The notes under the pieces were generated by a model that had not been told where the DNA came from, did no database searches, and was given only the letters and a program-made list of their open reading frames with translations. A DNA stretch of 64,000 nucleotides from NCBI GenBank assembly GCA_002791545.1, contig PFXG01000033.1, positions 1 to 64,000 of the forward strand. Reading direction: 5' to 3'. The stretch comes from Zetaproteobacteria bacterium CG_4_9_14_3_um_filter_49_83 (lineage in GTDB: Bacteria > Pseudomonadota > Zetaproteobacteria > Mariprofundales > Mariprofundaceae). Shown here piece after piece: positions 1-64,000 of the stretch. Each line of letters begins with the position of its first letter. The stretch's first letter is position 1. Made by a program: the position numbers and the translations under genes.

Positions 1-93
1 AGAAGAAAAATCTCCGCCTCGGATGCGCTTACCGCCATCTTTACTGGCGATGCAAACGCTGCAATCTCTTTGATTGCTCAGAGGGCTGAATAG
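1..93 (+). CDS. C-terminal fragment of an unidentified protein (partial)
   Basis: The first 93 bases form an open frame from the window edge to a TAG stop, giving 30 C-terminal residues (start RRKISASDALTAIF, end LIAQRAE). The segment is Ala-rich and predicted helical. I do not recognise the family. It is followed by about 125 bp without a gene before the next start, which fits the end of a transcription unit. It could be a chance open frame, since only 31 codons are visible. Confidence 0.45.
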   Translation, partial: RRKISASDALTAIFTGDANAAISLIAQRAE

Positions 94-218
94 TTACATA
101 ATTTGTTATCATATGATCGCGATGACGATAAACAGGTATTTATAATATATCATATAATGTAGCGTAAATCGTACCCCGCAAAGTCATGTCGCCATGCTAA
201 AGGAGGAGGATTGATACA

Positions 219-1184
219 ATGACCTCACCAGAATCCGCCGCTCCGCTACCCCGCAGCCTGGCTATGGGAACAATCCGCAGACACTTCATCATTCTTGCTG
301 TGGTATGGTCATTACTGATTGTCGGGCTGCTTGGTTGGGGGATTCAGCAAACATCCAAACAGACTGAAAACATTCTCCTGTCGCAGGCGCGCCCGTTTTG
401 GGAACAGATCGTAGTCACTCGCTCATGGAATGCACGCCACGGTAGTGTTTACGTACCGATCACCAGTGACAACCCTCCCAACCCCTATTTAAAAGTCCCC
501 AACCGTGATGTCGAAACCACGAGCGGCCTGAAGTTGACTATGGTTAATCCGGCGTACATGACCCGTCAGCTGGCTGAATTATCCAGAAAAAATGATAATA
601 TTGAGTTCCACCTGACCAGCGAACACCCTATTCGTCCGGCCAATGCAGCAGAACCCTGGGAGGCTGCGGCACTGCAAAAGTTCAAACAACCCGGCGATGA
701 GTTTTTCCAGTTGCTACGAAACACCAGCAGCAAGCCAATATTCCGTTATATGGCCCCCGTCTGGTTTAGCGATGCGTGTTTACGATGCCATGCAGCGCTG
801 GGTTTCAAAAAAGGCGACATGGGCGGCGGTCTGAGTGTCACGTTGCCTGCCAAAGCCATCATCAACAATGAGAATGAATCCATTCTGCTTCAGCTCACCG
901 GTTTTAGTCTGGTCTGGCTTTTCGGCATGTTCGGTCTTCATCTGGCATCACGTCAGATACGAAAGCAATCGCTCGAACAAGAGGAGCTGATCGCACGACT
1001 GGAGCACACCTTGCGTGGGCTGGTACCGGTTTGTTCCAATTGTAAAAGCATCCGCAATAGTAATAACCAGTGGGAGCAAATGGAAAAATACCTGTCAGAG
1101 CATTCGGAAGCAGAGTTCAGCCATGGACTTTGTCCAAAATGCTCGGATAAGCTTTATGGCTCCTTTCTTGATAGAAAAAATTAA
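219..1184 (+). CDS. DUF3365 (Tll0287-like) membrane haem-type sensor protein with C-terminal Cys4 motif
   Basis: A 321-residue membrane protein. A strong AAGGAGGAGGA ribosome site sits about 10 bases before the ATG. TM1 spans about residues 23-42, followed by a periplasmic region that carries a CLRCH motif (187-191), the c-type haem site typical of the DUF3365/Tll0287 fold. TM2 spans about 223-243, then a charged helix follows. The C-terminus has C272-x2-C275 and C305-x2-C308 with the sequence VPVCSNCKSIR...FSHGLCPKCSDKLY, a short motif often found at the end of PAS or receiver-domain signalling proteins. A sensor of redox, NO or oxygen is an inference. No catalytic output domain is present, so it may signal through a partner. 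It is convergent with the DUF502 gene. Confidence 0.75.
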   Translation: MTSPESAAPLPRSLAMGTIRRHFIILAVVWSLLIVGLLGWGIQQTSKQTENILLSQARPFWEQIVVTRSWNARHGSVYVPITSDNPPNPYLKVPNRDVETTSGLKLTMVNPAYMTRQLAELSRKNDNIEFHLTSEHPIRPANAAEPWEAAALQKFKQPGDEFFQLLRNTSSKPIFRYMAPVWFSDACLRCHAALGFKKGDMGGGLSVTLPAKAIINNENESILLQLTGFSLVWLFGMFGLHLASRQIRKQSLEQEELIARLEHTLRGLVPVCSNCKSIRNSNNQWEQMEKYLSEHSEAEFSHGLCPKCSDKLYGSFLDRKN

Positions 1185-1188
1185 TAGC

Positions 1189-1842
1189 TTATTGCGACAC
1201 GTCTGACGGCGGAACTGATGGGATGACTGACTGCGTGGCTGAGACCCTTTTTTCCGGTGGAAGAACGCCACCTGAAAGCACCAGCTTCATACCCTGCTCA
1301 ACGCTTAAATCGAGATATTTCAGTGTTGATTCTTCAACAAATAACAACCATCCCGTAGTAGGCAGTGGCGTTGAAGGTACAAACACAGTCACATGCGGCT
1401 CTGTATCCTCCTGACCCGGCAAGGGTCCGTGCCCGGTCACGAAGCCAATCACCCATTGTCCGGGCTGCGGGAATTGCACCAGCACCACTTTTTCAAAAGC
1501 TCGTGATGAATTGCCAAAAATCGCTCCCAGCAATTGCCGTGTGGCTTTATGAATGGTCCGAATCAAGGGAATCCGCTCCATCATGCGATCCAGCCAATGG
1601 ATAATACTGCTGCCGATAAAGTGCGTCGTCACGGCTCCAACGGCCAGAATAAACATCAGCGCCAATAAAACATCCATGCCCGGAAAGTTGATGCCCAACA
1701 GCTTTTCCGGACGAACGGCCGCTGGCAATACAGAAAAAACACTGACCGACAGACCAATCAGCCAATTAATCAACAACACCGTAATAAGCAGTGGTGCCAG
1801 AGCCACCACCCCGGCAATCAGATACTTCTTGAGTCTATGCAT
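1189..1842 (-). CDS. DUF502 family membrane protein
   Basis: The protein begins MHRLKKYLIAGVVALAPLLITVLLINWL, the usual N-terminus of the DUF502 family: a short basic stretch then a hydrophobic segment. A second hydrophobic segment lies near residues 45-70, and a soluble domain follows with VQFPQPGQWVIGFVTGHG and VFVPSTPLPTTGWLLFV, both typical of the family. I chose the ATG at 1842. An upstream TTG at 1866 overlaps the carA stop codon and would give 225 residues, but the resulting N-terminus does not look like the family. The gene lies directly downstream of carA and is probably co-transcribed. Its function is unknown; family members are inner-membrane proteins. Confidence 0.8.
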   Translation of the reverse strand: MHRLKKYLIAGVVALAPLLITVLLINWLIGLSVSVFSVLPAAVRPEKLLGINFPGMDVLLALMFILAVGAVTTHFIGSSIIHWLDRMMERIPLIRTIHKATRQLLGAIFGNSSRAFEKVVLVQFPQPGQWVIGFVTGHGPLPGQEDTEPHVTVFVPSTPLPTTGWLLFVEESTLKYLDLSVEQGMKLVLSGGVLPPEKRVSATQSVIPSVPPSDVSQ

Positions 1843-1862
1843 GGCAGTGCCGGAAAAACCGG

Positions 1863-2999
1863 TCAAGCCTGAATAAAGTCGTTGAACCGATCAAAAAGGT
1901 AGTCCGCATCGTGCGGGCCGGGGCTGGCTTCAGGGTGATATTGCACCGAGAAGATCGGCTTGTTTTTCACCTTCAATCCCTCAACCGTACCATCGAACAG
2001 GGAACGGTGCGTAATTTCAACATGCGCTGGAATATCGGCGTCGACCACAGCAAAACCATGATTTTGACTGGTAATTTCCACCTTGCCCGTAGTCAGATCT
2101 TTCACCGGATGATTTCCGCCTCGATGGCCGAATTTCAATTTAAAGGTGGACATACCAAGCGACTGTGACAACAACTGATGCCCCATACAGATGCCGAATA
2201 TCGGAATATTGCTATCCAGCAGCTTGCGGATGGTATCCACGGCATAAGTCACGGCTGCCGGATCACCCGGACCATTGGAGAGAAAAATGCCATCCGGTTG
2301 TAATGCCAGAACATCGGCGGCTGAAGTATTTGCCGGCACGATGCTGACGCGCAAACCACGATCCACCAGCTTACGGAAAATGTTGCGTTTACAGCCAAAA
2401 TCAAAAGCAACTACGTGCTTTTTCAGCTCCGGTGTATGAAAAGAAGTTGTAACCAGATGATAGGAGCCGATATCCCAGCTTTTAACCTTTTGACAACTGA
2501 CCTGCCCCACCAGATCACGCCCTTCCAGACCTTCCCATTGCCTTGCCATGGCAATGGCATCTTCCTCACTCATACCGTTGGAGGCAATCACCCCGTTTTG
2601 AGCACCATGATCGCGCAGATGGCGAACCAGAGCGCGCGTATCGATGTCACAAAGGCCCACCACGTTACGCTCAGCCAGCCATGCTTCGAGATGATTTTCA
2701 GAACGATAGTTAGATGTAATCCGGGCCGGAGCACGTATAATCAATCCTCGCACCGATACCGTATCCGCTTCCATGTCGGCATCGTTAATACCTACGTTGC
2801 CAATGTGCGGATAAGTAAAAGTCATAATCTGGTCAGTGTATGAGGGGTCTGTGAGAATTTCCTGATAACCGGTCAACGAGGTATTGAAACATACTTCTCC
2901 GACTGTAACACCTCTGGCACCGTAAGCTTCTCCGTGAAACACCCGCCCATCCGCCAGTGCCAGTATCGCGCTATCGCGCCTGCTTGTCCCGTCAGTCAT
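1863..2999 (-). CDS. carA: carbamoyl-phosphate synthase small (glutaminase) subunit
   Basis: A 378-residue protein of normal CarA length. It hydrolyses glutamine and passes ammonia to CarB for carbamoyl phosphate synthesis, feeding pyrimidines and arginine. The N-terminal CarA domain runs to about residue 190 ([21 protein letters not shown] is characteristic). The class I glutamine amidotransferase domain follows, with LSNGPGDP (240-247), the nucleophile elbow FGICMGHQ (C271) and the catalytic pair H355/E357 in [10 protein letters not shown]. carB is not next to it in this window, so the subunits are encoded apart or carB lies elsewhere. The downstream gene is the DUF502 protein. Confidence 0.97.
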
Positions 3000-3179
3000 A
3001 GTCTAACCTCAAGTAAGAAAATTCGAGAAGCACCCGTAGTTCGATCAGGAGCCGCACGAGTTCGGCAGACTACGCAATAGCGCTATTTCTGTCGAGCAAG
3101 CAAGGTATGCTTTTACCTGCAGAAACAAATATTTTTCATCCTCGCTTAAAAGTACAGGCTCGACTCGGCATCACATTCA

Positions 3180-4340
3180 TCAGCGAGCAGACTTTAAAAC
3201 AAAATAACCCACGCAGGCAGATAGAAAAGAACCCAGCAGAATCGCCAGTTTATCGGTATACTGAAACATCTGATCATCTTTAAAAGCCAGTGAAACAATA
3301 AACAGACTCATGGTGAATCCAATGCCGGTTAACACAGATACGCCGTATAATTGTCGCCAGCTACTACCTTCCGGTCGTGCAGCCAGCTTCAGTTTGATAG
3401 CAACCCAGCTGAAGCCGAACACGCCAAGTTGCTTTCCGATGAACAATCCGAGCACAATCCCCAGCGGCACTGAGGTAAACATCTGGCCAAAAGAGATCTG
3501 CGTCACGTTCACTCCGGCATTCACAAAAGCAAACATAGGTAAAATAAAGTACGCAACCCAGAAATGCAGCCCGTGCGCGATTTCTTTGAGCGGCGAAAAT
3601 GCCTTTCCATCTTCATCCTGCGCATACAAAGGGATGGTAAAGGCCAGCGCCACCCCGGCCAGCGTCGCATGCACACCGGACTTGAGAACACTGACCCAGA
3701 GGATCATACCGATAATGAAATAGGCGGCTTTCTTGGCAACACCGAACACGTTCAGCAGAATCAGCGCAAGCAAGGACACCCCGGCGACAGAAATGGACAG
3801 CGTTGAAAGTTCCGTGGTGTAAAACAAGGCAATAATCACAATTGCCCCCAGATCGTCCATGATCGCCAAAGCCATCAGAAATACCTTGATCGAAGCGGGG
3901 ACACGACTGCCTAACAGCGAAAGAATGGCTAAGGCAAAAGCAATATCTGTGGCTGTAGGTATCGCCCAGCCATTGACGGCGATGGGATGGCCAGCATTAA
4001 AAAGCAGGTAAATGGCAGCTGGAACCAGCATACCGCCAAGCGCAGCAATTCCCGGCAGGGCGATTTGGCGCATGGAGGATAAATGCCCCTCCAGCATTTC
4101 CATTTTCACTTCCAGCCCGATCAGCAAAAAGAACACCGCCATCAGGCCATCGTTAACCCAGTGATACAGTGACTTATCCAGATGCAATGAACCAACGCGA
4201 ATTTCAACCGGAAGATGCAAAATCGACTGATACACAGATGAAAGCAAGGAGTTGCTCAACAGCAACGCCAGAATGGTCGCAGCAATTAATAGCAGGCCAC
4301 TTGCAGATTCTTGCCGGAAGAAATCTTTGATGATTTTCAT
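3180..4340 (-). CDS. nhaA: Na+/H+ antiporter NhaA
   Basis: A 386-residue inner-membrane protein with about 12 hydrophobic segments, beginning IKDFFRQESASGLLLIAATI as in NhaA. The ion-binding aspartates of TM5 are present as MDDLGA (D162, D163), and the discontinuous helix TATDIAF carries D132. It exchanges cytoplasmic Na+ for protons and supports pH and salt homeostasis, which fits a marine or brackish host. It stands alone, flanked by about 180 bp towards carA and 20 bp from the beta-barrel gene start side. No regulator of the NhaR type is adjacent. Confidence 0.96.
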   Translation of the reverse strand: MKIIKDFFRQESASGLLLIAATILALLLSNSLLSSVYQSILHLPVEIRVGSLHLDKSLYHWVNDGLMAVFFLLIGLEVKMEMLEGHLSSMRQIALPGIAALGGMLVPAAIYLLFNAGHPIAVNGWAIPTATDIAFALAILSLLGSRVPASIKVFLMALAIMDDLGAIVIIALFYTTELSTLSISVAGVSLLALILLNVFGVAKKAAYFIIGMILWVSVLKSGVHATLAGVALAFTIPLYAQDEDGKAFSPLKEIAHGLHFWVAYFILPMFAFVNAGVNVTQISFGQMFTSVPLGIVLGLFIGKQLGVFGFSWVAIKLKLAARPEGSSWRQLYGVSVLTGIGFTMSLFIVSLAFKDDQMFQYTDKLAILLGSFLSACVGYFVLKSAR

Positions 4341-4360
4341 CGCTTTGTTAAATCACCCGA

Positions 4361-4927
4361 CTACACTGCTTTTAATTTATTTTCATCGGTGTGTTCAAAA
4401 ATTTTACCGTAAATATCGACCGTTGTTTTCTGTGAATATGAAAGTTCACCTTTACCAACAACAATGTGCATTTGAAACGCAATCGTCCGGGCATGATCCC
4501 GCATGAATGCCGACTGCACGATTTGCCAGTCTTTATTATTGATACCAGCTACAACGTCGAAAATAAAACTCCCATCACTGTTTCTTTCACCCGAATGCTT
4601 ACCTCCGGCAAGCAAACCGACCGCTCGAGGGATAGTTAACGAATGCATCATGACATGCGATTGTGCATCCCACATCCAATAACCGGTTTGATCATGAAAC
4701 ACCCGGTGATCAGACTTTCGACTGACAATCTGGCGATAATGAACAGCAACCAGCGTTTGTGATTCAGCATTTTCAACTGCCCCGGCAGCGGCAAAAGTAA
4801 TTGTTTCGTAATATGGGTTTTGTTCAACACCATCGGGGTCAGGCGCAATATCCAAACCTTTATCGCCTTCCCATTTGCCAATCAATTCTGTTAACGGACC
4901 ATAATCAACATCTGCCTGATCACTCAT
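4361..4927 (-). CDS. heme-binding (nitrobindin/FABP-like) beta-barrel protein
   Basis: A 188-residue soluble protein with the opening GPLTELIGKWEGDKGLDIAPDPDG, typical of the nitrobindin/THAP4-like lipocalin-fold family. Later come a set of beta strands and a HSGERNSDGSFIFDVVAGINN segment. Family members form a beta-barrel that can bind haem or a hydrophobic ligand, with NO or peroxynitrite detoxification proposed. No signal peptide is visible, so it is cytoplasmic. The gene ends 20 bp before the nhaA start and lies on the same strand, so the two could be transcribed together. The family assignment is by motif recognition; the ligand is not shown by the sequence. Confidence 0.7.
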   Translation of the reverse strand: MSDQADVDYGPLTELIGKWEGDKGLDIAPDPDGVEQNPYYETITFAAAGAVENAESQTLVAVHYRQIVSRKSDHRVFHDQTGYWMWDAQSHVMMHSLTIPRAVGLLAGGKHSGERNSDGSFIFDVVAGINNKDWQIVQSAFMRDHARTIAFQMHIVVGKGELSYSQKTTVDIYGKIFEHTDENKLKAV

Positions 4928-5136
4928 ATTGCCCCCTTGAACGTTGCTGGGTTAGATGAAAATCCACCTGAAGCCGAACCATACCTAAACAGTTACCCTG
5001 CCTCAGAATGACAAAAAAACATCCACTTTATCACGTAGCATCTACCCTACTAACAGTAAGAACTGAATACACTTATACCAGCGAATATTTTGCCGGGGAC
5101 ACCGAAAACGACATAAGCCCGTTTATATATGCCAAT

Positions 5137-6027
5137 TTATGTGGACTCCGAGCTGTCCGGTGAATCCAGACGCGCCGTTGCAATCACTGCACCTGCAAGC
5201 CCCATAAAAGCACCACCGGGCAGCAGTGAAATCAACAATATCCAAAGATTTAAATCAATAGCGCCCGCCTCCAGCCAACTGGCAGCAATCCAGTCCAGCG
5301 GCCACAGCAGAAGCCAGGCTAAAACGCCAGAAGCTGCCCCCAATGCCAGCCCTTCAAGAATAAAGGGCATACGGACAAACCACTCTTTCGCCCCGAGTAA
5401 GCGCATCAAATGCACTTCATCGGCTCGTGCCAGCAAAATCATACGCAAGGTATTGGAAATAATCAGCGCCATGGCCAGAGACAACATCATGGTCACAAAC
5501 CACGCCATTACCCTGACCTGATCGAGAACATCATTCACCTTTAACAGCTGAATCTCTTCCTCATTCAGTGAACCGCCAAAACGTGATGCCACATCCCGAA
5601 TATCATCGACAGTAAAATCACCCCCTGCACCATGGAGCGTCACATTAAATGTAACAGGCAAGGCTTCCACCAACTCGGAAACATCCGCCAATGAATTACC
5701 CATCCATTGCTGCAACCATTGCCGCATATGCGGCAGTTCAATTTGCTGCACATCCAGAACTTCAGGCAAGGCTTTGAGTTCTTCTGCTATCGCTTTAAGT
5801 CGCTGCGAATCAACTGCATCGGTTTGTGGAATATAGACATGCAAACTCATCTGATTCTGCCACGAACCTACCCATTGGTTTGCAGCCTGCATCCCCAGCC
5901 AGAATGACCCCAGAATCCACAGCGCGACAGCTACAATAATCATCGCCAGATATTGATGCACACCGAATGGCGGCATACTCCAACCACCGGGTAAAGATAC
6001 TTTAACACCCTCGGGTATGCTATTCAT
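5137..6027 (-). CDS. ftsX: cell division protein FtsX
   Basis: Permease-like partner of FtsE. The complex activates periplasmic cell-wall hydrolases at the septum. The start is placed at MNSIPEGVKVSLPGGW because this ATG overlaps the end of ftsE by 8 bp; a longer open frame upstream lies inside ftsE. The protein has about 296 residues. One TM segment lies near the N-terminus (YLAMIIVAVALWILGSFWLG), followed by a periplasmic domain (VYIPQTDAVDSQRLKAIAEELKALPEV), and three C-terminal TM segments with the FtsX/MacB permease motif (ISNTLRMILLARADEVHLMRLLGAKEWFVRMPFILEG). It is about 200 bp from the beta-barrel gene. Confidence 0.93.
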   Translation of the reverse strand: MNSIPEGVKVSLPGGWSMPPFGVHQYLAMIIVAVALWILGSFWLGMQAANQWVGSWQNQMSLHVYIPQTDAVDSQRLKAIAEELKALPEVLDVQQIELPHMRQWLQQWMGNSLADVSELVEALPVTFNVTLHGAGGDFTVDDIRDVASRFGGSLNEEEIQLLKVNDVLDQVRVMAWFVTMMLSLAMALIISNTLRMILLARADEVHLMRLLGAKEWFVRMPFILEGLALGAASGVLAWLLLWPLDWIAASWLEAGAIDLNLWILLISLLPGGAFMGLAGAVIATARLDSPDSSEST

Positions 6028-6733
6028 GGGCACCCCCGCTGTGCACGTGGCTGCTATGCGTATCGCCCACCAATTGCCCGGCATGCAATTGCACAACACG
6101 GCCCGGATGTGATGTAAGCAGATGTAAATCATGGGTTGCCATAATAACTGTACTACCAAGCTTATTCAGCCCGGTCAGCAAATCGAGAATATGTCTGGCC
6201 GTATCTTCATCCAGATTCCCCGTCGGCTCATCAGCCAGAATCAGCGGTGGTGTTGTTACCATGGCACGGGCAATGGCAATACGCTGTTGCTCTCCACCGG
6301 ATAGGGCTTCCGGATATGACCAGAGTCGGTCATCCATACGCACAAATTCAAGCACCTTACGTACGCGCGCCACAAGTCGGTCATCTTTCCAGCCCTGCAC
6401 GCGCAAGGGCAGGGCCACATTTTCAAAAACAGTTCTGGAAAACAGCAAGCGGTGATTCTGGAAAATAATGCCGGTACGCCGACGGATATCCCGCACCTGC
6501 GATTCTTTAGCTTCACGAATTTCTGTGCCAAGCACCCGCATATGACCAGAGGAAGGTCGCAAACCACCATAAATCATACGTAACAGCGACGATTTTCCGG
6601 CACCACTTTCGCCAGTCAGGTAAACAAACGAACCCTGATGAATATCGAGTGTGATGCCGGAAAGTGCCACCTTTCCGGTCTGATAGCGCAACATCACCTG
6701 TTGCGTAGAAATTAATGTATTGGGTGCCGACAT
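6020..6733 (-). CDS. ftsE: cell division ATP-binding protein FtsE
   Basis: A 237-residue ABC ATPase that pairs with FtsX. Walker A is GESGAGKSS (41-49), the Q-loop is IFQNHRLL, the signature is LSGGEQQR (144-151), and Walker B is LILADEPTGNLD followed by the ATHD switch. The tail after residue 215 is His/Gly rich. The gene overlaps ftsX by 8 bp, which supports translational coupling. It is divergent from the zinc-ribbon/DUF3426 gene, so the ftsEX promoter should lie in 6734-6855. Confidence 0.95.
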   Translation of the reverse strand: MSAPNTLISTQQVMLRYQTGKVALSGITLDIHQGSFVYLTGESGAGKSSLLRMIYGGLRPSSGHMRVLGTEIREAKESQVRDIRRRTGIIFQNHRLLFSRTVFENVALPLRVQGWKDDRLVARVRKVLEFVRMDDRLWSYPEALSGGEQQRIAIARAMVTTPPLILADEPTGNLDEDTARHILDLLTGLNKLGSTVIMATHDLHLLTSHPGRVVQLHAGQLVGDTHSSHVHSGGAHE

Positions 6734-6855
6734 GGCCCAACATTAACGACATCATCATGAACTGCCAGTGTTTGATACACAATCGGCTGACGCTGCAGTC
6801 AAATCAAAAAAACGAACTACTGACAAAAGTTAACGTAAGCTTCAGCATGCATGCG

Positions 6856-7755
6856 ATGATCGTCACTTGCCCAACATGTGCCGCTAGATATCGCTTTAGT
6901 GCGGTTATTCGAAATGCTGTTCTGGTGTGTCACCATTGCGGTACAGAATTTGATTTGTCCGATCAGGATAGTTCCGCCAAAAAGAACGATGCCCCCCAGC
7001 GGCCTCATGCCAATCAAAGCCTGCCATTTGACCGCAAGCCGGAACAAGTGGACGCTACAGTCTCCCCGCCAAAAAAAGTTATCACCCCAAAAAAAAATGC
7101 CACCCTTCCCACCCCAAAAGAAAAGGTGGAAGCAAAAGCAAAGACAAGCCCTCCTCCCCCCATTATCCCCGCAACCAGTGTCGAGCCGGAATTACCTGAA
7201 ATTTTACCGCTGCGCAAAAAAGCCAGAATTTGGCCATGGGCGATATTCGTACTGCTACTTATCGGAGCCGTCGGCATCTGGAATAATCAGTCGTTATGGC
7301 GACAGCATGCATGGGTAAGAGCTGCTGAAATTGAAGCGCAGCAGCTATGGCATCAATGGACAGGCTCTACGATGAGGGATGTGCAGACAGATGGCTTGTG
7401 GGAAATAAAACACGCATCCATGCATATCGAGTGGATCGAGCGTTTAGACGGCAGCAAAGTACTGGTGATCAGCGGCACGCTGAAAAACATGTTACCCATT
7501 CGTATGCCACCACCGACATTACGTGTGGGTTACACCGATGAATCGGGGGCCAATCCACTGCCTGTAGATCTGACGCTGGCTATGACTGAGCCTCCGGCCA
7601 TGCTAACAATACAACGTACACCGTTTATTTCGCCCCCCGTCGACACGACGCCGATTCGGGCACAAGGGCAGCGAGACTTTTTACTGGTCCTTGAGGCGGT
7701 TCCTGAACATGCAGCTCACCTTGTTGTAACAACGCAAAAAAAGAGTCAACCCTGA
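6856..7755 (+). CDS. MJ0042-type zinc-ribbon and DUF3426 domain membrane protein
   Basis: The start is placed at MIVTCPTCAARYRFSAV, the normal beginning of the MJ0042 zinc-finger family. The four zinc cysteines are C5 and C8 (CPTC) and the CHHC pair about 20 residues later. A Lys/Pro-rich linker follows, with runs of PKK and PPPPI. One TM segment (WPWAIFVLLLIGAVGIW, about residues 131-147) leads to a C-terminal DUF3426-like domain (HIEWIERLDGSKVLVISGTLKNMLPIRMPPPTLRV). The topology is a cytoplasmic zinc ribbon and a periplasmic domain. Function is unknown. An in-frame ATG three codons upstream (6847) is an alternative start. Confidence 0.75.
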   Translation: MIVTCPTCAARYRFSAVIRNAVLVCHHCGTEFDLSDQDSSAKKNDAPQRPHANQSLPFDRKPEQVDATVSPPKKVITPKKNATLPTPKEKVEAKAKTSPPPPIIPATSVEPELPEILPLRKKARIWPWAIFVLLLIGAVGIWNNQSLWRQHAWVRAAEIEAQQLWHQWTGSTMRDVQTDGLWEIKHASMHIEWIERLDGSKVLVISGTLKNMLPIRMPPPTLRVGYTDESGANPLPVDLTLAMTEPPAMLTIQRTPFISPPVDTTPIRAQGQRDFLLVLEAVPEHAAHLVVTTQKKSQP

Positions 7756-7776
7756 TCAAAAGTCATGGAAGTATCA

Positions 7777-8955
7777 TCACGCCGTCAGCAGTACGCTTGC
7801 CTGAGCCGCCATACCTTCTTCCCGACCTGTAAAGCCGAGCTTTTCTGTTGTCGTGGCTTTGATATTGATGCGCTCAAACGACACACCCATCAAATCAGCC
7901 AGTGATTGGCGCATCGATTGAATATACGGAGCCAGCTTTGGTTTCTGAGCAATCACCGTCGCATCCACGTTGACAATATGCCAACCGGCAGCGTGAACAT
8001 CCCGCATCACTGCGACAAGCAATTTGCCGCTGGCAATACCTTTGTAAGCCGGATCATTATCGGGAAAATGATGACCGATATCGCCCATAGCTGCCGCCCC
8101 CAACAAGGCATCGCAGATGGCGTGAATCAATACATCCGCATCAGAATGTCCGGCCAGCCCGAGCTCCGAAGGAATCCGTACTCCCCCGAGCATCAAAGCT
8201 CTGTCTCTGGCAAAAGCATGGACATCAAAGCCCTGCCCGATTCGTAAATTCATGCCCATGGATTCATCCTCACGTTGACCTGTTAATCGTTGCTCCAGCC
8301 AGTGCATATCATGCTGCGTGGTAATCTTACGATTATTGACATCACCCTGACTGATCATGACCGGAAAACCTGCCGCCTCCAGCAACGAAGCATCATCGGT
8401 GTGTTCTGCCAAACGATCGGCCTCTCGCCTGACCGCCTCGATAAACCAATCTCGTCTGGCAACCTGCGGCGTTTGCACGGCACGCAACGTTCCCCGATTC
8501 AACGTGCTTACAACCTGCCCGTTGTCCGCCACTTGTTTAATAGTATCGACCACAGCCAGTCCCGGCACTGCAGCCCCGTGAGCTTCCGCCTGATCCAGCA
8601 CGTCTTTGAGCAATGCGGCTGAAGGTGTCGCCCGGGCTGCATCATGTACCGCCACAAGTTCAAATGATTCCGGCACAGCTTGCAATCCACGCATCATGGA
8701 TTCTGACCGCTCCTTGCCACCGGTAATCGGCGCTATCAACTCAAAAGGAAATACTTGTCCGGCCACGATGTCGCGAAATCGCTCATCATGCGGAGCCAGT
8801 ACCGGTAATACCGCTTGTATTCTGGGCTCGACCGACAGGCTGCGCAGTGTGTGCAGAATCAATGCCTCACCCGCCACATCCAGATATTGCTTGGGAATAT
8901 CGCTGCCGAAACGTTTACCGCTCCCGGCAGCGAGTAATAACACGATTGTTTTCAT
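7777..8955 (-). CDS. ispDF: bifunctional IspD/IspF isoprenoid enzyme
   Basis: A fusion of two enzymes of the non-mevalonate (MEP) isoprenoid pathway. The N-terminal IspD half (about residues 1-225) begins [17 protein letters not shown], the CTP-binding loop, with [10 protein letters not shown] and RAVQTPQV following. The C-terminal IspF half begins near [23 protein letters not shown] and carries the metal ligands D and H of GFDVH plus [18 protein letters not shown]. It converts MEP to CDP-ME and later forms the cyclic diphosphate; the intermediate step needs IspE. I chose the ATG at 8955 instead of an upstream ATG at 8976 because IspD proteins start just before the LLAAG loop. Confidence 0.93.
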
Positions 8956-9075
8956 ATCCCAAGTGTGTCGATTCAAACTTACCGGTCAATACTGTCCACT
9001 GTTTTAATAGGCACATGTAACATTCAGCATCAATTTGCATTGCACATCGACGGTGCTTGGGATAGAAATCAACCC

Positions 9076-9897
9076 ATGAATTCGATGATGATTTTCCTGC
9101 TTTCCGGCATACTCTGTCTGGCTGGAGCGACTTTAGTCTGGCGCCAGATCTATCATGGCAAACACCACGCACATCAAAGCACTACCAATTGGCTGATTGC
9201 TATTCAAACGCTGGCCACATTATTAAATACACTCGGCGTTTTTATGCTGAGTCCAGTCACCGAGACCGGCATTCATTTTTCCATTGCAGAATCCGCCGCA
9301 ACAGCCACTTTACTGGTACAAATCATGTTTCTGGTCGGACTGATTCGTCATGGCATTCAGGGACTCGGGCTTTTCCTGCTTCCTGTCATTGCTATTCCCT
9401 TGTTGCTTATGCCCTGGATCCCTGATGATGGCATGGGTCAGGGCATCACCACGACGTCTTTCCTCGAAACCGGACACCTGCTTATTTCCATGCTTGCCTA
9501 TGCCGTGCTTACCATGGCAACTTTTTACGCCATCATGCATCTGATCCTTGATCAGGCTTTAAAACGCAAGCGCATGCATCCGATGATGCAGGCCATGCCT
9601 TCGCTGTTTGAACTGGAAGCATTAATTTTCACTCTTTTGCTCTGGTCTGTTATTCTCATTGGCATCAGCATCCTCAGTGGTCTGATCTGGCAATGGGTGG
9701 ACTTTTCCGCCTTTGCGATTTTGAACCACAAAGCTCTATTATCATTCTTCACCTTCTTTCTCCTTGCCTGGGTAGCCTGGCAGCACAAGAAAGCAGTTTG
9801 GCACGGTACACTTGGCAGCAAAATCATTGTCGCATCTTATATTTTGCTACTTCTGGCATATTTTGGAGTAAGACTCATTCATTCCTGGATGCAATAA
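9076..9897 (+). CDS. CcsA/HemX-type cytochrome c assembly membrane protein
   Basis: A membrane protein of about 273 residues with eight or so hydrophobic segments. Features of the CcsA/YpjD family include GHLLISMLAYAVLTMATFYAIMHLILDQALKRK and the WQWVDF region followed by NHKALLSFFTFFLLAWVAWQHKK, where conserved histidines would contact haem. The long form of this family loads haem for cytochrome c maturation; the short YpjD-like form is often found beside ffh. The start ATG at 9076 removes a non-hydrophobic 37-residue extension that overlaps the ispDF start. It is followed 17 bp later by the CNNM-family gene, so the two are probably one operon. Confidence 0.75.
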   Translation: MNSMMIFLLSGILCLAGATLVWRQIYHGKHHAHQSTTNWLIAIQTLATLLNTLGVFMLSPVTETGIHFSIAESAATATLLVQIMFLVGLIRHGIQGLGLFLLPVIAIPLLLMPWIPDDGMGQGITTTSFLETGHLLISMLAYAVLTMATFYAIMHLILDQALKRKRMHPMMQAMPSLFELEALIFTLLLWSVILIGISILSGLIWQWVDFSAFAILNHKALLSFFTFFLLAWVAWQHKKAVWHGTLGSKIIVASYILLLLAYFGVRLIHSWMQ

Positions 9898-9914
9898 AGC
9901 GAGCTTAACAACAC

Positions 9915-11180
9915 ATGAACGAAGCATTCATTCCAATGCCCCTCGCAGTAATATTATTGCTTATATTACTGCTGCTTTCGGCATTTTTCTCCGGTTCTGA
10001 AACCGCACTGACACGTGCCCGTAAAACACGCCTGCGTATTCTGAAAAATGAAGGCAATGAAGGTGCACACCATGCAGAAACCCTGCTGCAAACACCTGAA
10101 ACACTTTTGACCGCTATTCTTCTGGGTAATAATCTGGTTAATTTTGCTGCTTCCAGCATCACCAGTGTCATTTTTTTACTCGCTTTTGGCGAAGCAGGCA
10201 TTGTCTATGCCACGCTATTCATGACAATTGTAGTTGTCGTATTTTCCGAAGTCCTGCCTAAAACCATTGCTGTAGCTTATGCCGAACCCATCGCCTGCAA
10301 AATCGCTCGTCCCCTGCAATGGATTATTCGCATCCTGAATCCTATTATCATACTCGTTCTGGGATTCATCGGCATAATAAAAAAACTACTCAAAATTGCT
10401 CCGCATCAGGAAAAATCATTTACACATCAGGAACTGGCCACGATGGTCGGACTCAGTGCCGAAACAGGTGGACTGGACAGCGCCCGTGAGCAAATGCTGG
10501 CTAACAGCCTTCGATTACATGAAGTGCCTGTTAAATCGTTGATGACACACAGAAAAAACATGGTGATGCTTGATGCCATGCAAAGTGTGACGCTCGCCAA
10601 GCAGGAATCCCTGCAAAAACCGCATTCCCGTTACCCCGTTTACCAGCATGATCAGGATGATATTCTGGGCGTATTACACATCCGCGACCTGATCAGTATG
10701 GACGATTCAGATCAACCTCTGGGGCAAATGCTGCAATCGCAACGACCTTCTTATGTGCCTGCCAATCGAAATGCACTATCTCAGTTGTTCGATTTCCAAA
10801 AAAGCCGTCAGCACATGGCTATCGTCGTCGATGAGTTTGGTGATCTGGAGGGATTGATCACGCTTGAAGATATCCTGGAAGATATTGTTGGTGAAATTGT
10901 CGATGAGCATGATGCTCCTGAAAACAGTGAGACATGGAAACAAGCCGATGGCTCTATCATCGTCAGTGGCACAGCTAATCTTCATGATCTCAACCAACTG
11001 CTTGGGTCCGATATGCCGGAAGATAAAGCCACCACCATTGGTGGTTTGATTGTCCATACACTCGGCTTTCAGCCTGAATTTAAATTATCGATTCCAATGG
11101 ATGATTTGCGCGTTGAGATTCTTCAAATTCAGCACGAGCGTATTACCCGTGTTCGCATACACGAGGCCGCACCAGAGTAA
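9915..11180 (+). CDS. CNNM/CorC-family transporter protein with CBS pair
   Basis: A 421-residue protein. The N-terminal CNNM (DUF21) membrane domain starts AVILLLILLLLSAFFSGSETALTRARKTRL, the usual signature. A CBS pair follows (KSLMTHRKNMVMLDAMQSV; YVPANRNALSQLFDFQKSRQHMAIVVDEFGDLEGLITLEDILEDIVGEIVDE), and a C-terminal CorC/HlyC transporter-associated domain ends the protein. Family members are linked to Mg2+/Co2+ efflux and are often mis-named hemolysins. The gene is 17 bp after the CcsA-like gene. It is convergent with the uracil-DNA glycosylase gene. Confidence 0.88.
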   Translation: MNEAFIPMPLAVILLLILLLLSAFFSGSETALTRARKTRLRILKNEGNEGAHHAETLLQTPETLLTAILLGNNLVNFAASSITSVIFLLAFGEAGIVYATLFMTIVVVVFSEVLPKTIAVAYAEPIACKIARPLQWIIRILNPIIILVLGFIGIIKKLLKIAPHQEKSFTHQELATMVGLSAETGGLDSAREQMLANSLRLHEVPVKSLMTHRKNMVMLDAMQSVTLAKQESLQKPHSRYPVYQHDQDDILGVLHIRDLISMDDSDQPLGQMLQSQRPSYVPANRNALSQLFDFQKSRQHMAIVVDEFGDLEGLITLEDILEDIVGEIVDEHDAPENSETWKQADGSIIVSGTANLHDLNQLLGSDMPEDKATTIGGLIVHTLGFQPEFKLSIPMDDLRVEILQIQHERITRVRIHEAAPE

Positions 11181-11196
11181 AGAGCCCACCCTCGAA

Positions 11197-11814
11197 CTAT
11201 TTTCTTACTGCCAGCAAACGTAATTTAAGCGCCTGCAAATCTGACCATGCCTTTTGTTTCTGGCCGGGTGATCGAAGCAGAAAAGCCGGATGGTATACGA
11301 CATAAACCGGGATCCCGTGATAATCATGCCATTGTTCACGTAACTGCCCCAGCGGAGCATCTGTCTTCAGCACGGCTTGAGCCGCCACACGGCCGAGCAA
11401 ACAAATCACTTTTGGAGCAATCAGACGTACCTGCTGGTCAAACCAGTGTGCGCAGGCTTCAACTTCTTCTGCTAACGGATCGCGATTGTTCGGAGGTCTG
11501 CATTTGACTATATTCATGACGTAAATTTGGGAGCGCTCAAGCTCTATAGCCTGCAACATTCGATCCAGAAGATTTCCGACTGTGCCTACAAATGGTTTAC
11601 CCTGCTCATCTTCATGCAGAACAGGAGCCTCTCCGATCAACAACAACTCTGCATCGGGTTTACCAACACCGAAAACAGTTTGAGTTCGCCCCTGAGACAA
11701 CACACATCGGGTACAAGCAGAAACATCTCTTTCTAATTTACTCAGCGTGCTGGTATTGGATGGTTCAGGAAACCTGATATGACTTTCGTCCTGCTTACTG
11801 ATTGATTGCTGCAT
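11197..11814 (-). CDS. type-4 (family 4) uracil-DNA glycosylase
   Basis: A 205-residue base-excision repair enzyme that removes uracil from DNA. Four cysteines for a [4Fe-4S] cluster are present: C34 and C37 (CTRC), C105 (KCRPPNNRDP) and C121. Motif A is GEAPVLHEDEQGKPFVG (61-77), where the usual GEAPG has Val in place of the last Gly. The motif B HPAFLLR is present. I chose the ATG at 11814 over a TTG at 11916 because a clear intrinsic terminator of fbp (11841-11878) lies between the two, making the longer form unlikely. It is convergent with the CNNM gene. Confidence 0.85.
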   Translation of the reverse strand: MQQSISKQDESHIRFPEPSNTSTLSKLERDVSACTRCVLSQGRTQTVFGVGKPDAELLLIGEAPVLHEDEQGKPFVGTVGNLLDRMLQAIELERSQIYVMNIVKCRPPNNRDPLAEEVEACAHWFDQQVRLIAPKVICLLGRVAAQAVLKTDAPLGQLREQWHDYHGIPVYVVYHPAFLLRSPGQKQKAWSDLQALKLRLLAVRK

Positions 11815-11840
11815 ACTATTGCCCTGTTCGGTTTGCCCGG

Positions 11841-11878
11841 CATCAAAACAGGAAATCGGCGTATGAACGCCGATTTCC
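11841..11878 (-). terminator. intrinsic terminator of fbp
   Basis: A perfect 11-bp stem, GGAAATCGGCG at 11851-11861 paired with CGCCGATTTCC at 11868-11878, with a 6-base loop. On the minus strand it is followed by TGTTTTG. It lies 47 bp after the fbp stop codon and before the uracil-DNA glycosylase ATG. Confidence 0.85.
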
Positions 11879-11924
11879 TTTAAATACACCTGAGTAAATG
11901 TTGAGCGATCTGTCAAAGCAGCAA

Positions 11925-12872
11925 TTATTTCAACAGCAAATCAACATAGGCAACAGAACCGAGGTAAACAGGAACGCGCTGATGCAAAGCTTCCGGGTTG
12001 ATATCCAGTACAGCGATATCCTTGCTCATCGCCTTACCACCTGCCTGCTCCATCAAAAAGCCCATAGGAATGGCTTCGTACAGCAAACGCAATTTACCCG
12101 TCGTATTCTTACTATCGGCCGGATACAGGAAAATACCGCCTTTTAACAACGTACGATGCATATCAGCCACCATGGAGCCAACATAGCGCATACCAAGCTT
12201 ACTTTCTTTCTTCATGCCATCGAGCTTGTCTCCCATCTGATCCAACCAGTCTTCCGAATTGGATTCATTGACGGAATAATAACCACCGCTGGCGGGAATC
12301 CGCATATCCGGATGGCTTAATTCAAAACGCGCTGAAGCCGGATTGAATGAATAACCATGAACACCTTCACCAACCGAACACACCAGCATCGTTGATGGGC
12401 CGTATAAGACATAACCGGCTGCAATGACTTCCTGACCGGACTGTAAAGTATCTGAAACATGTGGTTGATCAGTAATGCAGGTTTTACGTTTAACCACAGA
12501 AAAGATAGTTCCGACAGGGCCATCGATATCCAGATTGGAAGATCCGTCCAGCGGGTCTACCAGCACTACATAGTTAGCATGTGAATACTCTTCGATCACC
12601 AACAATTCTTCCTGCTCTTCTGAGCCCACGGCACAAACAAAGCCGGTAGCGCGCATTTCATCGAGAAAGATTTCATCAGACAAAATATCCAGCTTCTGCT
12701 GTTGCTCACCCTGTACATTTTCAGCACCGGCCGCACCCAGAGCACCATGAAATACAGCCCCGCGCAGCAAAGCGGAGATTTCAATTGCAGCTCTGCCAAC
12801 GCCTTGAATAATCGGCATCATTGCCGATCCATTACTTCCCTGTTTAGCAATACTGTTTAATGTGATAGGCAT
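11925..12872 (-). CDS. fbp: class I fructose-1,6-bisphosphatase
   Basis: A 315-residue enzyme that dephosphorylates fructose-1,6-bisphosphate in gluconeogenesis or the Calvin cycle. The metal-binding site VDPLDGSSNLD and the EEQEELLVIEEYSHANYVVLVDPLDG context are present, and the substrate loop MVADMHRTLLKGGIFLYPAD and LLYEAIPMGFLMEQAGGKA follow. The start ATG at 12872 has a strong AAGGGGAGGG ribosome site; an in-frame ATG 48 bp upstream lacks one. An intrinsic terminator follows the gene. With no Calvin-cycle genes nearby, autotrophy cannot be claimed. Confidence 0.95.
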   Translation of the reverse strand: MPITLNSIAKQGSNGSAMMPIIQGVGRAAIEISALLRGAVFHGALGAAGAENVQGEQQQKLDILSDEIFLDEMRATGFVCAVGSEEQEELLVIEEYSHANYVVLVDPLDGSSNLDIDGPVGTIFSVVKRKTCITDQPHVSDTLQSGQEVIAAGYVLYGPSTMLVCSVGEGVHGYSFNPASARFELSHPDMRIPASGGYYSVNESNSEDWLDQMGDKLDGMKKESKLGMRYVGSMVADMHRTLLKGGIFLYPADSKNTTGKLRLLYEAIPMGFLMEQAGGKAMSKDIAVLDINPEALHQRVPVYLGSVAYVDLLLK

Positions 12873-13049
12873 AGAACCCTCCCCTTTTAAGAATGACGGC
12901 ATCATAGCAAACAAAGGCAATACTTACAAAAAAAAGCTGCACAAAATGATCGCTACCGAGCAATGATGCTGAATATCAAAAGCGGTCAATGTTTCTTATC
13001 TCACTTATTGTGTATGGCAGTGTGACTTGATGACTTCCCCTTGAAGGGC

Positions 13050-13826
13050 ATGATGTCTAGATTCAATGGGGCGAGAAAAACAATACCCGGAGGTCTCATT
13101 GCCAAAACGAGATTACCTGATATGCCCCCTACCCTGACGAAAGGAGCTGCCCGATTTCATTGGCTGTTTTTTTGTTTTATGGCGATTTCAATTGGCATGG
13201 CCGGAAATGTTGGTTTCACCCCACAATTCCTCGCTTTTATTGCTTCGAAATTTGGCGATGATGCGAAAGAGCGCGTGATTCAATGGCAAACGCTTATTGA
13301 GGAGAACAGTGGCCATAGCGAATGGCAATCGATCAATACCGTCAACACATTCTTCAACCAGCTTCGTTTTATTTCAGATGACGCGCACTGGGGCCAAACC
13401 GATTATTGGGCAACTCCGGTGGAATTTCTTTCGACCAACGGAGGCGATTGCGAAGATTTTTCCATTGCAAAATATTTTACACTTTTAGAACTGGACGTGC
13501 CCGATGAACGCATGCGTATCACTTACGTCAAAGCACTTAAACTCAATCAGGCGCACATGGTACTGGCTTATTACGAGACCCCCACCAGTGAACCTCTGAT
13601 TCTCGACAATCTCGTCCCCGGCATTTTACCTGCATCGCTGCGAGACGACCTGCTTCCAATCTATAGCTTTAATGGTGGAAGTTTGTGGATGTCCAAAGAA
13701 AAAGGTCAGGGCCGCATGATCGAGGGCGGCTCAAATCGTATTAAGCTCTGGCGCGATCTGAAAGTTCGCATGAAACAGGAAAGAGAGCTTGGATATAGCC
13801 ATACAGCTAAAACAATCACTGAATAG
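13050..13826 (+). CDS. lapG: LapG-type periplasmic cysteine protease (transglutaminase-like, BTLCP)
   Basis: About 258 residues. A hydrophobic signal segment FHWLFFCFMAISIGMAGNVGF lies near residue 37, then the mature BTLCP domain. The catalytic triad is visible: Cys134 in NGGDCEDFSIAKYF, His169 in NQAHMVLAYY and Asp186 in LILDNLV, spaced as in Pseudomonas LapG. Known role: in the periplasm LapG cleaves the N-terminus of a large surface adhesin and releases the biofilm unless LapD sequesters it. The start is uncertain; a TTG at 13041 and an ATG at 13122 also fit. lapD follows after 9 bp, so the two form an operon. No adhesin gene or its type I secretion system is in view. Confidence 0.85.
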   Translation: MMSRFNGARKTIPGGLIAKTRLPDMPPTLTKGAARFHWLFFCFMAISIGMAGNVGFTPQFLAFIASKFGDDAKERVIQWQTLIEENSGHSEWQSINTVNTFFNQLRFISDDAHWGQTDYWATPVEFLSTNGGDCEDFSIAKYFTLLELDVPDERMRITYVKALKLNQAHMVLAYYETPTSEPLILDNLVPGILPASLRDDLLPIYSFNGGSLWMSKEKGQGRMIEGGSNRIKLWRDLKVRMKQERELGYSHTAKTITE

Positions 13827-13835
13827 GATGAAAAC

Positions 13836-15761
13836 ATGACCTTTTCGAAACAACTCTACACTTTAATTTTACTCACCTCACTACTGATGGCCGGGGGCAC
13901 GCTCTATATCAGCATCGAAAACACTCGCTCCTACCTGACATTACAACTGGCCGCCCAGACACAAAACACGGCAGATTCTCTTGGGCTTTCACTCGTGCCA
14001 TACATGAAAAACAAAGATATCGCCGCCATGGATACGATGGTGAATGCCGTATTCGACAGCGGTTACTATAAATCACTGACGCTTAAGACAATGTCAGGAT
14101 CCATCCTGATTGCTCGCGAAAATACCAGCCGAGTTGAAAATGTCCCGGAGTGGTTCACCCGTTCACTGAGGCTTCCAACGACGGAAGCAGAATCAGTTAT
14201 TACCACGGGATGGATTCAGGCCGGAAAATTAACCCTCTCTGCTCACCCCGGCTTTGCTTACAAAAAACTATGGGATGCAAGCAAAGAAGTAATCTGGTGG
14301 TCACTAATGGTCTTCATCCTCACCTTAATACTGTCCTTCCTGCTGCTTAGAGAAATTCTCAAGCCACTCAGCGCCGTTGAGCAACAGGCTCTTGATATTT
14401 GTAATCGGGAGTTTCCCATTGTCCGGGAGATACCCAAAACACGAGAACTGAATCGCGTTGTACTGGCGATGAACAAGATGTCATCAAAGATGGAATCGAT
14501 AACAACAGAGTTGACCCGACGCGCTGAACGCATCCATAAACAAACGGATTACGATGAACTCACAGGCCTGCTTAATAGCAACAGATTCTCAAGCGCGCTG
14601 GAGTCAGCCATCCGGAACGTTGAGCAGGCAGGCAGCGGTTATATCGCCATGATCAGATTACATCACTTTGATAATTATAATAAGCAGCATGGTCACCTTG
14701 CCGGTGACAAGCTGCTTGGAGAAATTGCCAAACTGTTAAAAGAGAGCTGCGTGAAGCTGCCGTCGGCCAATGCCGCAAGAATTTCAGGTGTCGATTTCGC
14801 CATGATTTTTCCCTTAGCCACCAGCGATACTGTCACTTTATTCGCCGAATCACTCTCTGCTAAATTAGCCTTATTGAACCTAAAGCCGACGAGCATCAGC
14901 ATCGGCATTGCACCATTCAACGAACAAAGCAACGTTGAAGAAGCCATCAAAGATGCAGACGTTGCCGTGACTTCAGCTCAGTATCAAGGCATTCCCAACT
15001 TCCACATTCTTCCATCTGGCAACATTGCCATAGAGCAACTCGACTGGGAAAAATTGACTCGTGAGCTGCTTGAGCATGAACAAATCGAACTGTGGTCACA
15101 ACCGATAATGACTCCGGAAAGCAGACTCATCTATAGTGAAGTACTTATGCGAATTAGAGACACATTCGGCACCAATATGTCTTCTGCAACATTTGCCGCC
15201 ATAGCAGAACGCATGGGGCTTCATATCGAGCTGGACAAATATGTGATCAGTCACGTTATCAACATCATCGAACAACTTGGAACTTCTGCAACCCCCATGG
15301 CAGTCAATATCTCAGCAGGAAGCATCAGAGAGAGCAATTTCACGCTCTGGCTCCAGCAGCAGATGAAGGCTCATCAGCAAGCCTCAGCAATGCTTCTATT
15401 TGAGATCACGGAATACGCAGCAATGCAAAACATCGAGAACACCGGATATCTGATTGATCTTGCACATCAGTATCACGGACGCATTGTAATTGAGCATTAT
15501 GGTACCCGCCCCGAATTCTTCCAAACCTTACGACAACTCAAAGCCGATTACGTCAAACTCGATAGCAGTTATGTCAAAGACATTACCGAAAACAACGAAA
15601 GGCGCTCCTTTTTGCAAACCATTATTGATATTGCGAACAGCCTCGATATGGGTGTTATTATTGAACATATCGAAACAGCAGATGATGTTCAAAATTTCGA
15701 AGCGCTTGGTATAAAAGCCATGCAGGGTTTCTACTTCGGTAAACCATCACCTATCAAGTAA
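13836..15761 (+). CDS. lapD: LapD-type c-di-GMP receptor (degenerate GGDEF-EAL)
   Basis: A 641-residue inner-membrane protein with an AGGATG ribosome site. TM1 (residues 5-24) is followed by a LapD/MoxY periplasmic domain (about 25-150), TM2 (WWSLMVFILTLILSFLLL), a HAMP-like stretch, a GGDEF domain (about 240-400) and an EAL domain (about 405-641). Both enzyme signatures are lost: the GGDEF site reads SGVDFA and the EAL site reads ELWSQP. This is the pattern of a c-di-GMP receptor that senses the messenger with the EAL fold and binds LapG in the periplasm. Paired with lapG 9 bp upstream. Confidence 0.87.
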   Translation: MTFSKQLYTLILLTSLLMAGGTLYISIENTRSYLTLQLAAQTQNTADSLGLSLVPYMKNKDIAAMDTMVNAVFDSGYYKSLTLKTMSGSILIARENTSRVENVPEWFTRSLRLPTTEAESVITTGWIQAGKLTLSAHPGFAYKKLWDASKEVIWWSLMVFILTLILSFLLLREILKPLSAVEQQALDICNREFPIVREIPKTRELNRVVLAMNKMSSKMESITTELTRRAERIHKQTDYDELTGLLNSNRFSSALESAIRNVEQAGSGYIAMIRLHHFDNYNKQHGHLAGDKLLGEIAKLLKESCVKLPSANAARISGVDFAMIFPLATSDTVTLFAESLSAKLALLNLKPTSISIGIAPFNEQSNVEEAIKDADVAVTSAQYQGIPNFHILPSGNIAIEQLDWEKLTRELLEHEQIELWSQPIMTPESRLIYSEVLMRIRDTFGTNMSSATFAAIAERMGLHIELDKYVISHVINIIEQLGTSATPMAVNISAGSIRESNFTLWLQQQMKAHQQASAMLLFEITEYAAMQNIENTGYLIDLAHQYHGRIVIEHYGTRPEFFQTLRQLKADYVKLDSSYVKDITENNERRSFLQTIIDIANSLDMGVIIEHIETADDVQNFEALGIKAMQGFYFGKPSPIK

Positions 15762-15859
15762 ATATGAAATATAGATTTTCTATTGAAGAAAATACCTCTT
15801 TGGAGTATATTAACTTTGAGTTCTTCTCTTGCGTAGAGAAGCTCATGCGAGGAGTACGT

Positions 15860-16258
15860 ATGAAAACAGTCCTATTCATCATGGCGGTTTTTGGTTTCAT
15901 TTTTAACGGATTCATTATTAACGGATTTGCTGCTGGAGCTATAAGCCCTCCCGTTGAAAAGAGTTGCATCAACATCGAGCAATCTCTGAATATGCAGATG
16001 CCTGAGTTGGATATTCTTGAAGCACTGCTCACTGAAACGTGTGGAATGGCTTTAGATGAAGCTGTCGATGCCATCATTGCTGCAGGGGGAAACTTCCAGA
16101 GAACACTCGCAGCCGCACTGATCATCAATCCTGATTTTACATATACTGATCCTACTGCAGGCCTTAATGCTACGCTAGCGGGACCACAACAAAGCATCAA
16201 CGTTAAGAGTGTAATTACCACCACAACAAGCCCTGGTGGCGGCGCGAGCCCTTCATAA
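15860..16258 (+). CDS. small secreted protein of unknown function
   Basis: 132 residues with a Sec signal peptide (MKTVLFIMAVFGFIFNGFIINGFAAG, cleavage near GFAAG). The mature part has two cysteines (ESCINIEQ-like KSCINIEQ and ETCGMALDE) and ends in a Thr/Gly/Ser-rich tail TTTTSPGGGASPS. I do not recognise it. The ATG at 15860 is preferred because GCGAGGAG lies just before it; a longer frame starts at 15764 but has no such site and no signal peptide. It lies 99 bp after lapD and before a hairpin terminator, so it may be the last gene of the lapGD unit. A link to the adhesin system is only by position. Confidence 0.6.
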   Translation: MKTVLFIMAVFGFIFNGFIINGFAAGAISPPVEKSCINIEQSLNMQMPELDILEALLTETCGMALDEAVDAIIAAGGNFQRTLAAALIINPDFTYTDPTAGLNATLAGPQQSINVKSVITTTTSPGGGASPS

Positions 16259-16260
16259 AA

Positions 16261-16298
16261 AGTTTTTCGAGCAGCAAGTTGCTGAAAACTGTTTTTTT
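16261..16298 (+). terminator. probable intrinsic terminator after the small secreted protein
   Basis: The stem pairs CAGC with GCTG around AAGTT and extends with AGTTTT/AAAACT across a bulge, followed by GTTTTTTT on the plus strand. It separates the lapGD unit from the exopolysaccharide locus. Confidence 0.6.
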
Positions 16299-16324
16299 CC
16301 TGCAATCAACGTCTGCGGTGAGCC

Positions 16325-17728
16325 ATGTTCGACCATAAAACGATGACACATCCCTATTTAACCATGCTTTATTTGGGACTGATCTGCTGGATACCTATAC
16401 CTTTTGGCAGCAATCGAGCGTGGGCCTGGTCACTGATGGAGATTTGGATATTCGTGATTGCCATAAGCATCATGATACTTTCATTTCAAAGAAACATTCC
16501 CCTGCTAACTGGTCTACTGTTGAAAAACGCCAAACCTCTACTTCTATTGTTTGTGGGTTTCCTCGTCTGGACAGCAGTACAGCTGATTCCTTTGCCTATC
16601 TCATGGCTCGAATTCGTCTCCCCCTACGCCGCCTCTATCGCAACCGTGTCTGGAAATACATTTTCTACGATCTCTATTGACCCTGATACAACTGCCAAGT
16701 CACTTCTCAAAAGTCTGGCTTTAGTAACTTTTCTGTTTCTGATGTTTATTCTAATCGATAGTCACATGAAAATTCGCTGGCTTGCTTATACAATTCTTGT
16801 CTCGGGTCTGTTTCAGGCCACTTATGGTTCTTACATGGTATTATCCGGCGTTGAATACACTTTCTTTCTTGAGAAAGAAGCGTACTTAGGCATGGCAACG
16901 GGCACATTCATCAATAGAAATCATCTTGCCGGTTACCTTGAAATGGTACTTGCCATAGGAATCGGATTGTTGATTTCAAACCTCAGTGACAATCAATCCC
17001 TAGGCTGGCGTGAGCGAATTCGGCATTTAATCAACACCATACTCAGCCCCAAGGCATTTATTCGCCTGACGCTGATCATGATATGTATTGGTCTTATTTT
17101 GACAAAATCACGAATGGGCAATACAGCTTTTTTTATAAGCATCTTAACTACAGGTATCATATTTTTGATTACGGCACGCCATGCGACACGCTCAACGAGC
17201 ATTTTCCTGAGTAGCATCATTGTACTTGATATACTGTTAATAGGCTCATGGGTCGGTATTGACAAAGTTGTTCAACGCATCGAGAGCACAAGCTTTATTG
17301 AAGAGCACCGTGATGAAGTGATACGTGATACACTTACTATGATAAAGGATCAACCACTTACCGGCATTGGAAGCGGTAACTATTTTACGGCATTCTCCAA
17401 TTATCGACAGCAGGATATTTGGGATAATTATTACCATGCACACAATGACTATCTTGAATTTTCAAGTGAGTCAGGACTGATTGGTTTTTTACTTCTGGCA
17501 ACTGCGGTGCTTTACAGTCTGCTCGCAGCTTTTCAGGCCATGTCTAAGAGACATTCTCCATTACTGTTAGGCATGGCCTTTGCATGCATGATGGGCATCC
17601 TATCCATTCTGATCCACTCCAGCGTTGATTTTAATCTGCAAATCCCGGCCAATGCCGCAATGTTTATTCTTTTAATGGGCCTTGCCATTATAACTGCCTC
17701 AGCACCTCATCCTTACATAAACAGGTGA
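16325..17728 (+). CDS. O-antigen ligase/polymerase family protein
   Basis: A 467-residue membrane protein with about 11-12 hydrophobic segments. The Wzy_C region contains TLTMIKDQPLTGIGSGNYFTAFSNYRQQDIWDNYYHAHNDYLEFSSESGLIG, with the paired His-Asn-Asp motif typical of the WaaL/Wzy-C family. A ribosome site GGTGAG precedes the ATG. It is on the plus strand, convergent with the VpsP-like gene, 4 bp away. It may ligate or polymerise the exopolysaccharide made by the adjacent locus. A second protein of this family lies at 27111-28397. Confidence 0.82.
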   Translation: MFDHKTMTHPYLTMLYLGLICWIPIPFGSNRAWAWSLMEIWIFVIAISIMILSFQRNIPLLTGLLLKNAKPLLLLFVGFLVWTAVQLIPLPISWLEFVSPYAASIATVSGNTFSTISIDPDTTAKSLLKSLALVTFLFLMFILIDSHMKIRWLAYTILVSGLFQATYGSYMVLSGVEYTFFLEKEAYLGMATGTFINRNHLAGYLEMVLAIGIGLLISNLSDNQSLGWRERIRHLINTILSPKAFIRLTLIMICIGLILTKSRMGNTAFFISILTTGIIFLITARHATRSTSIFLSSIIVLDILLIGSWVGIDKVVQRIESTSFIEEHRDEVIRDTLTMIKDQPLTGIGSGNYFTAFSNYRQQDIWDNYYHAHNDYLEFSSESGLIGFLLLATAVLYSLLAAFQAMSKRHSPLLLGMAFACMMGILSILIHSSVDFNLQIPANAAMFILLMGLAIITASAPHPYINR

Positions 17729-17732
17729 CCAT

Positions 17733-18428
17733 TTAACTATTACAGAGCCGGTCCCGCTCAGGAGAAGGTAAAACCAGACAAAAATAGGGTGCCATCCCAT
17801 AGTGGACAATGATTTTAACAAAATCGCCTTTCCATGGACTTTTCAGACCCACCCGGATGACCAGCAATACTTTTTTTCGCATCGGCACAGTCATTTGTCG
17901 CCAGTTTGCAACAGCAAGCTCAGTAATAGTTAATTGGACAGCAGGCACGCTGGCTCCAAACTCAATAGCACGCAGCATGGACTGATAGAAAGACTCGTCA
18001 TGGATTCCCATTCGATGCTCAATTAAAGCCAGGTTTGCCCAAGCCAAGCCCCAGGAGGGGCGCAACCGAACGGCATCATGAAAATAAGAGCGTGATATTT
18101 CCAACAAAGGCTTTTCCTGACTTTCATGCTCAATCATATGGATGGCTGTATACTCATAAAATCGCCCCATATCATTTCGATAATCGGCATTGTTCTCATC
18201 CAGCTTGATTGACCAGCGAAGTGCTTCATGAGCCAGCTTCCAGGTTCTGACTTCAGGCGTATTTGTCGATTTTAGCCAACTTTCAAAATGCCACATTGTA
18301 AAAGCATGCCCGACCGAGGCCACACCCCATGTTCCGGCATAAAACACAGCGAATATCATGAGCGCAATGAGAGCTATAATCCCCAATCGATGAGAGGCGA
18401 AGCCGGGTTTAATGTGTGTATCAGCCAT
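17733..18428 (-). CDS. VpsP-like polysaccharide biosynthesis protein (TM and TPR-type)
   Basis: 231 residues. A single TM segment IIALIALMIFAVFYAGTWG follows a short cytoplasmic tail. The rest is helical with TPR-like features (YFHDAVRLRPSWGLAWANLALIEHRMGIHDESF). The short length, single TM and position at the end of an exopolysaccharide operon match proteins annotated as VpsP, an accessory factor of exopolysaccharide loci. Its start ATG (18428) overlaps the TGA of the small upstream gene as TGATG, so translation is probably coupled. The exact role is unknown. Confidence 0.6.
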   Translation of the reverse strand: MADTHIKPGFASHRLGIIALIALMIFAVFYAGTWGVASVGHAFTMWHFESWLKSTNTPEVRTWKLAHEALRWSIKLDENNADYRNDMGRFYEYTAIHMIEHESQEKPLLEISRSYFHDAVRLRPSWGLAWANLALIEHRMGIHDESFYQSMLRAIEFGASVPAVQLTITELAVANWRQMTVPMRKKVLLVIRVGLKSPWKGDFVKIIVHYGMAPYFCLVLPSPERDRLCNS

Positions 18429-18634
18429 CAAATCAACTTCAGGCAATTACAAATACATAGCTGTTTACTTTTCGGCTGTTGCCACATATTCCCGGTTGCA
18501 TACGCATCCTCTCCTGTAGCAAACACCTGACCACACCAGTGATTTATCCATTGAGCAAAGGCTGTCGTTAATAGCAAGGTAGAGATAGCAATAGAAACTC
18601 GCTTCATGCCCGGCTTTGCAACAGCTTTACCCAT
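18428..18634 (-). CDS. small membrane-anchored or secreted protein between kinase and VpsP genes
   Basis: About 68 residues from the ATG at 18634. A hydrophobic segment MKRVSIAISTLLLTTAFAQW acts as a signal or anchor, then GQVFATGEDAYATGN, and the C-terminus has two close cysteines (LCICNCLKLI). It overlaps the end of the kinase gene (ATGGGTAA) and shares TGATG with the VpsP-like gene, which supports a real, coupled gene. I do not recognise it. The start is uncertain: in-frame ATGs exist at 18643 and 18607. Confidence 0.55.
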   Translation of the reverse strand: MGKAVAKPGMKRVSIAISTLLLTTAFAQWINHWCGQVFATGEDAYATGNMWQQPKSKQLCICNCLKLI

Positions 18635-20573
18635 TCTCTTCATAGGTAGGGCCATAGCCATACCTCTCATAGTATCCACCATAGCCATGCTTGGTAGAAT
18701 TTTTCATATCCACCATATTGAGCACAACTCCGATAATCGGCACATTAACTTCATTCAATCGTTTCAAACAACGAATTGCCATGTGCTCTGATGTCGAATC
18801 CGAATGAATGACATAAACAACACCGGATACATATTGAGAAAGTACCAGTGCATCACTGACATACTGTACTGGCGTTGAATCAATGATAATTCGATCATAT
18901 TCCTCCTTGAAGGAATCCAGAACCGTTGCAAAACGTTTCGATGAAAGTAATTCGAGTGGATTAGGAGGAATCGTCCCTGCATGGATGATATCAATGCCAA
19001 ATTCTTCATTGTGCTGGATTACGCTATGATGTTCCGCCGTGCCAGCAACCAGTTCGGAGAGTCCGTCATCAGTCAAATCGAGACCAATTTGCTTCTTAAT
19101 CACAGGCCTTCGCATATCCGCATCGATGAGCAATACTTTTTCCATTTTCCCCATTGCAATAGCCAGATTAGCCGCAACCGTAGATTTCCCTTCGCCTGGC
19201 AACGAGGATGTCACCAAAATAACTTTATGCGGATTATCAATAGCCGAGAGCATGATTCCCGTCCGAATCGTCCTGATAGCTTCACTGAAAAAAGGATTAT
19301 CTCCACTTACTAAATTTTTCAACACTTCTTCTCTGGTGATATCCTTGTTCTTAAATTTCACCTGAGGTAATAGTCCCAGTAAAGGCAAGCCCAGTTTAGA
19401 CTCAACTTGTTCAACTGATCGAATTGTAGAATCAAGCATCTCTTGCAAAAAGACCAACCCGACACCAAAGACAAGTGTCAAAACGAATGACACAATCACG
19501 ATCAATTTCTTTTTCGGTTTAATCGGATTCGTTGGAGCAATAGCTTCATCAATGATACGTGCGGTTGCAGTTCGTAATGTGCCGGATTCTTCCGTTTCTT
19601 TTACCCGGCTCAGATATGTTTCGTAAAGCTCTCTGGTAGATGTGACTTCATGCTGTAATTCTTTGAGTTTTATATCCGTGCGTCCCAGCGAACGAATGGC
19701 ATTTTTTCCCGACTGCATCTCACGTTCAGCTTGCGCCAGCTCGGTTTTAGCAGCAATCAGCTTGGGATGTTTCGCGCCATAGCGCTGGCTCAATTCATTT
19801 ACTTTTGCCTTAGCAGCCATTGCCCTGTTGGTCTGCTCGGTTAATTCCTGTGATGTTAGAGCATTTACACCCTGATCGAGATTTACCAGCCCTTCCGCTT
19901 CGATAAATGACTGGAGCTTATTTTCTGCCACAGTAAGTTTTTCTTTAAGCGAAGTTGTTCGCTCCCGCATCCATGATGAGGCTTGGCGGGCCATTTCCAT
20001 ACGGGCATCCAGTGTCTCCTGAATATACATGCGAGCGAGAGTATTGGTGAGAATCGCAGACATCTCAGCCGTGCTCCATCGCACTGACAGTTCAATAAGC
20101 TTGGATTGAGGCACTTCATAAATAGTAAGATTACTTCTCACCGCATCAATTAACGCTTGTTTCGACTCAAGTTGAATACCTTTGTCCTGATCCACGCGAT
20201 TGAACAGAGCATCAATCCACGATGTATCCCCATATTTATCGGTAAGCTCCGTGTTGGCTTCTTGCTCAATCTGAAGCTCTTCAACCAGAGCATTGAGAAT
20301 TTTCCGCGATCTGATGATTTCTTTCTGCGTATTTACATATGCCGACCCGCGTGAATCAACATAAAACAAATCGGCCAGAGAGATGTTTTGAGCCTGCTCA
20401 GGCTCAAGCAACAATACCGCCGTAGATTCATACACCGGCTTCATTGAAAAGACCACAACGGTAGACAATATTGCGACTGCCAAAGCCAGCGTAATTATGT
20501 GCCAAATTCTTCCACGCATGAGTTGCAGGAAATACATCGGGCTCAATTGACTTTGCTCAGCATTCAGTTGCAA
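18627..20573 (-). CDS. polysaccharide co-polymerase/tyrosine autokinase (Wzc type)
   Basis: A 648-residue inner-membrane protein. A Wzz chain-length domain spans both TM segments (HIITLALAVAILSTVVVFSM at about 25-45 and LIVIVSFVLTLVFGVGLVFLQEM near 358-380), with a long periplasmic coiled coil between. The C-terminal BY-kinase domain has Walker A SSLPGEGKST, Walker A' LLIDADMRRP and Walker B VLSQYVSGVVYV region. The last 20 residues are Tyr-rich (YGGYYERYGYGPTYEENG), the usual autophosphorylation cluster. It controls chain length and export together with the Wza-like protein encoded just upstream. Confidence 0.93.
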   Translation of the reverse strand: MQLNAEQSQLSPMYFLQLMRGRIWHIITLALAVAILSTVVVFSMKPVYESTAVLLLEPEQAQNISLADLFYVDSRGSAYVNTQKEIIRSRKILNALVEELQIEQEANTELTDKYGDTSWIDALFNRVDQDKGIQLESKQALIDAVRSNLTIYEVPQSKLIELSVRWSTAEMSAILTNTLARMYIQETLDARMEMARQASSWMRERTTSLKEKLTVAENKLQSFIEAEGLVNLDQGVNALTSQELTEQTNRAMAAKAKVNELSQRYGAKHPKLIAAKTELAQAEREMQSGKNAIRSLGRTDIKLKELQHEVTSTRELYETYLSRVKETEESGTLRTATARIIDEAIAPTNPIKPKKKLIVIVSFVLTLVFGVGLVFLQEMLDSTIRSVEQVESKLGLPLLGLLPQVKFKNKDITREEVLKNLVSGDNPFFSEAIRTIRTGIMLSAIDNPHKVILVTSSLPGEGKSTVAANLAIAMGKMEKVLLIDADMRRPVIKKQIGLDLTDDGLSELVAGTAEHHSVIQHNEEFGIDIIHAGTIPPNPLELLSSKRFATVLDSFKEEYDRIIIDSTPVQYVSDALVLSQYVSGVVYVIHSDSTSEHMAIRCLKRLNEVNVPIIGVVLNMVDMKNSTKHGYGGYYERYGYGPTYEENG

Positions 20574-20606
20574 TGATCACTCCTTACCTTTATCAATAAA
20601 AAAATC

Positions 20607-21362
20607 TCAGAAAAAGCTCTGTTTAACACGAATAGAATCACCTGACTCAATTTTTGTACTCATCACATCATCTTCAACAGCACGCTCAGTCCCATCTTTT
20701 GAAATAATGTCTATTTTTCGCTCTGAGGCTCGTTCTGTAAGCCCGCCGGCCAGAGAAATCGCTTCACGCATCGTCAAGCCCGGACGACAAGGGTAACCAT
20801 CGGGCTTATTCACTTCTCCCGAGATATAAAAAATACTCTTACCCACCGTGATCGAATCCCCGGGGCCAATGGGTGCATCCACGCCCACATTGACTGAAGA
20901 ACGACCCGCTGGCTTTTCATAAACCACATAGAAGCTCTGCCTTGTCGCATATTCCGTGAAACCACCAGCCAGTGACACAGCCTTTCGAATCGTCAAACCC
21001 GGCATAAAGGGATACCCACCTGGCTTTTTCACTTCACCTTCAATAAAAAAAGGTCTGTGCTCAACAATTGAAACATTAACCTGTGGCGATTTAATATAAC
21101 CATCCTGCAAGCCTCGGGTCAGTCTGCTTTCAAGCTCATAAACGGAAACCCCCTCTACATGCACCCTACCCAGAAATGGATAGTTAATAACACCGGTTGC
21201 ATCCAAACGAACCTGCATATTCAGCTCATCTTCACCAAATACATGTATAAGAATCGTATCACCGGAAGCAAGTCGGTATTCCTGTTCGGCCGCATCTATC
21301 CGATCAGCTGAAAACAGCATCACACTCAAAACCAATACAGCAAGAGTTCGCAATAAAATCAT
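20607..21362 (-). CDS. polysaccharide export outer-membrane protein (Wza-like)
   Basis: 251 residues with a signal peptide (MILLRTLAVLVLSVMLFSADRIDA). A Poly_export domain (EYRLASGDTILIHVFGEDELNMQVRLDATGVINYPFLGRV) is followed by two SLBB-like repeats (FIEGEVKKPGGYPFMPGLTIRKAVSLAGGFTEYA and YISGEVNKPDGYPCRPGLTMREAISLAGGLTERA). It forms the outer-membrane/periplasmic channel for polysaccharide. There is no lipobox cysteine at the usual place. The ATG at 21362 has a GGAGG site; a longer frame to 21392 does not. It lies between the beta-barrel gene and the kinase gene. Confidence 0.9.
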   Translation of the reverse strand: MILLRTLAVLVLSVMLFSADRIDAAEQEYRLASGDTILIHVFGEDELNMQVRLDATGVINYPFLGRVHVEGVSVYELESRLTRGLQDGYIKSPQVNVSIVEHRPFFIEGEVKKPGGYPFMPGLTIRKAVSLAGGFTEYATRQSFYVVYEKPAGRSSVNVGVDAPIGPGDSITVGKSIFYISGEVNKPDGYPCRPGLTMREAISLAGGLTERASERKIDIISKDGTERAVEDDVMSTKIESGDSIRVKQSFF

Positions 21363-21461
21363 CTGGCCTCCGTGCCCATTGTTTTCATACAACCATCGGG
21401 TAACAAAGTATCATGGATGAATATCAACACAAGGAAACCCCTATATATTGTTTAGCAGAAA

Positions 21462-22634
21462 TCATAGCCGTTTCTCAAGCGAAATCTTAGTCATATTCTG
21501 TCTGTAGCTTGAATTGAACACATTGGATGTCCGTTCCGAGTAACTGTAAGCGGCGACAATATCGAGTCCGGGTCTAAAGCTATAGTTTATACTTATACCA
21601 GCGCTCAAATCTTTATCTTTTCTCAACAATCCGATAAAAGCATCGTGCTGATACTGTAATTCAGCCAAATGACTCAGGCGTGCCAGCCAATAGTGCTTCC
21701 AGGTAAACGCAATATTCTGGCTCTTGATAAAAATACCTCCACTGCCATCAATCTCTTTTGCTGCATAACCAGTATTCAGCTTCCAAACCGAATACGTCAG
21801 GGGTGCCCACTCCGCTGATGCATCCCAACTGAAATATTGTGATATGGGATAATAACTTGCCTTAAACCTTTTACGTTGCCAACCAAGCTTTATTGTTGCT
21901 GAAGTTATGCTCGATGGCTTCCATGCTACCCCCGTAAAGAATGTAAGTTCATTACTGTCCAGCGTCGATTGAGCCCATCTGTAATCAAGCACTTTATCTT
22001 TCAACTCGAATAAAGCCGCAGTTCTCGCTCCTAAACGGTAGTAGAAGGCCGCGCCGAATTCAAACGTATCGAGATCACGGCCCAGCGTAAGGCTTCGGTG
22101 ATTATCATAACGCCTTAAAGCATATCCGCCTTGCATAACAATACGCCCAGTCGCATGATCACCGCCATAGGTGAATTTCAAATTAGCAGCATTCTCATTC
22201 CACAAATCCGGGGTTGTAAAGCCAGTAGAAAGCCCTGTATATGTTGTCCCTCTGGCATCATGGCTTTTTTTGTATGACATAGCAGTTTCAAGTTTTGCCC
22301 TGTGTGTAAACTCCCTATGAGAGCCAAAATTAATTAAATGATCCGAATATGAATCTCCCTTACTGTCTCTGTATATCCCTCGTTCAAAAGCATAATTCAA
22401 GTTCATATAATTGACTTCACCACCGGCAACAACGTCAAGTGAAGGTTTTGCTACGGTAATATAAGAATAGATAGGCATTGATTCAGCAAAAGTTATGTTC
22501 GAGTCATTTATACCCGTAAGCTCAAAGGCCGGTTTAAACTGTAAGCCGCCCAAATAAAAGCCTTCACCTGATGCATAAGCACTGGCTGAAAACAAGGAGA
22601 GCGTTACTGCCGCAGCGAGCATTATCTTTAGCAT
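21462..22634 (-). CDS. outer-membrane beta-barrel protein of the exopolysaccharide locus
   Basis: 390 residues with a cleavable signal peptide (MLKIMLAAAVTLSLFSASAYASGEGFYLG) and alternating aromatic-rich beta strands over the rest. It ends in ISLEKRL, close to the C-terminal signature of outer-membrane barrels. This is the outer membrane beta-barrel family found in many proteobacterial exopolysaccharide operons next to the export protein (VpsM-like). It may help secretion or anchoring of the polymer. The next gene downstream is the Wza-like protein after about 100 bp. Confidence 0.75.
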   Translation of the reverse strand: MLKIMLAAAVTLSLFSASAYASGEGFYLGGLQFKPAFELTGINDSNITFAESMPIYSYITVAKPSLDVVAGGEVNYMNLNYAFERGIYRDSKGDSYSDHLINFGSHREFTHRAKLETAMSYKKSHDARGTTYTGLSTGFTTPDLWNENAANLKFTYGGDHATGRIVMQGGYALRRYDNHRSLTLGRDLDTFEFGAAFYYRLGARTAALFELKDKVLDYRWAQSTLDSNELTFFTGVAWKPSSITSATIKLGWQRKRFKASYYPISQYFSWDASAEWAPLTYSVWKLNTGYAAKEIDGSGGIFIKSQNIAFTWKHYWLARLSHLAELQYQHDAFIGLLRKDKDLSAGISINYSFRPGLDIVAAYSYSERTSNVFNSSYRQNMTKISLEKRL

Positions 22635-22655
22635 TTCATACCATATTAAACACTA

Positions 22656-23501
22656 TCATCTATGCTCGCGGCTTGATTCATCTCGTTCCCATACGGCGTA
22701 ACCGCTCGACACTGAGATGATTTTTGCCCTGAGACGAGCCATAAGATTGATACACAAATACACAAGCACCTCAGGCCATGTTTGCCATGCACGAAGAACA
22801 CCAGACATCGCTTGCGAATATTTTTTACCATCATTGCCAAAAAGTTCCGGAAATTTCCGTCTTAACTCATACTCACCCAGCCTGCTTCGAGTCTTGATTT
22901 TAATCAGCCCTGAAACATGAGAGGGCGCGGTCACGATAGAAAATACGCCATCGACTGCTCCTCGCTCTTCAGGTGAAAACTGGAGTCGCACATAACCATC
23001 GTCAGCAATAACATCTGGAAATTGCCCGAATCTGCCTCTTCCCTGTTCAGACAGCGCATAAACGCCAACGCCTATCATACCATCACGACAATATGGCAGT
23101 TGTGACCAAATGTTATAGTACGCCCTGACCAACAATGAGGAGTGCGACAAATCCATCTGCATGCCTGGCGAAACTGCCAGCAACTTTCCCTCTGCCAGGA
23201 TTCCTGCCAGCGCAAAAATATCCGTATGAGACAGGCGAATATCCGCATCCATATAGATACGGGGAAATCCATGCACTCTGGAATCTCCGATATTAAGGGC
23301 ATTGGTTTTGGATGGTTTCTCCACCTCAATGCAAGCGATGCGATCACTAAGCCTGCGAACCACATCCGCAGTGCTGTCAGTACAAGCATTACAAATCACA
23401 ACGACTTCAAACTCCCCGGACTCAATACCCGGCAACAAACCGGACAGCGTCGATTGAATGACCCGGGCTTCATTGTGGGCCGGAATGACGATGGAGATCA
23501 A
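22656..23501 (-). CDS. family 2 glycosyltransferase
   Basis: 281 residues with the GT-A fold opening MISIVIPAHNEARVIQSTLSGLLPGIESGEFEVVVICNACTDSTADVVRRL. The DxD-type metal motif is IYMDADIRLS (about residue 90). The end after about residue 245 is basic, with a hydrophobic stretch VLVYLCINLMARL. It overlaps the Alg13-like gene by 4 bp. It should add one sugar to the lipid-linked repeat unit; donor and acceptor cannot be told from sequence. Confidence 0.88.
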   Translation of the reverse strand: MISIVIPAHNEARVIQSTLSGLLPGIESGEFEVVVICNACTDSTADVVRRLSDRIACIEVEKPSKTNALNIGDSRVHGFPRIYMDADIRLSHTDIFALAGILAEGKLLAVSPGMQMDLSHSSLLVRAYYNIWSQLPYCRDGMIGVGVYALSEQGRGRFGQFPDVIADDGYVRLQFSPEERGAVDGVFSIVTAPSHVSGLIKIKTRSRLGEYELRRKFPELFGNDGKKYSQAMSGVLRAWQTWPEVLVYLCINLMARLRAKIISVSSGYAVWERDESSREHR

Positions 23502-23980
23502 ACGGATCTTCCCTCGATAAAATCCCTGATCGTCGTGATCAGCGCAGCTGAAGCGTAAGGCCCGACACCATCACTTGCAGAAAGTGTATTTAAATTCTGC
23601 AGGACAGCCAGCAGCTCCGTTTCATCCATCGCCACATGAATACCCCGTGTTTCCCTGAAGCGGCCAGCCGTGGCAAGCTGATGGTCATTCCTGTGTTCGT
23701 TAAGCGCTGCTTGTCTGGGCAAAATAACAATAGGTTTCTGAAGCTGCAATGCCGTCAGGATCGACCCCATACCGGCATGGGCAATGATGGCTCTCGCCTG
23801 GTCCATATATGCTGTAAATTCATCCGGGGTCAAAAACTGCTGATATTTCAAATGTAAGGGCTTCAACCCGGATGGCCCGATCTGAGCCACCACCTCCTCA
23901 TCGGATGTAGCAGCCCATTCATCAACAGCCTGAATCATACGATCAAAGCTCAATTGAGTTCCGACAGTCACAAAAATCAA
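23498..23980 (-). CDS. Alg13-like (EpsF/PssE) glycosyltransferase subunit
   Basis: 160 residues. It carries the C-terminal GT-B half with FVTVGTQLSFDRMIQAVDEWA at the start and ARAIIAHAGMGSILTALQLQKPIVILPRQAALNEHRNDHQLATAGRF, the nucleotide-sugar binding region of the MurG/Alg13 family. It acts as a heterodimer with the Alg14-like membrane subunit encoded directly upstream (4-bp overlap), so the pair makes one enzyme. A 4-bp overlap also links it to the downstream glycosyltransferase. Confidence 0.88.
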   Translation of the reverse strand: MIFVTVGTQLSFDRMIQAVDEWAATSDEEVVAQIGPSGLKPLHLKYQQFLTPDEFTAYMDQARAIIAHAGMGSILTALQLQKPIVILPRQAALNEHRNDHQLATAGRFRETRGIHVAMDETELLAVLQNLNTLSASDGVGPYASAALITTIRDFIEGRSV

Positions 23981-24432
23981 AGCACACGCCCCTTAAAAAC
24001 CGGACCATCAGCCCTTTCAAGCTCCGGCCACTGGGTCAGCCACAGATCGGCATACGGACCTGCCAGCTCTCCCGACATGGATACCTCTTCGGCATTGGCA
24101 ATACTGTCGAGCCAAAGCGTTCTGGCACAAAAAAATTTAGCCAGACGAACAGCAAAAACACCCGGAGCCGCGCCGGTAGTGATCACAACATCAGGCCGAA
24201 CCCGAATAAACACCGTGAGCAGTTGCAGCAGCATGACAAGCAAGCCAATTTTATCCCAACGGGAAGCATCTCGCACAACAAAACAGCGCGCACCGCCCAG
24301 AGCCTCCTGATATCCATCTATCGTGGTCACGTAACTGACCTGATGCCCTTCAAATGCGGGCCGAAGCCGAAGCAGTTGAATGAAATGCCCGCCACCGGAA
24401 GCCACAGCAATAATCTTTTTAGTCGGTGCCAT
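23977..24432 (-). CDS. Alg14-like (EpsE/PssD) glycosyltransferase membrane subunit
   Basis: 151 residues. The start APTKKIIAVASGGGHFIQLLRLRPAFEGHQVSYVT is the Alg14/PssD signature with the GGGH loop; ARTLWLDSIANAEEVSMSGELAGPYADLWLTQWPELE follows. It binds the acceptor lipid at the membrane and recruits the Alg13-like catalytic subunit encoded next. A 4-bp overlap couples the two genes. It starts 2 bp after the FkbM methyltransferase stop codon. Confidence 0.9.
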   Translation of the reverse strand: MAPTKKIIAVASGGGHFIQLLRLRPAFEGHQVSYVTTIDGYQEALGGARCFVVRDASRWDKIGLLVMLLQLLTVFIRVRPDVVITTGAAPGVFAVRLAKFFCARTLWLDSIANAEEVSMSGELAGPYADLWLTQWPELERADGPVFKGRVL

Positions 24433-24434
24433 GT

Positions 24435-25190
24435 TTATTCGCTGATTAACGCATTGTGAATAAACAGGTAGTTATCTTTTTCAACATGTATGAATTGAAA
24501 CCCCAAGTCTTTTAGCGAGCGAATGACTTTCAACACCCTGAGCAGAGAAACAGGAGAATCGAGTTCCACGCACAGAATTGAAACTTTGATTCTTTCTTCA
24601 ATAAGATTTTGAATAACATTTCTCCATGCTCCCTCAATATCGAGTTTTAGCAAATCTATATGACTATGCCCAAGCTCAGACATGATAGTCGACAGCTTTT
24701 TACATTGTGCGGTGAAATAGTCGTTTGTGCCATGAAGATCAAATGCAGAATGTGAAGTCTGTTCCTTATTGGCGGGCGAATAGAATCGGAGTTCGGTATT
24801 TTCATCCCATACACCCACAGGAAAAAAATGCAGCTTTTCACTGTTATATTCTGAGGACTTCATATATTCGATTGCCCGAGGGGTTGGATCAAAAGAAAAA
24901 ACTCTGGCACCAAACTCTGAAACAAGGCAAAAATCAAAAGATGCATCCGCCCCGACACCTACACAATAACAAATCGAATCGGCTTTCATAAGCAACGTTG
25001 GAACATGCCACCCGCCATAATCTGTACCTAGCCTGACCAAATCTATATCTGATTTTATTGGCGGTGATATCAATGGTAACAGAAGATGAATAAGCTCTTT
25101 ATCCAATTTTCGGCGCACTCTCCAAAGCAGCGCTCCGAAGCGACGAAAAACTTTTATCACAATATTTTCTTGAGACACTGTTAACTCCAA
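24435..25190 (-). CDS. FkbM-family methyltransferase
   Basis: 251 residues. A class I SAM-dependent fold is indicated by the motif VGVGADASFDFCLVSEFGARVFSFDPTPRAIEYM (motif I with an aspartate ending strand 2) and IDLLKLDIEGAWRNVIQNLI, the FkbM hallmark. Such enzymes O-methylate sugars of polysaccharides and antibiotics. The N-terminus is basic and hydrophobic (KVFRRFGALLWRVRRKLDKELIHLLLPLI). Located in the exopolysaccharide locus, it likely methylates a sugar of the repeat unit. Confidence 0.85.
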   Translation of the reverse strand: MELTVSQENIVIKVFRRFGALLWRVRRKLDKELIHLLLPLISPPIKSDIDLVRLGTDYGGWHVPTLLMKADSICYCVGVGADASFDFCLVSEFGARVFSFDPTPRAIEYMKSSEYNSEKLHFFPVGVWDENTELRFYSPANKEQTSHSAFDLHGTNDYFTAQCKKLSTIMSELGHSHIDLLKLDIEGAWRNVIQNLIEERIKVSILCVELDSPVSLLRVLKVIRSLKDLGFQFIHVEKDNYLFIHNALISE

Positions 25191-25223
25191 TAATTCATTT
25201 TTTAGCCATCTTTCCCGGTAACG

Positions 25224-26147
25224 TTACCCTTGCCATTCGCGCCTTCTCCGCCAAATATTTCGCCATGTAGACAGATCTTGACATTTCCCGAAACGAACGA
25301 TGAAGAGCACATAACCAACAAACAGTCTTCGAAAACTCCAAACCGTCAGCATGCTGACCATAAACCAGGAAGTTATACCCCCCCAGTGTTTTTTATAAAG
25401 GCGCGATTTAGCTTGAAACTGACGAACGGTTTGATCCTCTCGAATAGTATCTGACCGGCCCCCATAATGAATGATCGTTGCCACTGGAGTAACCATAGGG
25501 CTGGCACCCATAGCGCGGGAGCGAAGACATAAATCAACCTCCTCTCCATACATGAAAAACGCCGCATCGAATCCAGCCAAACGCTCCCACAAATCACGAT
25601 CAATCATGAAAAAACAACCTGAAACAATATCTACATGCCTGATGCTGTCGCGTTTCCAGGTTGCCATGGATTCAGAATCACACCAACTTGCATTAAGAAA
25701 CAATCGGGAAATTCCTGTTGCACGACAAAAAACGCTCCATGGGGTTGGCTTCCCCCAGCAGGAACCGGGGTTTAAAGTTCCATCTTCAAAGACAGTACGG
25801 CCTCCCCATATATTGCAATCAGGATTTTCCTCTGCAAAAGCAAATAAATGATCGATAGCTCGATCAAGAACAATCGTATCTGGATTAAGAAGCAGAAGAC
25901 GCCTTCCCTGAGCTTCCTTTACCCCTAAATTATTGCCACCGGCAAAGCCCAGATTTTCATCCAGCGCCAGCAAATGTACCTGAGGAAAGTTTTCAAGAAT
26001 GGCCTCTTCCGATTTGTCGGTTGAGTTGTTATCCACAACGATCACTTCGAATTCAACTTCTTTGGTTTCCGCATACAACGAACGAAGACAGTCGACGGTT
26101 AATTCCCGAGTGTTATAACTAACAATAATAATACTCAGATCTACCAT
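25224..26147 (-). CDS. family 2 glycosyltransferase (rhamnosyltransferase-like)
   Basis: 307 residues. The GT-A domain begins LSIIIVSYNTRELTVDCLRSLYAET, with NLGFAGGNNLGVKEAQGRRLLLLNPDTIV (DxD-like D of NPDT) and FFMIDRDLWERLAGFDAAFFMYGEEVDLCLRSRAMG, the ED motif of GT2 family rhamnosyl- or galactosyltransferases. A C-terminal hydrophobic stretch may associate with the membrane. The start overlaps the NodZ-like gene as TGATG. Confidence 0.88.
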   Translation of the reverse strand: MVDLSIIIVSYNTRELTVDCLRSLYAETKEVEFEVIVVDNNSTDKSEEAILENFPQVHLLALDENLGFAGGNNLGVKEAQGRRLLLLNPDTIVLDRAIDHLFAFAEENPDCNIWGGRTVFEDGTLNPGSCWGKPTPWSVFCRATGISRLFLNASWCDSESMATWKRDSIRHVDIVSGCFFMIDRDLWERLAGFDAAFFMYGEEVDLCLRSRAMGASPMVTPVATIIHYGGRSDTIREDQTVRQFQAKSRLYKKHWGGITSWFMVSMLTVWSFRRLFVGYVLFIVRFGKCQDLSTWRNIWRRRREWQG

Positions 26148-27121
26148 CAGTGAAGTATATCCCGAAGTATTCGGGCGATATGTACCCGGAAGTTATATCC
26201 ATCCATATCGATGATGTTTTCTTTAGGGGCTGAAGAAAGGATTGAAGAGATATAAGAAAATGTCGAACCCTTAGGATATACCAGCCAATGACAATATGAG
26301 AGCAGATACATATCGACAAGGGCCTCCACGCCATTCTCAAAGGCATTTGGACATGTGCTATTCTGGTGCATGGGTACCCCGCTATCCGGATACCACTTAT
26401 CAGTTGAAATAACCTTTGGAAAACCGGCTTGAAAGCGGGATAGTACCGACTGATTATCCGTAGCTACAAATATGGTGACATCATCATTGTTTTTACACAA
26501 TCTCTTTACCCTATCCAGATAACGATCAACATTTGCGGACCTATCACTATGTCGCACATGTACCCCGATTACATTACCAGAGAAATTCTCATTTCTAAAT
26601 GCATCGATACGCGCTTTAATTTCTGGTCTTAGTACCATGTAATGAGTCAGCAGATGCCGAAGAATATCATCCACCCTCGCATCCCGCCCAAGTTCAAACT
26701 GCTTGCTCAAAGCTGATTGTAAATCCTGAATCCGATGCGTATATGACCATAAAACAATAATATCTTCCGGATAATCCAAACGCCTGAGGTTGGCAGAATA
26801 TTTGCGATGAATGCGAAAACTACTGTGTTTATCAGGATCATAAGCATGCACCATGCGACTAACAGACCAGTCTAAATGACCTTGCCAAATCTTTGGAAAT
26901 ACTCCTCCATCACTCGGAAGGTTGCCACTCACCTCAACTAAAGGCGTATTAAAATAAGATAAAAACACATTCTCGCCATGCTTTGAGTATGCCTGATCAG
27001 TCCAGTCAATCACCACCTGTCGCCTGGAAAGCAAACCATAAGCAATTCCTGTGACAGCACATAGCATTCGGTTGCCCATCCCGCCCTTTGCCTTAACAAG
27101 TAAGATCTGATTACTTTTCAT
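26147..27121 (-). CDS. NodZ-like fucosyltransferase family protein
   Basis: About 324 residues. The start KSNQILLVKAKGGMGNRMLCAVTGIAYGLLSRRQVVIDW is typical of GT23/NodZ-like or alpha-1,2 fucosyltransferases (the GG-GN motif binds GDP-fucose), and VIGVHVRHSDRS matches the HxRxxD-type motif I of the alpha-1,2/1,6 fucosyltransferases. I chose the ATG at 27121; an in-frame ATG at 27157 lies within the upstream gene. The overlap with the polymerase gene is 11 bp. The donor is inferred; GDP-fucose synthesis genes are not in view. Confidence 0.7.
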   Translation of the reverse strand: MKSNQILLVKAKGGMGNRMLCAVTGIAYGLLSRRQVVIDWTDQAYSKHGENVFLSYFNTPLVEVSGNLPSDGGVFPKIWQGHLDWSVSRMVHAYDPDKHSSFRIHRKYSANLRRLDYPEDIIVLWSYTHRIQDLQSALSKQFELGRDARVDDILRHLLTHYMVLRPEIKARIDAFRNENFSGNVIGVHVRHSDRSANVDRYLDRVKRLCKNNDDVTIFVATDNQSVLSRFQAGFPKVISTDKWYPDSGVPMHQNSTCPNAFENGVEALVDMYLLSYCHWLVYPKGSTFSYISSILSSAPKENIIDMDGYNFRVHIARILRDILH

Positions 27122-28397
27122 TTTCAATGGCCCGCTCCTTTTCAAGGGTTGAAGCAATCAAAGCAAGCATCAGAGTTAAGGAGAATAAAATTTGCCCATA
27201 AGCTGATATGGAGAAGAAGGTTACTGTGAATGAAAACAGTGTTGCTCCAAATGCCCAAACAACTGCAAACTTTACATTCTTTTCATCAAACTTATCGACA
27301 ACCTCATGGACAGCACGAAATGCAACCACAAGCAGAGCAACAAAAAGCAACATCGACGCCAGTCCTCCCTGAGCACCTTGCCATATATATTCATTTGTAA
27401 TATCCCAGAGTCCCCATCCCCAATATGCCGTGCTTGGAGTGCCAAACATCCACCAGTCACTAAAATGTTCAATTGCCATATCAATCAAGTAATAGCGCTG
27501 CCAACCTGTAGAGGATGACAGAATATTCACTTTCGCCAAAAGACTCCATACAGGCCCATTCATCACCAGATGCAAAAAAATCAAAATTGGCACCAAGCTT
27601 ATAAGGATTACTTTAATCGCGCCTCTAAAGCAAACAAACAGCACCCCAATCAATGCCATCATGATAGCCATCAAGCCCGTACTGGTCGCAGTCGTCACCA
27701 CTGTGATTGAAATGAACAAGATACTTAAATTGGCTACAAACTTGCTTCCCATGTATCGATAAGCAAAACATATCGGAATTAAAGTACCCCAAAATACACC
27801 TGCTGTAATCGGATGATTAAAGGCTCCCTGACAGCGCAGCATACCATCCCGGGCATATGTCCTTTCCGGAACACCTCCGAGAATCGAAAACAGATTATGC
27901 CCGGTTTTCCATTCGTATAAAAAAAACAGTGCGACCGGAAAGCTTATTAGCACCAGGCTGCGAACAACATAATACACATCATCCCAACTTCTAAACAGAG
28001 CTCGAAACAATAAATATAAGCCCAGAGAATCAAGCGCGTTACCCAATTTATAGATGAAAACACTAACGCTAAGTTGCCCCATCGTAAAAAAAACAACCGA
28101 AGCCATTGCCAGAGCCATTGAGATATAATCAAGGTTATTGAATTTTACACTGGAGTACTCTCCACGAATAAGAACACGCATTAGGCCAGCCAACACAAGT
28201 ATTCTCAAAAAACTGAAGTCTATACCTGCCAAAACAAGCCTCTGGGCGATTGGAACAAAACATACAAACGCAATAATACTAAAAATAGCTTTTTTCCTGT
28301 TCGCAAAAAGTACAAACAACACGGCAATAAATAACAACGACAACCCCAGCATTGAGACCGAGGTTACCCCGTATTCAGTTAGATTTGTTCCAATCAA
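27111..28397 (-). CDS. O-antigen polymerase/ligase family protein (Wzy-like)
   Basis: A 428-residue membrane protein with about 11 hydrophobic segments. The Wzy_C-type loop includes IDMAIEHFSDWWMFGTPSTAYWGWGLWDITNEYIWQGAQGG. It is the likely repeat-unit polymerase of the locus. The plus-strand homologue at 16325 is a second member, so the division of labour between polymerase and ligase is unclear. It overlaps the NodZ-like gene by 11 bp and is preceded by a methyltransferase gene after 3 bp. Confidence 0.75.
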   Translation of the reverse strand: MIGTNLTEYGVTSVSMLGLSLLFIAVLFVLFANRKKAIFSIIAFVCFVPIAQRLVLAGIDFSFLRILVLAGLMRVLIRGEYSSVKFNNLDYISMALAMASVVFFTMGQLSVSVFIYKLGNALDSLGLYLLFRALFRSWDDVYYVVRSLVLISFPVALFFLYEWKTGHNLFSILGGVPERTYARDGMLRCQGAFNHPITAGVFWGTLIPICFAYRYMGSKFVANLSILFISITVVTTATSTGLMAIMMALIGVLFVCFRGAIKVILISLVPILIFLHLVMNGPVWSLLAKVNILSSSTGWQRYYLIDMAIEHFSDWWMFGTPSTAYWGWGLWDITNEYIWQGAQGGLASMLLFVALLVVAFRAVHEVVDKFDEKNVKFAVVWAFGATLFSFTVTFFSISAYGQILFSLTLMLALIASTLEKERAIENEK

Positions 28398-28400
28398 AGT

Positions 28401-29060
28401 TCATTCATCTCTATAACATTTCTTCACAGCAATGACCCATTGGGAAGCAAAAAAACCTTCAAAAATGCCCCCTGCAATAACATTCAAATACCGATCTCTT
28501 CGACGGTTTATGACCGGAGAAATACTATCCGGTTGCAGCCCGGCTCCTTCAACCAGAAGCAAGGCCGTTTTTTTCGTGAAAAAGCGAAGGTGTGTTGCAT
28601 CAAGAATTCCTGAATCCAGATACTTCCAGTCACCTCGAAACAACAGGGGAAAAACAACTGAATAGTGCCTCACATTCGGCAATGATATAATAATATAAGC
28701 ATTTGGTTTGAGCAGCGTAGATAACCTTTTCAATTGTAACCATGGGTCCTTCAAATGTTCAAGCACATCACCACACAATATATAATCAAATGATGCCTTG
28801 CTTATAAACGGCTCATCCAGTGGTAATTGCTCCAAATCGCCGAAAATCACATGATCCAGTCGAGACTCAGCATTTCTTGCCGCCTCAGAGATCAACTCGA
28901 TGCCTACCACCTCCGATGCCCGGCCTGACTGCTTGAGTAGAAATCCGGTGGCTCCTTCAGCACAACCCACATCAAGAACTCGATTGCTGCCAATGGGTAT
29001 TTTTTGAACCAAATCATGTCTTACATGTTGATAGTATGTTTCATCCATTACCTTATCCAT
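28401..29060 (-). CDS. class I SAM-dependent methyltransferase
   Basis: 219 residues. Motif I is RVLDVGCAEGATGFLLKQ (residues about 27-44), with VVGIELISEAARNAESRL, FDYILCGDVLEHLKDPW and LKPNAYIIISLPNVRHYS following, all of the Methyltransf_11/23 type. It probably methylates a sugar or lipid intermediate. An alternative start exists at the fifth codon. 135 bp of sequence without a gene separates it from the flippase stop. Confidence 0.85.
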   Translation of the reverse strand: MDKVMDETYYQHVRHDLVQKIPIGSNRVLDVGCAEGATGFLLKQSGRASEVVGIELISEAARNAESRLDHVIFGDLEQLPLDEPFISKASFDYILCGDVLEHLKDPWLQLKRLSTLLKPNAYIIISLPNVRHYSVVFPLLFRGDWKYLDSGILDATHLRFFTKKTALLLVEGAGLQPDSISPVINRRRDRYLNVIAGGIFEGFFASQWVIAVKKCYRDE

Positions 29061-29195
29061 TTACGCACCTGCCAAACATTTGAAGCCTGTCTTCAACAGA
29101 TGGAGAGAGAATCTTATCCTTAGCTGTCAGTAGGGGCCCTGTGTAACGAGCCAATACTTGAGTCGAATCATGTATTAGTCTGCACAACATTATTC

Positions 29196-30737
29196 TCATC
29201 CGTTGCTCTTTGTTAATCTGGAAAGAATATTCATCAATTTAATTCTATCCTCCGGAAAGATTCCCCATTTCAGGGCTGCAAAAATAATCATGCCGTTCAA
29301 GATAAATAGTACAATTACTTTCAGCAAAACTGCGCTTACAAGCGTAACAGAAAGCAATATTGCAATAGCCACCAAAACTTTCAGAAATATTTTAAAAGCA
29401 TCTTTATTTACATCAGGAAGAATCTCGGAAGCAATGAATAAGAAAGCAAGGGTATCAACGAACACTCTCAGGGACCAAACAAATGCCGCGCCTTCGATAC
29501 CATAATACTCCAATGCATACCAAAGCGCCGCCAAATAAAATGGAAGTTCGACCAAATAGAGCTTCGCTGGCAAGTCAGGGCGCCCCGCACTTTGCACCAT
29601 TATTGCAGGGACTCTGGCCAAACAGTTTAAAAATACTCCAATGGATAGCCATACGACCACATCCGAACTTTTCTCGGCAAATTCCACCCCCAACCATAAA
29701 TCCATCCCTTCATAGGCGAATAAATTAATGACTATGAAACAGGGCAGCATCGAGTAAAAAATCAGGTTGATCGTCCGATTAAAATATAGCGCCGCCCTTT
29801 TTTTATCTGAAATAAGCATGGTAGAAAATGCCGGGAATAACACGCCTATCAAACCCATTGGAACCAACCATAGCTTAGTTACCATCTCATATGGCGCTGC
29901 ATAATATGCAACGGCTGCCATTGTAAGTAAGGAGCCGATCAGAAAGCGATCCAGATACACCATTAAAGGCCCGATTATATTGCCCAGGGTCATCCATCCG
30001 CCGAAGCTTAATAAAGGCTTGATCATGGCCTTATCAATAAAGACCGTTGCCATAAGCTCTGGTACAGTTTTTATACAGTAATAATAATAAGCATATGCGC
30101 CAACCACGCGGCCCAAAAGCAGCACGATAACAATGACATCGAGAGAAACCGAAAATGGCAAGACAGCCAATGGACCTAAAAAAGTTAGAAGCCCGAGAGG
30201 GACACGAATAATATTAATAATGGCAAATTTCTGATATGCCTCCAAAACGCCTCGAAAACCTGTAGTGGCAATCACAAACGGAATTGAAGCAGCCAGAATA
30301 TAAAAAGTATTCAGCGACTCCGGTTGAAGCGAATCAGGAATATTTAACCAGCGAAACGCCATCTGTTCTGACAATAATGCGACCACCATCGAACCAATCA
30401 AACCGGCGCAACCCATCAGCGCCAGCCCTGTCCAGATAAGGATGGGAATTGAACTATGATCATCACCGCCAAGTTTTTCCGCCACCAGTTTGGTGAGAGC
30501 CCGACCCAGACCAAAATCAAAAATACTGAAATACCCGATCACCATCCAGGCAATCGTCAACACACCAAAACGCTCAGTACCAAGACCATGGATGAGAAAT
30601 GGCATGGCAAACAAACCCATGATAAGCGGTAAAATAATTCCGAGTGTATTCCAGATAGTGTTTCTGGCTAACAGGGAGGCGCGAGTAATCTCGGTTCTGA
30701 CATCAGCATTACTCTTGCCTGTTGGTTTTTCAGTCAT
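29196..30737 (-). CDS. lipid-linked oligosaccharide flippase (Wzx-like)
   Basis: About 513 residues with 12-14 hydrophobic segments of the MATE/Wzx fold: [24 protein letters not shown] at the start and [27 protein letters not shown] in the middle. It transports the undecaprenyl-linked repeat unit across the inner membrane. I chose the ATG at 30737 because it overlaps the Ugd stop by 8 bp; the longer frame to 30788 lies mostly inside ugd. Confidence 0.85.
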
Positions 30738-31923
30738 TGCCGAACAAGTCGCGAGTATAAACTTTATACTGAACATCCCGGATATCATCCGTCATGCGAT
30801 TGGCGAGAATCACATCAGCTTCATCTTTGAATGCCCTCAAATCGTTGACAACTCGCGAATGAAAAAATTGTTCTTCATTCAAAACAGGTTCGTAAACAAT
30901 GATCTCAATTCCTCTGGCTTTGATCCGCTTCATAATACCCTGAATGCTGGATGCCCTGAAATTATCCGAGCCGGTCTTCATGATCAGGCGATAGACTCCA
31001 ACAACCCCTGGATTTTTCCTGATAATACTTTCTGCAATAAAATCTTTCCGCGTTGCATTGGACTCGACGATGGCGCGCATCAGGTTCTGAGGCACATCCT
31101 GATAATTGGCCAGTAATTGTTTGGTATCCTTAGGCAGACAATATCCTCCATAGCCGAAAGAAGGATTGTTATAGTGTCCACCAATTCTCGGGTCCAGGCA
31201 AACACCTTCGATAATCTGTTTTGTATCCAAACCACGCGTAAGCGCATATGTATCCAGTTCGTTAAAATATGCCACCCGCATTGCAAGATAAGTGTTGGCA
31301 AACAACTTGATGGCTTCGGCTTCGGAGGAATCGGTAAACAGAACCTGAATATCTTGTTTGAGAGCCCCTTGCTGCAGCAGTTTAGCAAATGCTTCGGCAC
31401 GCTCGGAGCGTTCCCCGATGATGATACGTGACGGATAAAGATTATCATGCAAAGCACGCCCTTCGCGCAAAAACTCGGGTGAAAAAATAATATGATCAGT
31501 GCCAAAGCGGGCTTTAACCATTGCGGTGTATCCCACAGGCACAGTGGACTTGATCACCATGACTGCATCGGAATTAATCGCCAACACATCCCCTATCACT
31601 GCCTCGATTGAGCTGGTATTGAAATAGTTGGTTTCCGGATCGTAATCGGTCGGCGTGGCAATGACGATGAAATCCGCATCCGCATAAGCCTCCTGCTTAT
31701 TCATCGTAGCATTCAGATTCAGTGATTTGTTTTGAAGGAAATCTTCAATTTCCGCATCAATAATCGGAGATTGCCGACGATTGAGCATCGCCACCTTCTC
31801 TTCAATAATATCTAACGCCGTAACCTGATTATGCTGGGCGAGCAGTACTGAAATGGACAGACCGACATACCCGGTTCCGGCAACTGCTATTTTAATCGCA
31901 GGCTCCTTAATCTTTTGCATCAT
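30730..31923 (-). CDS. UDP-glucose 6-dehydrogenase
   Basis: 397 residues. The Rossmann loop is [11 protein letters not shown] (13-23), the middle region has [22 protein letters not shown], and the catalytic cysteine is C262 in [12 protein letters not shown]. It oxidises UDP-glucose to UDP-glucuronic acid, so the polymer may contain a uronic acid. This short form (about 390 residues) matches the Ugd of enterobacteria and Streptococcus. It overlaps the flippase gene by 8 bp. Other UDP-sugar dehydrogenases cannot be excluded. About 156 bp upstream is without a gene. Confidence 0.87.
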
Positions 31924-32079
31924 GTATATTCCTTACCCACTCTAATAAACTTCTGAGCTTATATTCAAAGTGCAGCGAACTTCCCGGGATTGAGGACTTC
32001 TTATATTCACATTCAGAACATTCAGGATCTAGCCAAATCAATATTGAACAGGTGAGACCCCTGTCTTCCCAGCGTTGTA

Positions 32080-33945
32080 TCATCGCTCCTGCATCCATGG
32101 CAATTTTCCTGGAGCAACACTTTCAACAATCAGGTATCCGATACCAGCATGCCTGTATCGACCTCTGTCAAAATCAGGATTCGCCTCTGCCATCGTCAAT
32201 TCCAGTGCATCCGTAGCCGCCCCTTTACCACCGGGATGCTGATAGTTGCAAAAAATGTACATAAAGCCATTAAGGTTCTCGACAACCTGCAGGCCACCAA
32301 TTTCCGCACCCGCTGGTACGGATAACAGACGCACCAGCTTACCTGAATCGATATGCCAGGCCCAAAGATAGTTATTCACATGCTTGCCAGTATCCTCACC
32401 GATAAAAAGGTAACGGCTGGATGGTGAAAAGCTGAGATTGTCAGGATTCGCTATCGCATTGACATCAGCCGTATTGCCCCATTTGTCCGCAACAGCTCGA
32501 TCAACACCAGTAAGTGCCGGGATCGAATGCATTGAACCAGCCACCCATTGACTGCCTATCTGATCACCAAACTGATCTTCCGGCCTTTTAGCATTGAGTG
32601 CTACTTCATAGACAGCACCAGAGACAATTTCGTCCAATCTGATATTGCCATGATCATTCGCCATCCCGGCCACAACATTCGACATGGCCAGATATATTTT
32701 CTTATCTGCCAGATTAAATGCCATCCCTTCCGGTTTTGAAAATTCAGTTGTAGCACCGATATAAGCGGCATAACGCCTGCTTTCAAGAAATGCGGCAGCT
32801 GTTTCCATACCCGGCTTCAAGCGCAGATATTCACGCTTATGCCCATCACCGGTGCGAACCGTAACAAAGCCAATCGCCGGCACCGGCGCTGTATCAAAGA
32901 TATCGAGAAAGGATATACCATCCTCGACGATTTTATTTATTTCAGCGTCAGTCGCATGCCCGAGTCTGATCCACTGCAAATCAGCACGGCCCGCAGCTGA
33001 ACCGGAAGTCTGGTCCCATCGGACTGCATAGAGAGTATTGGCGGAGAGATCACCGGCTTTATCCGCAATAGCCATAAAAAAACCTGCGAAATCTCTGTCG
33101 TCGCTCATGTAAAATGTTCTTTGATCCGGCATCACAAGAATTTTCTCATGTGAGAAGCGTCCCAGACTATAATGCCGAACCCCACCTTCTAACTGGCCTT
33201 TTCCGCCGAGCCGGGCTTCAATCATCTGACCATAACGATATGGCACGGATGTCGTGACTGGATATTCATTGAGATAGTGTTGCATAAATGGAATGGCATC
33301 CAATTGCGCTTTTCCACCGGGTCTTCCCATCGCCCATAACCGTGCATCCGGCTCAAACTCCTCATCACTGAGCACCGTACCCCAGGCGGTTGCTGTAGCC
33401 AGACATGGTGTCCAGATTCCACCGGTCTCACGGTATTGGTGTTTATCAAAAGCGCTCACTTTCAAATTTCCATCCCGCTGCTGTTGAAGCGACGTAATAG
33501 CGGAGAACATCGGATAATTCCGGAAAAGGCTTTTTCCTGTAGAATCCTTTGAAACATACTCAAAGTGGGACATCAGATAAATCTGGCCCTGTTCATCCAT
33601 AATCAGGGTGTTTCCATCCGGCACATCAGAAACGATTTCTTTACCGGCTTTATCCTTCAAAGGGTTACCATCTGCACCAATCAACCCGCCAAAAAACTGC
33701 CCGGCAAATAACCCCGATGGAACAATGTCATCCGTATAATAAAGATGCTGATAACGCAGTGAATATTCAGATATTTTACCGGCAGCATCAGTAAGCTTGA
33801 TCCGCGAACTGGTGTAAGGATACGTTCGCTCGCCAGCTGTCATCTGTGATGGCGTATCAGTAAAAGCAATTGAACTGCCTGCCTCCGCTACTGCCAGAGG
33901 CAGCAAGCTAAACAATATAAGTAGAATTGTTTGCTGCATATTCAT
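32080..33945 (-). CDS. PhoX-like (DUF839) secreted phosphatase family protein
   Basis: 621 residues with a signal peptide (TILLILFSLLPLAVAEAGSS). The body is a beta-propeller-type repeat region with SRIKLTDAAGKISEYSLRYQ, TGGIWTPCLATATAWGTVLSDEEFEPDARLW and GKHVNNYLWAWHIDSG, matching DUF839/PhoX proteins. PhoX is a calcium- and iron-dependent alkaline phosphatase; I did not confirm all metal ligands. No twin-arginine motif is seen in the leader. It overlaps the EEP gene by 4 bp, so they are likely co-translated. Position in an exopolysaccharide locus is unusual. Confidence 0.75.
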   Translation of the reverse strand: MNMQQTILLILFSLLPLAVAEAGSSIAFTDTPSQMTAGERTYPYTSSRIKLTDAAGKISEYSLRYQHLYYTDDIVPSGLFAGQFFGGLIGADGNPLKDKAGKEIVSDVPDGNTLIMDEQGQIYLMSHFEYVSKDSTGKSLFRNYPMFSAITSLQQQRDGNLKVSAFDKHQYRETGGIWTPCLATATAWGTVLSDEEFEPDARLWAMGRPGGKAQLDAIPFMQHYLNEYPVTTSVPYRYGQMIEARLGGKGQLEGGVRHYSLGRFSHEKILVMPDQRTFYMSDDRDFAGFFMAIADKAGDLSANTLYAVRWDQTSGSAAGRADLQWIRLGHATDAEINKIVEDGISFLDIFDTAPVPAIGFVTVRTGDGHKREYLRLKPGMETAAAFLESRRYAAYIGATTEFSKPEGMAFNLADKKIYLAMSNVVAGMANDHGNIRLDEIVSGAVYEVALNAKRPEDQFGDQIGSQWVAGSMHSIPALTGVDRAVADKWGNTADVNAIANPDNLSFSPSSRYLFIGEDTGKHVNNYLWAWHIDSGKLVRLLSVPAGAEIGGLQVVENLNGFMYIFCNYQHPGGKGAATDALELTMAEANPDFDRGRYRHAGIGYLIVESVAPGKLPWMQER

Positions 33946-34910
33946 TGCATAGTCCCCTGAGATAACGATACCTTAGCCACAACCGGATAATGATCCGATT
34001 CACCGGCATCGTCGACAACATAAGCCTCATGTACTGCAAAGTGATGGCTGACAAAAATGTGATCGATACGCATGAATGGTATGAGAAACCCGACTCTGCG
34101 GGCAGGAGACGGGAAGGTGAAACCAAAACCAAACCCGGCACGCTCGAACGCATTGTCGAGATGGCGGGCCATCCTGACATAAGGGTAATTGACAATGGTT
34201 GCATTAAAATCTCCTGCCACGATCAAGGGGCCGGATTCAGAGGCACATTGCTGTGCCAGTTGATTGACCATTGTGTACTGAGCCGTTGTGTCACCCATCG
34301 ACTTTTTCAGGTGCACGTTCCTGGCATGCACCACCCCCTCGGGTAATGCAATGCTCACAGCCAGTGTGGTGTCTGCCTTAAGCACTTCAGAGACCAGCGG
34401 AAAACGGCTTATTACCAATCCCAGATATTGATGGCTTATCCAAAAAAAATTTTGACCGTAAGTTGCAGTTATCAACGCCAATAAGCGCGTCGACTCAGCT
34501 TCAGATATTTCCTGCACAAACAAAATGTCCGGATGCTCATTATTCACCACGCGAGCAACAGCATCTATATCATGGTTGCGGCCCATCTTGCTATAAGTCA
34601 TCACCTTATAAATATTCTGAGCTGGAAGCATTTCAATGCTCTGCGAGAAAAACCTGGGCATAAAAGGGAAAAACATCAGAGCAGCCAGTGCAATCAACAC
34701 AGCTGCCAAGCGCCATTTTCTGACGATAGCGACAACAGCCGAAAAGATGAGAAGAAAAATGGAAACCCATGGCAACAAATAACTGATCCATCGAACCAGA
34801 AAAAAACGTTCGCCAGTAAACACAAAAAATCCAAGCCACAGCAACACTGCCGCAACCAAAGCCCAGCCAAAGGCTCCGATAATCATCGACAATCTATTGT
34901 TGATCAACAA
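33942..34910 (-). CDS. endonuclease/exonuclease/phosphatase family membrane protein
   Basis: 322 residues. Three hydrophobic segments at the N-terminus (AFGWALVAAVLLWLGFFVF, ISYLLPWVSIFLLIFSAVVAIV, LAAVLIALAALMFFPFMP) are followed by an EEP domain: ILFVQEISEAESTRL (catalytic Glu), LIVAGDFNATIVNYPYVRM (GDFN), IDHIFVSHHF and ESDHYPVVAKV (catalytic His). The likely substrate is a phosphodiester or phosphate in the periplasm. The 4-bp overlap with the PhoX-like gene suggests joint function. An alternative start is the ATG at codon 9. Confidence 0.85.
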   Translation of the reverse strand: MLINNRLSMIIGAFGWALVAAVLLWLGFFVFTGERFFLVRWISYLLPWVSIFLLIFSAVVAIVRKWRLAAVLIALAALMFFPFMPRFFSQSIEMLPAQNIYKVMTYSKMGRNHDIDAVARVVNNEHPDILFVQEISEAESTRLLALITATYGQNFFWISHQYLGLVISRFPLVSEVLKADTTLAVSIALPEGVVHARNVHLKKSMGDTTAQYTMVNQLAQQCASESGPLIVAGDFNATIVNYPYVRMARHLDNAFERAGFGFGFTFPSPARRVGFLIPFMRIDHIFVSHHFAVHEAYVVDDAGESDHYPVVAKVSLSQGTMQ

Positions 34911-34931
34911 AGAACCCTGTGAAAAAAAATC

Positions 34932-36362
34932 CTAATAGGCATCTTTAGAAATGAGGATAGAGAATGTTTTGATGAGGATCGTGATGTCGAGCCAAATCGA
35001 CCAGTTATTGATATAAGTCATATCATACTCCACTCTTTTCCTCATCTTAGCGATGGTATCCGTTTCTCCCCTGCAACCATTAATTTGCGCCAGCCCGGTC
35101 ATACCGGGAAGAATACGATGACGTGACATATAGGCCTCGATCTTTCCGGCAAAATATTCATTGTGCTCCTTGGCATGAGGGCGCGGACCAACGAGCGACA
35201 TCTCACCTTTAAGCACATTAATTAATTGTGGCAGCTCATCAATACTGGTTCTGCGAATAAATCGCCCGATACGGGTCACGCGACTATCATTTTTCCTGGC
35301 CTGCGTCACCGTACCTTCTTTTTCCTCATGTACTACCATACTTCGAAATTTCAGTACCTTGATAATTTTCCCGTCAAGCCCATGCCGTTCCTGCCGATAC
35401 AGGATGGGGCCCGGGGAAGAGAGTTTGATGGCTACGGCCACTGCCAGCATGATCGGAAAGCACAAAATCAACGTAATAAAAGCCAGTGATTTATCCATCA
35501 GCATTTTACTGATGCGTGCCCCCCCGACTATCGGACTTTCAGAGAGGAAATAGAGCGGTACCCCTGCCACTTCTCTTACACTCGGGCTAACTGTGTGCAA
35601 GCCATAAAAATCCGGAGCCCACACCACATCAACATTGAGATCAACAAGATCAAGTTGCAGGTCACGAATCTGGTGAGCATTCCTCATAGGCAGAGCAAAA
35701 TAAACCCTCCGAGCCTTATGTTTTTCAACCACAGAGCGTAAATCAGCGATACTACCCAATTTAGGTAAATCTTTTTCATACCAGCTCAGCTCAGCGTCAT
35801 CACTGACTACACCGACAATCTTGTGATACATCCAGGGATTATGATTGATATGCGTAGCAAGGTGCCCCCCCAATTCACTGTTACCAACCAGAATCGAAGG
35901 AATTTTTTCATGACTGATATACTGCGTTTTAACCATATCTATCACAATATGTGCGCCAATCTGGGCGGCCATAGCCAGGAAATACCAGGCTACAATGACC
36001 GGGCGGGAATAGTCCTCCGATACTTTTGTCACAAAAGCCAGTACAACCAGCATCATCAACACCTTACTCCAGGCCCAGGTCAGGCTCATTGCCATACTGG
36101 TTTTGCCTGAATGTCGGCGATATACGCCCGAATTAAAATAACCCAACCACATAAAAATCGGTACGATGGCTGCCAGGTAGTTGTAAATGGAAGTATCGAA
36201 AATATGCCGAATTTCCACACACAAAAAGAGCGCCCCTTCGACAATGGCTATATCTAACAATAATTGCAGCTTGATTGAAACCTTACCGGATGACTGAAGT
36301 TTATTCCGGAAATGAATTGGATGATGTGCCCCATCAGAAGATTTTTTTGACTCACTTTTCAT
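34932..36362 (-). CDS. undecaprenyl-phosphate glucose phosphotransferase (WcaJ-like)
   Basis: 476 residues. Four or five TM segments at the N-terminus and a CoA_binding_3-type middle domain (SILVGNSELGGHLATHINHNP) are followed by one TM and the C-terminal bacterial sugar transferase domain: LSSPGPILYRQERHGLDGKIIKVLKFRSM, RRTSIDELPQLINVLKGEMSLVGPRPHA, and RHRILPGMTGLAQINGCRGET. It starts synthesis by loading glucose-1-phosphate on undecaprenyl phosphate. The gene lies at the upstream end of the exopolysaccharide transcription unit on the minus strand. Confidence 0.93.
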   Translation of the reverse strand: MKSESKKSSDGAHHPIHFRNKLQSSGKVSIKLQLLLDIAIVEGALFLCVEIRHIFDTSIYNYLAAIVPIFMWLGYFNSGVYRRHSGKTSMAMSLTWAWSKVLMMLVVLAFVTKVSEDYSRPVIVAWYFLAMAAQIGAHIVIDMVKTQYISHEKIPSILVGNSELGGHLATHINHNPWMYHKIVGVVSDDAELSWYEKDLPKLGSIADLRSVVEKHKARRVYFALPMRNAHQIRDLQLDLVDLNVDVVWAPDFYGLHTVSPSVREVAGVPLYFLSESPIVGGARISKMLMDKSLAFITLILCFPIMLAVAVAIKLSSPGPILYRQERHGLDGKIIKVLKFRSMVVHEEKEGTVTQARKNDSRVTRIGRFIRRTSIDELPQLINVLKGEMSLVGPRPHAKEHNEYFAGKIEAYMSRHRILPGMTGLAQINGCRGETDTIAKMRKRVEYDMTYINNWSIWLDITILIKTFSILISKDAY

Positions 36363-36448
36363 TTACACTGCCCCCACCATTGGAAAACATGACATACTTT
36401 AAACAGCTTGGCATCCACCAAAAATAGAAAGTTTTTATATCTGAGCTT

Positions 36449-37681
36449 TTAATCGTAAACATCGATCAATGCAGTCGCCAGAGCCGGCCCGCCGTAGTAC
36501 TGATGTGCATCCACTCCCCAGCAGAAGTTTCCTTCCAGAAGCCTGACTCCGGATGGCGTCATCGCGATATCCCAGCCAATGCTGGAAAGATCAGAAAAAC
36601 TGGCATGCGCCCTGGTGGCAATATCCACAGCATCCTTCCAGAAGCGCAATTCTTTCCCGCCGGCCTTGCGGATAAGATTTGCATACTCTGCATCAGATTC
36701 ATCACCTTCCCGAAGGATTCGCCCCGAACTCACATCCACATCCAGGAACAAGCAAGAATCAGGTTCATCTAAAGACGGAACTTCCAGCCTTGCAAAGATT
36801 GCGCCTGATTTTCCTCTGATAACACCTGTAACAAGGCGCAGAACGACCAGCTTTTGACCATACAGGGCAGTAATTTCAGGGTGATTTTGCAGTAAGGGTT
36901 GCACCAGATAATCATACTGCTGAATCTGGTTGTTCATAAATGCCAGAATTTTCTCGTTACTTTCAGTGCTACCCTTTCCGATTAACGCATATTTTCCAGA
37001 CACCTCATCAAAAGAGAGTATATAAGCTCCCTTGGCCTGGCTTCCACAATTGGGTTTAAGAAAACATGAACTGCCAGAGAATAATCTCTCAGCTACCACT
37101 GGCTCACCTTTACACAGAAAGTCAAAGGTCTCTACCGATGCAATACTAAGACTTGCCATCATCTCAGAAAATGCCTTTTTATCTCTCATGTAATGCAGTG
37201 TCCGCTCACTCACGCCTAGCGAATGAACCAGATGCCATTGAGCTGATTCATGCGGGTAAATATATTCCAACCACTGTTCTCGTGGCCTGCAAAACAGGGT
37301 AAACTCATAATAAGCGTATGCAGGAATAGCATGCAGTAATGCAAGTCCGACCAAATCAAGACATTGCCTTCGTGCAGATACGCCAAACTTCGAAGTTACA
37401 CCACCACTATGATCTCTCATACAGGTGTAAATCTGTTTCCAGCTAAAAAAAAACATCCAGGTGATAGCGCTATATAAAACAATCACTACCCAGCTCCATC
37501 TGGACAATTTCGGCCATGCCCCCAGAAATACTCTGCGATGCAGTCGAATAGCCTTGCTCTGTCCGGGAAGAAGAAAACGCCAACTCACAAGCGTGTGTGG
37601 CTCCGGGTAGCATAACACCTGCTGGCAAAGCTTTTGCCAGAAACCGGCAATATGGGTTTCAGCCAATTCCGCTTTCTGCAT
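36449..37681 (-). CDS. sugar-transfer-associated ATP-grasp family protein
   Basis: 410 residues. An N-terminal TM segment (SWVVIVLYSAITWMFFFSWK) is followed by an ATP-grasp domain of the sugar-transfer-associated type (PF14397-like): FLKPNCGSQAKGAYILSF, ARLEVPSLDEPDSCLFLDVDV, and SSIGWDIAMTPSGVRLLEGNFCWGVDAHQYYGG, the characteristic metal-binding motif. ATP-grasp enzymes ligate a carboxylate to an amine or thiol. It overlaps the end of the ABC exporter gene by 23 bp, so it belongs to the RiPP transcription unit. It may modify the peptide product; that is an inference. It has no clear ribosome site. Confidence 0.75.
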   Translation of the reverse strand: MQKAELAETHIAGFWQKLCQQVLCYPEPHTLVSWRFLLPGQSKAIRLHRRVFLGAWPKLSRWSWVVIVLYSAITWMFFFSWKQIYTCMRDHSGGVTSKFGVSARRQCLDLVGLALLHAIPAYAYYEFTLFCRPREQWLEYIYPHESAQWHLVHSLGVSERTLHYMRDKKAFSEMMASLSIASVETFDFLCKGEPVVAERLFSGSSCFLKPNCGSQAKGAYILSFDEVSGKYALIGKGSTESNEKILAFMNNQIQQYDYLVQPLLQNHPEITALYGQKLVVLRLVTGVIRGKSGAIFARLEVPSLDEPDSCLFLDVDVSSGRILREGDESDAEYANLIRKAGGKELRFWKDAVDIATRAHASFSDLSSIGWDIAMTPSGVRLLEGNFCWGVDAHQYYGGPALATALIDVYD

Positions 37682-39383
37682 CTAGCACAACCCTATGTTT
37701 GACATGCTGAATGGTAGTTTCCCGGTGTGCGATGATGATGATGGTCAATTTACCATCCATATGTTGCAGTGCCTGCTGGATTTTCTTCTCGTTTTTCCGG
37801 TCAAGCGAACTTGTTGCCTCATCCAGAATCAACAGCTGTGGTCGTGAAAGAAGTGCTCTGGCCAGAGCCAATCTCTGGCGCTCACCGCCTGACAAGCGAA
37901 CACCCCGATCTCCAATGGTTGTATCCAGCCCGTTGGGAAGCCTTCTCACAAACCGGGCCGCTTCAGCTAACGCCAATACTTCCCACAACTCATTTTCATC
38001 CGCCTGCGGTCTAACCCAGCTCAAGTTAGCTCGCACACTGTCGTGAAACAGAAATACTTCCTGAGTGATGTATGCGACACCGTGTCGCCATGCCAGACGC
38101 TGCTCGCCCTCCAGCAATATTGAGTCACAAAAAATCTTTCCTGAATCGGGTATCAGCAAGCCCGCAATCAAGTCGGCCAGTGTAGATTTCCCTGCCCCGG
38201 ATTCACCTATCAATGCCACCGTTGAGTTTTTCCTGATCGTCAAAGAAAAATGATCGATCACCTGTCTGTTGCCACTTTTATAGCGAAACGACACATCTTG
38301 CATGACAAGTTCATTTTCGATTCGAGGTGCTTTGGTATCGCGCCCAATCGCGGGCTCTCCTGCTGCTTCACATGCAGTTATCATCTGACGCACGTCTTCA
38401 AATGATGGCAACTGATGTAAAATATTCTGGTAACCGGATTGAAGGCTCGATATTTGCGGCAGTAAGCGGGAAAAAATCAGCAACAGCAATAGCAGCGTTG
38501 CCAGAGAGACCGATAGCCATTCAACAGCAAAATAAAAGAAAATTGAAAATGACACCACTGCCCCGATCATATAAATCATCTGGGTACGTGCATTGATGCG
38601 ACTCAACGTCACATACTGTTGCTCAAGTGAATTACTTACGCGTTCAAATTCATCAGCATATTGCTCTTCACTACCGTAGCTCTTGATCATCTTCAGGCTA
38701 GCAAGCTGCTCACTGACCATCTGAAAAATATCTTTATAGCCATCAAGCTCCGCTTCTCCCGAGTGAAGCACAGCTTTATGTAACGGCAGTAGAATCACCA
38801 GCAAAGCTGCTCCACAAATGATGGCAAGCAAGCTCATTTGCCATGACAGCATTAGCGAAATCAGCACATACACCGTAATCAGAACAAGCTGACTCATCAG
38901 ATTAAGCATCAGGTAACTTGCATAGCCGATATCCTGAACCTGTGATGTCAGTCCATGGGCAATATCAGACATCTTATTACTGATAATAAACTGCCACTGA
39001 CTATGCAGTAGCGCCCGATAGAGGCGGTTTCTGACATAACAAATAAAATCCTGCTGAACAGATGCGGTTAATACCGTCAGAAAATAATTCAGGCTGGCAA
39101 CCAACGATACAATGACAATGTATGAGAAAAGTATCAGAGGCAACGTCAGCGTGACACCTATTTCAGAAAAAAAACGGGCAATAATACTGGCAAACTCTGA
39201 GCTGGCGCTTGCACCAAAGTCAAAGCCAACCAGATGCAACAAAGGGATCAGCATCAACAACCCCACACCGGCTGTCAGCCCTTTTAACATCATCAAAGAG
39301 AAAACAAACCCCAGTCGCCAAGGCGAAAAATGGAAGAACTCCAGAAAGGCAGTCCATAACGCAGCAAGTCGACTAGATTGCAT
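37659..39383 (-). CDS. ABC exporter (lasso peptide D-type)
   Basis: A fused permease-ATPase of about 574 residues. Six hydrophobic segments are followed by an ATPase domain: Walker A LIGESGAGKSTLADLIAGLL, Q-loop ITQEVFLFHD, signature RLSGGERQRLALARALL, Walker B LLILDEATSSLD and the H-loop IAHR. It lies directly after the B2 and B1 genes, the order found in lasso clusters, so it is the probable exporter and self-immunity protein. The start at MQSSRLAALW was chosen because it overlaps the end of the B2 gene by 11 bp; a longer open frame runs through B2. No N-terminal C39 peptidase domain is present. Confidence 0.9.
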   Translation of the reverse strand: MQSSRLAALWTAFLEFFHFSPWRLGFVFSLMMLKGLTAGVGLLMLIPLLHLVGFDFGASASSEFASIIARFFSEIGVTLTLPLILFSYIVIVSLVASLNYFLTVLTASVQQDFICYVRNRLYRALLHSQWQFIISNKMSDIAHGLTSQVQDIGYASYLMLNLMSQLVLITVYVLISLMLSWQMSLLAIICGAALLVILLPLHKAVLHSGEAELDGYKDIFQMVSEQLASLKMIKSYGSEEQYADEFERVSNSLEQQYVTLSRINARTQMIYMIGAVVSFSIFFYFAVEWLSVSLATLLLLLLIFSRLLPQISSLQSGYQNILHQLPSFEDVRQMITACEAAGEPAIGRDTKAPRIENELVMQDVSFRYKSGNRQVIDHFSLTIRKNSTVALIGESGAGKSTLADLIAGLLIPDSGKIFCDSILLEGEQRLAWRHGVAYITQEVFLFHDSVRANLSWVRPQADENELWEVLALAEAARFVRRLPNGLDTTIGDRGVRLSGGERQRLALARALLSRPQLLILDEATSSLDRKNEKKIQQALQHMDGKLTIIIIAHRETTIQHVKHRVVLDAESGIG

Positions 39384-39897
39384 GGAAATCGTGCCGTTTG
39401 GGACGGCTGGAATGTAATATTGCCGGGTCCACAAAAGTGGAAACGATAGTAAATCCCTCATGCCCATCATAACCGGTGATAATCGATGGCCCGACGCTGA
39501 CCCATGCATGCGCAATCAACACATCACTTTCGCTTTTATGCGCTGCTTGATTTCCCGCTATTTTACCGACACCCAGATAAAGCACATAAGGAATGCCATA
39601 GTAAGCCAGTACACATCTTGCCATCATGGCCTGCACCAGACATTTCGATTGCCATGGTGTCTGCTTTGCTACCAGTTCTGTCATGCGACCAACCCACAAG
39701 GCCTGTTGCAACTGCGTAGTTGTCACGATAACTGTCAATTCAGCATTTTGATAATGCTGCCCGAACAAAGGCGTCAACCAGCGAAACGGCAATATCAGCA
39801 TGGTAAATCTGGCGATACCGCTGAGACACAGAAGCAGGATAATCCAAAGCTTTTCCTTGTTTTTCAACATAAGAAATTTACCTAAAAGGCGTTTCAT
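39373..39897 (-). CDS. lasso peptide biosynthesis B2 protein (leader protease)
   Basis: 174 residues with a hydrophobic N-terminal segment (WIILLLCLSGIARFTMLIL). The transglutaminase-like catalytic triad is Cys86 (TPWQSKCLVQAMMAR), His130 (LIAHAWVSVG) and Asp144 (GYDG). The pattern W-x-S-x-C-L-x-Q-A with GIPYVLYLGV is diagnostic of the B2 family. It cleaves the precursor after the leader, with the B1/RRE protein presenting the leader. B1 is encoded 1 bp upstream. It overlaps the exporter gene. Confidence 0.92.
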   Translation of the reverse strand: MKRLLGKFLMLKNKEKLWIILLLCLSGIARFTMLILPFRWLTPLFGQHYQNAELTVIVTTTQLQQALWVGRMTELVAKQTPWQSKCLVQAMMARCVLAYYGIPYVLYLGVGKIAGNQAAHKSESDVLIAHAWVSVGPSIITGYDGHEGFTIVSTFVDPAILHSSRPKRHDFHAI

Positions 39898-39898
39898 A

Positions 39899-40180
39899 TC
39901 ATGCCTTCAAAATAATATTGCGTTCAGCCATCTGTTCGAGAAAAGCAAGCACATCCTGTCTGCATATCGATTCCTCGACATCAAATCGTTTGCAGAGTCC
40001 GGAACAGATATCAGCAACACTGATTTCCTCATCCAGCATATTCCATATCTCAGAGCCAATCGCATCCATGCCGTAGTATTCTCCCCGTTCAATACTCATC
40101 ATCACAATCTCACCATCCATGTCGGAAAAAACCATTTCCGGGTTTCGTTTAATCACTAAATCCATTGTTATTGTCATCAT
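39899..40180 (-). CDS. PqqD-family RRE protein (lasso B1)
   Basis: 93 residues of the PqqD fold, the RiPP recognition element that binds the precursor leader. The sequence has the expected pattern VFSDMDGEIVMMSIERGEYYGMDAIGSEIWNMLDEEISVADICSGLCKRFDVE, then a helical C-terminus. An AAGAGG site lies directly before the two adjacent ATGs (40180 or 40177). It begins the minus-strand B1-B2-D-ATP-grasp unit and is divergent from the kinase gene across about 240 bp. Confidence 0.92.
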   Translation of the reverse strand: MMTITMDLVIKRNPEMVFSDMDGEIVMMSIERGEYYGMDAIGSEIWNMLDEEISVADICSGLCKRFDVEESICRQDVLAFLEQMAERNIILKA

Positions 40181-40327
40181 TGCCTCTTGAACAGGTTAAA
40201 ATCGTTATGATACGCACTATAGAAAAAAAGTCTTTTTTCAATAGCTTATCATCTCATCATTGAATGTATGTCTGAATCATATCCGGTTCAGCACGTCATT
40301 TTATTTTTTTCTTGCAGGAGTTATGAC

Positions 40328-40384
40328 ATGAACAACAGCCTTGAATCAGTCACCGTTTTGCCCATCTCAGACCTGTCGAATTGA
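40328..40384 (+). CDS. tiny 18-residue ORF ahead of the kinase gene
   Basis: MNNSLESVTVLPISDLSN follows a good CAGGAG site 8 bp before its ATG. It ends 34 bp before the kinase ATG. It does not resemble the three lasso precursors and has no leader motif. It could be a leader peptide affecting kinase and cyclase expression, or chance. Confidence 0.3.
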   Translation: MNNSLESVTVLPISDLSN

Positions 40385-40418
40385 TAACTCTTGCACTGGT
40401 TATAATCCGGCTTAATCG

Positions 40419-41351
40419 ATGAAAGAAAACATCACGCTCTATCGGGCATTTGGCCTATTTATCAGTTCAGAACTCAAGCTTCCTCCGCTAGCTATGGCTG
40501 AGAATCAGCATACAGCGGCGGATGTCAGCATACGTATCGCTCAAATTAGCAAGAGAGGCCTGAATTGCCCACTCATAGATGGAGACTGGTATCAGGCATC
40601 TCCCATGCAGTTCTGGATGCAAGTCGATGGTATTGCCTCTTTTACTGTCACCAATGGCAGCAGCATTGTAATTGACCCCGAACCGGAAGCAGAGCCGCGA
40701 AGCATTCAACTCTATTTACTTGGTTCATGCATGGGTGCGCTCTTGCTCCAGAAAAAGTATCTTGTCATTCATGGGAACGCTATCCGTTTCAACAACCACT
40801 GCGTGATATTCGCAGGGCCATCCGGCGCGGGCAAATCAACACTTGCTGCGGCATTTCATCGCCGTGGTTACGATATTCTTGCCGATGATGTTTGTCCGGT
40901 AAATGGCGATGGGTACGTCATACCCAGCTTCCCTCAATTGAAACTGTGGCACGATGCCACTGAAAAGCTGAAGATTGACACCTCGGACTTAGAGAGAGTT
41001 CACCTTGATATCGAAAAATTTTCATTCCCTTTTCAACAAGCTTTTAACCAGCCTGTCCCGCTTGCTGCGATCTACGTTCTTTCCTCAAACAATCAAAACA
41101 GATTCAATATTGATATACTCAAGGGCATGAAAAGCTTTGATGCTTTACTACAAAACACCTACCGTCTGCTATTTCTTAAAGGACTAGGTTTGATGCCGAC
41201 GCATTTTCAGCAGTGCTGCGAACTGGCCAGCCGTATTCATGTCGCTCGCATCAGTCGACCAGATCAGGATTTTCAACTGGATACACTGGTGGATGTTATT
41301 CTTGCTGACCTGTGGGAAAAGAACCTTGTTTTACCAAAACCAAAACCCTGA
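40419..41351 (+). CDS. HPr-kinase-like lasso peptide tailoring kinase
   Basis: 310 residues. The C-terminal half is an HprK-like P-loop kinase: LVIHGNAIRFNNHCVIFAGPSGAGKSTLAAAFHRRGYDILADDVCPV, with Walker A GPSGAGKST (133-141) and the metal-binding DD (156-157). HprK homologues in lasso clusters such as the paeninodin cluster phosphorylate the side chain of the C-terminal Ser of the precursor. All three precursor candidates here end in Ser, which fits. A perfect TATAAT lies at 40401-40406, only 12 bp before the ATG. The cyclase gene follows after 39 bp. Confidence 0.85.
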   Translation: MKENITLYRAFGLFISSELKLPPLAMAENQHTAADVSIRIAQISKRGLNCPLIDGDWYQASPMQFWMQVDGIASFTVTNGSSIVIDPEPEAEPRSIQLYLLGSCMGALLLQKKYLVIHGNAIRFNNHCVIFAGPSGAGKSTLAAAFHRRGYDILADDVCPVNGDGYVIPSFPQLKLWHDATEKLKIDTSDLERVHLDIEKFSFPFQQAFNQPVPLAAIYVLSSNNQNRFNIDILKGMKSFDALLQNTYRLLFLKGLGLMPTHFQQCCELASRIHVARISRPDQDFQLDTLVDVILADLWEKNLVLPKPKP

Positions 41352-41390
41352 TTTCAACGGCAAGCTGCCGATGGGTCGGGGGAATCCGGC

Positions 41391-43274
41391 ATGATTTTTG
41401 GTGAAATGCACCGGGGATCAAGCCAGGGGTATGCTGACCAGCTCATTGCTCTGTCAGAAGATGGATGCATCACAAATATCTTTCCTGCTGATATTACAGC
41501 CCATTGGCGCAATGAGCAGGTTACACTGATTCAACATACATTATGGAACACTGTTGAATCGAAGTCTGATCACAACCCCACCACTGATGCAGATCCGCAA
41601 CTGCTGATCACGGCCTGGGCACGAATCGACAACCGTGCTGAACTTGGGGCCAAGCTTGCAATCCATGCCTCAGACTCCTCTGTCCCTGACAGCAACTTCA
41701 TCCTTCAGGCCTACAAAAAATGGGGAGAGAATTGTGTCGATCATCTGATTGGTGATTTTACATTTGTCATCTATGACCTGCGTGAGCAGAAGCTTTTCTG
41801 TGCGCGCGATCATATGGGCGTGCGCCCCTTCTATTATCATCTCTCGGAGGAGGGCTTTGTGTTCTCCTCCAGTGTCGCCCTGTTTCATCAGCTCGACGGC
41901 TTTGAACTAGAACCATCGCAGCAGTGGATAGCTGAATTTATAGTCGATCTCTCCATGAGCTTCGATACCACCCCCTATGCCAATATTATGAAACTGCCTC
42001 CAGCACACTGCCTGACTGTCAGCACTGACAGCAGTCAGCTCAGGCAATATTTCCACTTCTCGCCAGAGAGCACGCTTCATCTGGAAAATTCTCAGGGCTA
42101 TGTCGATGCCTACAGAGAAGTACTGGAAGAATCCATTCGCTGCCGACTGCGCAGCGACTACCCGATTGGCACTGAACTCAGCGGGGGCATTGACTCGTCT
42201 ACCATTGCTGCATTTGCCGCCCGCATGCTGTCAGATGCGCCTTCCCGGTTATATGCATTTGCCTTCTCCTGCTATGAAAAAGAGCATGAATATATTCAAG
42301 CGGTTAGCCATGTATGCCCTGAGATGGCAACGCACGAATTTCACGGCCCCATAGAAGTTCCTCACGCATCGTTACTCGACCACAGCCTGCAAGTTCTCGG
42401 TTACCCTGCCGAAGTTGAATTTTCTTACGAACAGGAGCCTTTTTATCGCAAAGCCGAAGATCTCGGCATTCGCAGCATACTTTCCGGTTTTGGCGGGGAT
42501 GAATTTGTAACTACACAAGGAGGTCTGGCTCGCATAGAATTACTGGTTGCTAAAGAATTTAAACAGCTTTATCGGACCACTCAAGGGAATCCTATGGCCC
42601 GGCTGGCCCGGCTGCTCAAGCTGGCCTTGCACTGGCAACACATCAAAAACCGCAAATATGAACCCAACTATTTTGCGGCCTATATACATCATTGGCAGAA
42701 TCAACCACTAAGATCTGAATGGGTCAAAAAATTTAATCTTCACCAACGCTATATCGACATCTCAACATTCGACTCCGGCTATAGCAACCTCAATCAATTT
42801 ATTCTGGAAAAGTGCTGGACACCTTTTGTGACCACTCGCATGGAAAACTGCAGCATGATGGCCGCTTCCCGAAAACTTGAAGCAAGTTGGCCGCTGCTTG
42901 ATGTTCGTCTGATTAATCTATTTCTCTCTATTCCTGCGTCAGAAAAGCATGCCAATGGAATATCCCGATTTCTGCATCGACGAGCTATCAATGGCATTGT
43001 GCCAGATAAGGTGACATGGAAAAAATCAAAGGATATGGGGAATTTTAACAAGCAGACGCCAATCATAGCGCCCGATACTCCCTTGCAAAACATACACCCT
43101 GACCTGTTGAAGATGATTGATATTGAAAAAGTACATACTCAGTTGAAGACAATATTGAGTCAAACCAGTGATCTGCAAAGTAATGATCTAATCGATTTTA
43201 TTGAAATTGCAGGGCAACTAAAACACCTGAACCAATGGCTTCAAAAATCAACCGGATATTGTCATCATAAATGA
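41391..43274 (+). CDS. lasso peptide macrolactam synthetase (asparagine-synthetase-like cyclase, C protein)
   Basis: 627 residues. The N-terminal class II amidotransferase-like domain lacks the Cys nucleophile after Met1 (it begins MIFGEMHRGSS), so it is not a glutaminase. GDFTFVIYDLREQKLFCARDHMGVRPFYYH still gives the fold. The synthetase domain has the PPi-loop SGGIDSS (264-270), then SILSGFGGDEFVTTQGG and LDVRLINLFLSIP. Lasso C proteins adenylate an Asp/Glu side chain and form the isopeptide bond with the N-terminal amine. The gene is downstream of the kinase on the plus strand, and ends 3 bp from the end of the convergent precursor A1. Confidence 0.92.
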   Translation: MIFGEMHRGSSQGYADQLIALSEDGCITNIFPADITAHWRNEQVTLIQHTLWNTVESKSDHNPTTDADPQLLITAWARIDNRAELGAKLAIHASDSSVPDSNFILQAYKKWGENCVDHLIGDFTFVIYDLREQKLFCARDHMGVRPFYYHLSEEGFVFSSSVALFHQLDGFELEPSQQWIAEFIVDLSMSFDTTPYANIMKLPPAHCLTVSTDSSQLRQYFHFSPESTLHLENSQGYVDAYREVLEESIRCRLRSDYPIGTELSGGIDSSTIAAFAARMLSDAPSRLYAFAFSCYEKEHEYIQAVSHVCPEMATHEFHGPIEVPHASLLDHSLQVLGYPAEVEFSYEQEPFYRKAEDLGIRSILSGFGGDEFVTTQGGLARIELLVAKEFKQLYRTTQGNPMARLARLLKLALHWQHIKNRKYEPNYFAAYIHHWQNQPLRSEWVKKFNLHQRYIDISTFDSGYSNLNQFILEKCWTPFVTTRMENCSMMAASRKLEASWPLLDVRLINLFLSIPASEKHANGISRFLHRRAINGIVPDKVTWKKSKDMGNFNKQTPIIAPDTPLQNIHPDLLKMIDIEKVHTQLKTILSQTSDLQSNDLIDFIEIAGQLKHLNQWLQKSTGYCHHK

Positions 43275-43277
43275 CAA

Positions 43278-43433
43278 TTAACTACCCACTCTTTTATTCC
43301 TTTCCTTGCGGCGAACTCTTTTCTTCCCCGAAGCTGCTTCTGTAAATATATGATTCAGGATAATGAGCTTCGGCTTCTTCCACAGCAAACTTCCCGTTTG
43401 GTTTTCATGATGTTGATGTTTGTCGCCATTCAT
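43278..43433 (-). CDS. lasso-type precursor peptide A1
   Basis: 51 residues. The ribosome site AGGAGGG lies about 9 bp before the ATG. The leader has W18-x-K-P21-x-L23-x-I-L26 and then T31-E32; the segment after E32 is AASGKKRVRRKERNKRVGS, nine Lys/Arg in 19 residues. The end VGS is shared with A2 and A3. Counting from the residue two after Thr, position 12 is Glu and positions 7-9 are R, V and R, so no ring acceptor lies at the usual place. The stop is 3 bp from the end of the convergent cyclase gene. Confidence 0.8.
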   Translation of the reverse strand: MNGDKHQHHENQTGSLLWKKPKLIILNHIFTEAASGKKRVRRKERNKRVGS

Positions 43434-43442
43434 GGCCAGTCG

Positions 43443-43490
43443 CCCTCCTGATATGATGAGTCGGATTAGTCATCATATGTAACCTTAACC
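43443..43490 (-). promoter_or_regulatory. conserved upstream block of precursor A1
   Basis: On the minus strand, GGTTAAGGT (43482-43490) is followed 8 bp later by ATGACTAAT (43465-43473) and then the AGGAGGG site. The same block precedes A2 (43695-43731). It may hold a regulator site or be carried by the duplication. Arms GATGA and TCATC around the centre also make a short inverted repeat here. Confidence 0.4.
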
Positions 43491-43528
43491 GGCATCATAT
43501 TATATGCAACTACACCGACATGACAAAC

Positions 43529-43684
43529 TCAACTACCAACTTTTTTGTTTTGCTCTTTAGTTCTTATCTTTTTTTTACCTGATCCCGCTTCCGTAAACAT
43601 ATGACTGAGAATAAAAAGTTCCGGCTTATTCCAAACCGAATCACCCGTCTGTTTATTAAGAAGTTGCAGTTTGTCGTCAAACAT
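43529..43684 (-). CDS. lasso-type precursor peptide A2
   Basis: 51 residues, with GGAGGA about 10 bp before the ATG. The leader motif W18-N-K-P21-E-L23-F-I-L26 and T31-E32 is kept. The predicted core is AGSGKKKIRTKEQNKKVGS, highly basic, ending VGS, with Glu at position 12. The alignment to A1 needs no gap; all three share SGK, the Arg at core position 9, Glu12, Asn14 and VGS. Amino-acid differences outside those positions are numerous, so the copies have been kept under selection instead of being recent duplicates. The upstream block GGTTAAGGT...ATGACTAAT matches that of A1. Confidence 0.8.
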   Translation of the reverse strand: MFDDKLQLLNKQTGDSVWNKPELFILSHMFTEAGSGKKKIRTKEQNKKVGS

Positions 43685-43694
43685 ATCAAATGAT

Positions 43695-43731
43695 CCTCCT
43701 GAAATTATTAGTCATAAATACCACCTTAACC
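43695..43731 (-). promoter_or_regulatory. conserved upstream block of precursor A2
   Basis: GGTTAAGGT at 43723-43731, 7 bp, then ATGACTAAT at 43707-43715, then the GGAGGA ribosome site, matching the block in front of A1. Confidence 0.4.
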
Positions 43732-43778
43732 TACCTTATATTACTTTCAATTATCGACATCAGGGCATCAGCAAAAAC

Positions 43779-43937
43779 TCAACTGCCCACATTTTTATTT
43801 TGCTCATGAGTTCTCTGTTTCATTTTCCCTGAGCCCACTTCTGTAATACTATAACTAAGAATAGAAAGTCTAGGCTTCCTCCAACCCAAAACAGCATTTT
43901 CTGATTTTTGATGAAGCAAATACTTGTTACTATTCAT
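43779..43937 (-). CDS. lasso-type precursor peptide A3
   Basis: 52 residues with a GGAGG site 11 bp before the ATG. The leader motif is W19-R-K-P22-R-L24-S-I-L27 with T32-E33; the core is VGSGKMKQRTHEQNKNVGS with Glu at position 12. This is the most divergent copy and the first in transcription direction. A TATAAT box with extended -10 (TGGTATAAT) lies 53 bp upstream at 43990-43998 on the minus strand. The three copies could form one transcript, A3-A2-A1. Confidence 0.8.
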   Translation of the reverse strand: MNSNKYLLHQKSENAVLGWRKPRLSILSYSITEVGSGKMKQRTHEQNKNVGS

Positions 43938-43989
43938 GGTTACGTCATCCTCCATCAATGCATGCTAACTGCATTTAATTTCTATAATT

Positions 43990-44018
43990 ATTATACCATC
44001 ACATGCATTAATGTCCTA
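43990..44018 (-). promoter_or_regulatory. predicted promoter of the precursor genes
   Basis: On the minus strand, TGGTATAAT is an extended -10 element (43990-43998), 17 bp downstream of a poor -35 hexamer TAGGAC (44013-44018). It is placed to drive A3 and possibly A2 and A1. A TATAAT also lies on the plus strand at 43983-43988 and could serve the divergent nucleotidyltransferase gene. Confidence 0.4.
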
Positions 44019-44034
44019 GGAGAATATCACTGGA

Positions 44035-45234
44035 ATGAGTTTAATTTTTACCTTTTCTGCCAGCCCGGAATTCAAGCTATTGCTTGAACTAACGCATCCT
44101 GAACGCTTAACCAATGAGAGTAAGTTCATCTCTGAAATACACATTCCATCTGTTGACTGGAGTAAATTTCTGGACGCCGTCGAATGGCACCGCATGACAC
44201 CGCAGGTTTATCAGCAACTTAAATTACTTAAAGGGGATATCCCCGAAGAATATTTCTCCCGCTTAAAATGCATGAACGATCATTGCCGCATGACATCACT
44301 TACCATGATATCCTGGCTGGCAAGACTGTCCCTACGCCTTGGTGATCAAAATATTGATTTTATTGTATTAAAGGGTGCTGGCCTGTCGCAGCACCTTTAT
44401 AGCAAGAGCAGTTACCGGGAAGTTCGGGACATTGACATTCTGGTCGATGAAAAAAATATCAATGCCGCAGAACGGGTACTATTTGCCTCGGGCTTTATCA
44501 GAACCACACCGTATCCCGGCGCAACCCCCAGGCAACTGCGATATTTCAACAAGCACAAAAAAGATCGCGAATACTACCATCCTGATGACGGAACCATCGT
44601 GGAGCTGCACTGGCGACTCATCGAAGTGGACCATCCGTATAACCCGGTTATCCATGACCTTCTCAGCACAGAATACAGTATTACTCTTCAAGGAAAGAGT
44701 ATACCTATCCCCACTGTTTCTCCCACAAACTTATGGCTTTATCTGAGCCTGCACGGCTCGCTTGCCGGTTGGTATCGTATGCGCTGGATCAATGATATCG
44801 CCTTACTGCTTTATTATGACCCTCCTGAAGATTGGGCTACCCTTTTCAGGCTAGCAGAACATCATGGCTGCAAACAAAGTGTCATCGAAGCCGTTGGTCT
44901 AGCCTGTTCACTTTATCACCTTCAAGTTCCTGCCCCCATTCGACTCAGCATCAGGCACAACAAAGGCATACAAAAAAGCATCTTATCTTCTGCCAACCAA
45001 CTATTTTATAAGAAGAGCACATGTGGGAACATCATCACGTATTCCCGTCGAATCTTCTTTTGCTCCCCTATAAGCAGCCTGCTGAAACACTTGATAGGTC
45101 GGATTTTTATCTCAACGGGTGATTTTGAGAAATTCCATCTGCCAGATCGATTCTTTTTCGGCTATTATCTGCTACGCCCATTTTCTTTTTTATATCGCCG
45201 AATTCTATCAAAACAATCCCACCAAAAAAATTGA
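44035..45234 (+). CDS. nucleotidyltransferase family protein (NTP_transf_5-like) of the RiPP cluster
   Basis: 399 residues. The nucleotidyltransferase motif is FIVLKGAGLSQHLYSKSSYREVRDIDILVDEKNI, with the metal-binding D132 and D134; YYHPDDGTIVELHWRLIEVDHPYNP follows, as in the PF14907-type family. Homologues are common tailoring genes in lasso clusters, where a nucleotidyl-group transfer is proposed, but the reaction is unproved in general. An AGGAG site lies before the ATG. The C-terminal part is basic and hydrophobic. It is divergent from the precursor genes. Confidence 0.8.
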   Translation: MSLIFTFSASPEFKLLLELTHPERLTNESKFISEIHIPSVDWSKFLDAVEWHRMTPQVYQQLKLLKGDIPEEYFSRLKCMNDHCRMTSLTMISWLARLSLRLGDQNIDFIVLKGAGLSQHLYSKSSYREVRDIDILVDEKNINAAERVLFASGFIRTTPYPGATPRQLRYFNKHKKDREYYHPDDGTIVELHWRLIEVDHPYNPVIHDLLSTEYSITLQGKSIPIPTVSPTNLWLYLSLHGSLAGWYRMRWINDIALLLYYDPPEDWATLFRLAEHHGCKQSVIEAVGLACSLYHLQVPAPIRLSIRHNKGIQKSILSSANQLFYKKSTCGNIITYSRRIFFCSPISSLLKHLIGRIFISTGDFEKFHLPDRFFFGYYLLRPFSFLYRRILSKQSHQKN

Positions 45235-45262
45235 CTGGTCCCCGAAAGATCTTCAGGGTCAA

Positions 45263-45334
45263 ATGGCAATGAAAAACGCACTAAATAACGACCCCTTTCA
45301 TACTGTTACCTTTCCAACAGAGCAAAACTCCTGA
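45263..45334 (+). CDS. possible 23-codon coupled peptide
   Basis: An ATG after CAGGG opens a 23-residue frame (starts MAMKNALNNDPF, ends TEQNS) whose TGA overlaps the next gene's ATG as TGATG. It lies in the +1 frame relative to the nucleotidyltransferase gene. It could be a real small peptide, a translational coupling device, or the remnant of a longer C-terminus. Not recognised. Confidence 0.3.
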   Translation: MAMKNALNNDPFHTVTFPTEQNS

Positions 45335-45861
45335 TGATCTCTGAAAAAATCTCCCTTGAACTATCATCAATCTGTCAATCCTGCGGCATGTGCTGCGACG
45401 GCACATTATTTCATCAGGCCAATTTGGAAAATAAGCATGACAGGGCTCTGGCCGACTCACTTGAATTAGTCACCAAACAACAACATGATAAACTTGTCTT
45501 CCAGCTTCCCTGCCATCATTTCAACCGGCAATGTACAATCTATCAGCAGCCTCGCCCGGCAATATGCCAGGGCTATTTTTGTCAGCCATTAAAAATGGCA
45601 AAGCGACAAAAAATATCTCTGCATCAAGCACATGATACAATTTCCACAGCCATGAAACTTAAACATAAATTCGATGTTGCCCGCATTAACTTTCCTGAAT
45701 TCGATAAAAAAACAGTTCTTGGAATTCGTGATGAATTGATATTCGATCACCTGCCGGAAGAACAACAGATAGCCATGCGTATCAAATATACCCCGCTACT
45801 ATTGATTGGCATGAAGCTCTTTCCGTTAATCCAGGAAATCATCAGTACCTCAAAAAAATAA
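45334..45861 (+). CDS. YkgJ-family cysteine cluster protein
   Basis: 175 residues. The cysteine cluster is CQSCGMCCDG near the start, with a later C in PCHHFNRQCTIYQQPRPAICQGYFCQP. YkgJ proteins probably bind an Fe-S cluster or zinc; the role is unknown. It follows the nucleotidyltransferase gene and a small coupled ORF, so it may be part of the RiPP transcription unit. A bidirectional terminator follows. Confidence 0.78.
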   Translation: MISEKISLELSSICQSCGMCCDGTLFHQANLENKHDRALADSLELVTKQQHDKLVFQLPCHHFNRQCTIYQQPRPAICQGYFCQPLKMAKRQKISLHQAHDTISTAMKLKHKFDVARINFPEFDKKTVLGIRDELIFDHLPEEQQIAMRIKYTPLLLIGMKLFPLIQEIISTSKK

Positions 45862-45952
45862 CTATCATCACAACAAGACTTTTGTAAACACACCTACAGA
45901 TTTCGTGAGACTGACTAATCCGGACTGAAATCAGGAAAAGAATCCAGAAAAC

Positions 45953-45989
45953 AAAAAAGCCCGCAAACTTATGCTTGCGGGCTTTTTTT
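45953..45989. terminator. bidirectional intrinsic terminator
   Basis: The stem AAAAAAGCCCGCAA pairs with TTGCGGGCTTTTTT around CTTATGC. It has a T-tract on both strands, so it can end both the ykgJ-side plus-strand transcript and the tRNA-Val/tRNA-Asp minus-strand transcript. Confidence 0.9.
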
Positions 45990-46013
45990 GTTGTGCATCC
46001 TAAGATGCTCGAG

Positions 46014-46090
46014 TGGCGGAGCGGACGGGACTCGAACCCGCGACCTCCGGCGTGACAGGCCGGCATTCTAACCAACTGAACTACCACTCC
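46014..46090 (-). tRNA. tRNA-Asp (anticodon GTC)
   Basis: 77 bases including a genomically encoded CCA. The minus strand starts GGAGTGGTAGTTCAGTTGG, has the anticodon stem-loop GCCTGTCACGC with GTC, and ends with the T-loop GGTTCGAGTCCC and a GCTCC acceptor. It lies 1 bp after the tRNA-Val gene, so the two form one transcript. Confidence 0.97.
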
Positions 46091-46091
46091 G

Positions 46092-46167
46092 TGGTGGGTG
46101 CTGCAGGGATCGAACCTGCGACCTACGGCTTGTAAGGCCGTTGCTCTCCCAGCTGAGCTAAGCACCC
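46092..46167 (-). tRNA. tRNA-Val (anticodon TAC)
   Basis: 76 bases including CCA. The minus strand starts GGGTGCTTAGCTCAGCTGGG, has the anticodon loop CTTACAA with TAC, and ends GGTTCGATCCCTGCAGCACCC-A-CCA. It is preceded by the hupB terminator. Confidence 0.97.
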
Positions 46168-46195
46168 AAAAAAACAAGGGCCACGTGCCCTTGTT
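46168..46195 (-). terminator. intrinsic terminator of hupB
   Basis: AACAAGGGC pairs with GCCCTTGTT around a 5-base loop, and is followed on the minus strand by six T residues. It lies between hupB and the tRNA-Val gene. Confidence 0.85.
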
Positions 46196-46237
46196 GTTGC
46201 GTTGCGAAAGATAATGAATTCTTCCGCAATTTCAAGC

Positions 46238-46510
46238 TTATTTTACAGCGTCTTTTAAAGCCTTGCCAGCTTTGAATTTTGGCGCTTTAGATGCTGCTAC
46301 TTCAATGGTATCACCTGTTCTTGGATTACGTGCTGTACGAGCCGCACGCTCCGCAACTGAAAATGTACCAAAACCAACCAAGCTAACGGAACCGCCATTC
46401 TTTAATGTATCAGCTACACCGCCCAATACGGCATCTACAGCATCTGCCGCTGAGGCTTTGCTCAGACCAGCTTTCTCTGCAACGTGACTTACCAATTCTG
46501 CTTTATTCAT
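46238..46510 (-). CDS. hupB: DNA-binding protein HU
   Basis: 90 residues of a standard [42 protein letters not shown], then [48 protein letters not shown], with the proline-arginine beta-arm. It bends and compacts the nucleoid. It follows lon at about 100 bp, the usual order lon-hupB. A terminator follows. Confidence 0.97.
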
Positions 46511-46611
46511 TATTCCTCCCTGAAAGAATTTAAGGTGGGGGAACTATACGTAAGTAACCCCACTTACTGTCAACTTATTTTTTTTGTTAAACCCAGAAAA
46601 AATACCAAATT

Positions 46612-49068
46612 TTAATGCGTAATCGGTGCCGGCTTATCCAAATTCTTATCCAGATAAATATCTGCCGGTGCCTTAGACACAAATTCGGAAGGCATACTCA
46701 TACCATCAGGCAAATGCGTCAAGGCATGACTTAATACTTCGTCCATATGTGATACAGAAACCACTTCTAGCTGCTCAAGAATTATCTTAGGAATATCCTT
46801 TAGATCTTTTTCATTTTGCTTTGGTATTAACACCTTGGTTAAACCACCACGATGTGCAGCCAGCATTTTTTCCTTCAAACCACCAATCGGCAAAGCCATA
46901 CCGCGCAGGGTTATTTCACCAGTCATACAAACATTTTTCAGCACTGGAATGCCGGTCAATGCTGACACCATGGAAGTGGCCATAGCCAATCCCGCTGATG
47001 GGCCATCTTTAGGAATTGCACCTTCCGGCACATGCACATGGATATCAATGCGCTGGTGAAAATCCGGCTTAAGGCTTAACAACTCAGCCCTGGAGCGAAC
47101 ATAAGTCAGTGCTGCCTGAATGGATTCCTGCATCACATCACCCAATTGTCCAGTCACCATGAGTTTACCTTTACCCGGAACCAGTGCTGTTTCAATCTGA
47201 AGTAACTCTCCACCTACTTCTGTCCAAGCCAACCCTGTAACAACACCCACCTGATCCTCTTCTTCAGCCCGCCCAAATGAATACTGACGGACACCGAGAT
47301 AGGACTCCAGCTCACCAGTCCCTATCGAAACAATATTCTTTTCACCTGACTGGATGCGTTTCTTGGCAATTTTACGACACAACTTGGCCAGCATTCGATC
47401 CAGAGATCTTACACCCGCTTCATGCGTGTAATAACGAATGATATCGAGCAAAGCCGCTTCATCCACGTTCATAGCGTTGGCAGGTAAGCCATGTTTCTTA
47501 AGTTGCTCCGGCAATAAATAACGCATGGCAATAGCTTTCTTTTCCTGCTCCATATAACCGGCCAGACGAATAATTTCCATTCGGTCAAGTAATGGCCCGG
47601 GAATATTCAGACTATTGGCAGTCGTAATAAACATCACTTCAGACAAGTCAAAGTCGACCTCTAAATAGTGATCGTTAAAGGTATGATTCTGCTCCGGATC
47701 GAGCACTTCAAGCAAAGCCGAAGAAGGGTCACCACGAAAGTCGGAGCCCATTTTATCAATCTCATCCAATAGAATCAGTGGATTTTTGACACCTGCTTTT
47801 TTCATCGACTGAATGACTTTACCGGGCATCGATCCGATATAGGTACGCCGATGACCACGAATTTCAGCCTCATCGCGTACGCCGCCCAGACTCATGCGGA
47901 CAAACTTTCGACCCGTCGCTCGTGCAATCGAGCGACCGAGTGATGTTTTGCCCACTCCCGGAGGTCCCACAAGGCATAAAATCGGACCTTTCATCTTCCG
48001 TACAAGTTGCAATACAGCCAGATATTCGAGAATCCGCTCTTTTACTTTTTCAAGGCCATAGTGATCATCATCGAGTATTTTTTCAGCGGCATCGAGATCC
48101 CGCCGGACGCGCGCCCGCTTGTTCCACGGCAAGTCCAGCAACCAATCCAGATAATTTCGCACAACCGTAGCTTCTGCACTCATCGGCGGCATCATTTTCA
48201 AGCGTTTCAGCTCGCCCTCAGCTTTTTCTTTGGTTTCAGCTTCCAACCCTAGGGTTTCAATTCGCTCAGCCAGCATATCCAGCTCGCTCTGGGCATCATC
48301 TTCGCCCAGCTCCTTCTGAATAGCTTTCATCTGTTCAGACAGGTAGTACTCACGCTGACTCTTTTCCATTTGACGCTTCACACGCGTGCGAATTCGCTTG
48401 TCCACTTGCAGCAAATCCATCTCTTCTTCCATGTGAGCATAAAGCCGTTCAAGCCGATCAATGACACTCGGCATTTCAAGAAGACCCTGTTTATCTTCCA
48501 GCTTAAGGTTCAGATGAGAGGCAATCGTATCTGCCAGCTTATCGTACTCATCAACACCGGCAACTGACACCAGCACTTCAGGTGGGATTTTTTTATTCAG
48601 CTGAACATAGGCTTCAAACTGACGCTGTACCGTACGTGACACAGCCTCCAACTCTTTCGGATTATCTTCATGTTCGGGTAAAGCATCATATTTAGCTCGA
48701 ATGCACGTTCCATCATCAAGCATATCGTGCACATTGATACGAGCCTGACCTTCGACCAGCACCTTGATTGTACCATCCGGCAACTTGAGCAGTTGCAAAA
48801 TATTTCCAAGCGTTCCGATCGAATAAAGCTCATCCGTAGCAGGCTCATCACTTTCCGGGTCCTGCTGAGAAACAAGGATAATCTTCTTACCGGCTCGCAT
48901 GACTTCTTCCAGAGCAGTCACACTTTTAGCACGCCCGACGAACAATGGTACAATCATATGTGGGAACACCACGATGTCGCGCAAAGGCAACACGGGTAAC
49001 AGCGTATCAGAACCTGTTAAAGCACCTGTGTCTTTCTGACCATGTTCTGAATTCCATTCTTCTGCCAC
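46612..49068 (-). CDS. lon: ATP-dependent protease La (Lon)
   Basis: 818 residues. The N-terminal LON domain starts [29 protein letters not shown]; the AAA+ domain has Walker [18 protein letters not shown] and Walker [15 protein letters not shown]; the C-terminal protease carries the Ser of [16 protein letters not shown] and the Lys of [16 protein letters not shown]. It degrades damaged and regulatory proteins. Downstream of clpX by 44 bp, and upstream of hupB, the common order in proteobacteria. Confidence 0.98.
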
Positions 49069-49112
49069 ATTGACTCCTTCAGCCTTATTTTACGAATATT
49101 TCCGGGATACTC

Positions 49113-50369
49113 TTATGCCGCTTCGTCTTCGGACTGAAGAACCAGAACCGGCCTGGCATTGGTTTCCACAACATCTGCACCAATCACACACTTTTCAACA
49201 TTTCCCATCGAGGGAATGTCATACATCACATCAAGCATCACCGACTCCATAATCGCACGCAGGCCGCGTGCGCCTGTTTTACGCTGGATCGCTTTGTCAG
49301 CAATAGCTTCCAGAGCATCTTCGGTAAAACTCAAGTCGACACCATCATACGACAATAGAGCCTGATACTGCTTCACCAGTGCATTTTTCGGCTTCACCAG
49401 AATTTCAAGCAATGCATCTTTTTCCAGCGGTGAAAGTGTTGCCACAGCGGGCAAGCGTCCGATAAGTTCCGGAATCAAGCCATATTTCATCAAGTCTTCC
49501 GGCTCAACCTGTTTCAATATTTCGCCGATATCCTGCTCGTTTTCAACCTTCACATTGGCAGAAAAGCCAATTGAACGCTTCTTACCACGAGCCTCAATCA
49601 ATTTTTCCAGACCGGAGAATGCACCACCGAGAATAAACAGGACGTTAGTCGTATCAACCTGCAAAAATTCCTGCTGCGGATGCTTACGCCCACCCTGCGG
49701 CGGAACACTTGCCACAGTTCCTTCAACCAGCTTTAACAGTGCCTGCTGAACACCTTCACCGGAGACATCGCGGGTAATCGATGGAGAATCAGCCTTACGC
49801 GAAAGCTTGTCGACCTCGTCAATATACACAATGCCGCGCTGAGCCCGCTCAACATCGTAATCAGCCGCCTGCAACAGCTTTAGAATGATATTCTCGACAT
49901 CTTCACCAACATATCCGGCTTCGGTCAGGGTTGTTGCATCAGCCATCACAAAAGGGACATCAAAAATTTTCGCTAACGTCTGAGCCAGCAGTGTTTTACC
50001 ACATCCTGTCGGACCGAGCAGCAAAACATTACTCTTGGAAATTTCAACATCACTTTTCTGATTGTGATCAATCCGCTTGTAATGGTTGTATACAGCCACC
50101 GAAAGCAAGCGTTTCGGCGCTTCCTGCCCGATCACATACTGATCAAGAAATTCCTTGATTTCAGAGGGCTTGGGTAACCCCTTCTTATCTTTGGATTTTT
50201 GTGTACTGTCCTGTCCGTTAAGTTCTTCCACAATAATTTCATTGCACAACTCGATACACTCGTTGCAAATGAAAACACTCGGTCCGGCAATGAGCTTCTT
50301 AACATCATGCTGGCTCTTACCACAAAAGGAACAGTACAGGGTTGATTCACCGCCACCTTGTTTTGCCAT
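49113..50369 (-). CDS. clpX: ATP-dependent Clp protease ATP-binding subunit ClpX
   Basis: 418 residues. The N-terminal zinc domain is [30 protein letters not shown], with four cysteines. The AAA+ module has Walker [18 protein letters not shown], Walker [14 protein letters not shown] and sensor [13 protein letters not shown]. It unfolds substrates and feeds ClpP, encoded 58 bp upstream. Confidence 0.98.
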
Positions 50370-50427
50370 TTTCTACCTCCGCCATATCCGCGCCCCGATG
50401 GGGGAAACGCTGCACATGGAGTTCAAG

Positions 50428-51051
50428 TTAACTGTCCTTATTGATACTGCTTTCTGAACCTTCAATCTCAGCGCGCGAGTTTAACACACGGTCGATTAAA
50501 CCATAATTACAAGCCTCACTGGCCGAAAGAAAATAATCACGCTCAACATCTTCTGAGACTTTCTCAAGTGTTTGCCCTGTATGGTGAGCCAACAATGCAT
50601 TCAGATGATCTTTAAGTTTAATAATTTCACGGGCATGAATCTCAATATCTGTGGCCTGGCCCTGAAATCCACCCAATGGCTGATGAATCATAATCCGCGC
50701 ATTGGGCAGTGCAAAACGCTTACCCGGCGCTCCGGCAGCCAGCAAATGGGCCCCCATACTCGCTGCTTGCCCAACACAAAGCGTCGAAACATCACAACGA
50801 ATATATTGCATGGTATCATAAATGGCCATACCGGCCGTTACCAGCCCACCCGGACTGTTGATATACATATAAATATCTTTATCCGGCCCTTCTGCTTCCA
50901 GAAACAATAATTGTGCCGTTATCAGGTTAGCCATGTGATCATCAACAGGGCCACTCATAAACACAATACGTTCTTTGAGCAAACGCGAAAAGATATCATA
51001 CGAACGTTCGCCTCTAGCCGTTTGCTCTACCACCATTGGGATCAGATTCAT
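50428..51051 (-). CDS. clpP: ATP-dependent Clp protease proteolytic subunit ClpP
   Basis: 207 residues. The catalytic Ser lies in [17 protein letters not shown], the His in [26 protein letters not shown], and the Asp follows in the C-terminal part (EDVERDYF). The N-terminus [28 protein letters not shown] is typical. It starts 11 bp after the trigger factor gene. Confidence 0.98.
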
Positions 51052-51061
51052 GCTTGAACTC

Positions 51062-52390
51062 CTAAGAATTATCGCGTTCTTTCTGCCATTGGGAGAGAGT
51101 TATTTCAACCTTTGACGTTTTTGCTTCGGCTACCACATGATCGATACACTTGGCTTCAAGCAATCTTTCTTTCACATTGGCAATCTGTTCTTTATCGCTT
51201 TTCACCCACTGAATGAATTGTCCGCGCTGCTCAGCCGGATACTGAACCGACACACGTGCCAGCTCGGCATCAATCTCTTCTTCGCTAACTTCAACACCAG
51301 AGAGGGTACGCACAGCCTGAATCAACACAGACAATTTCAGACCACGCTCGGACTTTTCACGTACTTCTTTCTGGAATGCTTCATCGGCAAACATTTCAGG
51401 GCCAACATCAGCCCCCTGACGCTGCATATTCTGCATTACACGAGAGATCATCGCCCGGCTGTCCTGCTCAATCATACGCTCAGAGATGGTCACATCGTTC
51501 GCTGCCAGCAGTGCATCAAACGCCGCATCGCGGGTTACACTTGCAGAGGCATCTTTTGCTTCAAGACCCAGTCTTTCCCGGGCATCCTGACGCAGCGATA
51601 TTGCATTTTCAAAACCAAGAAGTTCAGCCAGTTTATCTTCGTTTTCTGGTTTGACAGCCTTAGCAACAAGCTTCACATCGGTTTCAAAGCGTGCATCTTT
51701 ACCGGCCAGATGGGCTGCCTGATAGGGTGACGGAAACGTTACATTCACTGTCACGTGATCACCGGCTTTGGCTCCGACCAACTGATCTTCAAAGCCGGGA
51801 ATAAACTGACCCGCCCCCAACACCAGTGGCGTATCTTCGCCACGGCCACCTTCAAATGCCTCATCACCAATAAAACCGACAAAATCAATCGTCACCTGAT
51901 CGCCCAACTCAGCCACGCGCCCGTCTTCTTCTTCATACTTAACCTGAGAATCCATCAGGCGCTCGACCACTGAATCGATATCAGAATTTTCAACGTTTAC
52001 AGTAGTCTGCTCAAATTCAAGTTTCGCCAACGGGCTGAGCTCAACTTCCGGCCAGGTCACCACATTCAGGTTAAAGACGAAATGTTCAACAGGCTGAATC
52101 GCCGGAATATCCAGTTCAGGCTGAATCGCCGGCTTAAGACCGGATGCATCAATGGCACCGATATAATGCGTCTGTAGCAACTGAGAGACTGTATCATCAT
52201 GCAATTTCGGACCGAACTGCTGTTTGATTACCTGCATTGGCGTTTTACCCGGACGGAAGCCAGGCAACTTGGCAGAGCGGGACAATGCAGCCAGCTGCTC
52301 ATTGTAAATTCTGTCATATTCAGATTTAGGCAGCTTTACCTCAACCTGATGCTCATTGCTGCCTGTCTGTTTGACCTGTGTCTGTATCAT
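51062..52390 (-). CDS. tig: trigger factor
   Basis: 442 residues. The ribosome-binding domain is [41 protein letters not shown] (GFRxGK motif), followed by an FKBP-type PPIase domain ([49 protein letters not shown]) and the helical C-terminal chaperone arms. It binds nascent chains on the ribosome. The order tig-clpP-clpX-lon-hupB is complete here. Confidence 0.97.
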
Positions 52391-52469
52391 GCATGTTCTC
52401 CGATTATTTCCATGTTAATATGATTCCCTGTACTAGATCACTTCATCATTGAAATGTCATTGTGGGAGA

Positions 52470-52553
<84 letters not shown>

Positions 52554-52676
52554 TTACACCATGTACGCATGTTCTGATTTGCCTGCCAGCAAATTGAAAG
52601 CGGCCGGAACTATGCCGTTGCAGCCCGGCCAAATCAACCTGCACAGTAACATTTTTCCAAATAGCAGGCAGTAAGT

Positions 52677-53351
52677 TTAAAACCAGCCGTGCTCCCTGAA
52701 AGATAACACTTCTTTATCAGCCACCAGAAAATGATCCAGCAGCTGAATATCCAACGGCGCACAGGCTTCGGACATCCGCCGCGTAAGACTGATATCCTCT
52801 TCGCTGGCATGCGGCGTGCCACCCGGATGATTATGAAATAAAATCATTGCCTTGGCATCCAGTTCCAGCGCCCGTTTCATCACATTACGTGGATATACAG
52901 CCGCCCTGTCAACCGTGCCTTCAAAAAGAATTTGCGTCACCAGATGTCGGTGTTGTTGATCAGCGAATACAGCGCCGAAACATTCCATGCGCCGTCCTTG
53001 TAATAACACCCGCAAGTGCTCTTTCACACGATCTGGCCGGTCAAATACCGAGCGCCCGGGCAAATCAGATGCCAGATAACGCTCTTTCACCTGCCGGACA
53101 AGTGTTAAGTACATTGCCCCCTTCTCACCGACACCTTCGACCTGTGCCAGCTCCTCGACCGGCGCATCAAAAACTCCGGCCAGGGTACAAAAGCGTTTCA
53201 ACAAGCGTTTGGCAACCGGCTTAACGTCGCTGCGCGGCACCGCATAGGTCAGCAGCAGCTCCACAATTTCATAATCGTGGAACCCCTCAAATCCGCTGAC
53301 GGCAAAACGCTGCCGCAATCGCTCCCTATGTCCTTTAACACTCTCATCCAT
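52677..53351 (-). CDS. radC: RadC-like JAB domain protein
   Basis: 224 residues from the ATG at 53351 (a longer frame reaches 53453). The helix-hairpin-helix-like N-terminus (LAQVEGVGEKGAMYLTLVRQVKERYL) is followed by the JAB/MPN domain with HNHPGGTPHASEEDISLTRRM (HxH and Asp/Ser of the zinc site) and LLDHFLVADKEVLSFRE. The family is called RadC by history; a DNA repair role is not established. It is divergent from alr by 75 bp. Confidence 0.92.
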   Translation of the reverse strand: MDESVKGHRERLRQRFAVSGFEGFHDYEIVELLLTYAVPRSDVKPVAKRLLKRFCTLAGVFDAPVEELAQVEGVGEKGAMYLTLVRQVKERYLASDLPGRSVFDRPDRVKEHLRVLLQGRRMECFGAVFADQQHRHLVTQILFEGTVDRAAVYPRNVMKRALELDAKAMILFHNHPGGTPHASEEDISLTRRMSEACAPLDIQLLDHFLVADKEVLSFREHGWF

Positions 53352-53426
53352 AGCCCATATCTCACCGAAATATACACGAGAACACAAGAACATTTCATAT
53401 AGGGAAGCTCTGGTTATACTTGCCCG

Positions 53427-54500
53427 ATGCGTCCAGCCATTGCCCTCATCCACCTCGATCGTTTACGCGACAATTTCGAGATCGTCACCTCGCATGCCGG
53501 TCATGCCAATATTATATCCGTGGTGAAATCCAACGCCTACGGCCATGGCCTGCACATCATTGCGCCGGAATTACATCGCATCGGTTGCCGCAACTTTGCT
53601 GTAACTGAGGCTTCAGAAGGGGCGCGCCTGCGTGACATCCTTGGCCCTGATTGTGACATCACGCTGCTCTCTGGTTTGTTTGATTCTCATGACGCCGAAC
53701 TCTGCGGCACGTTCAGACTCTCGCCCGTTGTCACCGAACAGCTGCATATTCAATGGCTCAGAGATAACAGATTCAACGGCAGTGTCTGGTTGAAAGTCGA
53801 TACCGGCATGCAACGACTGGGCACCACCGAACTGAAATCACTCCATGCGGCCAGCCAGGCATCGGGTATTGGTATTGCCGGCATCATGTCGCATCTGGCC
53901 TGTGCAGACACGCCGGAACACCCACTGAACCGCTCGCAAGCTGATGCCTTTAGCCACCTGTGCTCTGAGCTTCCTTCAGCTACAGCTGCCTCTCTGCTCA
54001 ATAGCGCCGGATTGATTGCCCTGCCTGATCAGACACTGGATTTCGTTCGTCCCGGCCTTGCCTTGTATGGTGCCGAACCGGTCATTGCTGAACCGCTCGG
54101 CTTAAAACCTGTCATGGAATTCACAGCGCAAGTCATGCAGGTCCGCGACATCGAGGCCGGAACCCCTGTTTCCTACGGTGCAACATTTACCGCAAACAAA
54201 AACATGCGTATCGCCCTGATCTGTACAGGTTATGCCGACGGTTTACCGGTGAGCCTGTCCAACAACGGCTTTGCCGAACACGATGGCGCGCTACTGCCTA
54301 TCATCGGTCGTGTGTGTATGGATTATTGCCTGCTTGATTGCACCGAGCATCCGCTGCAAACCGGCCAGCGTGTTTCCTTCTGGGGAGGCGATATACTCAA
54401 GCCTGAACAGGTTGCCGCCCGCATCAATACCATCCCCTACACCCTGATGACCGGCGTCAGCGACCGCGTGCATCGCGAGGTTGTAACCAATCCGGGCTAA
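53427..54500 (+). CDS. alr: alanine racemase
   Basis: 357 residues. The PLP lysine is in ISVVKSNAYGHG (about K34), and the C-terminal catalytic Tyr lies in PVSYGATFTANKNMRIALICTGYADGLP. The family pattern FARPGLALYGAEP is replaced by FVRPGLALYGAEP. It converts L-alanine to D-alanine for peptidoglycan. It is convergent with fumC, 6 bp away. Confidence 0.96.
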   Translation: MRPAIALIHLDRLRDNFEIVTSHAGHANIISVVKSNAYGHGLHIIAPELHRIGCRNFAVTEASEGARLRDILGPDCDITLLSGLFDSHDAELCGTFRLSPVVTEQLHIQWLRDNRFNGSVWLKVDTGMQRLGTTELKSLHAASQASGIGIAGIMSHLACADTPEHPLNRSQADAFSHLCSELPSATAASLLNSAGLIALPDQTLDFVRPGLALYGAEPVIAEPLGLKPVMEFTAQVMQVRDIEAGTPVSYGATFTANKNMRIALICTGYADGLPVSLSNNGFAEHDGALLPIIGRVCMDYCLLDCTEHPLQTGQRVSFWGGDILKPEQVAARINTIPYTLMTGVSDRVHREVVTNPG

Positions 54501-54506
54501 ACCACA

Positions 54507-55898
54507 CTAAGCGGACGGATGCAACATCGTCTGCGGATCCAGCAGCCGATCAAGCTCTGCCACATCCAGAATCTTCTCGTCCAGACATACCTGACGCACA
54601 GTTTTGCCTTCGGCGACGGCCTGCTTGGCCAGCACGGAAGCTTTATCATAACCGATAACAGGTGCCAGCGAAGTCACCATGCTCATGGACCACTGAATCT
54701 GACGCTCGCACACATCGGCATTGGCTGTCAGCCCGGCAATACATTTATCGGCAAACATCAGACTGGCTTGCGTCAGCAGCATTTCCGACTCAATAATATT
54801 ATGTGCCATGACCGGCAACATGACATTCAGATCAAGCAAGCCGGAAGCCCCGGCAAAGGCAATTGTCGCATCGTTACCAATGACTTGCGCACACACCTGG
54901 GCCATCGATTCAGCGATCACCGGATTCACCTTGCCCGGCATAATCGATGAACCCGGCTGCACAGCCGGCACGGTAATTTCACCCAGCCCGCAACGCGGCC
55001 CCATATTTAATATACGTACATCGTTAGCGATTTTCACCAGCGACACAGCCAGCGTGCGCAGCGCGCCGGAGAGCTCGACTATGGCATCCTGCGCCGCTTG
55101 CGCTTCAAAGTGATTTTCTGCTTCACGAAACTCAATGCTGTACACTTCCGCCAGCGCTGCCGCCACCCTGCTGCCAAATTCCGGGTGGGTATTGAGACCG
55201 GTTCCGACCGCAGTTCCACCCTGCGCCAACTCGGCAAGATTCGGCAATGTAGCCCGCAGGCGAGCAATACCCAGTTCAATCTGTCTGGCCCAGGCGGATA
55301 TCTCCTGACCCAATGTGATCGGTGTGGCATCCATCAAATGGGTACGTCCGATTTTAACCACATCCATGGTTGCAGCAGCCTTATTTTGCAGCCGGGTATG
55401 CAAGTACTGCAAAGCGGGAATCAGTTCGTGTACCAGCAAATCAGCGGCAGAAACATGCAAGGCCGTTGGAATAACATCGTTGGAGGACTGGCCCATGTTC
55501 ACATGATCATTGGGATGCACCATCACTTCAGACTGCATCTGTGCACAACGGTGAGCAATCACCTCGTTGGCATTCATATTTGTTGAAGTGCCAGAGCCCG
55601 TTTGAAAAATATCGAGGACAAACTGATGATCCCATCTGCCGGAAGCCACTTCTCCAGCCACTTCGCGAATCAGTTGAACACGCGGCTGATCCAACTTACC
55701 CAAAGCACCATTCACTTCTGCTGCTGCTATCTTGATATTACCCAGCGCCTTGATAAAAGCACGTGGAAAGCGCAACGAGGAAACAGGGAAATTCTCTACA
55801 GCACGTGCCGTCGATGCACCATACATAGCATCAGCCGGAACCTGCATTTCACCCATGGAGTCTTTTTCAATTCTGTATTGATGTTTAGCGTCGTTCAT
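54507..55898 (-). CDS. fumC: class II fumarate hydratase
   Basis: 463 residues. The signature GSSIMPGKVNPVIAESMAQVC is present, plus SGTSTNMNANEVIAHRC near the start and GRTHLMDATPITLGQEISAWARQIE. It hydrates fumarate to malate in the TCA cycle. It is oriented toward alr, with the 6S RNA gene upstream on the same strand. Confidence 0.97.
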   Translation of the reverse strand: MNDAKHQYRIEKDSMGEMQVPADAMYGASTARAVENFPVSSLRFPRAFIKALGNIKIAAAEVNGALGKLDQPRVQLIREVAGEVASGRWDHQFVLDIFQTGSGTSTNMNANEVIAHRCAQMQSEVMVHPNDHVNMGQSSNDVIPTALHVSAADLLVHELIPALQYLHTRLQNKAAATMDVVKIGRTHLMDATPITLGQEISAWARQIELGIARLRATLPNLAELAQGGTAVGTGLNTHPEFGSRVAAALAEVYSIEFREAENHFEAQAAQDAIVELSGALRTLAVSLVKIANDVRILNMGPRCGLGEITVPAVQPGSSIMPGKVNPVIAESMAQVCAQVIGNDATIAFAGASGLLDLNVMLPVMAHNIIESEMLLTQASLMFADKCIAGLTANADVCERQIQWSMSMVTSLAPVIGYDKASVLAKQAVAEGKTVRQVCLDEKILDVAELDRLLDPQTMLHPSA

Positions 55899-56028
55899 GA
55901 CTTACCTCTGATAAATGATGCTCATAAAATATAAGTGTCGGGGAAGCGACGTTAGCAGAACACGGGATTATTTGAAGTGATGAATTGCGTTTGTAGGAAA
56001 GGCCTTCAGGCCAAAGAAAAAACCCGCA

Positions 56029-56183
56029 GGATGGATGTTATGGCCTGTAACTACTGAACCCTTTTAGCTAAGGTGGGAACCTCACCGCAATATCAGGTAA
56101 CCTGAAAAGGTCGCTCACAATTGCAGTAGCTGGCTCCCGTTCAGTGCGTATCGGCTCAAGCGTACAAGCCACAACATCCATCC
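56029..56183 (-). ncRNA. ssrS: 6S RNA
   Basis: On the minus strand the 11-bp closing stem GGATGGATGTT (56173-56183) pairs with AACATCCATCC (56029-56039). Inside are elements shared with proteobacterial 6S RNA: CTTGAGCCGATA near the 5' side, GGTGAG in the apical part, and AAGGGTTCAGTAGTTACAG near the 3' side, matching the E. coli positions by eye. A GCGGGTTTTTT sequence follows the 3' end (about 56017-56026) and can serve as terminator. 6S RNA sequesters sigma-70 RNA polymerase in stationary phase. The gene lies upstream of fumC; ends are approximate. Confidence 0.82.
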
Positions 56184-56350
56184 AACGAGCTTGGTGAAAT
56201 CCTACCATAAGCACCCGGTGTAATCAAACCAAATATGATATTTCCCTGATCCTTAATACGTCATATTACAATGTTTAAAAACCACGCATATCTTGTATCC
56301 AAACCCGCTTTCAGGCACGTTTCGTGATTCGAAAAATGCCGGAGAAACCT

Positions 56351-57232
56351 ATGCAACCTTTAACTGAAGCCAACCTGACATGTTTGCCCCTGCTGCATAA
56401 AGGCAAGGTGCGCGACATCTACGAAATCGACGACAAACACATGCTGATTGTCACCACCGATCGCTTGTCTGCATTCGACGTAATTTTACCCACGCCGATC
56501 CCTCAGAAGGGTGCCACACTCAACGCCATTTCCAATTTCTGGTTCCATCAGTTAGCACACATTGTGCCCAACCATTTGTCTGATATGACATTGGAGCAGG
56601 CTATCCCCGACACCGCAGAACGTGAACGCGTCAAAAACCATGCCATCGTCGTAAAACGTCTGAAACCCGTACCCATCGAAGCGATTGTACGTGGTTATCT
56701 GATCGGCTCCGGCTGGAAAGAATATCAGGCCGCCGGCTCTGTCTGCGGCATTACTTTACCGTCAGGACTGCAACTGGCCGATCAACTGCCTGAAGCCATT
56801 TTCACACCCTCTACCAAGGCTGATATCGGTCAGCACGATGAGAACATCGATTTTTCCCGCATGTGCGACATCATCGGTGACGATCTGGCTGAACAGGTTC
56901 GCCGAACCAGCCTGCAATTGTACAGCGAGGCAGCAACATTTGCGCTGGCTAAGGGCATTATCATTGCCGACACCAAGTTTGAATTCGGCCTGGATGCAGA
57001 CGGCACACTGACACTGATGGATGAAGTGCTGACACCGGATTCCTCCCGCTTCTGGCCCGTCTCCGAATATCAGCCGGGTATCAGCCCGCCAAGTTTCGAC
57101 AAGCAGATTGTACGTGACTGGCTGGAAAGCCAGCCGTGGAATAAACAGGCTCCCGGCCCGGTTCTTCCGGACGCCATCAAAACCAAGGCATCCGAGAAAT
57201 ATCGCGAAGCACTGACCAAGTTGACCCACTGA
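56351..57232 (+). CDS. purC: phosphoribosylaminoimidazole-succinocarboxamide synthase
   Basis: 293 residues from the ATG at 56351, which has GGAG before it (longer frames begin at 56324 or 56336). The SAICAR synthetase motifs [34 protein letters not shown] and [15 protein letters not shown] are present, along with [17 protein letters not shown]. It acts in purine synthesis. This is the longer proteobacterial form. It couples to the antiporter gene by TGATG. Confidence 0.97.
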
Positions 57233-58188
57233 TGTTATCCGCCTTTACCGCCATGATAGTCGGTATCGCCCTGCTCGTCTGGGGCGCTGATCGCTTCGTC
57301 GATGGCGCAGCCTCCATTGCCCGCAATTTGCGCGTTTCACCGATGATCATCGGCCTGACCATCGTCAGCCTGGGCACGTCATTGCCGGAAATGATCGTAT
57401 CTGCCATAGCCGCCATGGATGGCAACAACAATCTGGGTATCGGCAACGTGTTGGGCTCAAACATCGCCAATATCGGCTTGGTACTGGGTATCACGGCGCT
57501 GATTATACCGCTGAGCGTTCAATCGATGACCCTGCGCCGCGAAATGCCTGTGCTTTTACTGATCACCATGCTGGCTCTGTTACTGATGGCTGATGGCGAT
57601 TTAAACTTTTTCGACGGCGTTATTCTTTTTGTCGGCTCATTTTTGCTGGTTGCATGGATCACCCGTATCGGCCTGGCCGACCGTCATGACCCGCTGGTTG
57701 AAGAATTCACCGAATCCATTCCTGATGCCATGCCCATGGCCCGTTCCATTATGTGGTTTATTGTCGGTCTGCTGATTCTGATTGCCAGCTCGCGCATGGT
57801 TGTCTGGGGTGCAGTGGAAATAGCGCACTATTTCGGCGTCAGTGATCTGATCATCGGCCTGACCATTGTCGCCATCGGCACCAGCCTGCCGGAGCTTGTT
57901 GCCTCAATCACCGGCGCGCTGAAAAACGAAGCTGACCTGGCCATCGGCAATGTCATCGGCTCCAACATGTTCAACCTTTTAATCGTGCTTTCGATGCCCG
58001 GCCTGATCGCCCCCGGCACTTTCGAGGCACAAGCCCTGCTGCGCGATTTCCCGATCATGATTGCCTTCACCATTGCGCTGTTCGTTGTTTCCTTCGGACG
58101 TTCCGGCGGCCGCATCACCCGGGTCGAAGGCGGCTTGCTGACAAGCGGCTTTATCGCCTACCTGTATTTACTTTACCTGCAAGCCTGA
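57232..58188 (+). CDS. calcium/sodium antiporter (YrbG-like)
   Basis: 318 residues with about 10 TM segments and two inverted copies of the alpha-repeat: GTSLPEMIVSAIAAMDGNNNLGIGNVLGSNIANIGLVLGI and GTSLPELVASITGALKNEADLAIGNVIGSNMFNLLIVL. This is the Na+/Ca2+ exchanger family. The start overlaps the purC stop (TGATG), so the two are co-translated. Confidence 0.94.
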   Translation: MLSAFTAMIVGIALLVWGADRFVDGAASIARNLRVSPMIIGLTIVSLGTSLPEMIVSAIAAMDGNNNLGIGNVLGSNIANIGLVLGITALIIPLSVQSMTLRREMPVLLLITMLALLLMADGDLNFFDGVILFVGSFLLVAWITRIGLADRHDPLVEEFTESIPDAMPMARSIMWFIVGLLILIASSRMVVWGAVEIAHYFGVSDLIIGLTIVAIGTSLPELVASITGALKNEADLAIGNVIGSNMFNLLIVLSMPGLIAPGTFEAQALLRDFPIMIAFTIALFVVSFGRSGGRITRVEGGLLTSGFIAYLYLLYLQA

Positions 58189-58467
58189 TTTTTCAGTCGT
58201 GGTTTCCATTTCTTCCCGTAAAAATCCGGCGTTACCCTCTGGTGTGGAATGGTGGCAATTTTCATCGGCAAATCTCCCGGATTATTCATAAGTTCTGTTG
58301 CGCCCTTGCTTGCCCCTTTGTCCGCAAAGAATTCTGAAGGTGGCGTCGTCATGAAGCAGCATCGGCTTGACGCGCATACAAGCTGCCCAACACCGGCGCT
58401 GCACCGGATGGTCAAATCCGTGGCCGGATGCTTCGGAATGCGCAGGAGATGTAGACGGCATCATTCA
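58189..58467. other. intergenic region without a supported gene
   Basis: 279 bp between the antiporter and the VbhA-like gene. Short open frames exist on both strands, but they lack clear ribosome sites and resemble nothing I know. A degraded gene is possible. No Fic domain motif (HxFx[D/E]GNGR) is visible. Confidence 0.4.
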
Positions 58468-58695
58468 TCATTGAGCCCCATACTTGAAAAGCAGGTATTG
58501 CTGATATTCCTCGACATGCATTTTCCCGAGGATATAGAGCTCATAATCGGCCATCTGAGTCTCATTCGGAACGGTTCCTTCAGATCGATGATGAGCCTCG
58601 ACCGTTGCCCGGCGACGCTTTGACTCGTCTGCATCTACGCTGTTTTCCCGTTCCATGGCAGCGTTCCGCCACTGATCTGCTGTTGTATATTTCAT
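58468..58695 (-). CDS. VbhA-like small antitoxin domain protein (tentative)
   Basis: 75 residues from the ATG at 58695. The middle resembles the antitoxin VbhA-type helix: SKRRRATVEAHHRSEGTVPNETQMADYELYILGKMHVEEYQQYLL, with the pattern EG-x2-P-x5-D-x3-Y-x2-GK. The inhibitory S/T-x3-E-G/N motif is not exact (the -4 position is His), and no Fic gene is next to it. It may be an orphan or another member of this small-domain superfamily. A GTG at 58701 is another possible start. Confidence 0.45.
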   Translation of the reverse strand: MKYTTADQWRNAAMERENSVDADESKRRRATVEAHHRSEGTVPNETQMADYELYILGKMHVEEYQQYLLFKYGAQ

Positions 58696-59003
58696 GCTCA
58701 CTCTATTGATTCACCTTCAGTGCGAATTTCGGACAGCGCAGTCAGGAGAGGGCAGTTCATGTAACTCAAATGCGCTTTCATTCGTCACCCTTCCCTCAAT
58801 CATTGACCACGCTGTAAAAGATGAACCTGCAAAGCATGGTCGACATCTGCAAGCAAAGGATATTGGATAAATAGCCGTCATCAAGGGTTACATTTGCACT
58901 GTATCTCCAGAATTTACCGTTCATTACGGCCTGTGATTTACGCGTGCGTACAGACGAATGGTCTGATCTGAGTAGTGTTCGGACTTTGAAGCAAGGGAGT
59001 CTT
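58696..59003. other. intergenic region without a supported gene
   Basis: About 308 bp between the VbhA-like gene and the small membrane protein. I see no tRNA, clear hairpin terminator or coding frame with a ribosome site. It should hold divergent promoters for the two flanking genes. Confidence 0.5.
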
Positions 59004-59237
59004 ATGAAAAAGTCCATGGCCGCAGGCCTGATACTCATTGTATTCGGCATTCAGGGAATGATTTTCGGCGGATTCAGCTATTTCGTGGATTGGCGCAATG
59101 CCACGGAAAAAGCAGTTTCCATATCGGAAAAAAACAGACACAAAGCCATCGTTCCGCTTATGGGTGGCGCCGCAGCGATAGCAGTCGGTAGCCTGCTTGT
59201 GTTTGTGCTTGCCAGGAAGAGAGAAGAGAACGACTGA
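59004..59237 (+). CDS. small two-TM membrane protein
   Basis: 77 residues with an AGGGAG site before the ATG. TM1 SMAAGLILIVFGIQGMIFGGF and TM2 AIVPLMGGAAAIAVGSLLVFVL flank a loop with VDWRNATEKAVSISEKNRHK. The layout is similar to DUF3185-type small membrane proteins, but the assignment is tentative. Function unknown. Confidence 0.6.
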   Translation: MKKSMAAGLILIVFGIQGMIFGGFSYFVDWRNATEKAVSISEKNRHKAIVPLMGGAAAIAVGSLLVFVLARKREEND

Positions 59238-59422
59238 AAGCTTATTGCTATCGGACATAGATTTTTTAATACCCGGACATGCGCATGCCAACCCGACGCT
59301 TGGCGCAATTATTGTCTCCGACGATCAGGTTACCGGAGAAGGTTTTCACAGAGGATCGGGAATTAAGTAAAGCATCTCCGGCACGCAGCTGATGCCGCCG
59401 TAGCGGCACCAGTGCCGGTTTT

Positions 59423-60187
59423 CTAAAACATCCCGGATATCGAGCGGATCAAACCGTGTTCAAGTTCAGGCTTGGCATCGTCAAATTTCAGGTTCACTTT
59501 CTCGGCCGTCGAGACAATGCGTGTGCGATAGCGTTTCCACTGTGATACCGATGAAGATTGCTGTTTGACTCTGGTTGCCGTGCCCTGCTGCATATCACTG
59601 TCCGTCTGCTGGTTGACGGTCACACCCTTGGCTGCCCGCTCGGATATTTGCAGGTCAGTAATCATGGTAAACACGACATCCTTCACTGCCGCATCCGCAA
59701 TAGTTCCAATCGCCGCACCAAGCAAGCCGAAGCCGCCGTAACCGGACATACTTTGGTTATTACTAACTGCCGCTGCGGCCAGACCTATCGCTGCACCATC
59801 CAGTGCTCCGCCATAGCCTCCGGCCAGAGCAGCCTGTGCCGCTGAAGGGTCCATTTTCCCGATCTGCAACACTGATGCCTGTAGCATGTAATGCGCCTTA
59901 TTCGGATTGTTGACGATGCGATAACCATGCGAACTGATCGCCGCACCGATACTTTCGTCCAGATGCAGTTGCTTATCCGATGTATTGCGAATCTGCACAT
60001 ACACTGACTGCAATTCCGGTGCCACCGGATCAAGAAATACCGTTGCACTCATTTTTGTTTGCACATCCAGGTCTCGCTTGGATATAGCCATCTGTGTGGC
60101 GGCGCAACCGCTGAACACCGCCAGCATCGCCCCCGCTGCCAGAATTTTTATCGCTGCTCTGAGCGTATTAGATGTTGTTTGATTCAT
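59423..60187 (-). CDS. TraT-like complement resistance/surface exclusion lipoprotein
   Basis: 254 residues with a lipobox FSGCAATQ in the signal sequence (MNQTTSNTLRAAIKILAAGAMLAVFSGC). The body matches TraT: AISKRDLDVQTKMSATVFLDPVAPELQSVYVQIRNTSDKQL, Gly/Ala-rich GGYGGALDGAAIGLAAAAVSNNQSMSGYGGFGLLGAAIGTIADA, and YRTRIVSTAEKVNLKFDDAKPEL at the end. TraT is an outer-membrane lipoprotein of F-like plasmids for surface exclusion; chromosomal homologues are known. A strong AAGGAGAGG site precedes the ATG at 60187. No tra genes are near. Confidence 0.85.
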   Translation of the reverse strand: MNQTTSNTLRAAIKILAAGAMLAVFSGCAATQMAISKRDLDVQTKMSATVFLDPVAPELQSVYVQIRNTSDKQLHLDESIGAAISSHGYRIVNNPNKAHYMLQASVLQIGKMDPSAAQAALAGGYGGALDGAAIGLAAAAVSNNQSMSGYGGFGLLGAAIGTIADAAVKDVVFTMITDLQISERAAKGVTVNQQTDSDMQQGTATRVKQQSSSVSQWKRYRTRIVSTAEKVNLKFDDAKPELEHGLIRSISGMF

Positions 60188-60425
60188 TGACCTCTCCTTA
60201 CAGGGAATTCCCTCTGTTGTAATGAAAGGCAACGATAGACAGGCGCAAGCCCTGCGCAGGCTTCACAAGTTTGTGTAGCTGATGGGATAAAGCTCTTACG
60301 AACCAACCACATGCAATAAAAGATGCAAGGCATCAACTCCCCTGAGTATGCTTCCACAGCAAGAGCAGTGATTTATCCCATTGACGAACAATTAGCTCTG
60401 ATTGAAGGGAGGGAAAGCCTGGGGC

Positions 60426-60626
60426 TTAGGGTTTGGGTTTTACAAGCGACAGATGCGCAACGGCTTCCTGCTTGCGCAATCTCAGAATTTCCAAATCTTC
60501 GAGTATTCCGTCTATACCCGCATGAATATCTGGATTAGTCGGATCACTGTGTTTGTCGATGATGTTCTGAATCTGCTGATTGAGACCGCCTTCAATGACG
60601 CGTAATGACCGTTTTGAATCACTCAT
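60426..60626 (-). CDS. small hypothetical protein at the edge of the CRISPR array
   Basis: 66 residues (MSDSKRSLRVIEGGLNQQIQNIIDKHSDPT...) with an AAGG site 7 bp before the ATG. Mostly helical and charged. I do not recognise it. It ends in LVKPKP. Position next to the array could be chance. Confidence 0.45.
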   Translation of the reverse strand: MSDSKRSLRVIEGGLNQQIQNIIDKHSDPTNPDIHAGIDGILEDLEILRLRKQEAVAHLSLVKPKP

Positions 60627-60675
60627 ACGGTGACCTTATCACATAAGATGAGAAAAAATAAACATTAAGAACCTC

Positions 60676-60830
60676 GTTTCACCGCCTGACCCATCCGGCG
60701 TAGCCGGGTTGGAACGTCCGGAGCAAAGCGGCGACGGCCCCGAAGGGGAGCAAGCTCCAGAGGTTGCCAACGGCAAGCCCTGGAGTGCGATAGTCCAAAA
60801 ACAACGAATAACGGCTGATCTCACTGTGAC
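60676..60830 (-). repeat. CRISPR repeat copy interrupted by a 121-bp insertion
   Basis: The left 14 bases (GTTTCACCGCCTGA) and right 20 bases (ACGGCTGATCTCACTGTGAC) match the repeat, separated by 60690-60810. The insert begins CCCATCCGGCGTAGCCGG and ends GAATA, and contains the inverted repeats CCGGC/GCCGG and CCCC-GAA-GGGG. It sits in the loop of the repeat's CAGCC/GGCTG hairpin. Confidence 0.8.
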
Positions 60831-60863
60831 GGGAACAACGCTCCAAGCTTCTTCACTGTCGGC

Positions 60864-60976
60864 GTTTCAACAACCTGACCAATCCGGCGTAGCCGGGTTG
60901 GAACGTCCGGAGCAAAGCGACGGCGGCCCCGAAGGGGTGAGGCCGCAGGCCGAATAACCGCTGATCTCACTGTGAC
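60864..60976 (-). repeat. CRISPR repeat copy interrupted by a 78-bp insertion
   Basis: GTTTCAACAACCTGA (60864-60878) and ACCGCTGATCTCACTGTGAC (60957-60976) flank an insert at 60879-60956. The insert shares about its first 60 bases with the one at 60690 and the last GAATA, but lacks the middle 40 or so bases. A 33-bp spacer separates the two interrupted copies. Confidence 0.8.
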
Positions 60977-62439
60977 ATCTGGGATGCCCGTCGGTGAATC
61001 CATCACAATTAAGTTTCAACAGCCTGAACGGCTGATCTCACTGTGACTTACTTTGCCACATTTTGAAATTGGTGGTATCTATCGTTTCAACAGCCTGAAC
61101 GGCTGATCTCACTGTGACTTTATATGCAAAAGTTCGGTGGCGAATATTTCGCGTTTCAACAGCCTGAACGGCTGATCTCACTGTGACCAAAGGGCTAGGC
61201 CTGTAAAACCGAAAAACTGAAAAGTTTCAACAGCCTGAACGGCTGATCTCACTGTGACCCGGCGATCGCAAAATCAGGGCCAATACTCTCGATGGTTTCA
61301 ACAGCCTGAACGGCTGATCTCACTGTGACTGTTGTCCCTGCAGTTGCAACAGTATCAGCTACTGTGTTTCAACAGCCTGAACGGCTGATCTCACTGTGAC
61401 GTACCACGCTGCGGATGAAATACGTGAAGCGTATGCGGTTTCAACAGCCTGAACGGCTGATCTCACTGTGACCAACGTTGCGAGATCGGTGGCGTATCGA
61501 TGTTGTTTCAACAGCCTGAACGGCTGATCTCACTGTGACTTAAGGCAGACGCTGACTGGCAGCTGATCTTTCGTTTCAACAGCCTGAACGGCTGATCTCA
61601 CTGTGACTGTCCCTGCAGTTGCAACAGTAGCTGCTATTGTGTTTCAACAGCCTGAACGGCTGATCTCACTGTGACTGACCAGAGAAGAAGAAATATGGAT
61701 GGCGGATGGGTTTCAACAGCCTGAACGGCTGATCTCACTGTGACGGCGGATGATTGGCTGCCAGTCAGCCACTAATATAGTTTCAACAGCCTGAACGGCT
61801 GATCTCACTGTGACATCTGGGCCGTGTTCCGCAGGGGCACAATGATAGGTTTCAACAGCCTGAACGGCTGATCTCACTGTGACCTCGTGCAGTTGGATAA
61901 GCGCGACCCTCGCGCGTTAAGTTTCAACAGCCTGAACGGCTGATCTCACTGTGACAGTGGTGCTCTTATCAACAACCAAATCATTGGTGTTTCAACAGCC
62001 TGAACGGCTGATCTCACTGTGACTACTCAGAGCTTATAAGCCACCTGAGCCTATATATGTTTCAACAGCCTGAACGGCTGATCTCACTGTGACGAATATT
62101 GCGCTGATTATTTCGCGCGACGCGAAGTGTTTCAACAGCCTGAACGGCTGATCTCACTGTGACAATCTGCGTTCGCAAATAGTAAAAACATTATCTAAGT
62201 TTCAACAGCCTGAACGGCTGATCTCACTGTGACCCAATGTTTGAAAGTCGCGGAGGCTGCTAAGAAGAGTTTCAACAGCCTGAACGGCTGATCTCACTGT
62301 GACCGTTCAGTGAGGGCTGTAAGAAGATTTACTTTGGTTTCAACAGCCTGAACGGCTGATCTCACTGTGACAGGAGTTTCGCGCTGATTACTTCGCACGC
62401 AATGGTTTCAACAGCCTGAACGGCTGATCTCACTGTGAC

Positions 62440-62656
62440 AGTACCCCTGAAACAATGAGACTTTCCACTATGTTACACCCTGCATTTGGCGCTCCACAGC
62501 TTATCCACAACCCTGCCTGTAAAAAACGGCCTTCACAAGCGGTGAAAACAGCCGCAAAGCCTTGTGCCGCAACGCCTGGCGGCGCTACGGCAGTTTTGAA
62601 CAGCGCTGATTTTTGCCAAACCCTTGTGCTGCAATACTTTGCGGATGATTGCTCCA
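62440..62656 (-). promoter_or_regulatory. putative CRISPR leader
   Basis: 217 bp between the cas2 stop and the first (newest) repeat, without a supported gene. It is placed as a leader for minus-strand transcription. No strong promoter is evident; a TAACAT near 62472 could be a -10 element. Confidence 0.5.
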
Positions 62657-62935
62657 TCAGATGATCACCACAGCAGGAAACGCCGCCAGCGGCGCATCGT
62701 CAATCCGTCTTGAGGCCTTGCGACAATCCAGACACAAGCGGTAAAAGCGCAATTCTGTTTCGCCATCGAGGAGTTTTTTCAGCCGCTGGCGCAATTGCTC
62801 CAGCTTCGCCGGACCGATCATGATTTCAAACACCGAGCCCTGCACCCGCCAGCCATGCTTCAGCAACTCTTTACCCACCCGGGTACGAACCTTGTTATCC
62901 TCAATGTCAAAACAGACCAGATAGACCGCTTTCAT
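62657..62935 (-). CDS. cas2: CRISPR-associated endoribonuclease Cas2
   Basis: 92 residues starting MKAVYLVCFDIEDNKVRTRVGKELLKHGWRVQGSVFEIMIGP. The strand-1 Asp (FDI) is the family's metal residue. Its ATG overlaps the cas1 stop (ATGA). Together with Cas1 it forms the integration complex. An in-frame ATG upstream at 63028 lies inside cas1 and is unlikely. Confidence 0.95.
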   Translation of the reverse strand: MKAVYLVCFDIEDNKVRTRVGKELLKHGWRVQGSVFEIMIGPAKLEQLRQRLKKLLDGETELRFYRLCLDCRKASRRIDDAPLAAFPAVVII

Positions 62936-63921
62936 CGCATACGCCAGGCGTGAAAGCCGTGACTCTTGCCGTGAATGGCCACCCGCAAGGCCAGATTCTG
63001 CTGATGGATATGTTCCAGAATCGAACATGCTTCCTTGCCACCGCGTTCTGTGAGCGGCGCCAGCAGTGCTTCAGCAATGGCTGCACAATAGAGCCTGCGC
63101 GCCGGAGCACTCATGATGCATCCGGCATCGGCATCAATCTGAAAATCATCGGGATTCAGGCGATGGCCTTGCAGCATCTTCAGCGCTTCACGCTCGACAA
63201 TATGACGAAATGGCTCCATCAGATCGGATGCCAATGCGGCATGTGCCCCGTGTGACTGGTGATAAAAACCTTTGACCGGCAACAGACCATCGACCCGCAG
63301 CAATGAATCGACGTGCGCATACAACAGGGTGTAGCCGAACGACAACAGGGCATTGAACGGATCGGTTGGCGGCCGCCGCTTGCGGCCATCAAAACCATAA
63401 ACTTCGGGAACCAGTTGCTTCAACACGGAAAAAAAGGTCTTGCTGGCATGGCCCTCGATGCCGTTTAACGACTCGCGGTTTGCCACTTCCGTCAATTTGC
63501 GAATTGCATTATCGAATACAGGTTTCCACATGCTTTCATCTACAGTTTGTCGCCTGCGCAGCATTTCACCCATATGCCGGATACGCGATTCCACCACAGT
63601 TTTTGCGGCGGCCAATGCCCACGCCTCATCATTAAAACATTGCTGTTGCCTGAGCCACAGCTCGGATGCATCCGCGCCATTTTTCGCTGTACTGACAACG
63701 CCGAGATATTTACCGCCACCGGTAGCCATGTGCACAGGCACACCGTGGCTCAATGCCTCATGCATGGCCGGTGTGGTCACCTGATGTCGACCAAAGAGAA
63801 CCACGGCATCCAGATGCTCCCACGGCACCTCGTGCAAGCGCTCATCATCACGTTCGATGCAAAGCCGTCCGGCGCGACTGAACACCAGCGCCGGTTCACC
63901 GCAAAAGATGAGCAGGCGCAT
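62932..63921 (-). CDS. cas1: CRISPR-associated integrase Cas1 (frame open to window edge)
   Basis: 329 residues from the ATG at 63921. Metal residues are E156 (GIEGHASK), H221 (GFYHQSHGAH) and D233/E236 (ASDLMEPFR). The N-terminal beta region LHEVPWEHLDAVVLFGRHQVTTPAMHEALSHGVPVHMATGGGKYLG matches Cas1. An AGGAG lies 3 bp before the ATG, yet the frame stays open upstream for at least 26 codons to base 64000 (rich in Gln, Thr, Glu and Pro), so a larger fusion such as RT-Cas1 or Cas4-Cas1 cannot be excluded. No interference genes are seen. Confidence 0.95.
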   Translation of the reverse strand: MRLLIFCGEPALVFSRAGRLCIERDDERLHEVPWEHLDAVVLFGRHQVTTPAMHEALSHGVPVHMATGGGKYLGVVSTAKNGADASELWLRQQQCFNDEAWALAAAKTVVESRIRHMGEMLRRRQTVDESMWKPVFDNAIRKLTEVANRESLNGIEGHASKTFFSVLKQLVPEVYGFDGRKRRPPTDPFNALLSFGYTLLYAHVDSLLRVDGLLPVKGFYHQSHGAHAALASDLMEPFRHIVEREALKMLQGHRLNPDDFQIDADAGCIMSAPARRLYCAAIAEALLAPLTERGGKEACSILEHIHQQNLALRVAIHGKSHGFHAWRMR

Positions 63922-64000
63922 CTGCTCCTGCCACGGCGCAAGATGAACCGGCGCTTCGCCGCGTAATTGTGTTTCCTGTGGTGTTTCCTGCGCTGTTTCA

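Follow-up and report, generated by a model that had tools for sequence, protein, structure and literature searches.

The closest described systems are lasso peptide clusters that carry a kinase. In published systems (PMC9266682, PMC8498205) the linear precursor first has its C-terminal Ser phosphorylated by an HPr-type kinase, after which B1 and B2 take off the leader and C closes the ring; a nucleotidyltransferase-type protein, PsmN, is required for adding a hexose to the phosphate. BsfK phosphorylates core Ser3, not the C-terminal Ser (PMC10368454). Two rules concern us most. Known lasso rings have 7–9 residues (PMC8498205), and Thr stands at −2 in 94% of lasso leaders (PMC11420955). A validated exception to the second rule is BsfA, which has Ile(−2) and whose I(−2)A variant is not cleaved (PMC10368454).

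The locus described here sits in a window of 64,000 nucleotides (by which we mean the whole stretch of zetaproteobacterial DNA analysed). Its cluster type is a known one, the kinase/nucleotidyltransferase lasso cluster, and the window holds a variant with an odd cleavage site and an accessory ATP-grasp gene. We consider it probable that three small genes, A1–A3, are the precursors of one lasso-peptide cluster, with phosphorylation of the C-terminal Ser, cleavage after S35 and a ring joining G36 to E44. The features, in order along the window, are:

36449..37681, minus strand: ATP-grasp protein (PF14397); K209, E300, D371, E383 and N385 conserved
37659..39515, minus strand: ABC transporter (D), likely exporter; true start probably 3' of the listed TTG
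39373..39897, minus strand: B2, transglutaminase-like cysteine leader protease; C86 and H130 intact
39899..40180, minus strand: B1, PqqD-type leader-binding protein (RRE); NF033536 match
40419..41351, plus strand: HPr-kinase-like peptide kinase (K); HprK-related matches; P-loop 133-141, H118, D156 and D157 intact
41391..43274, plus strand: lasso-type cyclase (C), asparagine-synthetase fold; PF00733, NF033535
43278..43433, minus strand: precursor A1, 51 codons; sequence MNGDKHQHHENQTGSLLWKKPKLIILNHIFTEAASGKKRVRRKERNKRVGS; proposed core GKKRVRRKERNKRVGS (G1–E9 ring)
43529..43684, minus strand: precursor A2, 51 codons; sequence MFDDKLQLLNKQTGDSVWNKPELFILSHMFTEAGSGKKKIRTKEQNKKVGS; proposed core GKKKIRTKEQNKKVGS
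43779..43937, minus strand: precursor A3, 52 codons; sequence MNSNKYLLHQKSENAVLGWRKPRLSILSYSITEVGSGKMKQRTHEQNKNVGS; proposed core GKMKQRTHEQNKNVGS
44035..45234, plus strand: nucleotidyltransferase-fold protein (N, PF14907), candidate PsmN-like phospho-Ser modifier

On one side of the precursor array lie C and K, followed by the minus-strand genes for B1, B2, D and the ATP-grasp protein; N lies on the other. The first-pass annotation of this DNA had claimed B1, B2, C, D, kinase and nucleotidyltransferase genes around the precursors, and all are there. What it overlooked was the PF14397 ATP-grasp gene, as well as the polybasic character of the cores, the shift of the Thr and what a C-terminal Ser implies. 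The lasso hallmark of B1 and B2 beside a precursor is present, both proteins scoring above their model cut-offs (92.9 bits against 80 with NF033536 for B1, which retains the tyrosines of its YYG motif; 71.4 against 33 with NF033537 for B2). So is the Asn-synthetase-type macrolactam cyclase, by its PF00733 match and its catalytic motifs, SGGxDSS and GGDE, with a score against NF033535 (368.5 bits) that is below that model's cut-off of 525 and with a departure, EASW, from the motif of its relatives. The leader motif (Y/W)-x-x-P-x-L is found in all of A1–A3, as the annotation's comparison with lasso leaders had implied: it reads W-x-K-P-x-L here, and the W also occurs in most relatives. The paeninodin-type hallmark, an HPr-type kinase with a C-terminal Ser on the precursor, and the pseudomycoidin-type one, a nucleotidyltransferase-type gene accompanying the kinase, are there too, the latter through PF14907 (2.3e-49 for N, with D132 and D134 present). 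The catalytic residues of B2, K, C, the ATP-grasp protein and N were judged by conservation among relatives. Lasso B2 and PF14397 ATP-grasp are each the sole copy found in their own genome. Read from its sequence, the neighbourhood is an intact lasso gene set. Next past the nucleotidyltransferase comes a gene (45334-45861) for a putative metal-binding CxxCxxCC protein (PF03692), and the cluster is bordered at 34932-36362 by a sugar-transferase-like ORF, of exopolysaccharide type by eye.

Are A1–A3 real genes? Three paralogous minus-strand ORFs of 51, 51 and 52 codons had been proposed, and they lie exactly where they were placed. The strong ribosome sites ascribed to them are AGGAGG or GGAGG, 10–11 nt 5' of each ATG, and the residues said to be common to them (W-x-K-P-x-L...T-E, SGK, R, Glu, N-K-x-V-G-S) are all invariant, among 20 invariant positions in the full-length alignment that include W, K, P, L, I, L, T, E, SGK, R, E, NK and VGS. 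A3 (ORF3) is extendable to a TTG at 43958, but a Shine-Dalgarno-like GGAGG stands 11 nt before its ATG at 43937. Together the genes form a tandem array, with a 119-nt repeat at a spacing of 251/250 nt; the two inner spacers hold another, short repeat. Across leader motif plus core, the pair P1–P2 is identical at 82%, 82% and 38% of codon positions 1, 2 and 3, respectively; because position 3 has diverged far more than 1 and 2 between copies, purifying selection acts on the precursor protein. By the same measure the first 17 codons are under little constraint. These are raw identities, dN/dS being unusable here (dS was saturated or the method failed). As judged from this codon-position signal, A1–A3 are real coding genes, maintained for their C-terminal two thirds. 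A precursor HMM built from 15 precursors of other genomes, with no window sequence included, ranks them first, second and third of 617 small window ORFs at 10.2, 9.2 and 6.9 bits (weak scores in absolute terms), the next ORF reaching 4.7. The peptides match no Pfam, NCBIfam or PHROG family, and profile A1 found no further copy in the same genome or in 77 other genomes of the class, and no convincing match in ten related genomes. Weak matches across the family were dismissed, almost all lying within long ORFs of about 350 codons. Promoter-like sites 5' of A1 (TTGTCA-16-TATAAT) and A3 were discounted at 3 observed against 3.1 in shuffles. The sole terminator-like match is inside ORF2.

The cyclase lends support to the lasso-type RiPP reading with which the annotation began, over and above the lasso B1, B2 and C matches. 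It joins 17 counterparts from other lasso-type clusters in one clade at 100/100, these 18 members standing apart from the twelve cyanobacterial and other sequences sampled. The nearest, at 44–48% identity, belong to Desulfurivibrionaceae, Geobacteraceae, another deltaproteobacterial MAG and genome G922. Homologous precursors had been expected beside homologous clusters and there they are, in other phyla, patterned W-x-x-P-x-L...T...GK...E...Ser-COOH, so the lasso proposal withstood the comparison. Small ORFs near the clade's cyclases carry W/Y-x-x-P-x-L, usually a Thr 10–12 residues past the Pro, then G-K (or S/A), a Glu/Asp at about core position 8–9 and a final Ser, with core boundaries in relatives assigned by eye. 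Ser is the C-terminal residue in 3/3 window precursors and 15/15 relatives. Multi-precursor arrays recur, some relative loci having at least two tandem precursors (L031 has two); an uncultured Anaerolineales MAG has four (L029:7946-8821), with near-identical leaders and variable cores. A nucleotidyltransferase was seen in only 6 of the 17 nearest loci, some of which are on short contigs, and we count this against the favoured reading. Extra genes compared with the window encode a sulfotransferase, a TPR protein and a formyltransferase-like protein (L026:4754-7139, 10989-11897 and L025:15046-17669), and L026 carries a phage-tail-collar-domain protein with no counterpart in the window cluster. 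Cyclase matches also turned up in archaeal-labelled MAGs (L061, L063, L064, L066 and L071; Methanobacteriaceae, Euryarchaeota and Methanomicrobia, binning errors being possible), and L061, L066 and L071 have lasso-like precursor candidates as well, for example L066:11778-11915.

The host class comprises 78 genomes, 74 of them from a single family, and its phylum also includes Magnetococcales; elimination among proteobacterial classes makes it most likely Zetaproteobacteria (Mariprofundales), and the host probably an iron oxidiser. Neither A1–A3-like precursors nor a comparable cyclase occurs in the 77 other genomes of the host class (two genomes reach just 1e-60 at 30% identity), which suggests that the cluster was acquired from outside the class. 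The window cyclase has no plasmid match at 1e-60, and GC content shows no sharp island at the cluster. Horizontal acquisition also allows a bleaker reading, in which the precursors are relics of a disused cluster and the copies are drifting. The cluster's absence from those 77 genomes, its aberrant core composition and cyclase motif, and the freely evolving N-terminal 17 residues would all suit it. Against this, motif and core show a clear excess of third-position change, all three ORFs are intact and have good ribosome sites, and every enzyme conserves its catalytic residues; we regard decay as highly improbable.

If A1–A3 are working lasso precursors, where does the core start? All three read T-E-(A/V)-(A/G)-S-G-K-x6-E across the junction, with three extra residues between T31-E32 and the GK...E core compared with relatives. 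A core starting at G36 makes E44 position E9 and places Ala or Gly at −2; one starting right after T31-E32 makes it E12 and places Thr at −2. E44 is the sole acid past T31-E32 common to A1–A3, and only the G36 start gives a 7–9 ring with a usual first residue. GK at core positions 1–2 is common to eight relatives, and six of those eight cores are exactly 16 residues long, like all three in the window. On the strength of this core length and the GK-to-GK alignment we favour the G1–E9 register, giving it somewhat better than an even chance overall and rating it as quite probable if the product is a lasso. It has its weak points. Cleavage after S35 would leave Ala/Gly at −2, where most leaders have Thr and where Ala left BsfA uncleaved; T31, moreover, lies at P+10, the same place as Thr(−2) of L024, L029 and L110, and the YYG of B1 is kept. 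Were B2 to cut after E32, at the usual Thr(−2) site, the core would have 19 residues (AASGKK..., AGSGKK..., VGSGKM...), and A/V1 would be joined to E12 in a 12-residue macrolactam. The position and invariance of T31 and the retained B1 tyrosines favour this cut, and the window cyclase, alone in having EASW for E/D-Y-R-W, could have a loosened active site. A relative, L025, has a smaller offset of the same sort (T-S-G-S-GKPVFGGE, against T-A-GKSSPGGE in its close relative L110, both having 16 residues counted from GK onwards) and would form a 10-residue ring if its Thr is at −2. Yet a 12-residue ring falls outside the 7–9 residues of known lassos (PMC8498205), its first position would vary (A/A/V) whereas S-G-K is invariant, and its core departs from the 16-residue GK-core length of relatives; we think it unlikely. 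The two products would lie about 215–243 Da apart in predicted mass: for A1, A2 and A3 the calculated [M+H]+ is 1936.190, 1811.097 and 1823.929 with the G1–E9 lasso and 2165.296, 2026.188 and 2067.051 with the 12-residue ring, a phosphate adding 79.966 and a hexose another 162.053.

In the favoured G1–E9 register the cores are polybasic and chemically unlike those of relatives, with net charges of about +8, +6 and +3 (A1, A2 and A3) against +1 to −3 in fifteen relatives. The cyclase stands out as well, with E-A-S-W-P (EASW at 497–500) where the clade has (E/D)-Y-R-W-P, the Y in 17/17 and the R in 16/17. We count EASW against the favoured lasso reading, since relatives nearly always keep the Arg. 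That Arg is not indispensable, since the L030 cyclase has N in its place. Somewhat less likely than not, in our estimate, all of this adds up to a lasso system that departs from the Thr(−2) rule, whether by a later cut leaving Ala/Gly at −2 or by a 12-residue ring, makes strongly cationic peptides with a cyclase altered at E-Y-R, and uses an ATP-grasp tailoring step that the literature examined does not describe.

The ATP-grasp gene recurs. Of the 17 nearest cyclases 13 have a PF14397 gene beside them, of 61 more distant ones none (its bearers, with the window, are L021, L024–L026, L028–L034, L036 and L110), a pattern that hints at a step so far unstudied in a lasso clade spanning several phyla. 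The protein is predicted to fold as a plain ATP-grasp (mean pLDDT 80), a fold search gave general ATP-grasp matches only, and our guess from this model is that the protein may ligate something onto the peptide. PF14397 is not mentioned together with lasso peptides in the literature searched, nor do the titles and abstracts of the lasso, ATP-grasp and kinase literature searched name an ATP-grasp step in kinase-bearing lasso clusters. Could the ATP-grasp protein instead form the main linkages, in a graspetide-like or hybrid product, or the enzymes give a cyclic but unthreaded one? The gene is a conserved member of the cluster clade, its predicted fold resembles the graspetide ligase PsnB (among many ATP-grasps), and a short tail plugged by Lys/Arg might be a poor lock for a 9-residue ring. 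But PsnB scores low against the model (TM-scores 0.36/0.45) and does not outdo Ddl or RimK, the cores have a single acidic residue each, and B1, B2 and C all fall in lasso families. Such products strike us as very unlikely, and a lasso with a phosphorylated tail is the reading we keep.

From these genes we infer the following chemistry. B1 would bind the W-x-K-P-x-L leader motif, and the kinase would put a phosphate on the Ser that invariably ends the precursor; B2 would then cut off the leader, with S35 as its most likely last residue. Ring closure by the cyclase would link Gly36 (core 1) with Glu44 (core 9) and yield a presumably threaded peptide of 16 residues in total, in which a polybasic tail of 7 residues follows the 9-residue ring. 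The phosphorylated tail or C-terminus may receive a further modification from the nucleotidyltransferase-type protein, possibly with the ATP-grasp protein; export of the products would fall to the ABC transporter, and one enzyme set would process three related cores. By analogy, the invariant C-terminal Ser fits phosphorylation of the paeninodin/SyanK type and possibly glycosylation of the pseudomycoidin type; the phosphorylation site is less certain here because BsfK acts on Ser3. The role would most likely be export against competing bacteria. Lasso peptides together with Zetaproteobacteria receive no mention in the literature searched, so the window cluster may be the first lasso case in that class. 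A1–A3 also offer a natural test of both lasso rules, Thr at −2 and the 7–9 residue ring.

How does the locus compare with known systems? The cationic lasso peptides lariocidin and triculamin have a similarly high density of core Lys/Arg, a likeness of composition, and lariocidin differs in its 8-residue ring and its tailoring; the ribosome as a target of the window's peptides is pure speculation. The BsfA system of Bradymonas sediminis (Ile(−2), BsfK) likewise pairs a kinase with a penultimate leader residue other than Thr, provided that the window core starts at G36; the window then has Ala/Gly at −2 with Thr three residues earlier, and its most conserved candidate Ser is the C-terminal one, not core Ser3. 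Pseudomycoidin, phosphoglycosylated with PsmK and PsmN, has in common with the window a kinase, a nucleotidyltransferase-type gene and a C-terminal Ser; the window adds an ATP-grasp protein, and its sugar transfer is putative. Paeninodin/SyanA-type clusters, with the kinases PadeK, ThcoK and SyanK, share A, B1, B2, C, D, an HPr-type kinase and the C-terminal precursor Ser. Compared with these the window has three tandem precursors, a leader W for Y, Thr apparently displaced from −2, polybasic cores and an ATP-grasp gene, and in a tree that sampled cyanobacterial and other clusters, paeninodin's not among them, its cyclase clade stands apart.
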